From Bacteroidota bacterium (GTDB taxonomy: Bacteria; Bacteroidota; Bacteroidia; UKL13-3): a DNA stretch of 41,800 nucleotides. This document shows, one piece after another, positions 1 through 41,800 of the stretch. Location: assembly GCA_947446605.1 (NCBI GenBank), contig CANFHJ010000008.1, positions 1 to 41,800 on the forward strand, written 5' to 3'. A program made the position numbers and the translations under genes. The notes beneath the pieces are model-generated. The model was not told the DNA's origin and ran no database searches. It saw only the letters and a program-made list of their open reading frames with translations. How positions within the stretch are numbered: position 1 is the stretch's first letter; each line of letters starts with the position of its first letter.

Positions 1-599
1 CCATACTCACTAACATCAGGCATTACCACCACCTTTTTATAAACCCTACTTCTCAATGCTTCACTTTTAAATCGATCCAAAGTGCATACACCCACACAAT
101 TTTTTGAGGTTAATAAATAATCTGGCTCTCCAAATTTAGGGTCGACATTTAATTTTAAACCCGCTGTTGGATCGTAAGGCAACATGTGGGTTAAAATGCC
201 ACTCCATTTATAAGGGAAGGCCCATTCCATCATTTTTGTAGAAAATTTTGGTTTGATCCAATCGTCTACGGGGGCAAAAAATACTAAATCAATTTTAGCG
301 TTCATGCTATGCTCTGCCTGTTGCAATTTTCTACTTAGACTTAAATAGCGCCAAATTAAACTCGAATTTCCTGTGTTTGCATCGCCTTCGTGCGTTTCTT
401 CAATAGGAAAACAATGAATTCGTTTGGCTTGGTCTTTAAATTGTACCTGCAAAAAATGATTGAGCTCCAGCCAATTAGGAGAAAAAAGGGCAATTTCCTT
501 TTGTAAACGCAGCAAAGCCTCCACATATTGACGCGCATAGGCGCGGTACCTGTATTGGTCCCGGCTGAAAATCAAGCCAATGCAAAAAACGTCGTTCAC
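1..599 (-). CDS. Probable GT-B-like glycosyltransferase, N-terminal part (gene runs off the window's left edge)
   Basis: An open frame on the minus strand runs from about 617 (in-frame TAG just upstream) to the window edge without a stop, giving about 199 residues. The most likely start is GTG at 599 (N-terminus (M)NDVFCIGLIFSRDQYRYR); an ATG at about 634 lies in another frame that stops soon after, so a GTG start or an upstream frameshift must be assumed. The visible part looks like the N-terminal Rossmann-like half of a GT-B glycosyltransferase: hydrophobic strands such as IDLVFFAPVDDW, then PYKWSGILTHMLPYD, then LTSKNCVGVCTLD and a VVVMPDVSE segment, which fit the alternating strand/helix order. 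No catalytic motif is visible because the C-terminal half is missing. The family call is inference; the reading frame is seen directly. Confidence 0.6.
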   Translation of the reverse strand, partial: MNDVFCIGLIFSRDQYRYRAYARQYVEALLRLQKEIALFSPNWLELNHFLQVQFKDQAKRIHCFPIEETHEGDANTGNSSLIWRYLSLSRKLQQAEHSMNAKIDLVFFAPVDDWIKPKFSTKMMEWAFPYKWSGILTHMLPYDPTAGLKLNVDPKFGEPDYLLTSKNCVGVCTLDRFKSEALRSRVYKKVVVMPDVSEY

Positions 600-749
600 C
601 TTGCGAAGATCGATTGCCTAGGGAATTGGACATTGCCTAATTTTGCACATACGCACATAAAAATGGGCTTCATTACCAAGGATTAAACATATTTGAGAAG
701 AATTTTCGCTTTTTTTTAGGCAATTGCTTTACTTTTTAGTGAAAAGTTC

Positions 750-757
750 TACTTTTG
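750..757 (+). promoter_or_regulatory. Promoter -7 box (TACTTTTG) for tRNA-Gln and probably prs
   Basis: TACTTTTG matches the Bacteroidota housekeeping -7 consensus TAnnTTTG and ends 11 bases before the first tRNA base. A TTG at 724-726 could be the -33 element, with somewhat long spacing. No terminator lies between the tRNA and prs, so this promoter may drive both. Confidence 0.6.
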
Positions 758-768
758 CACTCCCTAAT

Positions 769-844
769 TGACCGATGGTGTAACTGGCAACACATCTGAT
801 TTTGGTTCAGAGGAGTCTAGGTTCGAGCCCTAGTCGGTCAACCA
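769..844 (+). tRNA. tRNA-Gln (anticodon TTG) with encoded CCA
   Basis: A full cloverleaf can be drawn: acceptor stem TGACCGA (769-775) with TCGGTCA (834-840), anticodon stem TCTGA/TCAGA (795-799 and 807-811), seven-base loop TTTTGGT with anticodon TTG at 802-804, and T-arm CTAGG-TTCGAGC-CCTAG. The discriminator base is A841 and CCA is encoded at 842-844. It reads CAA glutamine codons. prs starts 46 bases downstream; a small hairpin (GCCGC...GCGGT, about 856-875) without a T-run lies between and could be a processing signal. Confidence 0.96.
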
Positions 845-890
845 AACAAACAAAAGCCGCTCTAAACAAGGCGGTTATAATATCAATCTT

Positions 891-1841
891 ATGGCGGTTA
901 AAAACGAAGTAAAGATTTTCTCAGGAACCAATTCAAGGTACCTGGCCGAGGAAATTGCAAAACATTATGGCATTCCTTTAGGAGATTGCACTATTTCCTA
1001 TTTCAGCGACGGCGAGTTTCAACCTAGTTTCAATGAGTCAGTTCGTGGATGTGATGTGTTTTTAATTCAAAGCACCTATCCTAAAACCGACAACCTAATG
1101 GAATTGATGTTAATGATTGATGCTGCTAAAAGGGCATCTGCGCATTATATCACTGCCGTTATTCCTTATTTTGGCATGGCCCGCCAAGATAGAAAAGACA
1201 AACCACGTGTTTCAATTGGTTCAAAAGTAGTAGCAGATATGCTTACCGTTGTTGGTGCAAGCAGAGTTATTACCATGGATTTACATGCACCTCAAATTCA
1301 AGGATTCTTTGAAATTCCTGTAGATCACTTAGACCCTGCAGTTATTTTTCTTCCATACATGCGCAGCCTAAACATGGGCAAAAATATTGTGATTGCCTCT
1401 CCAGACATGGGTTCTTCTGCTAGAGCTAGAACTTATGCTAAGGCATTGGGTTGCGATATGGTAATTGTAGACAAAGAGCGCAGAAGAGCAAATGAAATTG
1501 CTTCAATGACCCTAATTGGAGATGTTACTGGTAAAGATGTTTTAATGGTAGATGATATCATTGATACAGGTAATACTTTGGCTAAAGCTGCTCAATTGTT
1601 AAAAGACAAAGGTGCCGTGAGTGTTCGTGCCATGTGCACCCACCCTGTATTAAGTGGAAAAGCATACGAAAACATTGAAAACTCAGTTTTAGAAGAATTG
1701 GTTGTTTGCAATACCATTCCATTGGCGCGCAACGATTCTAAAATTAAAGTTCTTTCGGCTGCTCCCTTATTTGCAGAAGCCATCCGTAACATAACAGAAC
1801 ACGGTTCTATCTCTAGTCTTTTTGATTTACATAAAGACTAA
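891..1841 (+). CDS. prs: Ribose-phosphate pyrophosphokinase
   Basis: Makes phosphoribosyl pyrophosphate (PRPP) from ribose 5-phosphate and ATP in the cytosol, feeding purine, pyrimidine, histidine, tryptophan and NAD synthesis. The 316-residue product has the usual length of class I enzymes. Visible signatures are the FSDGEFQPSF segment near residue 40, the ATP-loop region YFGMARQDRKDKPR (about 94-107), the TMDLHAPQIQGFF motif (about 127-139) and the PRPP-binding loop VDDIIDTGNT near 220. The expected lysine/arginine pair of the flexible loop is present in VDKERRR. The start ATG is supported by alignment of MAVKNEVKIFSGTNSRYLAE with the family N-terminus. It follows tRNA-Gln by 46 bases and precedes rplY by 108 bases, without a terminator between, so co-transcription is likely. 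Confidence 0.97.
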   Translation: MAVKNEVKIFSGTNSRYLAEEIAKHYGIPLGDCTISYFSDGEFQPSFNESVRGCDVFLIQSTYPKTDNLMELMLMIDAAKRASAHYITAVIPYFGMARQDRKDKPRVSIGSKVVADMLTVVGASRVITMDLHAPQIQGFFEIPVDHLDPAVIFLPYMRSLNMGKNIVIASPDMGSSARARTYAKALGCDMVIVDKERRRANEIASMTLIGDVTGKDVLMVDDIIDTGNTLAKAAQLLKDKGAVSVRAMCTHPVLSGKAYENIENSVLEELVVCNTIPLARNDSKIKVLSAAPLFAEAIRNITEHGSISSLFDLHKD

Positions 1842-1872
1842 TTCCATTATAAAGCATAAAAATTAGAACAAC

Positions 1873-1910
1873 TTTTAGGGGTTGGACAGGCTTTCTTGCC
1901 TCCTCTAAAA
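1873..1910 (+). promoter_or_regulatory. Hairpin leader between prs and rplY
   Basis: TTTTAGGGG (1873-1881) pairs with CCTCTAAAA (1902-1910) with one G-T wobble, and a nested AGGC (1888-1891) pairs with GCCT (1898-1901) closing a TTTCTT loop. The right arm is continuous and the left arm carries a six-base bulge (TTGGAC). No T-run follows, so this is not a normal terminator. It sits about 40 bases before the rplY start and could be an mRNA leader that controls L25 production, or a processing/stability hairpin. The structure is seen; the role is inference. Confidence 0.4.
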
Positions 1911-1949
1911 ACGAAAAAACAAAACAAATAATAATTAAATAATAACAAC

Positions 1950-2549
1950 ATGAAATCAATCGCACTATTTGGAAACGCTAGAACCGAAGTAGGTAAAGTT
2001 TCCGCAAAAGCTATGAGAGCTGAAGGTAAAGTTCCTTGTGTTCTTTACGGAGGTACAGACCACGTACATTTTACAGTTTATTCACCAGATTTTAAATTAT
2101 TGGTTTACACACCAAACACATTTAAAGTTCAGTTGGATATTGATGGTAAAGTTTACCATGCTATCTTAAAAGACATGCAATTTCACCCAGTAAACGATTC
2201 AATTATACATGCAGATTTTCTTGAAATTAATGAGGACAAGGCTGTAGAAATTGGCATCCCAGTGAAATTGGTAGGTAATTCTATCGGTGTTCGTCAGGGT
2301 GGTAAATTGGTTGTAAAATCAAAGAAATTAAAAGTAAAAGCATTGCCTTCTTTATTGCCAGATTTTATTGAAATCAATATCGATACTTTGGAAATTGGAA
2401 AATCAATTAAAGTTGCTGATTTAGAAGCAAGCGCTAATTACACCCTATTGGATTCACCAAACAACCCTGTTGTTAGTGTTAATACAACTCGTGCTGCGCA
2501 AGAAGCTGCTAAAGCAGATGAAAAAGACAAAGCAGGTAAGAAGAAATAA
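1950..2549 (+). CDS. rplY: 50S ribosomal protein L25/CTC family
   Basis: 5S rRNA-binding protein of the large subunit, long (CTC/TL5) form of 199 residues. The N-terminal L25 domain (about 1-90) begins with MKSIALFGNARTEVGKVSAK and contains the typical GKVPCVLYGG turn and the FHPVNDSIIHADF segment (about 77-89). The C-terminal beta domain (about 95-180) includes VKLVGNSIGVRQGGKL and ends in an alanine/lysine-rich tail (KADEKDKAGKKK). The start ATG follows a purine-rich AT-rich stretch and fits the family. It lies downstream of prs, as in many bacteria, and is followed closely by a strong intrinsic terminator, so the prs-rplY transcription unit ends here. Confidence 0.95.
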   Translation: MKSIALFGNARTEVGKVSAKAMRAEGKVPCVLYGGTDHVHFTVYSPDFKLLVYTPNTFKVQLDIDGKVYHAILKDMQFHPVNDSIIHADFLEINEDKAVEIGIPVKLVGNSIGVRQGGKLVVKSKKLKVKALPSLLPDFIEINIDTLEIGKSIKVADLEASANYTLLDSPNNPVVSVNTTRAAQEAAKADEKDKAGKKK

Positions 2550-2567
2550 TTTTTATTTTGTACACAT

Positions 2568-2606
2568 AAAAAAACCGAAACAAAGAAATTTGTTTCGGTT
2601 TTTTTT
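2568..2606 (+). terminator. Intrinsic terminator after rplY
   Basis: A perfect stem AAAAACCGAAACAAA / TTTGTTTCGGTTTTT with a GAAA tetraloop is followed by a run of eight T (about 599-606 of the 2 kb block, i.e. 2599-2606). It begins 19 bases after the rplY stop. Flanking A and T runs would also let it act on the other strand, but no leftward gene ends here. Confidence 0.9.
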
Positions 2607-2607
2607 A

Positions 2608-2615
2608 TACCTTTC
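2608..2615 (+). promoter_or_regulatory. Possible -7 box (TACCTTTC) for the MazG-like gene
   Basis: TACCTTTC differs from TAnnTTTG only at the last base, overlaps the end of the rplY terminator and lies 17 bases before the ATG at 2633. It would give the MazG-like gene its own short-leader transcript. Single-mismatch match only. Confidence 0.3.
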
Positions 2616-2632
2616 CATCAAAGCTCTGCTAA

Positions 2633-3028
2633 ATGAATATGAAAGAATTAATGCTTGAAATTCACCAAACCAATATAGAAAAAGGATTTTGGGAGAACAA
2701 AGCCGAAAGAAATGTTGGTGAAGTTTTAATGTTATGCGTAAGTGAACTTGCCGAAGCATTAGAAGCGCACCGGAAAAATAAAAAAGCCAACATTGCAGCG
2801 TATGAAAAGGAAGTTGCAGCTTTGCCAACTGAAGAAAAAAACAATATTTCTGCCATCAATCAAGTTTTCAAAAGCCATATCAAAGATAGTTTTGAAGATG
2901 AAATTGCAGATACCGTTATTCGTTTATTCGACATGAGTGAAGCATTTGGAATAGACCTTGAATGGCATGTGAAACAAAAATTGGCCTATAACAAATCTCG
3001 TGAACACAAACACGGAAAAGCCTATTAA
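2633..3028 (+). CDS. MazG-like nucleotide pyrophosphohydrolase-type protein
   Basis: A 131-residue all-alpha protein. Two acidic helices carry the pattern expected of the MazG/dUTPase-like superfamily, which binds Mg2+ and hydrolyses nucleoside triphosphates to monophosphates: SELAEALEAH near residue 38 (ExxE-type) and DEIADTVIRLFD near 90 (ExxD-type). Between them lies a charged insert of about 35 residues rich in K and E, longer than in minimal MazG domains. The C-terminus ends NKSREHKHGKAY, and a YNKxRxxxHGKxY ending is common in MazG-like proteins. The start is ATG 2633 or the in-frame ATG at 2639. It stands alone after a terminator. Fold assignment is good; the substrate is unknown. Confidence 0.8.
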   Translation: MNMKELMLEIHQTNIEKGFWENKAERNVGEVLMLCVSELAEALEAHRKNKKANIAAYEKEVAALPTEEKNNISAINQVFKSHIKDSFEDEIADTVIRLFDMSEAFGIDLEWHVKQKLAYNKSREHKHGKAY

Positions 3029-3093
3029 GAATAGCCTAATGTTTATAGAATAATTATTAAACGAAGCATTCTTTTTATTTAAATTGCGCACGA

Positions 3094-3654
3094 ATGAAGT
3101 ACCTCATCATAGGCCTTGGCAATATTGGAGATGAATATGCCCATACCCGCCATAATATTGGTTTTGACGTGGCAGATGCCCTTGCAGAGAAGCATAAAGC
3201 CAGTTTCTCCCCTGAGCGCTATGCAGCTGTTTGTGATTTCTCATTAAAGGGAAAACAAATTACAATTATTAAGCCCAATACTTACATGAATTTGAGTGGA
3301 AAAGCCGTTAGGTATTATATGCAAGCACTTAAAATTAATGCAGAAAATATTTTTGTATTGGTAGATGATTTAGCCATCGCCTTTGGTAAAATTAGAATCA
3401 GAGGCAATGGCAGCGATGCAGGCCACAATGGGCTAAAAAGCATTCAAGAATTATTGCTCACCCAAAATTACCCGCGCCTGCGTTTTGGAATTGGCAGCAA
3501 TTTCCCAAAAGGCCGACAAGTAGATTTTGTTTTAGGTAAATGGGGTAATGAAGAATTAATTGAACTTCCTGCTTTAGTAAATAAATCGGTTCAAGCCGCA
3601 GAAACCTTTGTATTAAGAGGACTAAGCGCCAGCATGAACGAGTACAACAAATAA
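3094..3654 (+). CDS. pth: Peptidyl-tRNA hydrolase
   Basis: Releases tRNA from peptidyl-tRNA that has dropped off ribosomes, in the cytosol. The 186-residue length is typical. Signature elements are the N-terminal strand MKYLIIGLGNIGDEY, the RHNIGFDVAD motif (about 19-28) with the catalytic histidine, the KPNTYMNLSG segment (about 66-75) that positions the substrate, the VDDLAI loop (about 92-97) with the catalytic aspartate, and GNGSDAGHNGLKS (about 106-118). It is immediately followed by a flippase gene (stop 3654, next ATG 3658), so the two are probably co-transcribed; the pairing seems positional rather than functional. Confidence 0.96.
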   Translation: MKYLIIGLGNIGDEYAHTRHNIGFDVADALAEKHKASFSPERYAAVCDFSLKGKQITIIKPNTYMNLSGKAVRYYMQALKINAENIFVLVDDLAIAFGKIRIRGNGSDAGHNGLKSIQELLLTQNYPRLRFGIGSNFPKGRQVDFVLGKWGNEELIELPALVNKSVQAAETFVLRGLSASMNEYNK

Positions 3655-3657
3655 CAA

Positions 3658-4956
3658 ATGGCAGACAAACAAAAAAATAATTACGTCAGTAATTCCTTCT
3701 GGATGCTTCTGGAAAAATCGTCTAGGATTATTTCAGGTATTCTTGTAGGTGTTTTGGTGGTGCGCTATTTGGGCGATGCACAATTTGGTGTAATTACTTA
3801 TGGCCTTGGCATTATTGGCATTCTAACCATTTTTTCAACGCTTGGGCTTGATAGTATTGTGGTAAGAGAATTGCTCATGCGTGGTGAAGAAAAATACACC
3901 ATCCTTGGAACGGCCTTTTGGCTAAGACTATTTGGTTCATTTGGTGTAGTTGCAGGAGCCTGTATTTATTCACTCTTGCGCGATCCAATTAGCACAACTT
4001 ATATAGTCTTTCTATTAAGTATTTCCATCGTATTTCAATCGCTATCGGTAATTGATTTTTATTTTCAATCAAAAGTAAAAGGGAAATTAACCGCCATAAA
4101 CCAAGTAATTACATTATTTACTTCGGCAATGGTGAAACTGATTTTTATTTTTATAAATGCCCCACTGGAATGGTTTGCTACCATGGCGGCATTAGAAGCA
4201 GGTATTACCGCTTTAAACCAATTTGTTTTTTATAGAATGGAAGGTGAAAAATTGTTTCATTGGCAGTTTAGTTGGAAAGAAGCAAAGTATCTCTTACTAC
4301 TTTCTAGCCCCCTCATTTTTTCATCTTTCATTCAATTACTTTACCAAAATGTTGACTCTATTTTAATTGCACGCTTTCTCCGAAATATGGGGCTAGTTGG
4401 GCAATATGGTGCAGGTGTAAGAATTAGCCAGGCATCCTATTTTATTCCAGTAGCCATTTGCGCAGCAGTATTTCCAGGCATTGTTAACAATAGAGAAAAC
4501 AAAGAATTGCAGCTTAAACGCCTCACACAATTGTATAGTTTAATGTTGTGGGGATCTATTTTTATAATTGCTGGTGCAATGATTTTTGGCGATTGGGTAA
4601 TTGGCTTATTGTATGGTGCAAAATTCCCAAGTGCGCCACAAATATTTAAAATTCACATTTGGGTATGTTTGCCTGTATACTGGGGAACCGCATGGGGCAT
4701 GTGGATGTTGGCCATCCACAAACAACGCTATGTTTTATGGATGCAATTACTCAATGCAGTATTAATATTGGGATTTGAATTTTACCTTATTCCTAGAATT
4801 GGCATAACAGGTGCCGCTTATGCTCTGGTAATTGGTTCGTACATAGCCTTTGTGTTTATGGTTATGGCATATAAACCCAAAGAAGGAATTCTGCTATTTT
4901 GGAGAGCCCTTAATCCTAGAAATATCCTGGAAGTAATTCGTTATTCAAAATCATAA
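3658..4956 (+). CDS. Oligosaccharide flippase family (Wzx-like) membrane protein
   Basis: A 432-residue inner-membrane protein with about 12-14 hydrophobic segments, matching the polysaccharide biosynthesis/MATE-like flippase family. The N-terminus has the typical NNYVSNSFWMLLEKSSRI amphipathic start followed by a first membrane helix with VVRYLGDAQFGVITYG, a conserved feature of Wzx proteins (RYLGPxxFG). The family moves lipid-linked sugar units across the inner membrane. It is flanked by pth (3 bases upstream) and a polysaccharide deacetylase-like gene that starts 2 bases after its stop, pointing to a role in envelope glycan or exopolysaccharide synthesis. The sugar substrate cannot be read from the sequence. 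Confidence 0.88.
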   Translation: MADKQKNNYVSNSFWMLLEKSSRIISGILVGVLVVRYLGDAQFGVITYGLGIIGILTIFSTLGLDSIVVRELLMRGEEKYTILGTAFWLRLFGSFGVVAGACIYSLLRDPISTTYIVFLLSISIVFQSLSVIDFYFQSKVKGKLTAINQVITLFTSAMVKLIFIFINAPLEWFATMAALEAGITALNQFVFYRMEGEKLFHWQFSWKEAKYLLLLSSPLIFSSFIQLLYQNVDSILIARFLRNMGLVGQYGAGVRISQASYFIPVAICAAVFPGIVNNRENKELQLKRLTQLYSLMLWGSIFIIAGAMIFGDWVIGLLYGAKFPSAPQIFKIHIWVCLPVYWGTAWGMWMLAIHKQRYVLWMQLLNAVLILGFEFYLIPRIGITGAAYALVIGSYIAFVFMVMAYKPKEGILLFWRALNPRNILEVIRYSKS

Positions 4957-4958
4957 AG

Positions 4959-6263
4959 ATGCTTGTATTTGCCCCACAGGCCACAGAAAGGCTCAGCTAC
5001 ATTTTAGATTACCTGCTCATAGAACGTCTGGGTATTAGCTATAAGCTAACAGACAATATTGACTATTTCAAAAAATCACAAAACAATAAAATAAACTATA
5101 GTAATGAAATTGAGGAAGGATGTTTAAACATTCCTTTAGAAATGCTGCTTTTTGAAGAAAACATTTGTTTACAAAAATTTGAAACCAGCACCGATAAAAA
5201 TTGGCATAAAATATTTTATGTTAAAGCCTATAACGAAGTTCCTGATTTTAAAATTACTACTCAATTTCTTCGCTTTGATTTATTGGCTGCCAGTTTTTAT
5301 TTATTGAGCAGGTACGAAGAATATTTGCCAAACAAAAAAGACAGGCACCAGCGCTTTAAAGCCAGCAATAGCCTAGCATTTACCGAAAATTTTCTGGAAA
5401 TACCCTTGGTAGATATATGGGTAATTAAACTCAAAGAAATACTTAAAAATCTATACCCAGCTATTGAAATAAAAGAAACAAATTTTAAACAAATCAATAC
5501 AATTGATATAGATTTTGCCTACAAATATTATGGTCAATCTTTTGGTGCATTAACGCGTAAATTTTTCGGTTCGATCCTAAAAGGCAAACCAGATAAAAAT
5601 TGTTTTTTTATTCCAGAAAAAGACCCCTACGACAGCTATGATTATCTGTTAACCACTGCAAACAAGAAAAATATTAAAACAGTTTTTTTCTTTTTACTAG
5701 CTGATTACGGCGCATACGATAAAAATATTTCGCCAAAATCAAGTGCATTCATCAAACTGGCTCAAAGCCTTAAGAATAGCAATACCTGCGGTATTCATCC
5801 CAGCTACCAATCTAATTTACATAGCATTAATTTAAAGCAAGAATTTATTAGTTTTGAAAAGATAATTGGAGCAAAACCTACCCATTCGCGTCAGCATTTT
5901 TTAAAATTAAATTTGCCTAGCACCTATGAAAATATAGAAAAAGTAGGCATTCAAAATGATTATACAATGGCTTATTCAGATGCCATTGGCTTTAGGGCAT
6001 CAACCTGTTTTCCATTCCCTTTTTTTAATTTGCTAAACAATAAAAAAAGCACTTTACAAATTCATCCAAGTTGTTTGATGGATGTGGTCTTAAAAAATCA
6101 ATTGCTTTTTGCACCCGCAGAAGCCATTGAAAAAATTAAACAGCTAAAAGCTCAAGTAAAAACTGTAAATGGCCAATTTATTTCCATTTGGCACAATTCT
6201 AGTTTTGACCAAAGCCAAGGATGGAAAGGATGGGATAAGGTTTATCAGAGCTTATTCGAATAA
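4959..6263 (+). CDS. Polysaccharide deacetylase-like protein with an N-terminal DUF7033-type region
   Basis: A 434-residue protein whose order fits the Bacteroidota deacetylase-like family: an N-terminal domain (about 1-170, MLVFAPQATERLSYILDYLL, LLSRYEEYL) and a C-terminal NodB-like domain. Candidate metal residues are the aspartates of NTIDIDFAY (about 182-190) and the histidine of CGIHPSYQSN (about 281-290); HSRQHFL and the late IWHNSSF motif are also typical. No signal peptide is visible, so it acts on the cytosolic side or by an unknown route. The gene begins 2 bases after the flippase and precedes cysS by 27 bases. NodB domains remove acetyl groups from GlcNAc-containing glycans; the true substrate here is unknown. 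Codon use is more AT-rich than in its neighbours. Confidence 0.75.
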   Translation: MLVFAPQATERLSYILDYLLIERLGISYKLTDNIDYFKKSQNNKINYSNEIEEGCLNIPLEMLLFEENICLQKFETSTDKNWHKIFYVKAYNEVPDFKITTQFLRFDLLAASFYLLSRYEEYLPNKKDRHQRFKASNSLAFTENFLEIPLVDIWVIKLKEILKNLYPAIEIKETNFKQINTIDIDFAYKYYGQSFGALTRKFFGSILKGKPDKNCFFIPEKDPYDSYDYLLTTANKKNIKTVFFFLLADYGAYDKNISPKSSAFIKLAQSLKNSNTCGIHPSYQSNLHSINLKQEFISFEKIIGAKPTHSRQHFLKLNLPSTYENIEKVGIQNDYTMAYSDAIGFRASTCFPFPFFNLLNNKKSTLQIHPSCLMDVVLKNQLLFAPAEAIEKIKQLKAQVKTVNGQFISIWHNSSFDQSQGWKGWDKVYQSLFE

Positions 6264-6290
6264 AATATTATTTTTGCAGGAACAGAAACC

Positions 6291-7754
6291 ATGAACTCAG
6301 AACTCAAAATATACAATACCCTTAGCAAGGAAACAAGTGTTTTTAAACCTATACACGCAGGATTAGTAGGTATGTATGTATGTGGGCCAACCGTATACAG
6401 CAACGCCCACCTTGGAAATGCACGTACGTATATTTCATTTGATGTAATGTTTCGCTATTTCCTTCACCTAGGCTATAAAGTGCGCTATGTGCGCAATATC
6501 ACAGATGCAGGCCACCTAGAAGGCGATAGAGATGAAGGGGAGGATAAGTTTGCTAAAAAAGCAAAATTAGAACAACTAGAACCCATGGAAATTGTGCAAA
6601 AATACAGCCTCGATTTCCATGAAGTATTGAGACAATTTAACACACTTCCACCAAGCATTGAACCTACCGCAACTGGTCATATCATTGAGCAAATAGAAAT
6701 GACCAAAAAAATTCTTGCCAATGGTTATGCGTATGAAAGTAATGGCAGTATTTATTTTAACGTAGAAAAATTCTCTAAAGCGTATAATTATACCGCGCTT
6801 TCAAATCGCAACTTGGATGACTTACTCAATAATACCAGAACCTTAGATGGCCAAGATGAAAAGAAAGGTCGCTTAGATTTTGCGCTTTGGATCAAGGCAA
6901 AACCAGAACACCTCATGCGCTGGCAAAGCCCTTGGGGAGAAGGTTTCCCAGGATGGCACCTCGAATGCTCTGCCATGAGTTCTAAATATTTGGGTAATGA
7001 ATTTGATATACATGGTGGCGGTATGGATTTAGTACCAACACACCATACCAACGAAATTGCGCAAAATATTGCCTGCCACCACACCCAACCTGCGCGTTTT
7101 TGGGTACATACCAATATGCTCACTGTAAACGGACAAAAAATGAGCAAAAGTCTAGGGAATTCTTTTTTGCCTTCAGAACTTTTTAGCGGTAATCATGCTT
7201 TGTTAGAAAGAGGATACAGCCCAATGACAGTGCGCTTTTTCATGTTACAGGCGCATTACAGAAGCACCTTAGATTTTAGCAATGAAGCATTGCAAGCGGC
7301 AGAAAAGGGTTTAGCCCGTTTGCTCAATGCTTGTATATTGGTAGGCCATTTAAAAACTTCAAATTCCAGCACTTTTTCTGTGGAAGAAATAAAAGAAAAA
7401 GTTTATGGCGCCCTCAATGAAGATTTCAATACACCTATAGCTTTAGCCCATCTTTTTGATGCCGCAAAATATGTTAACTTAGTAAATGATGGCAAGGAGA
7501 GCTTAAGCCTTGCTGATAAAGAGATTTTTGCCGTATTCTTAAACCAAATTGTTACTGATGTATTGGGTTTAAAAACAGAACAAGAAGCAGGAACAGAAAA
7601 AGTTGAAGGGCTAATGAATATGATTATTAGCATGCGTGCAGATGCTAAAAATAAGAAAGACTTTGCTACTTCAGATTTTATTCGTGACCAACTCAAAGAA
7701 ATTGGCATTGAAATAAAGGACAGCAAAGAGGGAACGAGCTTTTCGATCCTTTAA
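6291..7754 (+). CDS. cysS: Cysteinyl-tRNA synthetase
   Basis: Class Ia synthetase that charges tRNA-Cys in the cytosol. The 487-residue length is normal. The zinc and ATP-binding elements are clear: YVCGPTVYSNAHLGNAR (about 28-44) with the zinc cysteine and the HIGH-like HLGN, GWHLECSAM (about 222-230) with further zinc ligands, HHTNEIAQ (about 250-257), and the KMSKS loop in NGQKMSKSLGN (about 281-291). A helical anticodon-binding DALR-type region occupies the C-terminal 120 residues. It ends the pth - flippase - deacetylase - cysS run; no terminator follows before the next promoter region. Confidence 0.97.
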   Translation: MNSELKIYNTLSKETSVFKPIHAGLVGMYVCGPTVYSNAHLGNARTYISFDVMFRYFLHLGYKVRYVRNITDAGHLEGDRDEGEDKFAKKAKLEQLEPMEIVQKYSLDFHEVLRQFNTLPPSIEPTATGHIIEQIEMTKKILANGYAYESNGSIYFNVEKFSKAYNYTALSNRNLDDLLNNTRTLDGQDEKKGRLDFALWIKAKPEHLMRWQSPWGEGFPGWHLECSAMSSKYLGNEFDIHGGGMDLVPTHHTNEIAQNIACHHTQPARFWVHTNMLTVNGQKMSKSLGNSFLPSELFSGNHALLERGYSPMTVRFFMLQAHYRSTLDFSNEALQAAEKGLARLLNACILVGHLKTSNSSTFSVEEIKEKVYGALNEDFNTPIALAHLFDAAKYVNLVNDGKESLSLADKEIFAVFLNQIVTDVLGLKTEQEAGTEKVEGLMNMIISMRADAKNKKDFATSDFIRDQLKEIGIEIKDSKEGTSFSIL

Positions 7755-7760
7755 ATCTTA

Positions 7761-7815
7761 TTAAGTGGTATGATTAACCTATTAATTGGTATAACAAGAC
7801 CAATTTAATTGGGAT
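7761..7815 (+). repeat. Three spaced direct repeats (TTAA-K-TGG-K-AT) upstream of the 7839 gene
   Basis: TTAAGTGGTAT (7761-7771), TTAATTGGTAT (7782-7792) and TTAATTGGGAT (7805-7815) repeat with steps of 21 and 23 bases, close to two turns of the helix. The third copy ends in the first base of the -7 box at 7815. An inverted pair ATTGGT/ACCAAT (7785-7790 and 7799-7804) overlaps. The arrangement looks like an operator array for a regulator of the downstream three-gene unit. Regulator unknown. Confidence 0.5.
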
Positions 7816-7822
7816 AATTTTG
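7815..7822 (+). promoter_or_regulatory. Promoter -7 box (TAATTTTG) for the 7839-12245 unit
   Basis: TAATTTTG fits TAnnTTTG exactly and lies 16 bases before the ATG at 7839, leaving a leader of only about ten bases. No clear TTTG -33 element is seen at the usual distance; that place is occupied by the direct repeats, consistent with activator dependence. Confidence 0.55.
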
Positions 7823-7838
7823 AGGATATAGAATTTAG

Positions 7839-8234
7839 ATGCCCTCAATGCCTTCAAAACCCATTTTAGCCCAAGAATTTAAACAAACTCCCAAAAAGGA
7901 GGATGTATATCTATTTTATAAAATTTATGTGGGCTTTGAAAAAAATGCCGACCAAGAAATTACTAGCCTAGAAATTATTGATGGTTATTTAAAGCCCAAT
8001 GAACGTTTATATTTTCACTCCGAGAATAAAAAAACACCTGGTATTGCCTGTTACAAATTAGATATTGTTTATAGCCCCAATATCAACACCTACCTAAAAG
8101 TGCCAATCAGTATGCCTGTGGCAGAAAATATTTTGGTTAAAGTTTTTAGAGCTGGAAAACAAGTTGGATTTCAATGGATAGACAAGGATGGAAATATCCT
8201 AGGACCAGTGCCTGCTGCGTTAAGCAATAAATAG
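7839..8234 (+). CDS. Small conserved-type protein of unknown function
   Basis: A 131-residue product I do not recognise. It has no signal peptide or membrane segment. The sequence alternates hydrophobic and polar residues (VYLFYKIYVGFE, ITSLEIIDGYLKP, GIACYKLDIVYSPNI, FQWIDKDGNILGP), suggesting a mostly beta, immunoglobulin- or barrel-like small domain. The start may be ATG 7839 or the in-frame ATG at 7848. It is the first gene after a promoter with three direct repeats and precedes the large lipoprotein gene by about 110 bases. Its position hints at a link to the outer-membrane genes downstream, but this is inference. Confidence 0.6.
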   Translation: MPSMPSKPILAQEFKQTPKKEDVYLFYKIYVGFEKNADQEITSLEIIDGYLKPNERLYFHSENKKTPGIACYKLDIVYSPNINTYLKVPISMPVAENILVKVFRAGKQVGFQWIDKDGNILGPVPAALSNK

Positions 8235-8343
8235 TATCGAAAAAAACATTTTTTACTTTTCTTCATTCCTTTGAAATTGTAATTTGCAAGTATTAAAAAG
8301 TAAAATAATTTCCCCTAAAAAATTATTTTCATCAATAAGCAAT

Positions 8344-10449
8344 ATGAAAAATTTCGCCCTTTCTTTTTTGGCTATTAGCCTGCTATTTTCTTGTAAAAAG
8401 GACCTAGACTTTCACAAATTTGATACGGTAAATATCAATGCTGAGTTTGGCATTCCACTTGCCAATGTAGAACTCAAAATGAGCGATCTTTTGAAAGAAG
8501 ATTCTAATATTGTTTACGACCCAGATGGCTTTATCAGATTTATTGTAAGACAAGATTCAATTGCAAACTTTCCAGTGGACAGCTTTGTAAAAATGCCAAA
8601 CCTTGTCCCTGTTAACTTAAGTAACAAATTAGGAATGATTGAAATTGGTAATGTAGCAGCCACCAATTCTAGAACCCTAGGTGATATGGCAAACAATTTT
8701 AACCCAAGTACCAAAAGCGCTTTGATTGCAGCCAATGGGAATACGGGCATTTTTCCTGCTATAAACGACCAAAATTTAAATATTACACAATTTGATTTTA
8801 CTACCAATCAGTTTACAAGTATTACAATTGGAAAAGGTTTTCTAGTAGTAGAATTAAAAAACAACCTAAAAGTTACAATTAGCCAAGCCAAACTAAACTT
8901 ATATAACTTAAGCCCCTTTCAAACCTATTTAGGACAATTAACCTTTAACAATGTGCCGCCAAATGGCAGCAAAAAAGATTCTATCAACGTTAGTAATACC
9001 ATTTTGTCAAACAGTTTAGGTTACAATTTACCAACTTTTAACAGCCTTGCCAGTCCTAGCCCAGTGCTTATAAATCTAAATGATAGCATTCAATTGGTAT
9101 TGGGTAGCAGTAATGTTGGTGCAATAGGTGGTACAGCCATTTTTCCGAACCAAGATTTGTTTTCAGAACATGTGCATGTAAATCTTCAAGCAGACGACCC
9201 AACTACAAGAATTAAACAAATAGAATTTGAAAATGGCGCTGTAAACTATAACATAAGTTCTACTGTAAAAGAACAATTAAGCATTAAAATTTATTTGGAA
9301 GGAGCCACCAAAAATGGCAATCCATTAGCCCCAACCATCATAAATATTAAAAATGAAACAAAAAGCGGACAAATAGATTTATCCAATGTTTTACTGGATA
9401 TGGGCCTAGACAATGCGCAGCCATATAATAAAATGACTGTTCGGATCGAACCAAGCATAGTTTCTTCTAACACCTTATTGACTTTTGATTCTGCAGATTA
9501 TGTAAGTTCTACTTTTAGCTTTGGAACTTTAAATTTTAAAGAAATTAATGGCTATTTGGGAACAAAAGAAATTCCATTTGAACCAAGTGCACAAACCATA
9601 GATGTACTCGATCAATTTGAAAATGGTTTTCCCTTGTTTGACCCAAAAATGAATATTATTTCTTCTAATTCAATTGGTGTACCCATTTCTGTAAGCTTTG
9701 ATGCTACTGGCACTTCGGCCAAAGGACAAACCCAAGCACTCAATGCACCTACCTTTATTATGGGCTATCCTACCATTGCACAAAAAGGGCAAACCATTAA
9801 TAGCACAAAGGTTATTGATAAATCAAATTCATCTATTGCCCAAATGTTAAATATTGCGCCTAAGCAAATTGCCTTTGGGGGTAAAGCCAAAATAAATGCT
9901 GCTGGATTTAATGGCTACACCGATTTCATAAGAAAAGGAAGTGGCATTGTAGTTGGCTATGAAATTCAAATGCCATTAAGCCTCAAAACGGGTAACCTAA
10001 AAATTGAAAAGACAATAGAAAATGTGCTCTTCAAAATTGAAAATGATTCCTTAAAAGAAAGTGTATTTGGCACAGACAGCATTGAATACGTAGACTTGGT
10101 TTTGAGGGTAGACAATGGCATGCCTTTTGAATTAGGCTTAAATATGTTATTTGCAGATAAAGACACCATTGTTATGGATACCATAGCAGCTGGAAGCCTC
10201 ATGCAGTCTGCTATTCCAGACCTAAATGGCAGAACTCAGAAAAATACAGTAAGCTATTGTACCATCAGAATTACAGAAGAAAAACTTCTTGCCATTAGAA
10301 AGAAAAACCTCACAAAAATGGTCGTACAATTAAATCTCAAAACTTATAATAATGGCAACGAAGTAGTAAAAATTTATTCCGATTATATTTCTAAAATTGG
10401 ATTATCTGCAAAAGTTAAAATGAAATATAAATTTTCAAAAAATAACTAA
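8344..10449 (+). CDS. Large surface or periplasmic lipoprotein of unknown function
   Basis: The frame is open from a TTG at 8284, but the ATG at 8344 gives a classic lipoprotein signal peptide: MKNFALSFLAISLLFSC with lipobox LLFSC and the lipid-bearing cysteine at residue 17, followed by KKD. The mature part is about 685 residues, rich in N, S, T and beta-strand patterns, with no recognised catalytic motif. Several strands resemble repeated beta-sandwich units (for example near residues 155-175, 275-295 and 445-480). Acidic or charged residues directly after the cysteine can mark surface export in Bacteroidota, but here KKDLD is ambiguous. It is followed by a DUF5723-type outer membrane protein after 26 bases, and the two are probably made together. 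Function unknown. Confidence 0.75.
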   Translation: MKNFALSFLAISLLFSCKKDLDFHKFDTVNINAEFGIPLANVELKMSDLLKEDSNIVYDPDGFIRFIVRQDSIANFPVDSFVKMPNLVPVNLSNKLGMIEIGNVAATNSRTLGDMANNFNPSTKSALIAANGNTGIFPAINDQNLNITQFDFTTNQFTSITIGKGFLVVELKNNLKVTISQAKLNLYNLSPFQTYLGQLTFNNVPPNGSKKDSINVSNTILSNSLGYNLPTFNSLASPSPVLINLNDSIQLVLGSSNVGAIGGTAIFPNQDLFSEHVHVNLQADDPTTRIKQIEFENGAVNYNISSTVKEQLSIKIYLEGATKNGNPLAPTIINIKNETKSGQIDLSNVLLDMGLDNAQPYNKMTVRIEPSIVSSNTLLTFDSADYVSSTFSFGTLNFKEINGYLGTKEIPFEPSAQTIDVLDQFENGFPLFDPKMNIISSNSIGVPISVSFDATGTSAKGQTQALNAPTFIMGYPTIAQKGQTINSTKVIDKSNSSIAQMLNIAPKQIAFGGKAKINAAGFNGYTDFIRKGSGIVVGYEIQMPLSLKTGNLKIEKTIENVLFKIENDSLKESVFGTDSIEYVDLVLRVDNGMPFELGLNMLFADKDTIVMDTIAAGSLMQSAIPDLNGRTQKNTVSYCTIRITEEKLLAIRKKNLTKMVVQLNLKTYNNGNEVVKIYSDYISKIGLSAKVKMKYKFSKNN

Positions 10450-10475
10450 TACCTACAATTAAAAACTTAAACAAA

Positions 10476-12245
10476 ATGAAAAGATTATTACTCATTAGCT
10501 TTTGTTTGATTGCAGGTTCTGTATTTGCACAAACCAATTTAAGCTTCTATAATTTTAGGTCGGTTGGCCAAACCAATTTCCTTAATCCTGCCATCAATTC
10601 ACGTCAAGCATTTACCCTTGGTATAGTTGATAATTACAACCATTATTACCTGCCTCAAATTACAACTCGTGACGTATTTAGGTCAGATGAACCTAGCGAT
10701 ACTACTATTGTTAGGTTGCTGAGCAATGATGCCTACCAATTTAAAAATTTGCACTTATTTAATGAAGTAAATCCTTTGTTTTTTGGCATTCGTTTTAAGA
10801 AAAATTATGTTTCTTTTGGATTACAATCTACCTTAAATCACAGGTTAAGCATTCCAAAAGATGCTTTAAACATGCTTTATTTTGGCAATACCGCCGCCTC
10901 AAATTTTGGAAAAGAAATTCGCGTAACCGATATGCAAATAAATGTGACGGCATATGCTTCTGCCTATGTTTCTTATTCGCGTGAAATTAATGAAAAACTT
11001 ACCATAGGAATTAAAGGTAAATACCACGTGGGCATTTATAATGGTGAATTATTGCGCAATGTTTCTACACTTAAAACAGACAGCGGCCAAAACAATGCCT
11101 ATAGAATTTCTGCAAGTACAGATTATGAAATGAGAGGCGCTGGCTTAGATAGAATGCAAAGTCTTGTAACAGCCGGTTCAAACCAAATGCAGTTGGCAAT
11201 GGATTACCTGAACAAACCCGTGGGCTCAGGCTTTTCGGTTGACTTAGGCATGAACTATAAATTCAATAACAAACTAAGTATCTCAGCAAGTTTATTGGAT
11301 TTGGGCTATATCAATTGGAAAGAAACAAAGAATTATACCAGAAAAGCAAGCTTTGTTTTTGAAGGTTTTCCAACGCAAGATCCTACCCAAATTGATTCAG
11401 TAACCCTAAAAAATTTAAAAGATTCTGTAACAGAAATCTTTAAACCAATTCAAACAACTGGAAATGTTTACAGAACTTATTTTAGCCCCAAAATTTATGT
11501 AGGCATGAATTACAATTTGTATAACAGTGGCTCAATTGGCGTTTTGGGTTATGGCGAAATTTTTAACGGAAAATTTTACCCTGGTGCTAGTATTTCCTAT
11601 ACACAAAGAGTTTGGCGTATTTTAGATTTACGTGTAAATTATAATATGTACCGCCAACAATATACCAACCTTGGTGCTGGCTTCTCTTTGAACCTTGGCC
11701 CATTGGTACTTTACGCCTTATCAGACAATCTACTTGGCCTAATTTCAATTGATGGGGTGAACCAATTACAAGGCCATTACAGCAATACCCGAGTGGGTGT
11801 AAATATTAATATTGGCGGTAGGTTCGACCGTGACAATGACGGCGTGCCAGATAGAAAAGACAAGTGTAAGAAAATTCCTGGCTTAATTAAATTTGATGGG
11901 TGCCCGGATACCGATAACGACAGTGTGCCAGAAAGCAGAGATGAATGCCCAGATGTGAAAGGAAGCATATTGGCAAATGGTTGTCCAGATATAGATGGAG
12001 ATGGCGTTAAAGATATTGCAGACTCATGCATAGATGTGAAAGGAAGCCTCAAAACCAATGGCTGCCCAGATGAAGATGGCGATGGCGTAGCCGATAAATT
12101 AGATGAATGTCCAAAGGATTTTGGTCCTATTCAAACAAATGGTTGCCCTGATAGAGACGGAGATGGTGTGCCAGATAAAACAGATGCTTGCCCAGACATA
12201 CCAGGAACCAAAGAGAATAAAGGTTGCCCAGAAAAAGGCAAATAA
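10476..12245 (+). CDS. DUF5723-type outer membrane protein with five thrombospondin type-3 repeats
   Basis: A 589-residue exported protein with a signal peptide (MKRLLLISFCLIAGSVFAQ, cleavage near 19). Residues about 20-445 form a beta-barrel-like region of the DUF5723/PorP-like type (FYNFRSVGQTNFLNPAI near the start, and many alternating strands such as LSISASLLDLGYINW). Residues about 450-585 carry five calcium-binding thrombospondin type-3 units of the form DxDxDGVxDxxDxCP...NGCP. In most such proteins an OmpA-like peptidoglycan-binding domain follows; here the protein stops after PEKGK and a terminator begins within ten bases, so the anchor domain is truly absent rather than frameshifted. 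It ends the 7839-12245 unit. Confidence 0.82.
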   Translation: MKRLLLISFCLIAGSVFAQTNLSFYNFRSVGQTNFLNPAINSRQAFTLGIVDNYNHYYLPQITTRDVFRSDEPSDTTIVRLLSNDAYQFKNLHLFNEVNPLFFGIRFKKNYVSFGLQSTLNHRLSIPKDALNMLYFGNTAASNFGKEIRVTDMQINVTAYASAYVSYSREINEKLTIGIKGKYHVGIYNGELLRNVSTLKTDSGQNNAYRISASTDYEMRGAGLDRMQSLVTAGSNQMQLAMDYLNKPVGSGFSVDLGMNYKFNNKLSISASLLDLGYINWKETKNYTRKASFVFEGFPTQDPTQIDSVTLKNLKDSVTEIFKPIQTTGNVYRTYFSPKIYVGMNYNLYNSGSIGVLGYGEIFNGKFYPGASISYTQRVWRILDLRVNYNMYRQQYTNLGAGFSLNLGPLVLYALSDNLLGLISIDGVNQLQGHYSNTRVGVNINIGGRFDRDNDGVPDRKDKCKKIPGLIKFDGCPDTDNDSVPESRDECPDVKGSILANGCPDIDGDGVKDIADSCIDVKGSLKTNGCPDEDGDGVADKLDECPKDFGPIQTNGCPDRDGDGVPDKTDACPDIPGTKENKGCPEKGK

Positions 12246-12253
12246 TAAACAAT

Positions 12254-12293
12254 AAAAAAGTCCATGAACAATAATGTTCATGGACTTTTTTTT
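12254..12293. terminator. Bidirectional terminator between the DUF5723-type gene and ndk
   Basis: AAAAAAGTCCATGAACA (12254-12270) pairs with TGTTCATGGACTTTTTT (12275-12291) around an ATAA loop, giving a 17-bp stem with A-run and T-run on opposite sides. It lies between two converging genes and can serve both. Confidence 0.92.
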
Positions 12294-12308
12294 ATGCTTA
12301 AATTCTAA

Positions 12309-12725
12309 TTAGAATCTTTCAAAAGCGCTAAAGAAGAATGATGCTTCACCAGCAGCATTTTCATCGCTATCGCTACCATGGATAGCATTTGCTTCAATAG
12401 ATTTTGCAAAACGGTTACGGATGGTTCCTTCTGCTGCTTTTGCAGGATCAGTTGCACCTATTAAGTTTCTAAAATCTGCTACTGCATTTTCCTTAACCAA
12501 AACTGCTGCTACAATTGGACCACTGGTCATAAAGTCTACCAATTCGCCAAAAAACGAACGTTCGCGGTGAATGCCATAAAAATTTTCTGCAGTTTCTCTC
12601 GAAAGGTGCACATATTTCATAGCTTGAAGGGTAAATCCAGCTGATTGGATTTGATCGATAATTTTTCCGGTATAGCCATTAGCTACTGCATCCGGTTTAA
12701 TCATTGTGAAGGTTATATTGCTCAT
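12309..12725 (-). CDS. ndk: Nucleoside-diphosphate kinase
   Basis: Transfers the gamma phosphate between nucleoside triphosphates and diphosphates through a phosphohistidine. The frame opens further upstream, but the ATG at 12725 gives [20 protein letters not shown], the family N-terminus, and the normal 138 residues. Visible motifs are the IKPDAV strand, the [15 protein letters not shown] helix (about 55-69), the NxxxxATDP loop ([11 protein letters not shown], about 89-99), and the active-site [12 protein letters not shown] (about 112-123) with the catalytic histidine. A TAAATTTG promoter box sits 20 bases upstream. The gene is monocistronic and converges on the DUF5723-type gene at a shared terminator. 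Confidence 0.96.
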
Positions 12726-12745
12726 ATTATGTATTATTCGGGGCG

Positions 12746-12753
12746 CAAATTTA
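12746..12753 (-). promoter_or_regulatory. Promoter -7 box (TAAATTTG) for ndk
   Basis: On the minus strand TAAATTTG fits TAnnTTTG and ends 21 bases before the ndk ATG at 12725. It also supports the choice of this ATG over the longer open frame, since the box lies inside that extension. Confidence 0.6.
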
Positions 12754-12986
12754 AGCGCTTCCATCAATTTATCATTAAAAGAATGAAAACAAATCATTCA
12801 AAAACATCAAATCTGATTTTTTTTGTTTGCACATTTTAAAAGCAACAGAAAGACGGTTTTACAACACACTGACTATCAATTGATTAATTTTTAATTAAAA
12901 TAAATCGCCAAATTTGAAAAAAAGGCTAAAAAAAAACAGGAAAAATTAGCATTAAAACCATTCATTAGTAGATATTTGCAGCCGCT

Positions 12987-14015
12987 TTGAAAAAACTCAA
13001 CAACATTTCTCAAATCAAACCACTGCTTAATGCGAGTGTGAAACCCCAGGTGGTTATTACTACCCACCACAAGCCAGATGCAGATGCTTTAGGTTCGTCC
13101 CTTGGGCTTTGGCATTACTTGAATAAGCTCGGTATTCAATCTACTGTAGTAACCCCTACAGATTATGGCGAATTCCTAAAATGGATGCCAGGTGAGTTAG
13201 AAGTAGTAAATTTTGAAGAATTTGAACAAAAAGGTGCCGATTTAGTGGCCCAAGCTGATTTAATCTTTTGCTTAGATTTCAATGCACTTAAACGCATCAA
13301 TAATCTTGGTATTTTGGTTGCTAAATCTGAAGCAAAAAAGGTTTTAATAGACCATCACCTAGAACCAGAGGGTTTTGAAGACTATCGTCTTTGGACCACA
13401 AAAGCGAGTTCTACCTCTGAACTTATCTTTTGGTTAATGGAATTGATGGGCGATATGGAACATTTAGACGAAAACATCTCTAGTTGTTTGTATGCCGGAA
13501 TAATGACAGATACAGCCTCGTTTAAACATCCTTCTACCACTCCAACTACCCACCGCGTGGCAGCGATGCTTTTGGAAAGAGGGGCTAAATCGAACCGAAT
13601 TTTTGAAGCTGTTTACGACAATTACTCAGAATCAAGAACTAGGTTCATTGGCTATTGCCTTAGCCAGAAATTACAAATACTGAAAGAATACAATACGGCG
13701 TTAATAGTAGTTAACGCAGAAGAATTGAAACAATTTCAAATAATTACAGGCGATAGTGAAGGATTGGTTAATTATGGCCTATCCATTACAGGTATGCAAC
13801 TTTCTGTGCTCATCATTGACAGAACTGTTGCCCGAAAAATGAGCTTTAGATCAAGAGATCAGTTTCCTGCCAATGAATTTGCAAGAAAATATTTCAATGG
13901 AGGAGGGCATTTTAACGCTGCGGGCGGAGAAAGTTCAGACCCAATTGAAATGGTGGAATGGAAATTTAAAGAGGCCTTAAAAGACTACAAAAATTTATTA
14001 CAATTAAAACCATAA
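12987..14015 (+). CDS. nrnA: DHH-family bifunctional oligoribonuclease/PAP phosphatase (NrnA type)
   Basis: Degrades short RNA oligonucleotides and dephosphorylates 3'-phosphoadenosine 5'-phosphate, using Mn2+ in the cytosol. The 342-residue protein carries the DHH motifs in order: TTHHKPDADALGSSLG (about 25-40), FCLDFNALKR (about 92-101), the eponymous DHH in VLIDHHLEP (about 117-125), and the C-terminal DHHA1 signature NGGGHFNAAGG (about 303-313). No in-frame ATG occurs near the expected N-terminus, so translation most likely begins at TTG 12987 (MKKLNNISQIKPLL). Two FKBP isomerase genes follow at 5-base spacing, suggesting one transcript. Confidence 0.9.
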   Translation: MKKLNNISQIKPLLNASVKPQVVITTHHKPDADALGSSLGLWHYLNKLGIQSTVVTPTDYGEFLKWMPGELEVVNFEEFEQKGADLVAQADLIFCLDFNALKRINNLGILVAKSEAKKVLIDHHLEPEGFEDYRLWTTKASSTSELIFWLMELMGDMEHLDENISSCLYAGIMTDTASFKHPSTTPTTHRVAAMLLERGAKSNRIFEAVYDNYSESRTRFIGYCLSQKLQILKEYNTALIVVNAEELKQFQIITGDSEGLVNYGLSITGMQLSVLIIDRTVARKMSFRSRDQFPANEFARKYFNGGGHFNAAGGESSDPIEMVEWKFKEALKDYKNLLQLKP

Positions 14016-14020
14016 ACAAC

Positions 14021-14848
14021 ATGAAAAAAATGTTAGCCGGCGTAGCTGCCATCTTATTATTAGCAGCTTGCAACCGTTTCGAAAAATTACCTAATGGAAT
14101 TGAATACAAAATTGTTAAAACCAGCGATGATGCTAGAATGGTAGCTGCAGGCGACAATTTGCATATTCACTTAAAAGGTATAATCGAAAAAAACGATTCA
14201 GCATTATTTGATTCTTACAAAAACAACAAACCTTATTACATTCCTGCTGGCGAGCCAACCTTAAAAGATTTGTTTGCTCTCCTTAAAAAAGGTGACAGCG
14301 TTTTATTTAAAGTAGTTGCTGATACCCTTTTTGGAAACTTTGGCGAACCATTGCCTCCAGGTGTTGAAAAAGGTGATATTATATCTTTCAGCGCTAGCTT
14401 GGTGGATATTTATAATCCTCAAGAAATGCAAAAGAAAATTGATGATCAAAACCAAGAATTCTTGGTGAAAGATTCAATTGCTTTAGGATCGTACTTAAAC
14501 GGTTTAAAAGATGTACAAATCACCAAAACAGGTTTAAAATACCAAGTTGTAACAGCTGGAAAAGGCAAAGCAGTAAAAAAAGGCGATAAAGTAACGGTTA
14601 AATACAGAGGCGCATTATTGGATGGTACCATCTTTGACGAAACCAAACCAGGTACTCCAGAATTCACCTTTACTGTAGGTGCTGGTCAAGTAATTGCTGG
14701 TTGGGACGAAGGTTTCCAATTGATGAAAGAAGGTGATAAATTGAAATTAATCATTCCTTGGAATTTAGGTTACGGTCCTCGTGGAAGTGGCCCAATTCCT
14801 CCATACTCAACCTTATTGTTTGATGTTGAATTGGTAAAAATTAACTAA
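14021..14848 (+). CDS. FKBP-type peptidyl-prolyl isomerase lipoprotein
   Basis: Catalyses cis-trans isomerisation of prolyl bonds to help fold exported proteins. The N-terminus MKKMLAGVAAILLLAAC is a lipoprotein signal with lipobox LLAAC and cysteine at 17. Residues about 40-135 form a degenerate FKBP-like domain (DNLHIHLKGIIEKND), and about 165-275 a canonical one with VKYRGALLDGTIFD, GAGQVIAGWDEGFQLMKEGD, YGPRGSGPIPPYSTLLFDVEL, holding the usual aromatic and aspartate residues of the active pocket. It follows nrnA by 5 bases and precedes a second FKBP gene by 5, so the two isomerases form a tandem pair that may work together in the periplasm. Confidence 0.92.
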   Translation: MKKMLAGVAAILLLAACNRFEKLPNGIEYKIVKTSDDARMVAAGDNLHIHLKGIIEKNDSALFDSYKNNKPYYIPAGEPTLKDLFALLKKGDSVLFKVVADTLFGNFGEPLPPGVEKGDIISFSASLVDIYNPQEMQKKIDDQNQEFLVKDSIALGSYLNGLKDVQITKTGLKYQVVTAGKGKAVKKGDKVTVKYRGALLDGTIFDETKPGTPEFTFTVGAGQVIAGWDEGFQLMKEGDKLKLIIPWNLGYGPRGSGPIPPYSTLLFDVELVKIN

Positions 14849-14853
14849 TAACT

Positions 14854-15708
14854 ATGCTAAAGAAATTTCTCTTAATGGCTTGTATTGGATTGGCAATACC
14901 AGCTATAGCTCAAAATAAAGCTGATAAAGCAGCAAAAAAAGAAAAAACAAGTTCTGAAAAACCAAACGCTAAAAGAAAAATTAAAGTGAACGAAGAATAT
15001 ACCACTGCATCTGGCCTCAAATACAAAGTAACTGAGCAAGGTAAAGGCAGAAAAGTTGAAGTAGGCGATAAAGTAACCGCACATTATACAGGTCGTTTAA
15101 CCAACGGCGTAAAATTTGACAGCTCAAAAGACCGCAACCAACCCTTCTCATTTACAGTAGGTGCTGGGATGGTAATTAGAGGTTGGGATGAAGGCTTTGC
15201 CTTATTAAATATTGGCGATAAAGCTGTATTTACTATTCCACCTGCCATTGCTTACGGCGAAAGAAATATGGGTACCATTCCTCCAAACAGTACCTTAGTG
15301 TTTGAAGTAGAAGTAATTGATGCAGTTACGCCAGTGAAACCAAAACCATTTGATGTAAAAGGTAAAGATACTTTAACCACTGCAAGCGGTTTACGTTACA
15401 TTATGGTAAACCAAGGAACAGGTGTAAAGGCAGAAGCTGGTAAAACTGTTGATGTGCACTACACAGGTTATTTAATGGATGGCAAAATTTTTGATTCATC
15501 TATTGAACGTGGCGATCCTATTAGCTTTCCTTTAGGTCAAAAAATGGTAATTCCAGGTTGGGAAGAAGGAATTGCATTAATGAAAGTAGGCGATAAAATT
15601 CGTTTAATTATTCCAAGTGATTTGGGCTACGGAGCAAATGGCGCTGGTGGAGTTATTCCTCCAAATGCAACACTTGTATTCGACGTAGAATTAATGAATG
15701 TGAAATAA
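14854..15708 (+). CDS. Exported double-domain FKBP-type peptidyl-prolyl isomerase
   Basis: A 284-residue protein with a cleavable signal peptide (MLKKFLLMACIGLAIPAIAQ, cleavage near 20), then a lysine-rich linker (NKADKAAKKEKTSSEK), then two intact FKBP domains at about 50-150 and 182-284. Each has the pattern VxAHYTGxLxxGxxFDSS, GxxMVIxGWxEGxALxxxGD and YGxxxxGxIPPNxTLVFxVE, so both active pockets look complete. It differs from the upstream paralogue, which is lipidated and has one degenerate domain. It is the last gene of the nrnA unit and is followed by a bidirectional terminator. Confidence 0.93.
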   Translation: MLKKFLLMACIGLAIPAIAQNKADKAAKKEKTSSEKPNAKRKIKVNEEYTTASGLKYKVTEQGKGRKVEVGDKVTAHYTGRLTNGVKFDSSKDRNQPFSFTVGAGMVIRGWDEGFALLNIGDKAVFTIPPAIAYGERNMGTIPPNSTLVFEVEVIDAVTPVKPKPFDVKGKDTLTTASGLRYIMVNQGTGVKAEAGKTVDVHYTGYLMDGKIFDSSIERGDPISFPLGQKMVIPGWEEGIALMKVGDKIRLIIPSDLGYGANGAGGVIPPNATLVFDVELMNVK

Positions 15709-15725
15709 CATTTAGTAATTATATT

Positions 15726-15763
15726 AAAAAAGGCAGCTAGTAAATTTACCAGCTGCCTTTTTT
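15726..15763. terminator. Bidirectional terminator between the FKBP gene and the Ppx/GppA gene
   Basis: AAAAAAGGCAGCT (15726-15738) pairs with AGCTGCCTTTTTT (15751-15763) around a 12-base loop that is itself nearly self-complementary. It overlaps the stop codon of the converging Ppx/GppA gene by two bases. Confidence 0.92.
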
Positions 15764-16643
15764 ATTTTACATGCTTTAGATAAAGCTCATTGAGTATCCC
15801 ATCTTTTAATCCGGTATTGTCTGGGCTATAGACAATATTGATATCTGCCCAATTTAAAATACGCAAATAAATATCAGCAGAAACATCAATGATATCTGCC
15901 CTATCTGGATTTAATTTATATTGCTCTATGCGCTCTTGCAAAGACATTTTACTTACCTTTCGGTGAAAGTCTTTGAGTTGGTTTCGTGTAAATGTTTTAG
16001 TACCTAATTCTGGACTTAAAATGCCAAATATTTTATTAATGGTTCCGCTTGTTACAACGGCATTAATTGGACTTAATCCAGCAGTTTTATGTTTTACCCA
16101 ATGCTCAATAGTCTGCCAAGTTTTTTCTTTTACAGCGCCATCCATCATGCGCACGGTACCAATATCAAACGACACTGAACAAATAACTTTTTGATTTGAA
16201 ATAACTGTCATTTCTGTTGAACCACCGCCAACATCAATAGTGAGGTAATTTTTTTTAGGTTCAAACAAATTACCAATAGAACCTAAAATTAATTCACTCT
16301 CACGTTTACCATTTATAATATGAATTTTTAAGCCAAATGCTTCTTCAATTTTCTTAATTATTTTATCGCCATTCTTGGCCTCGCGCATAGCACTTGTTGC
16401 ACATGCCATATAATGATCCACCTCAAAGGCATCCATCATAAATTTATAAGAAGCCATGGCTTTATAAAATACTTTGCGCTTCTCTTTACTGATCCACTTT
16501 TCTTTAAAGGCATCATCTCCTAAACGAATAGGAATACGCACAAACTCTAATTTCTTAAAGCGCTCTCCAATTTCATTTTCATTGGTTCGCACAATTTGCA
16601 AACGAACGGCATTGGAACCAATATCTATAGCTGCTAATTTCAT
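15762..16643 (-). CDS. Ppx/GppA-family phosphatase (exopolyphosphatase-like)
   Basis: Member of the ASKHA-fold family that cleaves terminal phosphate from polyphosphate or the 5'-phosphate of pppGpp. The ATG at 16643 gives MKLAAIDIGSNAVRL, the family N-terminus with the first phosphate-binding loop; a TTG three codons earlier overlaps the ribosome landing zone and is less likely. The second loop is LTIDVGGGSTEM (about 133-144) and a third, NAVVTSGTINKIFG, lies near 197. With 293 residues it has only the catalytic domain and lacks the C-terminal HD region of longer Ppx proteins. It is last in a leftward unit after DUF3127 and FemAB-like genes. Substrate choice between polyphosphate and pppGpp cannot be read here. 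Confidence 0.88.
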   Translation of the reverse strand: MKLAAIDIGSNAVRLQIVRTNENEIGERFKKLEFVRIPIRLGDDAFKEKWISKEKRKVFYKAMASYKFMMDAFEVDHYMACATSAMREAKNGDKIIKKIEEAFGLKIHIINGKRESELILGSIGNLFEPKKNYLTIDVGGGSTEMTVISNQKVICSVSFDIGTVRMMDGAVKEKTWQTIEHWVKHKTAGLSPINAVVTSGTINKIFGILSPELGTKTFTRNQLKDFHRKVSKMSLQERIEQYKLNPDRADIIDVSADIYLRILNWADINIVYSPDNTGLKDGILNELYLKHVK

Positions 16644-16652
16644 ACTATTCAA

Positions 16653-17564
16653 TTATGCTTTAAATAGCCTCAACAACCAAGGCAATCGGTTTCTTTTATA
16701 CCTGTAATAGTTGCGTTTTTCTGCACCAAAACTCTTAAAGAACCTAGCTATCCCTTCAATTTCAGATCCTTCAAAATCAAATAACATTTGAAGATGAGAG
16801 AATTGAAACAAGAGACTGTCCATTAAGAATGTCATGCCGCCCATTTCTTTTCCTTGTTCCGAACCATTGCCCAGTAAGAATATAATTCTGTTTTTATGCA
16901 CCAAAAAAGCACCTGCAGCAAGCAATTCGCCAGATTTAGTATAAACGCCTTTGCACAAAATATTTCGCGTGCTATGGGCCATCTCCATTAATTTTTGCAA
17001 TCGATCGTAATCGCTAGATTTTACGCCACGTGTACTAATGGCTTTGTGCAATTTATAGAATACTAAAACTTCTTTTGTAGAAATGCTGCGTAATTCTAAA
17101 CCAAACTTTTTTGCACTTTTCAAATTACGTTTGGCTTGCGAATTGTATCCCTTCTGTATTTTCTCGTAGGATCGATCCAAATCCAATACATAATTTTTGC
17201 GCTTCTTTACCTTTAATTTTTCATCCAATACATGGTTGTGTTCATTGAGTTGGATATCAATAAAACGAAAACTAGATGGAATTGCATGCAAAAACTGATG
17301 CAAGGTTTCTTGCGAAATTGCCGTTTTAGAAAAAACGCCTAACTGCTGCGTAAAAAAAGGCTGGCTGAGGTATTTAATAAAATACTTGCGGTGAGCCGTT
17401 AAAGGCATCACCGCAAGATAATCGCCCAATACTAGGGCTTCCCAATTGGGAGAGGCAATATTTAAATACCAACTAAAACCATATACCAAAGAATTAACGG
17501 ATTGCTCAATGCATAAATCCCATTTGGCCTGATCTATTTCAGTATGGCGGAGGTATTGAATCAA
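16653..17564 (-). CDS. FemAB/GNAT-fold acyl- or aminoacyltransferase-like protein
   Basis: A 303-residue protein with a pattern of two GNAT-like halves. The C-terminal half contains KGYNSQAKRNLKSAKKFG (about 137-154), a motif region found in FemAB-type proteins (substrate-binding arginine/lysine cluster after a Y/N-rich turn), then GELLAAGAFLVHKNRIIFLLGNG (about 213-235) and the late FDFEGSEIEGIARFFKSFGA (about 265-284), all typical of this superfamily. Known members add amino acids to peptidoglycan or act in exopolysaccharide modification; the role here is undetermined. It lies between DUF3127 (12 bases upstream) and Ppx/GppA (9 bases downstream), probably in one transcript. Confidence 0.75.
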   Translation of the reverse strand: MIQYLRHTEIDQAKWDLCIEQSVNSLVYGFSWYLNIASPNWEALVLGDYLAVMPLTAHRKYFIKYLSQPFFTQQLGVFSKTAISQETLHQFLHAIPSSFRFIDIQLNEHNHVLDEKLKVKKRKNYVLDLDRSYEKIQKGYNSQAKRNLKSAKKFGLELRSISTKEVLVFYKLHKAISTRGVKSSDYDRLQKLMEMAHSTRNILCKGVYTKSGELLAAGAFLVHKNRIIFLLGNGSEQGKEMGGMTFLMDSLLFQFSHLQMLFDFEGSEIEGIARFFKSFGAEKRNYYRYKRNRLPWLLRLFKA

Positions 17565-17576
17565 TGTGTCTGCTTA

Positions 17577-17948
17577 TTAGAAAGGCAAATCATCTGTACT
17601 GCCATCATTAGATGAAGGCATTTCAGTGTTTTCAACATACCCTTCTGTTGAAGGTGATTCAGCTTGACCACCTGTAGAACCTTCAATTCTCCAAGCATTT
17701 ACATTGGTATACCATTTGCCATTGTATTCACGTGATTCTAGGTTCAAAGAAACTTTAATCTCATTGCCTGGAACATATTTTTTTAGCTCTTGGGTTTTAT
17801 CTCCCATTACGCTAATGCATACTTTTTTAGGGTATGTTTCTTGTGTTTCAATAACAAATTCTTGTTTAACCCATTCTTTTCCAGCTTTGCTGGTTCCTGT
17901 TGTAATAGGCATGATTTGTAAAACCTTGCCAGTAATGTCTAAAGCCAT
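17577..17948 (-). CDS. DUF3127 OB-fold-like protein with an SSB-like acidic tail
   Basis: A 123-residue Bacteroidota protein. Residues about 1-90 match DUF3127: MALDITGKVLQIMPITTG, KAGKEWVKQEFVIETQETYPKK, VKVSLNLESREYNGKWYTNVNAWRIE, a five-strand pattern consistent with an OB fold. The tail (about 91-123) is disordered, rich in G, S, E and T, and ends DDLPF. Single-stranded DNA-binding protein SSB ends with a similar acidic DDxxPF tip that recruits repair and replication proteins, so this small protein may bind nucleic acid and partners in the same way. Function is not established. It heads the leftward FemAB-Ppx/GppA unit. Confidence 0.82.
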   Translation of the reverse strand: MALDITGKVLQIMPITTGTSKAGKEWVKQEFVIETQETYPKKVCISVMGDKTQELKKYVPGNEIKVSLNLESREYNGKWYTNVNAWRIEGSTGGQAESPSTEGYVENTEMPSSNDGSTDDLPF

Positions 17949-18145
17949 ATCTTTCTTAAATTTTTTGTTAAAAATAACCCATCCTTCAAACTTTTCAAAG
18001 GAGGAAAAAATGCATTTACCATAAAATACAAAAAAATAACAGCTCGCTAATTCCCATCTCTAGCATTAACAAGCCTTCACAAGCATAAAAACTAAAATCC
18101 GGTTTACAGGAAAATAGTCCACACTATTTCAACCTTTTGCAAAAA

Positions 18146-19906
18146 CTACTTTTTTAAGGCAATATGCAATTCGTCTAATTGCTTTTGGTCTATTTCGCTC
18201 GGACCATCAATCATAACATCTCTGCCTGAATTGTTTTTAGGGAAAGCAATAAAATCTCGGATACTTTCTGCACCACCAAACAAAGAACACAGCCTATCAA
18301 AACCAAAGGCTATTCCTGCATGCGGCGGTGCACCAAACTCAAAAGCATTCATTAAAAAGCCAAACTGGCTTTGCGCTTGTTCTGGTGTAAAACCTAAAAT
18401 GCCAAACATTTGCGCTTGTAAATCTTTGTTAAAAATACGCACAGAACCGCCACCAACTTCAACTCCATTAATTACTAAATCGTAAGCATTGGCTCGAACC
18501 GAACCTAAATTACCGGAAGCCAATAAAGCAATGTCCTCTGGCTTAGGTGAGGTAAATGGATGGTGCATGGCAAAATACCTGTTTTCTTCTTCGTTGAATT
18601 CCAATAAAGGAAAATCTAAAACCCAAAGGCAAGAGAAGTTGTTTTTATCTCTTAAACCCATGCGGGTACCCATATCTAAACGCAATTCATTTAATGCTTT
18701 GCGCGTTTTATCTGCAGCACCTGCCAATATTAAAATCAAATCATTTGGTTCGGCATTAAATGCTTTAGCCCAAGCATTCAAGGAAGCCTCATCATAAAAT
18801 TTATCGACAGAAGATTTTACTGTTCCATCTTCATTTACGCGTGCATAAACCAAGCCAGTTGCGCCAATTTGCGGACGTTTTACATAATCTGTTAATTCGT
18901 CTAATTGCTTACGTGTATAAGATGCGCAACCTTTAGCACAGATACCAACTACCAATTCTGCCTCATCAAAAACTTTAAAGTTTTTACCAGCCACAATATT
19001 ATTGGCTGTTTCATTTAGCTCAACAAACTTCATATCAAAACGGGTATCGGGCTTGTCCGAACCATAATATTTCATGGCATTGGCATAGGTCATGCGTGGT
19101 ACGCTTTGCATATCAATGCCCTTCACTGTTTTAAACAAGTGTTTTACCAAACCCTCAAACATATTGAGCACATCTTCCTGCTCTACAAAACTCATTTCAC
19201 AATCTATTTGAGTAAATTCTGGTTGCCTGTCTGCGCGCAAATCTTCGTCTCTAAAACATTTTACAATTTGGTAGTAGCGATCCAACCCAGCCACCATTAA
19301 CAATTGCTTGAAGGTTTGTGGCGATTGCGGCAAAGCATAAAACTGCCCAGGATTCATTCTACTTGGCACCACAAAATCTCTAGCACCTTCAGGTGTTGAC
19401 TTAATTAAAACGGGTGTTTCTACCTCCGTAAAATCTTGCCCATCTAAATAGCTTCTGGTTTGTTGCGCCATTTTATGACGTAACATTAAATTATTTCTAA
19501 CAGGGGTTCTGCGCAAATCCAAATAGCGAAATTTCATACGCAAATCGTCGCCACCATCTGTTTGGTCTTCTATCGTAAATGGAGGAGTTTTGGCCTCATT
19601 TAATACCTTCAAATCTTCAACAATTATTTCAATTTCTCCAGTTGAAATTTGCAAGTTTTTATTCTCACGTTCTTTAACAATACCACTTACTTGTAAAACA
19701 AATTCACGACCTAATTTTCTTGCCTTTTCACATAATTCAGGATTGCTTTCCATATTGAACGCCAATTGGATTAGGCCATACCTATCACGTAAATCAATAA
19801 AAGTCATACCTCCCAAATCGCGGCCTTTTTGCAACCAACCACATAAGGTAACTTTCTTCCCAGCGTCGGAAAGACGCAATTCTCCACAAGTATTAGATCT
19901 ATACAT
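18146..19906 (-). CDS. aspS: Aspartyl-tRNA synthetase (bacterial type)
   Basis: Class IIb synthetase that charges tRNA-Asp. The frame opens 16 codons earlier, but ATG 19906 gives [24 protein letters not shown], the standard N-terminus, and 586 residues, the usual length of the bacterial form with the GAD insertion. The N-terminal OB anticodon-binding domain covers about 1-110; motif 2 is seen in [18 protein letters not shown] (about 216-233), the GAD insert at about 290-410, and motif 3 in [15 protein letters not shown] (about 528-542). A gap of 197 bases separates its stop from DUF3127; it holds no gene, only a weak AT-rich hairpin (18112-18129). Confidence 0.96.
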
Positions 19907-20099
19907 AATTATCCCTTTGTTCTTTCCATTTCCAACATTGAAATGGGAGTGCAAGTTAAGAAAGGCAGAGGTGGAAAAAAAGTTTCTTCCTCTTACAAAA
20001 CTAGAAAATAGCTAATCCTTACTAATTTGGCATTTCTTACATGCATTTTTATGTTTTAAAACAATTGAATCCAAAAATAATTTATCCTTGTAAACTCAA

Positions 20100-20543
20100 A
20101 TGGAAAATATTTTTAACCAAGAGTGGTTTATGCGCGAGGCGCTAAAAGAAGCCCAAAAAGCCTATGAATTAGGCGAAGTTCCTGTAGGTGCCGTGGTTGT
20201 TTATGAAAATAAAATTATTGGAAAAGGGCATAACCTTACAGAGCAATTGCATGATGTAACGGCACATGCAGAAATGCAAGCAATTACAGCAGCGGCCAAT
20301 TATATTGGGGCCAAATATTTAACAGATTGTACCCTGTATGTTAGCCTCGAACCATGTTTGATGTGCGCAGGAGCAATTTATTGGAGTAAAATTGGCAAAT
20401 TGGTTTTTGGCGCCAGTGACCCAAAACGGGGTTTTCTAAGAGAAGGAAAACATGTTTTGCATCCCAAAACCACACTTGAATATGGCATTATGGCCGAAGA
20501 AGCCGCTGATTTAATGAAATCCTTTTTTCTAAAATTAAGGTAA
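20100..20543 (+). CDS. tadA: tRNA-specific adenosine deaminase
   Basis: Converts adenosine to inosine at the wobble position of tRNA-Arg(ACG), letting it read three codons. The 147-residue length and motifs fit: the zinc and proton-shuttle motif HAEMQAI (about 57-63), the second zinc motif EPCLMCAGAIYWS (about 83-95), and the characteristic VFGASDPKRGF (about 101-111) that separates TadA from cytidine and guanine deaminases. A near-match promoter box (TATCCTTG, 20083-20090) lies just upstream. It precedes the superoxide dismutase gene, which has its own promoter. Confidence 0.9.
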   Translation: MENIFNQEWFMREALKEAQKAYELGEVPVGAVVVYENKIIGKGHNLTEQLHDVTAHAEMQAITAAANYIGAKYLTDCTLYVSLEPCLMCAGAIYWSKIGKLVFGASDPKRGFLREGKHVLHPKTTLEYGIMAEEAADLMKSFFLKLR

Positions 20544-20554
20544 GCCCAAATTTG

Positions 20555-20562
20555 TATATTTG
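20555..20562 (+). promoter_or_regulatory. Promoter -7 box (TATATTTG) for the superoxide dismutase gene
   Basis: TATATTTG fits TAnnTTTG, lies in the 40-base gap after tadA and ends 21 bases before the dismutase ATG at 20584. No convincing -33 element is seen. Confidence 0.6.
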
Positions 20563-20583
20563 TAACTCAAAAAAAATAAACTT

Positions 20584-21192
20584 ATGTCATTCGAACTACC
20601 AAAACTGCCATACGAGTATACCGCACTCGAGCCGCATATTGATGCGCGCACCATGGAAATTCACCACAGCAAACACCACAATGCTTATGTAACAAACCTA
20701 AATGCTGCCCTAGCGGGTACAGAAGGTGAAAACCACAGCATTGAAGACATTTGCAAAAACATTAGCAAATACCCAGCAGCCGTTAGAAACAATGGTGGCG
20801 GACATTTTAACCATAGCTTATTTTGGACCATCATGGGAGCCAACAAAGGCGGTATGCCAACTGGTAAATTAATGGATGCCATTACCAACGAATTAGGTGG
20901 TTGGGATAAATTTAAAGAAGACTTTAACAAAGCAGGTGCTACCCGTTTTGGTTCTGGTTGGGCTTGGTTATGCGTAAATGCTGATAAAAAATTAGCTGTT
21001 TGCTCTACACCAAACCAAGACAATCCTTTAATGGATATTGCAGATTGCAAAGGCACCCCAATTCTTGGATGCGACGTATGGGAACATGCTTATTATTTGC
21101 ATTACCAAAACCGCAGACCAGATTACATGACCGCTTTTTGGAATGTGATTAATTGGGATGAAGTTTCTCGCAGATACGAAGCAGCTTTGTAA
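20584..21192 (+). CDS. sodA: Superoxide dismutase, Fe/Mn family, Mn-type or cambialistic pattern
   Basis: Turns superoxide into oxygen and hydrogen peroxide. The 202-residue protein starts [31 protein letters not shown] with the first metal histidines, continues with [12 protein letters not shown] (about 75-86), GSGWAWL (about 124-130), and the family signature [11 protein letters not shown] (about 162-172) with the remaining Asp and His ligands. Glycine in GGGHFNH and glutamine in STPNQDNPL are the residues usual in Mn-using or cambialistic members; iron enzymes tend to have AAQxWNH there. No signal peptide, so it is cytosolic. It has its own promoter and is closed by a strong terminator. 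Confidence 0.95.
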
Positions 21193-21211
21193 TTATTGCT
21201 CAACAAATTTT

Positions 21212-21246
21212 AAAAGCAGAATCTTGAAAAAGATTCTGCTTTTTTT
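21212..21246 (+). terminator. Intrinsic terminator after the superoxide dismutase gene
   Basis: AAAAGCAGAATCTT (21212-21225) pairs with AAGATTCTGCTTTT (21230-21243) around a GAAA tetraloop and is followed by T-rich sequence to 21246. It begins 20 bases after the stop codon. Confidence 0.92.
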
Positions 21247-21289
21247 ATGCCTAAGAAAATTAGTAATTTCACCAAAAAATAACCCTCCC

Positions 21290-23440
21290 ATGAAAAGTAA
21301 ATGGCTATTGCTTTCATTGCTTGCCCTTGGGGCCTGCTCTCAAAAAATGAATAACAAAAATTTAAGCTTGCTTCCAATTCCAGCAACCCACCAAGACAGT
21401 GTACAAGACAACTATTTTGGAACCAGTATTGCCGATCCATACCGTTGGCTCGAAAACGACACCGCAGCTGAAGTGGTGAGTTGGGTAGCAGAACAAAATA
21501 AGCGTACCAGCAATTATTTGGAACAAATAACCATAAGAACAGGTATCAAAAAACGACTCACTGAAATTTGGAATTTTGCTAAATATTCTGCGCCATTCAA
21601 AGAAGGAGATTATTATTATTTTTATAAAAATAATGGCCTCCAAAACCAAAGTGTTTTATACAGAACAAAAGATGTGTTTGCCATAGAAAATGCAGAGCTA
21701 TTTTTAGACCCAAATAAACTTTCGGATGATGGCACTGTTTCTTTGGCTAGCCTTACCTTTAGCCAAGACCATAAATACGCAGCCGTTGGCATAGCCCAAT
21801 CTGGTAGCGATTGGAATGAGATTTTTGTAATGGATGTAGCAACAAAACAAAAAACTACTGACAATATTCATTGGGTGAAATTTAGTGGCGCTACATGGAA
21901 AGGAAATGGTTTTTATTACAGCAGGTACGATGAACCTAAAAAAGGAAAAGCATTTAGCAACCAAAATGAATTCATGAAAATTTATTACCATGAATTGGGT
22001 TCGAACCAAAACCAAGATGCGCTTATTTTTGAAGACAAATTGCACCCATTGCGTTATTTTAATGCAAGCCTAACTGAAGATGAAAGATTCTTATTTGTGA
22101 ATGTTTCGGAAGGCACCTCTGGAAGCGAGATTTGGGTAAAAGACCATTTAGAAAACATCAAACATTTAGACCTAAAAAACCAAGGATTTAGTTTGTTGTG
22201 TAAAGGTTTTGAAAACAATTTTAGCGTTGTGGGTAATAATGAAAATAAAATTCTAGTACTTACAGATTTTCATGCACCAAAATACCAATTGGTTGCCATA
22301 GATCCCGCAAACCCTGCACCTAATAATTGGACTGTAATTATTCCTGAATCAAAAGACCTTCTTGAAACAGTTGTAACGGCTGGAAACAAACAATTAATTG
22401 CAAGCTATTTGGTGGATGCAAGCACCCGCCTAAAACATTTTAACACAAAGGGAGAATTGCTTGGAAATATTGATTTACCTGGCATTGGCACCGCAAGCAC
22501 AGGCGGATGCAAAGTAAATGAAAACACCATTTCATACAACTTTATTTCTTTTACAGAACCCGGAAAAATTAAATTTTATAATTTAAATTCCAAGGAACAA
22601 AAAGATTGGATGAGCAAAGCAAATTATGCATTTTATCCAGAGGAATTTGAAACCAAACAAGTATTTTATCCAAGTAAAGATGGAACTAAAATTCCCATGT
22701 TTATTACCTATAAAAAAGGCATCAAATTAGATGGGTCGAACCCAACTTTGTTGTATGCTTATGGAGGATTTAATATTAGCCTTACACCCTCGTTTAGCAT
22801 CTCTCGCATTATGTTTTTAGAACGAGGTGGTGTATACGCAATTGCCAATTTACGTGGTGGTGGCGAGTACGGAGAAGATTGGCACAAAGCAGGCATGCTC
22901 CAAAAAAAACAAAATGTATTTGACGATTTTATTGCAGCTGCAGAATATTTAATAAAAGAAAAATATACCAGTAGCGAACATCTCGCCATTCATGGAGGAT
23001 CAAATGGAGGCACATTAATTGGCGCTTGCATGAACCAAAGACCAGAACTTTATAAAGTGGGAATTCCTGCAGTTGGGGTAATGGATATGTTGCGCTACCA
23101 TAAATTTACCATAGGCTGGGGATGGGCTGTAGAATATGGTTCAAGTGAAGACAAAAACCAATTCGATTATTTAATTAAATACTCCCCATTGCACAATATT
23201 AAGAAAGATGTAAAATACCCAGCAACCCTTATTATGACAGCAGACCACGACGACCGTGTGGTGCCAGCACATTCATTTAAATATGCCGCTACATTGCAAG
23301 CAAATAGCAAAGCAAATGAAAGTCCTATCTTAATTAGAATTGATACCAAAGCCGGACATGGTGCAGGAAAACCAACTGCCAAATTAATTGAAGATGCGGC
23401 AGATATGTATGGCTTTATTTTATACCATACTGCTAATTAA
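21290..23440 (+). CDS. Prolyl oligopeptidase family (S9A) lipoprotein
   Basis: Serine peptidase that cleaves after proline in short peptides. The open frame starts earlier, across the sod terminator, but ATG 21290 gives MKSKWLLLSLLALGAC, a lipoprotein signal with lipobox ALGAC, so the 716-residue product is lipid-anchored in the cell envelope. An N-terminal seven-blade propeller (about 75-430; PYRWLEND opens the family motif) precedes the alpha/beta hydrolase domain. The catalytic triad can be placed: serine in HGGSNGGTLIGA (about 567-578), aspartate in TADHDDRVVPAHS (about 650-662) and histidine in KAGHGAGKPTAK (about 686-697). Its stop codon overlaps that of the converging DUF4421 gene. Confidence 0.93.
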   Translation: MKSKWLLLSLLALGACSQKMNNKNLSLLPIPATHQDSVQDNYFGTSIADPYRWLENDTAAEVVSWVAEQNKRTSNYLEQITIRTGIKKRLTEIWNFAKYSAPFKEGDYYYFYKNNGLQNQSVLYRTKDVFAIENAELFLDPNKLSDDGTVSLASLTFSQDHKYAAVGIAQSGSDWNEIFVMDVATKQKTTDNIHWVKFSGATWKGNGFYYSRYDEPKKGKAFSNQNEFMKIYYHELGSNQNQDALIFEDKLHPLRYFNASLTEDERFLFVNVSEGTSGSEIWVKDHLENIKHLDLKNQGFSLLCKGFENNFSVVGNNENKILVLTDFHAPKYQLVAIDPANPAPNNWTVIIPESKDLLETVVTAGNKQLIASYLVDASTRLKHFNTKGELLGNIDLPGIGTASTGGCKVNENTISYNFISFTEPGKIKFYNLNSKEQKDWMSKANYAFYPEEFETKQVFYPSKDGTKIPMFITYKKGIKLDGSNPTLLYAYGGFNISLTPSFSISRIMFLERGGVYAIANLRGGGEYGEDWHKAGMLQKKQNVFDDFIAAAEYLIKEKYTSSEHLAIHGGSNGGTLIGACMNQRPELYKVGIPAVGVMDMLRYHKFTIGWGWAVEYGSSEDKNQFDYLIKYSPLHNIKKDVKYPATLIMTADHDDRVVPAHSFKYAATLQANSKANESPILIRIDTKAGHGAGKPTAKLIEDAADMYGFILYHTAN

Positions 23441-24495
23441 AGTCGAAATTTTTGAACCAAAGGATGCTTTATTTGGGGGTCGTTAAAGCGATACCCCACA
23501 TAAAGTCTCGTATAAGAATTGGTAATACTCAATGGCTCACTGTGGTTAATGGCATTTACATTTCCAAACGCCCTATAGCTAGCACATATATACCATTTAT
23601 CTCCATTAAAACCTAGAGAAGAGCGGAACTCTGATTGGTAACCAATTAACTTATCTTTATTAATTGTTCCCAAATCTGCTACTGTTAGCTTTCCAAATTG
23701 GTAAGAAAATCCTGGAATAATTGCGGTTCCAATAAACCATTTTTTGGATCGAAACAAAGGCAATGTGCCTTGCCAACCAAAATTAATTCCTATTGCATTT
23801 AAACTAAAATAGGTATTCTGGTTTCGCGGATAATTTACATTTGGAATAGTAGGCACAATGCTTGAATCTGCATAGAAATTATTGTAGATATATGAAGCCC
23901 CTAAAACAAATGTACCAACTGGCTTTAACTGCCTTTCTAATTGCCACAAGGAAGCGGCGTTTGAAAATTTCTTATGGTTAAAAATATAATTGAGGGTGCT
24001 GTAATAGGTACTTGTTGAAATATCGGGCCGAACGTAATAGGGACTATTGTTTTGCCAATAATTGGATTGCCAAGCGTTAGTATTTTCTAAATAATAGCCC
24101 TCGCTCACTTGCAAGAAGTTTCTAAATGTCCATTTCCTAAATGAGAAACCAAAACCTACCCCAAAGTTTTTAGATTCTCCTCTTTCCGGGTGGAGTTCGG
24201 TCCAAGGCATTTGGGTTGTATATTCCAAACTCAGCCATTTATAATCAAGACAAAAACCATAAGTTAATAAGGAATTGGTTTTATAATTAAGTTCATAAAC
24301 CTTTTTGGGAGTTTGAAAATTCATGTAAACCAAATTGGCCTTCGACTCACTAACTGCCGTTACCACCAAATTCTTATAATAACTCAACACATAATTGGTG
24401 TCGTAATCAATGGTTTGGGCATTTGATATCCTTGCAACAATTGAAAATAGGATTATTAAGCAGGTTTTTCGAAGGTTTTTGATGGTTAATTTCAT
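23437..24495 (-). CDS. DUF4421-type outer membrane protein
   Basis: A 352-residue exported protein with a signal peptide (cleavage near NAQ, residue 27). The mature part is a run of alternating aromatic strands suited to a beta-barrel: NSLLTYGFCLDYKWLSLEY, KNFGVGFGFSFRKWTFRNFLQ, GINFGWQGTLPLFRSKKWF, and it ends with TRLYVGYRFNDPQIKHPLVQKFRL. The DTNYVLSYYKNLVV opening after the signal and the GFCLDYKWLSLEY motif fit DUF4421 proteins. It has its own promoter box 14 bases upstream and converges on the S9 peptidase gene with a four-base overlap and no terminator between. Function unknown. Confidence 0.72.
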   Translation of the reverse strand: MKLTIKNLRKTCLIILFSIVARISNAQTIDYDTNYVLSYYKNLVVTAVSESKANLVYMNFQTPKKVYELNYKTNSLLTYGFCLDYKWLSLEYTTQMPWTELHPERGESKNFGVGFGFSFRKWTFRNFLQVSEGYYLENTNAWQSNYWQNNSPYYVRPDISTSTYYSTLNYIFNHKKFSNAASLWQLERQLKPVGTFVLGASYIYNNFYADSSIVPTIPNVNYPRNQNTYFSLNAIGINFGWQGTLPLFRSKKWFIGTAIIPGFSYQFGKLTVADLGTINKDKLIGYQSEFRSSLGFNGDKWYICASYRAFGNVNAINHSEPLSITNSYTRLYVGYRFNDPQIKHPLVQKFRL

Positions 24496-24508
24496 TGGCA
24501 GTAAGCTT

Positions 24509-24516
24509 CAAAAATA
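24509..24516 (-). promoter_or_regulatory. Promoter -7 box (TATTTTTG) for the DUF4421-type gene
   Basis: On the minus strand TATTTTTG fits TAnnTTTG and ends 13 bases before the ATG at 24495. A 14-bp palindrome lies 14 bases further upstream, near the -33 position. Confidence 0.5.
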
Positions 24517-24529
24517 AGTAGAATTTTAA

Positions 24530-24543
24530 TTGGTTCGAACCAA
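24530..24543. repeat. Perfect 14-bp palindrome (TTGGTTCGAACCAA) in a divergent promoter region
   Basis: The sequence equals its own reverse complement and lies between two divergent promoters (24509-24516 leftward, 24606-24613 rightward). It contains the GGNTCGANCC motif that recurs through the window, but here it could also be an operator. No regulator is known. Confidence 0.55.
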
Positions 24544-24605
24544 ATTCTTGAAAATTAATTTTTTCTTAATTGCCTTTAGCTAAGGTAAATTTAAATTTAT
24601 AAATC

Positions 24606-24613
24606 TACATTTG
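24606..24613 (+). promoter_or_regulatory. Promoter -7 box (TACATTTG) for the 24635 gene
   Basis: TACATTTG fits TAnnTTTG and ends 21 bases before the ATG at 24635, the same spacing as at the ndk and superoxide dismutase genes. Confidence 0.55.
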
Positions 24614-24634
24614 AATAATATTTAAAACTCATTT

Positions 24635-25996
24635 ATGAAAAAATTATTATTGTATGCGGGTGTTATGGCCGTTTCCTTGGTGTTTTCTAACGAAGAAATA
24701 AAAGCCCAAGATGTAGACAAAATTGAAACTAAATTTGACTATTTACAATTGCCTACAAAGCCTTTAGACAAAGCATTCAAAACCTACAACAGTTCAGTTG
24801 TATATAATGGTGAAGAACGTAATAAAAAAATACTAGCAGATTACGAATTGGCTAAAGTAAAGGCAGAAGAAACCTACCAAAAAGAGCTAAGGGATTATGA
24901 TGTTCAAATGAAAAAAGCTGAGGATGAATTGGCTAAAGAAAAGGCAGAATACCCAGCAAAATTAAAAGCTGCCAACGATGCTTATATGAAAGAAATGGAA
25001 TTGTATGAGCAAAAATCTACCTTACAAAAATTAGCTGATAAGCAACTTTCTAATGAAGGTAAACCTTACAAAAATTTACCTCAAGAGCCTTATTTGCATT
25101 ACCCAAGCAAACCATACAAATCTGAACCTGCTCCACCAAAATTGGTGAAAGTATTTAACCTAGAACAATTAGCAGGTACTTACCTTAAAATGGAAGGTTA
25201 CACTGTAGGAAATTCAAATTCAATTAAAATCACAGCAACTTTAGGTGAATTAGAAGTAAAAGAACCAGAAATTACATTTAAAGATGTTACAGGTTTTAAA
25301 GATGGAAAATCATATAACTACAGAGCCTATTATGGAAAAGTAGCTTACCGCCGTTTAATTACTTTAAAGGTAGAAACTCCTGCAGGAGTAATTTACAATG
25401 AGGTTCCTGAAGTAGTTAGTACAGAACAATTCATTAAAACCAATACAGAAATTACCAGCGAAAGTGGTGTGAAGTATTGGTGGGATAGCCAAAAAGAAAG
25501 AACCATTGCCAATTTAGAACAAGAAACTACCGACAAAGGTTTAGCTGCTATCAACGAATTTTTAAATAGCAATTACGCATTTAAGAAAATGAACCATGAA
25601 ACAGTTGTATTGATTGTTAAAGACAAAAAACAAGATTATTCAGATTTAGGAAATGCCTATTTAGCCCTACTTGAGGGATATAATACATTGGTAGAAGGAT
25701 ATGAAAAAACAGCAGCCAAAGTAAAAATTGCAGAAGCAATTGCCATTTACGAAAAAGCTTTAAGTGAATCTGAAATGGACAATAAAAAGGCCAGAATCAA
25801 CGAAGATGTTACCATGGCTATTTACTGGAATTTGATGGAAGCCTATATTTGGAACGATGATTTTGCAAAATCAAAATCTTTGTATACCAAATTCTCAACG
25901 CTTGACGGCAGCAGAAAACAAAAGAAATTCATGGATGGCATGTCGGAATTTGGAAAAAGCCAATACGAACGCTACAAAGCATTTTACGGCAAATAG
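24635..25996 (+). CDS. Exported coiled-coil and TPR-like protein of unknown function
   Basis: A 453-residue protein with a signal peptide (MKKLLLYAGVMAVSLVFSNEEIKAQ, cleavage near 25). Residues about 55-120 are a charged coiled coil rich in K, E, A and D (KILADYELAKVKAEETYQKE, then QMKKAEDELAKEKAEYPAKL). A proline/tyrosine-rich linker (NLPQEPYLHYPSKPYKSEP) follows, then a beta-rich domain (about 170-300) and a helical C-terminal part (about 320-453) with TPR-like spacing (AIAIYEKALSESEMDNKKAR, WNLMEAYIWNDDFAKSKSLY). I do not recognise the family. The domain order suggests an envelope scaffold. It has its own promoter and precedes rimP, with no clear terminator before the rimP promoter. Confidence 0.7.
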   Translation: MKKLLLYAGVMAVSLVFSNEEIKAQDVDKIETKFDYLQLPTKPLDKAFKTYNSSVVYNGEERNKKILADYELAKVKAEETYQKELRDYDVQMKKAEDELAKEKAEYPAKLKAANDAYMKEMELYEQKSTLQKLADKQLSNEGKPYKNLPQEPYLHYPSKPYKSEPAPPKLVKVFNLEQLAGTYLKMEGYTVGNSNSIKITATLGELEVKEPEITFKDVTGFKDGKSYNYRAYYGKVAYRRLITLKVETPAGVIYNEVPEVVSTEQFIKTNTEITSESGVKYWWDSQKERTIANLEQETTDKGLAAINEFLNSNYAFKKMNHETVVLIVKDKKQDYSDLGNAYLALLEGYNTLVEGYEKTAAKVKIAEAIAIYEKALSESEMDNKKARINEDVTMAIYWNLMEAYIWNDDFAKSKSLYTKFSTLDGSRKQKKFMDGMSEFGKSQYERYKAFYGK

Positions 25997-26003
25997 AGAA
26001 AAA

Positions 26004-26034
26004 CTTGCTTATTTGAGTTTTAGCCTTATATTTG
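26004..26034 (+). promoter_or_regulatory. Promoter for the rimP-nusA-infB operon
   Basis: TATATTTG (26027-26034) fits TAnnTTTG and a TTG at 26005-26007 is 19 bases upstream, the usual Bacteroidota -33/-7 spacing. The expected start of transcription is near 26040, just before a strong hairpin at 26049. Confidence 0.6.
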
Positions 26035-26048
26035 TGGCATAATTAATT

Positions 26049-26077
26049 AAAAGAGGGGACCAAAAGTCCCCTCTTTT
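26049..26077 (+). terminator. Terminator-like hairpin in the leader directly before rimP
   Basis: AAAAGAGGGGAC (26049-26060) pairs perfectly with GTCCCCTCTTTT (26066-26077) around a CAAAA loop, and the right arm ends in TTTTGTT. It lies downstream of a good promoter and seven bases before the rimP ATG. It may simply end transcripts of the 24635 gene (53 bases after its stop), or act as an attenuator that also cuts rimP transcripts; either way rimP transcripts from 26040 must pass through it. Confidence 0.7.
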
Positions 26078-26084
26078 GTTACCT

Positions 26085-26549
26085 ATGCAGATCGTAGAAC
26101 AAATAAAAGAATGGAGCGCCGAGGTTTTAGAACCATCGGTTTTTGTGGTAAGCGTTGAGTTTAAGCCAGGTGGAGATAAATTACTTGTGCTCATAGACAG
26201 TGATGGGCCCCTCACCATTGAACAATGCAGGAGCCTAAACAGACACCTCTCAAACAAATTGGATGAAACCGATTATGGTGATACCCCCTATAAATTAGAA
26301 GTTTCATCTCCAGGTGTAGATAGACCATTGCAATTGGCACGCCAATACAATAAACATATTGGCAGGGAATTTAAAATTATTTTAAAAGCCAAAACAGAAT
26401 TGGAAGTTAAACTAATTGGCATCAATGAAAATGTTCTAAACGTTCAATTAAAAGATAAAAAGAAAGCATACCAAGCCAAAGAACCAAGCTTTAAAGATAT
26501 TCTTATGGAAGATATTGAAGAAGCCTTTGTAATGGTATCCTTTAATTAG
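26085..26549 (+). CDS. rimP: Ribosome maturation factor RimP
   Basis: Needed for assembly of the 30S subunit. ATG 26085 gives MQIVEQIKEWSAEVLEPSVFV and 154 residues, a normal length; an in-frame TTG at 26076 is buried in the leader hairpin and is a poor start. The N-terminal alpha/beta domain holds DKLLVLIDSDGPLTIEQCRSLNRHLSNKLD in its expected order, and the hinge motif YKLEVSSPGVDRPL (about 69-82) is diagnostic. A C-terminal SH3-like domain follows (about 92-154). nusA starts 19 bases after its stop, and infB follows, the conserved rimP-nusA-infB order. Confidence 0.95.
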   Translation: MQIVEQIKEWSAEVLEPSVFVVSVEFKPGGDKLLVLIDSDGPLTIEQCRSLNRHLSNKLDETDYGDTPYKLEVSSPGVDRPLQLARQYNKHIGREFKIILKAKTELEVKLIGINENVLNVQLKDKKKAYQAKEPSFKDILMEDIEEAFVMVSFN

Positions 26550-26568
26550 AAATATAAATAATAAGTAT

Positions 26569-27804
26569 ATGCACAGTGCAGGACTAATCGACTCGTTTAG
26601 CGAGTTTAAGGAGTTTAAAAACATCGACCGCGCAACCATGCAGCGCGTGTTGGAAGATGTGTTTCGCGGTATGTTGCGCAAGCGCTACAACAACGACGAA
26701 AACTTTGACGTGATTATCAATGATAAGAGTGGTGACTTAGAAATTTGGCACAACCGTAACATTGTTCATGATGGTGAAGTTGAAAATGAAAACATGCAAA
26801 TTGCCTATTCAGATGCGGTTAAAATTGAACCGGATTTTGAAATTGGTGAAGATGTTACCCAAGAAGTTGGATTGCAAATATTTGGCAGAAGAGCCGTTCT
26901 TTCTGCTCGTCAAACACTACTTTCTAAAGTATTAGAATTAGAAAAAGACGAATTCTACAAAAAATACAAAGACCGTGTGGGCGAGGTTGTTTCTGGAGAA
27001 GTTTACCAAATCTGGAAAAAAGAAATCATGGTATTGGACGATGAAGGCAACGAATTATTGTTACCTAAAACTGAAATGATTCCAGCAGATTTCTATAAAA
27101 AAGGCGATGCCATTCGTGCCGTTGTTTTGAAAGTAGAAATGCATAATGGAAACCCAAGAATTTTATTGAGTCGCACCTCTGGTACCTTCTTAGAGCGCTT
27201 GTTCGAACAAGAGGTTCCTGAAATTATTGATGGTTTAATTAGCATCAAGAAAATTGTACGCGAACCAGGTGAAAGAGCAAAAGTGGCTGTTGAAAGCTAC
27301 GACGATCGTATTGATCCAGTTGGCGCTTGTGTGGGTATGAAAGGTTCTCGTATACATGGTATCGTTCGTGAATTAAGAAACGAAAATATTGACGTTATTA
27401 ATTATACAACCAACCCAAGTCTATTGGTTCAGCGCTCTTTAAGCCCTGCTAAGGTTTCTTCAATTAAAATTGATGAAGAAAGAAAACGTGTTTCTGTATT
27501 CTTAAAACCAGATCAAGTTTCTTTGGCTATCGGTAAAGGTGGTCATAATATTAAATTGGCTGGTAAATTAGCTGGATATGAAATTGATGTTTACAGAGAA
27601 GCTGAAAGCGAAGAAGAGGATATTGATTTGGATGAATTTAGCGATGAAATTGATAGTTGGATCATAGACGAACTAAAAGGACTTGGCTTAGACACGGCAA
27701 AAAGTGTATTGGCTATTTCCAATGAAGAATTGGTTCGCAGAACGGAGCTTGAAGAAGAAACTGTGCAAGAAGTGCGCAGAATTTTAGAAGCTGAGTTTGA
27801 ATAA
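26569..27804 (+). CDS. nusA: Transcription termination/antitermination factor NusA
   Basis: Binds RNA polymerase and nascent RNA to control pausing, termination and antitermination. The 411-residue protein has the N-terminal polymerase-binding domain (about 1-130; NIDRATMQRVLEDVFRGMLRK, FGRRAVLSARQTLLSK), an S1 domain (about 131-200; GEVVSGEVYQIWKKEIMVLDD), two KH domains (about 230-345; DPVGACVGMKGSRIHGIVREL and LAIGKGGHNIKLAGKLAGYEID) and a short acidic C-terminus with one helix-hairpin-helix-like unit (LKGLGLDTAKSVLAISNEEL). The long acidic repeat domains of enteric NusA are absent, as usual outside Proteobacteria. It is followed by a 192-base structured gap and infB. Confidence 0.96.
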   Translation: MHSAGLIDSFSEFKEFKNIDRATMQRVLEDVFRGMLRKRYNNDENFDVIINDKSGDLEIWHNRNIVHDGEVENENMQIAYSDAVKIEPDFEIGEDVTQEVGLQIFGRRAVLSARQTLLSKVLELEKDEFYKKYKDRVGEVVSGEVYQIWKKEIMVLDDEGNELLLPKTEMIPADFYKKGDAIRAVVLKVEMHNGNPRILLSRTSGTFLERLFEQEVPEIIDGLISIKKIVREPGERAKVAVESYDDRIDPVGACVGMKGSRIHGIVRELRNENIDVINYTTNPSLLVQRSLSPAKVSSIKIDEERKRVSVFLKPDQVSLAIGKGGHNIKLAGKLAGYEIDVYREAESEEEDIDLDEFSDEIDSWIIDELKGLGLDTAKSVLAISNEELVRRTELEEETVQEVRRILEAEFE

Positions 27805-27811
27805 GATGAAT

Positions 27812-27966
27812 ACCAAAAAAGAATAAGCAAGCTATGTGAGCTAAACCCTCCTAGCGTCTTTTTGTGTCAAAGGCCTGAAAACTCCGATAACAAAGCTTGC
27901 TTATGCTTTTTTATTTGGTGTTTTTCAGGCCTTCATGTTGAATATCCATGAATAAAAACGATATTC
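27812..27966 (+). ncRNA. Candidate structured leader or attenuator between nusA and infB
   Basis: Two inverted repeats are interleaved. Arm A (27812-27833, core ATAAGCAAGCT at 27823-27833) pairs with A' (27894-27919, core AGCTTGCTTAT at 27894-27904); outside the core, G-C and six A-T pairs extend the stem, and A' runs into TTTTTTATTT. Arm B (27870-27881, AAGGCCTGAAAA) pairs perfectly with B' (27922-27933). B lies inside the A-A' loop and A' inside the B-B' loop, so the stems form a pseudoknot or exclude each other. A third hairpin GAATATC/GATATTC (27940-27946, 27960-27966) follows. No open frame or promoter box is seen. I do not recognise it as a known riboswitch, tmRNA, 6S or SRP RNA. Confidence 0.5.
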
Positions 27967-27996
27967 GCAGTAATTTTTAGGAAGAAAAAGCGCAGA

Positions 27997-30900
27997 ATGA
28001 GCGAAACAACAGGAACAAAGAGAATCAATGCCGTAATGAAGGAGCTAAATGTGGGGATGACCACTTTAGTTGAAGTTTTGGCTAAAAAAGGGCATGCCAT
28101 TGAGGCAAAGCCTACTACCAAACTTTCAGAAGATCAGTACGCAATACTATTGTCCGAATTCTCCTCAGAGAAAAAAGTTAAAGACGAGGCCAATAAACTT
28201 GGCCGCGATAGGCTCAAACCAAAAGATACTGTTCACGAAATCCCTAAACCCAAAGCTCTTGTAGCCGAAGAAGAGGAAGAAGAAGATGGTATGCTTATTA
28301 AATCTGGTTTGGCTAATACCCAAAACAAAAAAGTGGAAGCGCCCGCACCTGTGGCACCTCCAGTAATTGATGTGCCTGCGCCGATGGTGGAACCAGTGAA
28401 AGTAGAAGCACCAAAAGTGGAAGCACCAATTGTAAATGCACCTGAAGAAAAAGAAGAAGGTGGCTTAAAGGTAATGGGTAAGATTGATTTGGATTCCCTT
28501 AAAAAACCAAAAGCAAAAGCTAAAAAAGCAGAGCCTAAAGTTGAAGAGCCTGTTGCCCCAGCTCCTAAGAAAAAAACCAAAGAAGAGCCAAAAACCGAAA
28601 TTCCTGTTGCTCCAGCAGCAATAGCTAATGAAGTTGAAACAATTGCTCCTCCAGCAAAAATAATAGAAGCTCCGCAAGAAATTGTTGAAGCCGAAGAACC
28701 TTCAGTTACAGAAGTTAAATACGAAAAGTTAGAAGGTTTAAAGGTAATGGGCAAAATAGAGCTCAGACAAGACCCCCCAGCTAAAAAACAAAATCCCGTA
28801 GCAAGTAGTGACGATCCAAACGGAAAACGCAAACGTAAACGCAAACAAATAGGTGGTGACCAACCTGGAACCCAGCGAGTAGACCCAAATAAACCAGCTG
28901 ATCCAAACCGTCCACGCACCGGATACCAAGGTACAAACAACCGTGGTCCTGGACAAGGTGGTGGATACCAAGGCACCAATAACCGTGGTCCTGGACAAGG
29001 TGGCGGGTACCAAGGCACCAATAACCGTTATGGCAACAAACCAGGCGCGCCTGGACAAGGTGCTAACCGTTTTGGCAAACCTGAAGAAAAAACTGAAATT
29101 AGCGATAAAGAAATTCAAGATAAATTAAAGGCAACTCTTGCCCGCCTGAACCCAGGCAGCAAGAATCCTAATATTGGTGCGGTTAGATCCAAAATTCGCA
29201 AGCAAAAACGTGACTTCAAAGCAAATGAGCGTGAAGAAGCAATGTTGCAAGAGGAAATGGAGAAAAACAAACTGAAGGTAACAGAATTTGTAACGGCAAA
29301 TGAACTTGCCCAAATGATGAACCTTCAAGTTACACAAATTATTAGCGCCTGTATGAGTTTAGGTATGATGGTGTCTATTAACCAACGCCTAGATGCAGAA
29401 ACCATTGCAATTGTAGCAGAAGAATTTGGATTTGAAGTAGAATTTGTTTCTGCAGAAATGGTGGAAGCAGTTGAGGAAGAAGTGGACGATCCAAGTACCC
29501 TTGAGCACCGCGCTCCTATTGTAACTGTAATGGGTCACGTAGATCATGGTAAAACATCTTTACTCGATTATGTGCGTAGCGCTAACGTAGTAAAAGGCGA
29601 AGCGGGTGGTATTACACAGCATATAGGTGCCTACGAAGTAAAATTAGATAACGGCAAGAAAATTACCTTCCTCGATACTCCTGGTCACGAAGCTTTTACG
29701 GCTATGCGTGCAAGGGGAGCCAAAATTACCGACATCGTAATTATTGTAATTGCAGCAGATGATTCTGTAATGCCACAAACCAAAGAGGCTATCTCCCACT
29801 CATTGGCAGCAGGCGTTCCAATTATTTTTGCCATCAATAAAATTGACCGTGATTCTGCTAATCCAGATAGAATTCGTGAGCAACTCTCTGCCATGAATAT
29901 CCTTGTTGAAGAATGGGGCGGTAAATACCAATGCCAAGAAATATCTGCCAAAAAAGGTACAGGTATTGAAGCATTATTAGAAAAAGTATTGCTTGAGGCA
30001 GAAATGCTCGACCTAAAAGCAAATCCAAATAAACGTGCTGTAGGTTCTATTATTGAAGCAACTTTGGATAAAGGACGTGGTATAGTTACTACCGTAATGG
30101 TTCAAAGTGGTACAATGAAAGTGGGCGATCCGCTTTTAGCTGGAACTAACAATGGTAAAGTAAGAGCCATGTTTGACGAACGTGGAAAGAAAATGCTTTT
30201 GGCTGGACCAAGTACACCAGTTGTTATTCTTGGTTTTGATGGTGCCCCACAAGCAGGTGACCGTTTTATGGTAACCAAAAATGAACAAGAAGCGAAAGAA
30301 ATTGCCAATAAACGCCAACAATTGCAACGTGAGCAAGGTATTAGAACCAATAAACATATTACCTTAGATGAAATCGGAAGACGATTAGCAATTGGTAACT
30401 TTAAAGAATTAAATGTTATTGTTAAAGGCGACGTGGATGGTTCTGTGGAAGCATTAGCAGATTCATTGATTAAACTTTCAACTCCAGAAGTTCAGTTGAG
30501 TGTTATTTATAAAGCGGTAGGACAAATTTCTGAAAGTGATGTAATGTTAGCTTCAGCTTCGGATGCCATTATCGTTGGTTTCCAAGTTCGTCCAAGCCCG
30601 CAAGCCAGAAAACTTGCAGAAACAGAATCAATAGACATTCGTCTTTACTCTGTTATTTACAATGCAATTGAAGAAATTAAATCTGCAATTGAAGGTATGT
30701 TGGCGCCAACCATTGAAGAGAAAATATTGGGTAACGCACAAATCCGTGAGGTGTTTAAAATCACTAAAGTGGGTACCGTTGCAGGTTGTATGGTTACCGA
30801 CGGGAAATTGGTTAGAAATGCTAAAATCCGCTTAATTAGAGATGGTGTAGTTGTATTCTCAGGTGCACTTTCTTCACTTAAACGATTTAAAGACGATGCC

Positions 30901-31017
30901 AAAGAAGTGGCAACCGGTTTTGATTGCGGTTTAACCATTAACAATTACAATGATTTAAGAGAAGGTGACTATGTAGAAGCCTACGAAGAAATTGAAGTAA
31001 AACGTACCTTGAAATAA
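27997..31017 (+). CDS. infB: Translation initiation factor IF-2
   Basis: GTPase that brings initiator tRNA to the 30S subunit. At 1006 residues it has a long N-terminal extension typical of Bacteroidota. It opens with an IF2_N domain (about 1-55, [26 protein letters not shown]), then a disordered lysine/proline/alanine-rich region (about 65-370) with two copies of LKVMGKI(D/E)L and a glycine-rich tandem repeat, then a second IF2_N-like domain (about 425-485). The G domain begins near 505: GHVDHGKTS (G1), a T in GITQHIG (G2), DTPGHEAF (G3), NKID (G4). Domains II to IV complete the C-terminus. It is preceded by a structured gap after nusA and closed by a bidirectional terminator. Confidence 0.97.
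28921..29028 (+). repeat. Tandem 42-bp repeat inside infB ([14 protein letters not shown] units)
   Basis: Two full 42-bp units start at 28921 and 28963 and a third, partial one at 29005; each full unit encodes 14 residues [14 protein letters not shown]. The copies differ only at third positions and a few bases, so slippage or recombination could change copy number without shifting the frame. The segment lies in the disordered N-terminal region of IF-2. Confidence 0.9.
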
Positions 31018-31033
31018 ATTTAAATAGAATAAA

Positions 31034-31073
31034 ATAAAAAAAGGTTCAGCAAATAGTTGTTGAACCTTTTTTT
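31034..31073. terminator. Bidirectional terminator between infB and the redoxin gene
   Basis: AAAAAAGGTTCAGCAA pairs with TTGTTGAACCTTTTTT through one G-T wobble around an ATAG loop, with A-run and T-run on opposite sides. It lies between two converging genes. Confidence 0.92.
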
Positions 31074-31079
31074 ATGAGT

Positions 31080-31691
31080 CTATTTTCTAAAATAAATTTG
31101 GCAGCCAATTGATTTTGTATCTTCTATACTAGGATCTTTACCAGCCAAAAGATCTTCAACAGCATTTCTAACATAGGGTACTTCTACTTTTTCCGGCTCA
31201 GACCCATTGTCATCTATAGCGCCAGAATATTTAATAACCCATCTATTATCTTGCCTCCAAAGCACAAAAGCATGAGGCGTTTTTTGCGCATTAAATTGCT
31301 TGGCAACAACTTGAGTTGCATCTGTTAAATATTCGAAATTAAATTGCTCAACTTTAGCTTTAATTGCCATTTGTAAATAGCCATCCTCCTCGTAAAGCAT
31401 ACTGTCCGTTGAACTAATGGCTATTAATGGAACACCTTTGGCACTATAAATTTTATTCAGTTCATTTAATCTTCCAGGATACAATTTAGCAAATGGACAA
31501 TGATTGCATGTAAAAACAACTATTACACCCTTGCAATTTCTATAATCATTTAATTCTATCCATTTCCCGCTTGTACTATATAATCTAAAGTTATCTATTA
31601 CTTTATTTTTTTGTTTCGGTACGAACCCAAGAAATAAGAAAAAGGAAAATAGGAAACCCAAAAAATTAATTACCCTTTTTTTTATGTGCAT
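31080..31691 (-). CDS. Exported or membrane-anchored redoxin with CNHCP motif
   Basis: A 203-residue thioredoxin-fold protein with an N-terminal hydrophobic stretch (INFLGFLFSFFLFLGFV, about 8-24) that anchors or exports it. The AhpC/TSA-like domain shows IDNFRLYSTSGKWIELNDYRN, then VIVVFTCNHCPFAKLYPGRL (about 56-75) with CNHCP as the redox-active or metal-binding pair, PLIAISSTD, and the cis-proline TPHAFVLW (about 137-144). Bacterial CNHCP redoxins are poorly studied. It is the last of four leftward genes (MbnP-like, di-haem, YHYH, redoxin), 28 bases after the YHYH gene, so it may support disulfide or metal handling for those exported proteins. Confidence 0.82.
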   Translation of the reverse strand: MHIKKRVINFLGFLFSFFLFLGFVPKQKNKVIDNFRLYSTSGKWIELNDYRNCKGVIVVFTCNHCPFAKLYPGRLNELNKIYSAKGVPLIAISSTDSMLYEEDGYLQMAIKAKVEQFNFEYLTDATQVVAKQFNAQKTPHAFVLWRQDNRWVIKYSGAIDDNGSEPEKVEVPYVRNAVEDLLAGKDPSIEDTKSIGCQIYFRK

Positions 31692-31719
31692 GGAATAAAA
31701 TTATTAAAGCTACACATGC

Positions 31720-33075
31720 TTAATGAGCAATGATTAATTTTTTAATTACAAGTTGTGAATCGTTTGAAATTCGAACAAGATATTCACCATCATAAAGCAA
31801 CCTTGTTTCAAGATAAGCAATGGTACTCCCTTGCAAAATGTATGCAGATTGAATTAGCCTTCCGCTGAGGTCGAACAATTCTACTTTTAAATTTTCATGT
31901 AATAAACCCTCACTTTGAACGGCAACTATTTCTGAAGAAGGATTTGGGAATATAGAAATTTCCAAACTGCTTGAAATTGCTGCAGGAATGCCTGTTTTAG
32001 CGGGCTTATACTGCGTTACAGCCTCTGAAATGCTTGGCACTTTTGAAGCAGTTTTAACTCCATAATAAGTTGGGCCTATTAAATAGGGATAAGCAGAATT
32101 CCAATTTTCGTCTACTGTAGCAAAGTAGCAATAAATCCCATTTGGATATTCTGGCGTTACACAAAAACGACCATTATGAATATCTAAATAATCTGCAGAA
32201 ATTGGAGCTGTGTATTGGTAATCTTCTCTGAATAAGCCAAGCGGATAAGTTGTACTTACATCTGGCCCTGCTGTAACAGTTACCCCTGTATATAAAGTTG
32301 TTCTTGTTGTTATAGAACGTAAAGAAAAACTAGATTTCATTCTAACAATTCCTCCGGTTCCATCGGTGTTTTTAAAGGCATAAGCACCATAAACAGGAAA
32401 ACCATCATAGGCAAAGCCTAATAAAGGAGAATGCTTTGTTGAATCTAAAACATAAAGCCCATCTGCATCATACAAATTACAAACTGTTGAAATAACATTT
32501 TTATCTAATTTAAATGCACTCGGGTTCTGATGATGGTGGTAGTTTCCCATAGCTGGATGACCCTTAGAACAATCGAAACCACCACGTTCAGCTACAATAG
32601 CATCTCTGTTCCATACTTGATCTCCCATGCCACCTAAAGGTCCGCCTTTTAGTGAATTGGTTGCATTTTGCCACGATACCCCATCACGGTAATCAAACAT
32701 GGCAACACCATTGATAAAAATACCAATATTACCCCCCTGAGTTGGCGTGGCAGTTCCAGTGTTTTGTAAAGGGTTTAAGGGCAATTTAAAAATGGCATTT
32801 TGATTGGTTGTAACAGAAGGATTACCATCTAAAAAAGGCCCAGTAACATAAGAAGGAACACCATTGGCTCTAACATATACCGAAGCAGTTGAATAATAAA
32901 CGGCTAATACATTTGCAGAATCGGCATCATTAATTGCAGTTGAATTATTTTTTATATAGTGCCTTCCTTTAATACCAGTGGTATTATGTAACCAAGATAA
33001 TATGGCCGGGTTTGTTTGGGCATAAGCACTTATTCCTGAAACAAGAAATACGTATGCGATAAATAATCTTTTCAT
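31720..33075 (-). CDS. YHYH-domain protein with C-terminal T9SS sorting domain
   Basis: A 451-residue secreted protein. A signal peptide (MKRLFIAYVFLVSGISAYAQ, cleavage near 20) precedes the YHYH region, with GNYHHHQNP (about 177-185), GIFINGVAMFDYRDGVSW (about 118-135), DADGLYVLDSTKHSPLLGFAYDGFPVYG (about 203-230) and a late YCYFATVDENW segment. The last 75-80 residues (from ISIFPNPSSE) are a type A sorting domain for the type IX secretion system, which exports the protein to the cell surface. The histidine-rich core is suited to metal binding. It is third in the MbnP-like cluster, 100 bases after the di-haem gene. The biochemical activity of YHYH proteins is not established. Confidence 0.85.
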   Translation of the reverse strand: MKRLFIAYVFLVSGISAYAQTNPAILSWLHNTTGIKGRHYIKNNSTAINDADSANVLAVYYSTASVYVRANGVPSYVTGPFLDGNPSVTTNQNAIFKLPLNPLQNTGTATPTQGGNIGIFINGVAMFDYRDGVSWQNATNSLKGGPLGGMGDQVWNRDAIVAERGGFDCSKGHPAMGNYHHHQNPSAFKLDKNVISTVCNLYDADGLYVLDSTKHSPLLGFAYDGFPVYGAYAFKNTDGTGGIVRMKSSFSLRSITTRTTLYTGVTVTAGPDVSTTYPLGLFREDYQYTAPISADYLDIHNGRFCVTPEYPNGIYCYFATVDENWNSAYPYLIGPTYYGVKTASKVPSISEAVTQYKPAKTGIPAAISSSLEISIFPNPSSEIVAVQSEGLLHENLKVELFDLSGRLIQSAYILQGSTIAYLETRLLYDGEYLVRISNDSQLVIKKLIIAH

Positions 33076-33175
33076 AGGTGTAGGTTTTATTTTAAAAATT
33101 GGATATCTAAAACAAAAAATAAGACAATCAATCCTAAATTTTGTTTTAATTTTTATATTAGACGCCCAAAAAGAA

Positions 33176-34204
33176 CTAATCCTTCGTCATATTTAAAAAC
33201 ATTTTTCTTGGGTAAGAATAATTCTCATTAAATAAAAACTCTTTATCTGTAAGGCATAGCAGGAATGCGCTTAAGTCTACCCTTTCTTCCTTATTTAATT
33301 TAATAGGATCTTTAAGCAAATTTGACAAAGAAGAAGTTTTACACTTTGGTGACGTATAATGTAACAATACAGCTGAAATTGTTTTGAATCGACCATCATG
33401 CATATAAGGAAATGAAAATTCAATATTTCTTAAAGTTGGTACTTTAAATTTAAAAGAGTCTGAAATATTTTGTGTAATCATTAACCTCCCAAAATCACGT
33501 AAATTATCATCCACACATAAACCATTATTTTCAAATTCTAAATTGGTAAACAATGGTTCGGTATGACAACCATTACAATGGTTTTTAAAGAGAACATAAC
33601 CTTTTTTTTCTTGTGGTGTAAAATTTGCCTCATGCCGCATTACAGAATCATATTTTGAATTAGCACTTACCAAAGTGAGCAAAAATTGAGAAATAGATTT
33701 TAATACAAATTCACTTTTCACAATAGAGTCCCCATAGGCTTTTGCAACTAATGATTTATATAATTTTGAACGGTTCAATTTTACAAGCAACGAATCTAAA
33801 CGCTCACCCATTTCTTTAGGATGGGTAATTGGCGCAAGCGCTTGCATATCTAGATGATTAATTGCACCATCCCACATGAAGCTTTTATGCCAAGCAAGGT
33901 TCATTAAAGTAGGGGAATTTCTTGTACCAATGCTGTCATAAATTCCATGACTAAGCGCATGGTCTGCATGGGTGAATGCGTTGTATTGTGAATGGCAACT
34001 TGCACAAGAAATAGTATTATTCTTTGATAAAATTGGGTCGTAAAAAAGCGCTCTACCTAATAAAACTACATCTTCGCTTAATGGATTGCGTTTAAAATTA
34101 TAAACTGGTTTCGGCCATCCTTTTGGTATTTGCAAATCAAATTTGGTTTGCGCAACAAATCCAAAAAACGACAAAATAATTAAATATATGAATAGCCTTT
34201 TCAT
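33176..34204 (-). CDS. Di-haem protein of the cytochrome c peroxidase/MauG/MbnH family
   Basis: A 342-residue periplasmic protein with a signal peptide (MKRLFIYLIILSFFGFVAQ). Two c-type haem sites are visible: CASCH at 67-71 and CNGCH at 210-214. Family segments include LGRALFYDPILSKNNTISC, GTRNSPTLMNLAW, MWDGAINHLDMQALAPITHPKEMG (about 110-133) and VPTLRNIEFSFPYMHDGRF in the C-terminal part. Peroxidases of this family reduce H2O2; MauG and MbnH instead oxidise tryptophan on a partner protein. Its ATG overlaps the stop of the MbnP-like gene by one base (TAATG), so the two are translationally coupled, which favours the MbnH role over plain peroxidase. Confidence 0.88.
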   Translation of the reverse strand: MKRLFIYLIILSFFGFVAQTKFDLQIPKGWPKPVYNFKRNPLSEDVVLLGRALFYDPILSKNNTISCASCHSQYNAFTHADHALSHGIYDSIGTRNSPTLMNLAWHKSFMWDGAINHLDMQALAPITHPKEMGERLDSLLVKLNRSKLYKSLVAKAYGDSIVKSEFVLKSISQFLLTLVSANSKYDSVMRHEANFTPQEKKGYVLFKNHCNGCHTEPLFTNLEFENNGLCVDDNLRDFGRLMITQNISDSFKFKVPTLRNIEFSFPYMHDGRFKTISAVLLHYTSPKCKTSSLSNLLKDPIKLNKEERVDLSAFLLCLTDKEFLFNENYSYPRKMFLNMTKD

Positions 34205-34893
34205 TAATACTTAATTGCAAAACAATTGCTTAAATACCCGCTCAATAAAACAGCCTCTATGCTTGGTTGCATTAAATGATTTTGCTTATTTAAATCAATC
34301 TCTTTGAAAAAATACAGAAGATCAATTTGGATTGGCTGTATTGCCAAAGAATTAACTTTTAATGAAACAACTTTAATTGCATTAAAAGGGTTTTGGTAGC
34401 CTCCCAAATGGAATTCAAATGACTTTCGTACACTTTTACTAAAAAACACTCCCTCCATTTTTGAATTTATATAACCACTCTGCCAAGTCCAATACATCCC
34501 ATTTAAAGGATCTAAGGCGCCACTCATAGCCCCTGAAGTACTAGTTGTGCTGTCTATGCCCAAATTAAATTTTATTTGATTATAGGGAAATTTAAAGGCC
34601 ATATCCAATGGAATGTGAAAACTTGCTGGTTTACTCATATCAATTAAATGGTAGGAGTCTTTTTCTATGAACATCAAAGAATCATTGTTCCAAAATTCAA
34701 TACCACTTATATAAAATTTAAACGAGGTAATTTGAACTGAATCTGTTTGGTTCAGGTTAAAGTTAGAATCAAGACACAACGGATGCCCACCAATTAGTAT
34801 TTTCATTTCTATTGTTTGGGCATCACAATCTTGTTTTTCAATAATAAAAAACAGGACCAAAACCAATGTGTATTTAAAGAATTTCGCAATCAT
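34204..34893 (-). CDS. MbnP-like periplasmic protein (probable copper-binding partner of the di-haem protein)
   Basis: The open frame extends into the upstream terminator, so ATG 34893 is chosen; it gives MIAKFFKYTLVLVLFFII and a signal peptide ending near DAQ (residue 26), 229 residues in all. The mature part matches the MbnP-like domain: ITSFKFYISGIEFW (55-68), YHLIDMSKPASF (81-92), IKFNLGIDSTTSTSGAMSG (107-125), the hallmark GMYWTWQSGY (132-141) with KMEG (145-148), FHLGG (161-165), and a late NHLMQP (205-210). In studied MbnP proteins a tryptophan is converted to kynurenine by the di-haem partner and helps bind copper; W135 and W137 are the candidates here. The di-haem gene follows with a one-base overlap. 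Confidence 0.82.
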   Translation of the reverse strand: MIAKFFKYTLVLVLFFIIEKQDCDAQTIEMKILIGGHPLCLDSNFNLNQTDSVQITSFKFYISGIEFWNNDSLMFIEKDSYHLIDMSKPASFHIPLDMAFKFPYNQIKFNLGIDSTTSTSGAMSGALDPLNGMYWTWQSGYINSKMEGVFFSKSVRKSFEFHLGGYQNPFNAIKVVSLKVNSLAIQPIQIDLLYFFKEIDLNKQNHLMQPSIEAVLLSGYLSNCFAIKY

Positions 34894-34932
34894 TTCTGGT
34901 TTCAAATAACGCAATAATTTTGATTCAATAAT

Positions 34933-34972
34933 AAAAAAAGAGGCCAATGGAAATCCATTGGCCTCTTTTTTT
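34933..34972 (-). terminator. Intrinsic terminator after maeB
   Basis: AAAAAAAGAGGCCAATGG (34933-34950) pairs with CCATTGGCCTCTTTTTTT (34955-34972) around a four-base loop, an 18-bp stem with a T-run on the minus strand. It starts 15 bases after the maeB stop and separates maeB from the MbnP-like gene, which therefore needs its own promoter in the roughly 40 bases that follow; none matching TAnnTTTG exactly was found there. Confidence 0.93.
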
Positions 34973-34986
34973 ATTTGATTTTTTAG

Positions 34987-37245
34987 CTATTGTTTACTCT
35001 GCGCATCCACAACCGCAATTGTAACCATATTTACAATTTCACGCACACTGCTGCCCAATTGTAAAATATGTGCAGATTTTTTTAAGCCCAATAAAACAGG
35101 GCCAATTGCCTCAGCGGCACCTAGTTCTTGCATCATTTTGTAGGCAATATTTCCAGAAGACAAACTTGGGAAAATAAAAGTATTTACGGGCTCGCCAACT
35201 AATTCACTAAATGGAAAATTCTCTTTTAATAATTTCTGGTTAATGGCAATATTTGCTTGCACCTCACCATCAACAATCATTTGAGGATAAGCTGCTTTTA
35301 ATTGTTTACGCACATTCGACATTTTAACGGCATCTTCCCCTTTGGCCGAACCAAAATTACTATAACTCAATAATGCAATGCGTGGATCTCTATTAAATTT
35401 CTTTACAGCTTTATAAGCCAAATGTGTAATGTTTACCAATTGCGCTTCGTCGGGGTTTTGATTCACAGAACAATCTGCAAAGAATAATGTTCCCTTTTTA
35501 GAAATCATAATATACATACCTGCAACCACATCTGTTCCTTCTTCTTTTCCTAAAATTTGCAATGCTGGACGAATAGTACTTGGATAATTTTTGGTTAAAC
35601 CACTAATCATTGCATCTGCCTCTCCTAACTCTACCATCATTGGTGCATAATGATGCCTATCACGCATTAATTTTCTGGCCTCATGCAGGGTTAATCCATT
35701 GCGCTGACGCTTGCGGAACAATACATCTGCAAATGCATTTCTTTTATTTTCATCCTCCATAGGATCAATAATAGAAATACCTGCAAGATTCATTTTATTA
35801 TCGGCAATAATTTTTTCAATTTTCTCGCGCTGACCCAATAAAATTGGAATAGCAATTCCTTCGTCTTTTACAATTTGTGCTGCACGTAAAATTTTAAAAT
35901 TATCTGCTTCAGAGAATACTACACGTTTTGGATTTTGTTTAGCCTTATCTGTAATAGCTCTTATAAAATTACTTTCTTTACCCAATCTATTTAGCAATTG
36001 ATTGTGGTATTTATCCCAATCTAAAATGGGCTCTTTGGCAACGCCGCATTCCATAGCAGCTTTAGCCACAGCAGGCGAAACAGTAGTAATTAAACGTGGA
36101 TCTATTGGTTTAGGAATAATATAATTTCTTCCAAAAGAAACATTGCCTTCATTGTAAGCCAAGTTTACTATTTCTGGAACAGGTTCTTTTGCTAATTGTG
36201 CTAAAGCATAAACTGCAGCCAATTTCATTTCCTCCGTAATTTTTGTAGCACGTACATCCAATGCTCCTCTAAAAATATAAGGGAAACCCAAAACATTATT
36301 TACCTGATTGGGATAATCGCTCCGACCGGTAGCCATAATGATATCTGGCCTTGAAGCCATTGCCAATTCGTATGTGATTTCTGGATTTGGATTAGCCATT
36401 GCAAAAACAATACAATCTTTGTTCATGCTGCGCAACATCTCTTGAGAAACCACATCTGCCTTCGATAAACCCACAAACACATCGGCACCTTTCATTGCAT
36501 CCTCTAATTTGTGTAAATCACGAGAGGTGGCAAATGGACGTTTGATATCATCAAGATTAGGATTGTCTGTTCTAATTACCCCTTTGCTATCACACATAAT
36601 GAGGTTTTCTTGTTTAACTCCCAAAGCAAACATAATGCGTGCACAAGAAACAGCTGCAGCACCAGCACCATTGTAAACTACTTGTACGTCTTCTATTTTC
36701 TTTCCTACAATTTCTAAAGCATTCAACAAAGCAGCACCAGTAATAATTGCAGTACCATGTTGGTCATCATGCATAATTGGAATATTCAATTCCTCTTTTA
36801 AACGACGCTCTATTTCAAAACATTCTGGCGCTTTAATATCTTCTAAATTGATACCACCAAAAGTGCCTGAAATATTTTTAACTGTTCTAATAAATTCATC
36901 GGTGTCCTTCGTATCTATTTCAATGTCGAAAACATCAATATCTGCAAAGATTTTAAAAAGCACACCCTTTCCCTCCATAACAGGTTTTGATGCATCTGCA
37001 CCAATATCTCCCAAGCCTAAAACTGCTGTACCATTGCTAATAACAGCTACTAAATTTCCTTTGGCCGTATACTTATAAATATCGTCTGGGTTTTCTGCAA
37101 TAGCCAAACAAGGCTCAGCTACACCCGGAGAATAAGCCAAACTCAAATCACGTTGTGAATTGGTTGGTTTGGTAGGTACAACTGCTATTTTTCCTGGACG
37201 ACCTTTGCTATGATATTTTAAAGCATCTTCTTTCAGTGAACTCAT
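34987..37245 (-). CDS. maeB: NADP-dependent malic enzyme with phosphotransacetylase-like domain
   Basis: Oxidatively decarboxylates malate to pyruvate with NADP+, giving NADPH and pyruvate. The 752-residue protein is the hybrid form: a malic enzyme half (about 1-420) with SLAYSPGVAEPC (about 31-42), NGTAVLGLGDIGADASKPVMEGK (about 71-93), HDDQHGTAI (about 158-166) and VVYNGAGAAA (nucleotide-binding, about 188-197), joined to a phosphate acetyltransferase-like half (about 430-752; VFSEADNFKILRAAQIV, ADAMISGLTKNYPSTIRPALQI). In known MaeB proteins the second half is regulatory and senses acetyl-CoA. Monocistronic, with a strong terminator and a palindrome just upstream of its start. Confidence 0.95.
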   Translation of the reverse strand: MSSLKEDALKYHSKGRPGKIAVVPTKPTNSQRDLSLAYSPGVAEPCLAIAENPDDIYKYTAKGNLVAVISNGTAVLGLGDIGADASKPVMEGKGVLFKIFADIDVFDIEIDTKDTDEFIRTVKNISGTFGGINLEDIKAPECFEIERRLKEELNIPIMHDDQHGTAIITGAALLNALEIVGKKIEDVQVVYNGAGAAAVSCARIMFALGVKQENLIMCDSKGVIRTDNPNLDDIKRPFATSRDLHKLEDAMKGADVFVGLSKADVVSQEMLRSMNKDCIVFAMANPNPEITYELAMASRPDIIMATGRSDYPNQVNNVLGFPYIFRGALDVRATKITEEMKLAAVYALAQLAKEPVPEIVNLAYNEGNVSFGRNYIIPKPIDPRLITTVSPAVAKAAMECGVAKEPILDWDKYHNQLLNRLGKESNFIRAITDKAKQNPKRVVFSEADNFKILRAAQIVKDEGIAIPILLGQREKIEKIIADNKMNLAGISIIDPMEDENKRNAFADVLFRKRQRNGLTLHEARKLMRDRHHYAPMMVELGEADAMISGLTKNYPSTIRPALQILGKEEGTDVVAGMYIMISKKGTLFFADCSVNQNPDEAQLVNITHLAYKAVKKFNRDPRIALLSYSNFGSAKGEDAVKMSNVRKQLKAAYPQMIVDGEVQANIAINQKLLKENFPFSELVGEPVNTFIFPSLSSGNIAYKMMQELGAAEAIGPVLLGLKKSAHILQLGSSVREIVNMVTIAVVDAQSKQ

Positions 37246-37265
37246 TCGTATAAATTATGTTTATT

Positions 37266-37281
37266 GGGTTCGATCCAACCC
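37266..37281. repeat. Inverted repeat GGGTT-CGATCC-AACCC upstream of maeB
   Basis: A five-base inverted repeat lies 20-36 bases before the maeB ATG and contains GGTTCGATCC (37267-37276), one of the recurring GGNTCGANCC sites. It could fold as a small hairpin in the maeB leader or be an operator. Confidence 0.4.
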
Positions 37282-37339
37282 CATACAATATTAAAAAATT
37301 ATAGGCCTATTTAAAATGACCTTTGTCAATGTTAATTTA

Positions 37340-38056
37340 TTAGAAATTAGGCCTAATACTCATATCGGCGTAATAATCCAAAATATAATTTACAGCATCA
37401 TCTGCTGTATCTACCAATTTAAATAAAAACAAATCATCAGGACTTACATTCTTTTCGCGTTCACACATCACCTGCTTGATCCAATCTATTAGCCCACCCC
37501 AAAACTCGGTACCAACTAACACTACAGGAAAATGTGCCACTTTATGGGTTTGAATTAAGGTCAATGATTCAAACAATTCATCCAAAGTTCCAAAACCACC
37601 TGGCATGGCTATAAATCCTTGGGCATATTTCACAAACATTACTTTACGCACAAAAAAGTAATCAAAATTTATATGCTTATCCCTGTCTATATATCTATTG
37701 AAAAACTGCTCAAAAGGCAACTCAATTCCTAAACCAACCGATTTACCACCTGCTTCAAAAGCTCCTTTATTTCCTGCTTCCATAATACCAGGGCCACCAC
37801 CAGTTATTACACCAAAACCCGCATTAACAAGTTTTCGCGCAATTTCTTCTGCCATCAAATAATAGGGATGATCTTGTTTGGTTCGGGCCGAACCGAAAAT
37901 TGATACACAAGGACCAATTTTACTCATCTTCTCAAAGCCCTCCACAAATTCGGCCATTATTTTAAAGGTAGCCCAGCTATCACTTACTTTAATTTCGGGC
38001 CAATCCTTTTTTTGAAAGGCACGTTTTATTCTCTCTTCTTCTATTGGATCTGTCAT
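37340..38056 (-). CDS. LOG-family/TIGR00730 Rossmann-fold protein (cytokinin riboside 5'-monophosphate phosphoribohydrolase-like)
   Basis: A 238-residue cytosolic protein. The core has CVSIFGSARTKQDHPYY (about 48-64), GGGPGIMEAGNKGAFE (about 92-107) and the family signature PGGFGTLDELFESLTLIQ (about 151-168). Proteins of this family release the base from nucleoside 5'-monophosphates; bacterial members were long misnamed lysine decarboxylases. The N-terminus is about 45 residues longer than in minimal LOG proteins, like the longer PpnN-related or Bacteroidota forms. A promoter box TATTTTTG lies upstream at 38101-38108. The physiological substrate is unknown. Confidence 0.88.
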   Translation of the reverse strand: MTDPIEEERIKRAFQKKDWPEIKVSDSWATFKIMAEFVEGFEKMSKIGPCVSIFGSARTKQDHPYYLMAEEIARKLVNAGFGVITGGGPGIMEAGNKGAFEAGGKSVGLGIELPFEQFFNRYIDRDKHINFDYFFVRKVMFVKYAQGFIAMPGGFGTLDELFESLTLIQTHKVAHFPVVLVGTEFWGGLIDWIKQVMCEREKNVSPDDLFLFKLVDTADDAVNYILDYYADMSIRPNF

Positions 38057-38100
38057 GTTGATGAAAAAAAATTAGTTGCTATTTTTTAAGCAATAAAAAC

Positions 38101-38108
38101 CAAAAATA
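38101..38108 (-). promoter_or_regulatory. Promoter -7 box (TATTTTTG) for the LOG-family gene
   Basis: On the minus strand TATTTTTG fits TAnnTTTG and lies 45 bases before the ATG at 38056. A small hairpin TTGC/GCAA lies in the leader. The box sits in the AT-rich gap after the YqeY gene. Confidence 0.45.
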
Positions 38109-38130
38109 AAAATGCTTTTTTACTGTGATT

Positions 38131-38580
38131 TTAAGACAATAACTCTTTAAGAATGGTAGAAATCATTTTACCATCAGCTTTACCCGCAAGGGCTTTCATG
38201 GCCAATGGCATTACTTTACCAAAATCTGCAGCAGAACTTGCACCTGCCTCTTTTAAAACCTTTGTTAAAATTGCTTTCACCTCCACTTCATCCATTTGTT
38301 TAGGAAGATAGCGCTCAATAATTTCAAGTTCTTCTTGCTCAACTTTAGCTAAATCTTCACGATTATTTTGAACATAAATATCCAAAGATTCTTTGCGTTG
38401 TTTAGCCAATTTCATGAATATTTTTAATGCTGCCTCATCTGTTACAACTCCGTTTGCACCCGGCTCACTTGCCGCTAATAACAAGGCCGATTTTAAGCCT
38501 CGCAAAGCCCGCAATGCAATTTCCTCTTTCGCCTTCATTGCCGCAATTACATCGGCATTTATTTGTTCTTGTAATGTCAT
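38131..38580 (-). CDS. yqeY: GatB/YqeY domain protein
   Basis: A 149-residue cytosolic helical protein of the YqeY family, related to the tail of the GatB amidotransferase subunit that contacts tRNA. It begins MTLQEQINADVIAAMKAKEEIALRALRGLKSA, the usual start, and has the central EEELEIIERYLPKQMDEVEVKAILTK-like helix pair (about 81-106) and the ending KVMPLAMKALAGKADGKMIS (about 122-141), the diagnostic GKADGxxV/I segment. Exact cellular role unresolved, though proposed to involve tRNA-dependent steps. No strong promoter box is seen in the 99-base gap upstream, which holds only an AT-rich hairpin. Confidence 0.92.
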   Translation of the reverse strand: MTLQEQINADVIAAMKAKEEIALRALRGLKSALLLAASEPGANGVVTDEAALKIFMKLAKQRKESLDIYVQNNREDLAKVEQEELEIIERYLPKQMDEVEVKAILTKVLKEAGASSAADFGKVMPLAMKALAGKADGKMISTILKELLS

Positions 38581-38679
38581 TCCTTATTTTTTAATGGTAG
38601 TCCATAGTTGATGAACCATAATTATTTTTATATCTGAATTTTAAAAATTCATACGCGCAAAAGACCAAGGAGAAATTAA

Positions 38680-39477
38680 CTATTTCTTCTTTCCAACAAA
38701 TTTTGCTCCTTTACCCAAGAAGAAAGAAAATGTATCACTTCTTAATCCTACACGTAATGTTTCCAATGGAATAATATCATTTGGCGCAATATTTCCCAAA
38801 TTTACATTGGCACCAACCAATTTAATAAAATAGGTTTGCTGTGCCTTTTGTGGTGCTTCCCAAATAATTTTTTCTTCAGGAATTTTAGTCAAAATTTCTT
38901 GCACCAAACCCTCACGCACTTCCCCACTACTTCTATAAACACCAACATTTCCTGCCTCACGTGCTTCCGCAATTACTTTCCATGCACCTGCTTTTAATTC
39001 GGTTTGCATTAACTCTATCCATTGGTAAGGAGGAATAATTTTTTCAACGTCTTTACTTCCAACTTCGCTCAAAACCGTAACATGCTTGCTTAATTTTGAT
39101 ATGTAATCCAATTTCACATCATGTGGTAATTCTATAGAACCATCAGAAATTTCAGCATGCAACATGCCATACTTTTCTAATAGTCGGATATAATCTTCAA
39201 ATTGATTTCTAACAATATATGCTTCAAATAAAGTACCCCCAAAATATACAATGATGCCATTTTCTTGGTACAATTTTATTTTAGACTCCAACATGGCCTT
39301 TGGCGTAACATAAGAAGTACCAAATCCCAATTTAACAATATCTACATAATCGCCACTTACAGAAATAAGATCTTCTGCTTCACGGTAACTTAATCCTTTA
39401 TCCATTACCATGGTAAGACCTTTGTTTCTTGGTTTAGATGGACGTTCTGGAATTTGTTTTAATTTAAAATTCTTCAT
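38680..39477 (-). CDS. Phosphosulfolactate synthase (ComA family)
   Basis: ComA adds sulfite to phosphoenolpyruvate to form phosphosulfolactate. The 265-residue protein has the family order: PSKPRNKGLTMVMDKGLSY (about 14-32), DYVDIVKLGFGTSYV (about 43-57), GIIVYFGGTLFEAY (about 74-87), HAEISDGSIELP (about 107-118), TVLSEVGSKD (about 132-141), and VIAEAREAGNVGVY (about 167-180). In archaea the pathway leads to coenzyme M. Bacteroidota lack coenzyme M but make sulfonolipids (capnoids) from cysteate, so this enzyme may supply sulfolactate or sulfopyruvate there; no companion genes (comB, comC, cysteate or capnine synthase) are in this window. Promoter box TACCTTTG lies at 39521-39528. Confidence 0.88.
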   Translation of the reverse strand: MKNFKLKQIPERPSKPRNKGLTMVMDKGLSYREAEDLISVSGDYVDIVKLGFGTSYVTPKAMLESKIKLYQENGIIVYFGGTLFEAYIVRNQFEDYIRLLEKYGMLHAEISDGSIELPHDVKLDYISKLSKHVTVLSEVGSKDVEKIIPPYQWIELMQTELKAGAWKVIAEAREAGNVGVYRSSGEVREGLVQEILTKIPEEKIIWEAPQKAQQTYFIKLVGANVNLGNIAPNDIIPLETLRVGLRSDTFSFFLGKGAKFVGKKK

Positions 39478-39520
39478 AATCTACTTATTTGTGCATTTGA
39501 GCCTTTTGCCCAAGCGGCAA

Positions 39521-39528
39521 CAAAGGTA
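39521..39528 (-). promoter_or_regulatory. Promoter -7 box (TACCTTTG) for the ComA-family gene
   Basis: On the minus strand TACCTTTG fits TAnnTTTG and lies 44 bases before the ATG at 39477, in the gap after the TPR gene. It suggests that the ComA-family gene is transcribed on its own. Confidence 0.5.
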
Positions 39529-39563
39529 TTCTTTCGGTATAAAAAAAGGAAATAAAAAGGCGC

Positions 39564-40970
39564 TCACTTTTGCGCCTCTCTGTAGGTCTCAATTAAGTTT
39601 AAAATATCCTGTACTTGCTTGAGCTGAGGAGCAATTTCAAATACCAAAAAATGGTCGGCAAAATTAAGACTCAAGGCTTTTTCAAAATAACGCAAAGCTT
39701 CTTTTGTTTGACCCAATCCATATAAGTAAACCAAAAGTCTGTAATAATATTGATGACAAGTTGGATCGAATATTAAACCTTCCATTACCAACTCTACCGC
39801 TTCATGTATATTGCCTTCATTGTATTTAACAAAACTCCAATCTAGGTATGCTTCCATCATACCAGGATCCATCTCTATCAGTTTTGCATAAATTTCTTCT
39901 GCTTCTTTTTTAAAGCCTTGTTTGTATTCACACTCACCTAAAATCAATAAGAATTCTGCATTTTCTGGCTCTAGTAATACTGCACGTTTAAAATGCTGCA
40001 AAGCATCCTTAAATAAACCTTCTTTTTCGTATGTAATGCCTATACCAAACCAAGCCTCAGCTAAATTAGGATTCATTTGCGCGGCCTTTTTATACTGCTC
40101 TCTAGCATCAACTATTTGCCCCAATCTTTCATAACAACCCGCTAGGTTGCAATAAGAAATACTATCGCCACCTTCTAATTTTATTACTTCTAAATATTCT
40201 TTTACGGCATCTTCAAACTTATCTAACTCCACCAAAGCATTGGCTTTATTGAACCTAGCAACAGAATAATCTTCATCAATTGCCAAGCAATAATCAAAGG
40301 CATCTATAGATTCTAAATGCGAACCCATTTTGCCGTAGGTTACACCTAAATTATACCAAGCACCAACATTATAAGGATCTATATCAATTAACTTATTAAG
40401 ATATAACAATGATTCCTGGTAATTACCTACCAGATCATAACAATGCGCAAGTTCATAATAAGCCTGCTCTAATTCGGGTTCTTCGGCAATAATTATTTTA
40501 AAATATTTGGCCGCATACATATTTTCATCGCAATCATCATAGGCATAAGCTATTTCAAATAGCATGTCTAAACGCTCATCACAATGCATTAAAGCTCTTT
40601 CAAAATAGCCTTCTGCCTCCTCCAATTGATGCTGGTGAACACAAACCTCACCCTTTAACAAAAACAATTCTGGATTAAAGGGTTCATATAATTCGGCTCG
40701 ATCCAATTCAATTTTAGCCTCTTCAAATTTCTCGAGCACCACATAAATTTCCGCTAATTTTATCCAAAAAGCAATGTAATTTGGATACAACTCCTTGCCA
40801 AAATCAACTGCATCTATTGCCTTTTTGTGCTTTTCTAACTGAATATAATAATCTATGATGCCCTCAATAGCCTCCGCATCGAAATAATCTTTTGTTTTAT
40901 TTCGAATCATCTTCTCATAGCGTTGCACATTACTGCTAACCTCTTCCCCTAAAAAATCATTTCCATCCAT
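39564..40970 (-). CDS. Tetratricopeptide-repeat protein
   Basis: A 468-residue cytosolic protein made almost wholly of TPR units (about ten). Clear repeats include AWYNLGVTYGKMGSHLESIDAFDYCLAIDEDY, ISYCNLAGCYERLGQIVDAREQYKKAAQMNP-like and AWFGIGITYEKEGLFKDALQHFKRAVLLEPE segments, each with the W/L/G/Y/A/F/A/P pattern. The N-terminus (MDGNDFLGEEVSSNVQRYEKMI) has no signal peptide. TPR proteins act as protein-interaction scaffolds; the partner is unknown. It lies upstream of the ComA-family gene in the same direction and is divergent from the M1 peptidase gene across 111 bases. A promoter box TAAATTTG lies 20 bases upstream. Confidence 0.9.
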   Translation of the reverse strand: MDGNDFLGEEVSSNVQRYEKMIRNKTKDYFDAEAIEGIIDYYIQLEKHKKAIDAVDFGKELYPNYIAFWIKLAEIYVVLEKFEEAKIELDRAELYEPFNPELFLLKGEVCVHQHQLEEAEGYFERALMHCDERLDMLFEIAYAYDDCDENMYAAKYFKIIIAEEPELEQAYYELAHCYDLVGNYQESLLYLNKLIDIDPYNVGAWYNLGVTYGKMGSHLESIDAFDYCLAIDEDYSVARFNKANALVELDKFEDAVKEYLEVIKLEGGDSISYCNLAGCYERLGQIVDAREQYKKAAQMNPNLAEAWFGIGITYEKEGLFKDALQHFKRAVLLEPENAEFLLILGECEYKQGFKKEAEEIYAKLIEMDPGMMEAYLDWSFVKYNEGNIHEAVELVMEGLIFDPTCHQYYYRLLVYLYGLGQTKEALRYFEKALSLNFADHFLVFEIAPQLKQVQDILNLIETYREAQK

Positions 40971-40989
40971 ACGCAGATTAATTACCTAC

Positions 40990-40997
40990 CAAATTTA
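40990..40997 (-). promoter_or_regulatory. Promoter -7 box (TAAATTTG) for the TPR gene
   Basis: On the minus strand TAAATTTG fits TAnnTTTG and ends 20 bases before the ATG at 40970, the same box and spacing as at ndk. Confidence 0.6.
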
Positions 40998-41081
40998 ATT
41001 TTTCTCCAGCAACGGAAAAACAACAAAAGGTCAAATTTTTTCCAAATCTTTGAACATTCGAAAAATAATCATCCCCAAAAA

Positions 41082-41800
41082 ATGAGAAAATACATCATTC
41101 TACTTGTTATAACGCTGTTTCAGGCAAATTTGTATGCACAAACTTTGCCAAAAAACCGCAGTCAGGCAAACTGGCAGCAAAAGGTAGATTACGTCATAAA
41201 TGCACAACTTAACGTGAAAACCAAGACCTTAGATGCATTTGAAACCATTTCCTATTACAACCAAAGTGCAAACGAAATTACGGAAATTTATATGCATTTA
41301 TGGCCAAATGCCTATAAAAATAGGAATACAGCCTACGCCAAACAAGATTTAGAAAATGGCAAAACCAATTTTTACTTTTCCGAACCCAAAGACCGCGGCT
41401 ACATAGATAGCCTTGATTTTAAGGTAAATGGAGAAAAAGTGAAATGGGAATTAACTGAAAACATAGACATCGCTAAAATTACACTTAACCAAGCCTTAAA
41501 GCCAGGTCAAATGCTTCAATTGAGCACACCCTTCCACCTTAAAATTCCAAACGTTTTCTCAAGAGCGGGATTTGAAGATGGCATTTTTTGCATGACACAA
41601 TGGTACCCAAAACCAGCAGTATATGACGTTAATGGTTGGAACCCGATGCCCTACTTAAACCAAGGAGAATTTTACAGTGAATTTGGGAAATACGATGTGA
41701 GCATTACGCTTCCAAAAAACTACGTATTGGCTGCCACAGGTGAGGTTCAGGACCTTAAGGAAAAACAATGGTGGTTGCAAAGATCCAAAAACCTAAAGGC
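41082..41800 (+). CDS. M1-family metallopeptidase, N-terminal part (gene runs off the window's right edge)
   Basis: The frame starts at ATG 41082 and is open to the window end, giving 239 residues. A signal peptide (MRKYIILLVITLFQANLYAQ, cleavage near 20) is followed by the N-terminal beta-sandwich domain of M1 aminopeptidases: VDYVINAQLNVKTKTLDAFETISYYN, ITEIYMHLWPNAYKNRNTAYA, GIFCMTQWYPKPAVYDVNGW and YDVSITLPKNYVLAATGEVQ. The zinc motif HExxH and the GAMEN-type motif would lie beyond the window. Exported M1 peptidases of this type are common in Bacteroidota and probably trim peptides in the periplasm. The upstream 111 bases are shared with the divergent TPR gene; AATCTTTG (about 41046-41053) is only a weak promoter candidate. 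Confidence 0.88.
   Translation, partial: MRKYIILLVITLFQANLYAQTLPKNRSQANWQQKVDYVINAQLNVKTKTLDAFETISYYNQSANEITEIYMHLWPNAYKNRNTAYAKQDLENGKTNFYFSEPKDRGYIDSLDFKVNGEKVKWELTENIDIAKITLNQALKPGQMLQLSTPFHLKIPNVFSRAGFEDGIFCMTQWYPKPAVYDVNGWNPMPYLNQGEFYSEFGKYDVSITLPKNYVLAATGEVQDLKEKQWWLQRSKNLK

Follow-up and report, generated by a model that had tools for sequence, protein, structure and literature searches.

Overlapping alternative hairpins in the nusA-infB spacer of a Bacteroidota genus: a candidate regulatory RNA

The window analysed here is a stretch of 41,800 nucleotides taken from a draft Bacteroidota genome (2.48 Mb, 203 contigs, 84.5% complete), whose nearest named relatives are metagenome-assembled Bacteroidota. 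It carries the operon rimP-nusA-infB. IF2, the product of infB, and NusA are core factors, and our searches of the open PMC library listed no work on the control of their relative levels in Bacteroidota. As pointed out in the initial annotation, the gap between nusA and infB is large for an otherwise tight operon. We confirmed that it measures 192 nt (27805–27996), compared to 19 nt between rimP and nusA. The features of the locus are the following.

26076–26549 as listed: rimP, first gene of the operon rimP-nusA-infB
26569–27804, + strand: nusA, open reading frame of 411 aa, stop codon at 27802–27804
27806–27826, + strand: six-codon frame ATG..TAA (MNTKKE), 1 nt past the nusA stop, with its own stop inside arm A
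27815–27833, + strand: arm A, core at 27823–27833, with an A-rich extension (inverted-repeat search, folds, alignment)
27831–27855, + strand: P2 hairpin (folds), GAG 27838–27840 with CTC 27848–27850, outer GCTA with TAGC
27870–27933, + strand: long B hairpin, arms B (27870–27881) and B′ (27922–27933) plus inner pairs, with A′ in its upper loop
27894–27904, + strand: core of arm A′ (inverted-repeat search, alignment)
27907–27916, + strand: T-tract after A′ (TTTTTTATTT), proposed stop or pause site
27938–27967, + strand: promoter-like block TTG-N19-GATATTCG before infB
27997–31017, + strand: infB, open reading frame for IF2 (1006 aa), ATG at 27997

The spacer had been described as holding two interleaved inverted repeats, an A-A′ pairing with a perfect 11-bp core and an extension and a perfect 12-bp B-B′ pairing, followed by a third hairpin before infB. 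All were found where claimed, and the interleaved repeats exceed chance expectation in the shuffle tests detailed below. Arms A and A′ (27815–27837 and 27890–27912) match over 91% of 23 positions around the perfect core (27823–27833 with 27894–27904), arms B and B′ match at 12 of 12 positions, and the order of the arms is A-B-A′-B′. The A-A′ core contains four GC pairs out of 11, its arms are separated by 60 nt, and A′ is followed by GC and then by TTTTTTATTT. B-B′ extends inward past the 12 bp to reach 25 pairs in the fold, giving a single long nested hairpin (21–26 pairs across genomes) whose upper part encloses A′. P2 sits between A and B, its outer part overlapping the end of arm A. The third repeat, GAATATC (27940–27946) with GATATTC (27960–27966), matches at 7 of 7 positions with 13 nt between the arms; it was read from the sequence, and the inverted-repeat search did not list it at the settings used. 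A CCTCC in P2 was considered as a possible anti-Shine-Dalgarno sequence and rejected, since it is not conserved.

We then looked at the distribution of the element. nusA was detected in 63 of 64 genomes of the family (protein search) and in 18 of the 19 genomes of the genus, the window's own counted; the first 100 residues of infB were matched in 18 of these 19. All 18 spacers of the nusA-bearing genus genomes were readable, including that of G016, which is complete in a locus split over two contigs. The whole A-B-A′-B′ element is kept in the nusA-infB spacer of nine of the 18 (G000, G012, G016, G001, G005, G011, G018, G014 and G002). The nine spacers without it are those of G004, G006, G010, G013 and G017 (96–102 nt), of G007, G008 and G015 (79–81 nt) and of G009 (149 nt). 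In the last one a different palindrome, AGACGCGATTAATCGCGTCT, takes the place of the element and gives the impression of a dispersed repeat.

The sister genus g3 has the B hairpin only, in 4 of 4 genomes, with the same outer arms AGGCCTGA and TCAGGCCT; the inside of the hairpin differs in sequence and is again self-complementary. It is followed by TTTTAATT in three of the four, which suggests that a signal of terminator type existed here before the A arm did. On the nusA tree, where several forks are weakly supported, the B-only genomes form one clade and the full element needs three changes, for example one gain and two losses. A covariance model built on P2 and the B hairpin recognised the nine carriers alone among 62 genomes of the order, and the window's own alone among 395 drawn from the class; these searches used stricter filters, which missed the g3 B hairpin and can miss weak relatives. 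No second genomic site was obtained by DNA search of 64 genomes, the element being single-copy in the source genome. A mobile or repeated element was rejected on these grounds, neither the DNA search nor the covariance model giving a second place in the genomes searched. Comparison with Rfam at gathering score gave only a tRNA in the window and no match in the spacer, and nothing credible appeared at E values up to 10, the Trp_leader_2 and MIR821 matches lying far below their cut-offs.

The stability of the stems was compared to that of shuffled sequences. The whole spacer folds with a z-score of −2.67 (3 of 200 shuffles equally good), and the window's B..B′ hairpin taken alone reaches −6.2, with none of 300 shuffles as good. 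The same absence of equivalents among 300 shuffles was observed for the B hairpin in 13 of 13 sequences of the two genera (z from −4.3 to −8.1). In 12 of these 13, G024 being the exception, the sense strand is more stable than the antisense strand, aided by G-U pairs, which points to an RNA read from nusA to infB and makes a DNA cruciform or binding dyad less likely. The A-A′ pairing was tested by taking the best duplex between the B loop and the sequence that precedes B, against 1000 shuffles. The duplex was equalled 1 (G000), 3 (G012), 4 (G016), 0 (G001), 9 (G018) and 22 (G014) times per 1000, and 62 (G002), 104 (G005) and 310 (G011) times in the other carriers; four g3 controls gave 898, 40, 356 and 517. 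A-A′ is thus weaker than B-B′: six of the nine genomes clearly beat shuffles, G005 and G002 do not clearly do so and G011 has lost the pairing. In G002, and to some extent in other genomes, the best duplex draws also on sequence outside A.

On a MAFFT alignment of the carriers, one pseudoknotted structure allows 88.2% of cells to pair, compared to 31–52% with the partners slid. Compensatory changes, which the initial annotation had put forward as its own test, were observed in all three stems, but they are few, one pair each: A-U to G-C in G002 (G-U in G016) at columns 93–160 of A-A′, G-C to A-U in G002 at columns 101–113 of P2, and U-A to C-G in G005 at columns 139–191 of B. With nine sequences, three of them near-identical, a covariation test has little power. 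Mismatched A-A′ cells occur in G011, G012, G014 and G018, the pairing being partly broken in G011, G014 and G018, and A′ is more conserved than A. The earlier observation was correct and the RNA is real, its B pairing being firm and its A pairing probable.

To get insight into the order of events, the RNA was folded up to successive end points. Folded only to the T-tract, A-A′ formed in seven of the nine carriers; G011 pairs the inner B arms instead, and in G002 the partner of A′ is the P2 arm. When the fold extends to the end of B′, eight of nine carriers show the B hairpin, the exception being the window's own sequence, which forms it when the whole spacer is folded. The natural order is thus A-A′ first and B-B′ later. 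The proposal that a conserved RNA takes up one of two folds that exclude each other, or else a pseudoknot, gains support. The initial annotation also had A′ running into a T-tract, and this held in 9 of 9 carriers, with six or seven T within eight bases after GC. The role of antiterminator attributed to B-B′, on the other hand, had to be abandoned: B′ (27922–27933) lies 3′ of the T-tract (27907–27916) and is still unmade at the A-A′ decision. With the polymerase at the T-tract, B-B′ cannot prevent A-A′ and can only replace it afterwards.

As expected for an intrinsic terminator, the A-A′ stem leads directly into the T-rich tract in all nine carriers; it does not have the compact GC-rich stem and short loop of such terminators. 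A simple terminator scan, covering loops of 3–8 nt, listed none in the nusA-infB spacer, and a local scan for a compact hairpin with a T-rich end gave none in the window's spacer. Since its loop is long (60 nt) and its stem AU-rich, A-A′ is doubtful as a strong intrinsic terminator.

The same local scan was applied to the family. Among infB-linked spacers, a compact hairpin with at least 6 T of 8 was found in 6 of 50, three of which are the g3 B hairpin with TTTTAATT; this count was preferred to a comparison of outermost stems, which is poor because many folds span the spacer. Thirty of these 50 linked spacers fold with z below −2. Taken together, the two counts indicate that structured RNA without a strong terminator is common here, in sequences that differ between genera. 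Among the Bacteroidales loci L091–L161, both genes were present in 70 of 71, the spacer measured 50–300 nt in 38 and z was below −2 in 13 of these 38. In genera g8 and g6, infB no longer follows nusA within the stretch read. There nusA has gained a classic terminator of hairpin plus T-tract, a compact hairpin with at least 7 T of 8 being found in 8 of the 9 genomes scanned.

The six-codon frame is found in eight of nine carriers, with its ATG 1–2 nt past the nusA stop and its end inside A, and is absent in G002. The encoded peptides are MNTKKE (G000 and G012), MNAKKE, MSTQKA, MMLLVR, MNTTGK, MQATKA and MQATKV. None of the 3 ATG sites is variable, compared to 14 of 15 inner sites (Fisher p 0.005). 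As the frame was noticed first and tested after, on related sequences, we consider it a lead and not a proof. A ribosome on this frame would cover A, and it is plausible that the frame, rather than B-B′, would be the input of a switch. Further short frames were seen nearby and may be due to chance: one more frame of six codons, ATGTTGAATATCCATGAATAA, falls within the promoter-like block (window 27936–27956), and in G006, G010 and G013, which have no hairpins, a longer frame starts at an ATG past the nusA stop and ends with ..LHVEYP in that block.

Attenuators controlled by a ribosome on a leader frame are known, as in amino-acid operons, and in the classic ones an earlier antiterminator competes with a later terminator (1-2/2-3/3-4). 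The present element has in common with them alternative helices, a T-tract and a short frame overlapping a competing arm (eight of nine carriers, the frame having been noticed before testing). It differs in that the helix at the T-tract is made of arms 1 and 3, whereas the competing helix, 2-4, forms later, no antiterminator being made before the terminator decision. In addition, the frame here is preceded by a complete gene and lacks a run of a single amino acid.

The promoter-like block before infB overlaps the third inverted repeat (27940–27946/27960–27966). The published consensus of the Bacteroidota −7 box is TAnnTTTG, with TTG or TTTG about 19 nt upstream (PMC9723704, PMC7366714), and GATATTCG has four of its six fixed letters. 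The same layout, TTG-N19-TATATTTG, is found before rimP (26005–26034). In genus g13, TACATTTG or TATATTTG precedes infB in most genomes, and the block is kept in genus genomes without the hairpins, the −33 TTG being missing in G007, G008 and G015. The initial annotation had proposed that infB is tuned apart from nusA. This is favoured by a promoter-like block of infB's own, retained where the hairpins are lost, but the route through a B-B′ antiterminator does not stand.

At the 5′ end of the operon (window 26005–26077), a G-rich/C-rich hairpin, AAAAGAGGGGACcaaaaGTCCCCTCTTTT, comes after the promoter-like TTG-N19-TATATTTG and immediately precedes the rimP start. All 29 loci in which rimP was read have a hairpin of this kind, with a T-rich end, upstream of the gene (GGGGAC or GGAGAC; a variant stem in G037). 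No Rfam family matched the window hairpin, which fits the description of the rimP-leader attenuator given in PMC2965389. Attenuation at rimP is known in rimP-nusA-infB operons (Naville and Gautheret 2010, PMC2965389). The rimP-leader attenuator shares with the nusA-infB element its operon, an RNA hairpin with a T-tract and NusA or translation as suspected input, and a hairpin of that description is present before rimP in the window (26049–26077). It is described as a short G-rich/C-rich stem at the operon 5′ end, whereas the element studied here is found in the nusA-infB spacer, its arms interleave and its hairpin is much longer. In E. coli, a cold-inducible promoter, P4, is located between nusA and infB (PMC6511841), so that there also infB is transcribed separately, from the spacer or close to it; P4 carries boxes of E. 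coli type, whereas the sequence found here is promoter-like and of Bacteroidota type.

The spacer RNA, with its overlapping alternative hairpins, most likely tunes how much transcription passes from nusA into infB; in its most likely role it would uncouple infB in part from the transcription of nusA, possibly depending on translation. The RNA is new and confined to this genus, and of a known sort: a local regulatory element of a familiar kind and not a new class of system. The reading we prefer, with a probability of about 0.4, is a leaky, probably conditional cis-acting transcription stop between rimP-nusA and infB, where infB would keep its own promoter just downstream. The structures, their conservation and their order were computed; from these we infer termination, ribosome effect and refolding in the cell as follows. 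As the RNA leaves the polymerase, A would pair with A′, with P2 in the loop, right before the T-tract, forming a terminator-like or pause-like helix. Polymerases that pass the T-tract would make B′, and the RNA would then refold to the long B-B′ hairpin, pulling A′ off A. Arm A would be covered by a ribosome coming straight off the end of nusA, or by one that starts again on the six-codon frame; either would favour read-through, which would in this way follow nusA translation.

A leaky stop is supported by the T-tract (9/9), the A-A′ fold (7/9), the B fold (8/9), the six of nine genomes that beat shuffles, one compensatory pair per stem, the g3 TTTTAATT, the promoter-like block and the six-codon frame (8/9), as well as by attenuation at rimP in such operons (PMC2965389) and by the E. 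coli nusA-infB promoter (PMC6511841). Against it stand the long loop and AU-rich stem, the exceptions G011 and G002 in folding, the results of G005 and G002 against shuffles, the low number of compact hairpins in linked spacers (6/50) and the nine of 18 genus genomes without the element. If the leaky stop is correct, the spacer would represent a small, testable case of RNA refolding within an essential operon, and would illustrate a rapid turnover of control points, where one genus reshapes or loses the element and the promoter-like block before infB stays.

The main rival, which we hold to be somewhat unlikely, is RNase III processing or message-end protection. The B hairpin of the co-transcript would be cut, or would cap the nusA message, giving the two messages separate lifetimes with A-A′ secondary. 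The B hairpin is indeed the firmest and oldest part, common to two genera; 30 of 50 linked spacers are structured, mostly without a compact terminator (6/50), compared to 8 of 9 unlinked nusA genes that have one, and the source genome encodes RNase III. There is also a precedent in E. coli, where RNase III cuts the metY-nusA-infB RNA, and cuts near promoters elsewhere (PMC5371410), so that a hairpin adjoining a promoter in the same operon is common to both cases. The site described there is by metY at the operon start, not before infB, and the hairpin here is a putative cleavage site. Processing or protection accounts neither for the T-tract that all nine carriers keep behind A′ nor for the A arm, P2 and the six-codon frame. 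That frame is central to a translation-coupled switch of IF2 supply, an unlikely variant in which reinitiation on it would cover A and decide between stop and infB, late B-B′ locking the passed state. Read-through into infB would then serve as a readout of translation along the operon itself, and the arms would be ordered 1-3/2-4, unlike those of a classic attenuator.

A stable pseudoknot, with A-A′ and B-B′ formed together and serving as a receptor that binds NusA or another protein, or else a small molecule, is decidedly unlikely. The joint fold is within about 3.5 kcal/mol of the nested fold, or below it, in six of nine carriers, by a crude energy sum that uses one unfitted penalty and ignores geometry, and the greater conservation of A′ than of A would suit it; yet the joint fold is clearly worse in G011, G014 and G002, and there is neither an Rfam match nor a conserved unpaired core as in known riboswitches. 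Ranking below it, and improbable, is a hairpin that once had a function, has none at present and is decaying in a spacer that tolerates it. The absence of the element from half of the genus genomes (9/18) and the partly broken A-A′ of several carriers would be expected from decay, unlike the complementary changes, the hairpin energy kept in 13 of 13 sequences and the sense-strand bias in 12 of 13. Least credible is the independent small RNA evoked in the initial annotation: the spacer does offer a compact structured stretch with a T-tract, but the element never leaves the nusA-infB spacer in DNA and covariance-model searches, no start signal of its own was identified and Rfam gave no match.

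Finally, a tandem array was observed inside infB (window 28920–29028, period 42, 2.6 copies), which codes for a repeated 14-residue stretch in the N-terminal part of IF2.

Follow-up and report, generated by a model that had tools for sequence, protein, structure and literature searches.

A recurrent MbnP-MbnH-YHYH gene cluster in Bacteroidota, with a predicted role in copper handling at the cell surface

MbnP and MbnH are encoded by adjacent genes in methanobactin operons (e.g. Methylosinus trichosporium OB3b; structures 7L6G and 6E1C), and stand-alone pairs are already known from many bacteria, their role being an open question in 2013 (PMC3621798). YHYH proteins (PF14240) are predicted to be zinc hydrolases in phages (PMC7824862), and no tested function for the domain was found in the literature searched. 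Both questions – the role of stand-alone MbnP/MbnH pairs and the function of the YHYH domain – are touched by a locus in which the two families occur together, and we ask here what such a cluster might do. The locus lies in a window of 41,800 nucleotides (the whole stretch of DNA analysed; contig CANFHJ010000008.1 of assembly GCA_947446605.1) from a Bacteroidota bacterium.

Four leftward genes occupy positions 31080-34893 (Table 1). The first in operon order encodes an MbnP-like protein and the second a di-haem enzyme of the MauG/MbnH type; genes for a T9SS-tailed YHYH protein and a CNHCP redoxin follow. All four reading frames are open, and the coordinates, strand and short spacings of the preliminary description – a 1-base overlap (at 34204), a 100-base gap and a 28-base gap – were reproduced, and the motifs GMYWTWQSGY, FHLGG, two CxxCH, PYMHDGRF, YHHHQNP and CNHCP are present. 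The set is bounded by two long hairpins of 19-20 pairs each, of which the one preceding MbnP is near-symmetric with T-rich flanks and is listed on the plus strand by the terminator scan; the scan found 6 terminator-like sites versus 2.8 expected. By eye, the N-termini of all four proteins resemble signal peptides or anchors, and all four may be exported.

Table 1. Features of the four-gene locus (positions in the window)
Feature	Position	Strand	Basis or remark
Terminator hairpin, strong	34931..34975	-	between malic enzyme gene and MbnP
MbnP-like protein, 229 aa	34204..34893	-	ATG at 34893; probable signal peptide; PF20243
Met133-Tyr-Trp135-Thr-Trp137, WxW motif	34483..34497	-	kynurenine predicted at Trp135
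His162 of FHLGG, predicted copper ligand	34408..34410	-	conservation
MbnH/MauG-like di-haem protein, 342 aa	33176..34204	-	CCP_MauG E 1e-49; TIGR04039
Haem c site 1, CASCH (C67-H71)	33992..34006	-	100% conserved
HxDHxxxH (H79, D81, H82, H86), signature of YHYH-linked MbnH	33947..33970	-	motif counts
Haem c site 2, CNGCH (C210-H214)	33563..33577	-	100% conserved
Tyr283, probable MauG-type Tyr position	33356..33358	-	aligned with Tyr of MbnH 6e1c
YHYH protein, 451 aa	31720..33075	-	signal peptide; T9SS type A sorting tail
YHHH motif (Y179-H182)	32530..32541	-	conservation; predicted metal site
Por_Secre_tail / T9SS type A sorting domain, residues 375-449	31729..31953	-	PF18962 E 6.1e-11
CNHCP redoxin (AhpC/TSA family), 203 aa	31080..31691	-	PF00578 E 2e-13; N-terminal signal or anchor
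CNHCP motif (C62-P66)	31494..31508	-	invariant in YHYH-linked redoxin set
Terminator hairpin, strong	31034..31075	-	3' of redoxin gene, common to converging infB gene

Identifying the MbnP-like protein called for a fold comparison, because searches of the PDB were weak: a single-sequence search gave no match at E up to 1, and a profile search matched only 7l6g (E 0.94), with the WxW motif in register with GMAWNW. The AF2 model (pLDDT 91.6) matches solved MbnP 7L6G in Foldseek (E 1.8e-7) and by VIA (Z 16.7 over 205 residues, rmsd 3.2; next-best structure Z 4.4), which bears out the MbnP identity first proposed, at about 15% sequence identity to the solved protein. The protein passes the gathering cut-off of Pfam PF20243 (E 1.8e-39; 136.1 bits versus 27) and scores 43.3 bits against NCBIfam TIGR04052 (MbnP WxW), under the curated cut-off of 140. 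The top NCBIfam family of its neighbour is TIGR04039 (E 2.4e-57; 194.5 bits, under the curated cut-off of 362.85), and the two are therefore divergent members of their families. Residues M133, W135, W137 and H162 (W135 and W137 having been numbered correctly from the outset) are each 100% conserved in YHYH-linked MbnPs (n = 71), whereas His162 is kept in 67% of unlinked ones, and the Met/WxW/His set as a whole is more strictly conserved in the linked proteins than elsewhere. Kynurenine at Trp135 and Cu(I) binding by MbnP are predicted.

The di-haem protein can be aligned with 6e1c over almost its whole length, with both haems and the Tyr retained, and this, together with the TIGR04039 match, upholds the proposed MauG/MbnH-type partner. 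Tyr283 (100% in YHYH-linked MbnH, 94% in unlinked) falls at what we take to be the distal haem ligand site, where Tyr replaces the Met of peroxidases; the protein thus combines two CxxCH sites with Tyr rather than Met at this position. Some peroxidases outscore 6e1c against it over a shorter stretch, and an ordinary cytochrome c peroxidase was rejected on the rank of TIGR04039, the near full-length alignment to 6e1c and the retained Tyr283. YHYH-linked MbnH proteins form nearly one clade (5 changes on the tree versus 35.9 in shuffles), and 78 of 80 carry HxDHxxxH compared with 3 of 49 unlinked ones. They are a distinct subfamily with a private motif, one that appears to be undescribed in the literature searched, a scope excluding the primary papers (PNAS 2021, JBC 2019).

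The YHYH protein passes PF14240 (E 3.6e-57; 193.9 bits, gathering cut-off 25), and its type IX sorting tail scores above the cut-offs of TIGR04183/PF18962 (42.5 bits versus 23; 42.9 bits versus 27); the tail, already recognised in the preliminary description, is also present on nearly all MbnP/MbnH-linked YHYH proteins. Alongside YHHH, residues D168, H173, H215, D224 and D285 are invariant and form a predicted metal site, and there are many invariant Trp and Tyr residues. YHYH proteins at large, including phage tail-associated ones, share the domain and its invariant Asp/His/Tyr set; the phage relatives retain only part of the conserved candidate metal site, and unlike them the protein described here is bacterial, T9SS-tailed and encoded beside MbnH. 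Its AF2 model is poor, and including phage relatives still gave a pLDDT of only 60.

Linkage of these families is widespread. Within the taxonomic order of the source, YHYH lies within 7 kb of MbnP in 26 of 41 YHYH-bearing genomes, on the same strand in every one of the 26, and MbnP plus MbnH are present at 57 of 80 named YHYH loci; these counts rule out a chance neighbourhood and, with the MbnH clade structure, support the suggested YHYH link. In a sample of the phylum, the two families co-occur in 13 genomes and are linked in 8 of them, most MbnP genes are unlinked to YHYH, and many YHYH genomes lack MbnP; MbnH adjoins nearly every MbnP found in Bacteroidota. The conserved unit is an MbnP-MbnH-YHYH core. 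Its recurrence across the phylum makes it likely that the core is a genuine means, as yet undescribed, by which copper is handled at the cell surface.

The redoxin is not part of this unit. It belongs to the AhpC-TSA/Redoxin family by Pfam profile (50.8 bits, gathering cut-off 26), and 18 of 19 close homologues adjoin either YHYH or a CueO-like oxidase, even where the genome has no linked MbnP. The direct MbnP-MbnH-YHYH-redoxin quartet occurs only in this genome and a close relative (G129; redoxin 98% identical), and was rejected as a conserved unit since the redoxin goes with YHYH or the oxidase rather than with MbnP/MbnH. Of the four-gene order expected across Bacteroidota, then, the first three genes recur and the fourth does not.

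No MbnB-family methanobactin gene was matched by TIGR04159 or PF05114 in the genome, which is 84.5% complete, in agreement with the view that methanobactin genes are missing and the pair is a stand-alone version; novelty on that account does not hold, such pairs being long known (PMC3621798). The preliminary interpretation as a whole survives in its MbnP fold, MauG/MbnH-type partner, YHYH link, T9SS tail and want of MbnB, and fails in treating the quartet as a unit. Proteins of methanobactin operons share the WxW, Met, His, two CxxCH haems, PYMHDG and MauG-type Tyr, but the operon here differs in its T9SS YHYH protein, redoxin and subfamily-specific HxDHxxxH in MbnH. The metallo-mystery pair (TIGR04052/TIGR04039, GenProp0940) is likewise an MbnP/MbnH pair without methanobactin, but the present proteins fall under both TIGRFAM cut-offs and have a recurrent YHYH partner.

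Other neighbours bear on the copper context. A CueO-like multicopper oxidase is present at 15 of 80 YHYH loci, scoring 375 bits against CueO NF008205 (equivalog cut-off 525); it resembles CueO-type oxidases by this score and differs from them in carrying a T9SS tail. The copper context is strengthened by this oxidase of relatives, whose counterpart in the source genome (71% identity) is on contig 31, outside the operon. At 27 YHYH loci there are ECF sigma factor and Spy-like genes, the order in many relatives being ECF sigma factor, small membrane protein, Spy-like periplasmic protein, then MbnP, an arrangement that points to envelope or metal-responsive regulation. Fluviicola chungangensis MAH-3 has an ECF-Spy-MbnP-MbnH-YHYH locus of this kind. 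The small membrane and periplasmic proteins have no significant Pfam match; the Spy-like protein may be related to Spy, from a weak profile match to 3oeo (E 0.008) and one member matching NCBIfam Spy (4e-7). Sulfatases and phosphatases also adjoin YHYH in some loci, so the theme may exceed copper.

The reading that we prefer, with somewhat better than even confidence, is that the four-gene operon is built on the MbnP-MbnH-YHYH core and that MbnP, given its kynurenine by MbnH, acts together with it as a source or buffer of copper for metalloproteins secreted through the T9SS; the parts played by copper and kynurenine, and any role in uptake, are what we infer. Drawing on peroxide or oxygen at its pair of haems, MbnH would oxidise Trp135 of MbnP to kynurenine, and close to this residue Met133 and His162 of mature MbnP would hold Cu(I). 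The pair would then provide copper for YHYH and, in relatives, for the CueO-like oxidase, and the redoxin may serve these secreted partners as an exported thiol oxidoreductase, protecting or reducing cysteines or copper on their behalf. Weighing against this reading are the two scores under the TIGRFAM cut-offs, the lack of a YHYH link for most MbnP genes of the phylum and of MbnP in many YHYH genomes, the zinc-hydrolase prediction for phage YHYH proteins, and the sulfatase and phosphatase neighbours. A bolder version, possible but doubtful, is that the core, frequently accompanied by ECF/Spy-like control and a CueO-like oxidase that is secreted, makes up a copper system of the Bacteroidota surface that has not been described before. 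In it a copper protein bearing kynurenine would metallate enzymes exported by the T9SS, and YHYH would be a new secreted cuproprotein rather than a zinc hydrolase.

The pair might instead serve to take up or scavenge copper, a role put forward for CorA/MopE in methanotrophs, with YHYH an extra surface copper binder and the redoxin incidental. CorA, a Cu(I) protein that contains kynurenine, is repressed by copper and associated with the surface, and its gene lies beside that of a di-haem peroxidase (PMC3912023); the T9SS tail of YHYH fits surface or secreted display. The CorA/CorB and MopE/SACCP systems of methanotrophs offer the same combination, which for the present locus is a prediction. 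The sequence of MbnP shows no marked similarity to MopE/CorA (PMC3621798), and CorA holds copper by two His whereas the candidates here are one Met and one His. We consider uptake unlikely, as maps of YHYH-linked loci inspected by eye have no recurrent TonB receptor or other transporter gene, and the CueO-like oxidase points at least equally to oxidation or tolerance. Somewhat less probable again is a copper tolerance or redox-stress operon in which MbnP buffers Cu(I) and the oxidase turns it into Cu(II), with thiol repair falling to the redoxin and the sensing of envelope or metal stress to the ECF/Spy-like genes: the oxidase, the weakly matched Spy-like protein, the ECF sigma factor and the redoxin would all suit it, but the same maps contain no copper exporter or CopZ-like chaperone, and the source operon itself is without ECF and oxidase genes. 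That the MauG-like enzyme mainly modifies Tyr or Trp of YHYH, with MbnP a secondary or scaffolding partner, is very improbable in spite of the separate clade of linked MbnH and the invariant aromatic residues of YHYH, given that MbnP is first in the operon and its M/WxW/H residues are stricter in the linked set.

With copper supply or buffering by MbnP as the preferred reading, the recurrent partner, the clade-specific MbnH signature and the recurrent copper oxidase make both of the questions raised at the outset testable. They can be addressed in a named isolate too, as Fluviicola chungangensis MAH-3 (L202) carries the MbnP-MbnH-YHYH module.

The preliminary description had placed genes for MbnP, an MbnH-like di-haem protein, a YHYH protein and a CNHCP redoxin on the minus strand, and all four are present at those positions, each assignment being backed by both Pfam and NCBIfam. 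MbnP and MbnH each match their own TIGRFAM equivalog model with a score under its cut-off, and are therefore divergent members. The malic enzyme gene and infB flank the set and its two hairpins, which are compatible with a single predicted transcription unit. The infB product (window 27997-31017) has a repeated stretch in its N-terminal region.

Coordinates of the four genes and of the hairpins at their edges
Feature	Coordinates	Strand	Remark
Long hairpin, T-rich flanks	34931-34975		One edge of the four-gene set
MbnP	34893-34204	minus	
MbnH-like	34204-33176	minus	
YHYH	33075-31720	minus	
Redoxin	31691-31080	minus	
Long hairpin, T-rich flanks	31034-31075		Other edge of the four-gene set

MbnP is found in 64/64 genomes of the same order, 41 of which have a strong YHYH match, and in 26 of these 41 YHYH lies <7 kb from MbnP on the same strand, mostly at 1.4-1.5 kb with MbnH in between; about half a genome is expected by chance, an estimate that assumes a 3 Mb genome with two or three MbnP genes and counts ~14 kb of surrounding sequence for each. 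Full-length YHYH occurs in 24 of 395 genomes sampled across the phylum, 13 of them with MbnP too, and the two are ~3 kb or less apart in eight. Among 80 named loci retrieved through YHYH alone (12 ending at contig edges), MbnP and MbnH are <6 kb from YHYH in 57, which is not a rate across all YHYH proteins because the loci were picked by similarity to the window's YHYH; MbnH is immediately upstream of YHYH in 54. These loci are labelled Flavobacteriales, Crocinitomicaceae, Saprospiraceae/Lewinellaceae, Chitinophagales, Kapaibacterium and Ignavibacteria, and their outer neighbour genes differ. The proposed conserved four-gene order thus holds for MbnP, MbnH and YHYH, but the direct quartet is seen in the window's genome and one other (G129), with an oxidase inserted in genomes G118, G122 and G135 and loci L173 and L175.

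The YHYH-linked MbnH proteins form a subfamily. In a tree of 108 proteins, the linked label needs 5 changes versus 35.9 in shuffles, and a single group of 59 (support 93 by a quick method) takes in 56/58 linked proteins; the exceptions are L053_04, whose locus has several MbnH copies, and L243_04, on a very long branch. The motif HxDHxxxH directly past the first haem marks 78/80 linked and 3/49 unlinked proteins, one of these three being from a genome (G101) with YHYH on a different contig. Only 6E1C ('Di-heme enzyme'), which we take to be MbnH, aligns across nearly the entire protein (residues 23-332) among solved structures, and alignments with peroxidases and MauG stop by ~residue 285. The two haem sites do not vary, nor does E131. 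Y283, which pairs with a Tyr of 6E1C in the alignment and is presumably at the position of the MauG Tyr or peroxidase Met ligand, is kept in 100% of linked and 94% of unlinked proteins.

An AlphaFold2 model of MbnP (window protein plus 46 relatives; mean pLDDT 91.6) has the solved MbnP 7L6G as its sole significant PDB match (Foldseek E 1.8e-7, probability 1.00; VIA Z 16.7 over 205 residues, rmsd 3.2 A; runner-up Z 4.4), which upholds the MbnP assignment on the structural point by which it was to be judged. M133, W135, W137 and H162 are each 100% conserved in linked MbnPs (n=71), versus 91%, 95%, 89% and 67% in unlinked ones (n=55); Y134, Q138, Y166, M208 and P210 further mark the linked form. 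Because 2021 PNAS work on OB3b MbnP reportedly found that kynurenine forms from the first Trp of WxW, and that His and Met serve the Cu(I) site, these four residues are a candidate site.

The window's genome has a second MbnP-MbnH pair (L050:3706-4506, contig 146) without YHYH, adjoining a large PKD-type protein gene cut by the contig end, and a third MbnP-like paralogue (L051:6112-6855, contig 48) beside MbnH and nadA/nadB-like genes, with the first WxW Trp kept and the second missing (NMAWPEVIGGGY). Tandem MbnP duplicates precede a single MbnH at L163:5711-7248 and L164:5480-7040. YHYH-free pairs in other Bacteroidota families (L060-L069) frequently come with two further genes, a small one upstream (L065:6955-7323, CHGQCYLAKKL motif) and one of ~320 codons downstream (L060:8180-9157, CDICGC motif).

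Most likely, MbnH would modify Trp135 of MbnP, MbnP would handle Cu(I), and the copper would be for, or from, secreted metalloproteins, of which YHYH would be the constant one. Bacterial YHYH forms have an invariant Asp/His/Tyr set, and structure prediction gave a poor-quality model; phage YHYH has been predicted to be a zinc hydrolase (PMC7824862). Contigs of uncultivated viruses often encode YHYH proteins (L248-L327), some of them repeated or large multi-domain; the central YHxH histidines vary in these viral forms.

A 2013 paper reported MbnP/MbnH pairs that stand alone, calling them 'mysterious partners' (PMC3621798), and CorA/MopE are known kynurenine Cu(I) proteins (PMC3912023). The terms 'YHYH domain' and 'YHYH protein' were rare in the literature searched, and none was found together with multicopper oxidase; that literature omits later MbnP/MbnH papers, which may contain an earlier report of the link with YHYH.

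Several relatives have a multicopper oxidase with a T9SS tail between MbnH and YHYH or adjoining YHYH, its nearest NCBIfam family being CueO (375 bits, cut-off 525). In the window's genome this oxidase gene (71% identity) is on contig 31, and after it comes a T9SS sulfatase of a type also found beside YHYH. Since 13 of 19 close CNHCP redoxin homologues in the order lie ~3 kb or less from YHYH and five adjoin the oxidase (the other is on a truncated contig), the redoxin belongs with the secreted partners. Upstream of MbnP, 27 loci encode an ECF sigma factor together with a periplasmic protein of ~150 residues, the two being separated in most cases by a small membrane protein; H61, H112 and C120 of the periplasmic protein are invariant, and its profile similarity to Spy is weak. 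A dense secreted-protein cluster without MbnP, many of its products T9SS-tailed, occurs at L330:2992-15713, L150 and L156, and includes oxidases, a sulfatase, two calcineurin-like phosphatases, a second, weak YHYH type, a TlpA-like protein and a CNHCP redoxin.
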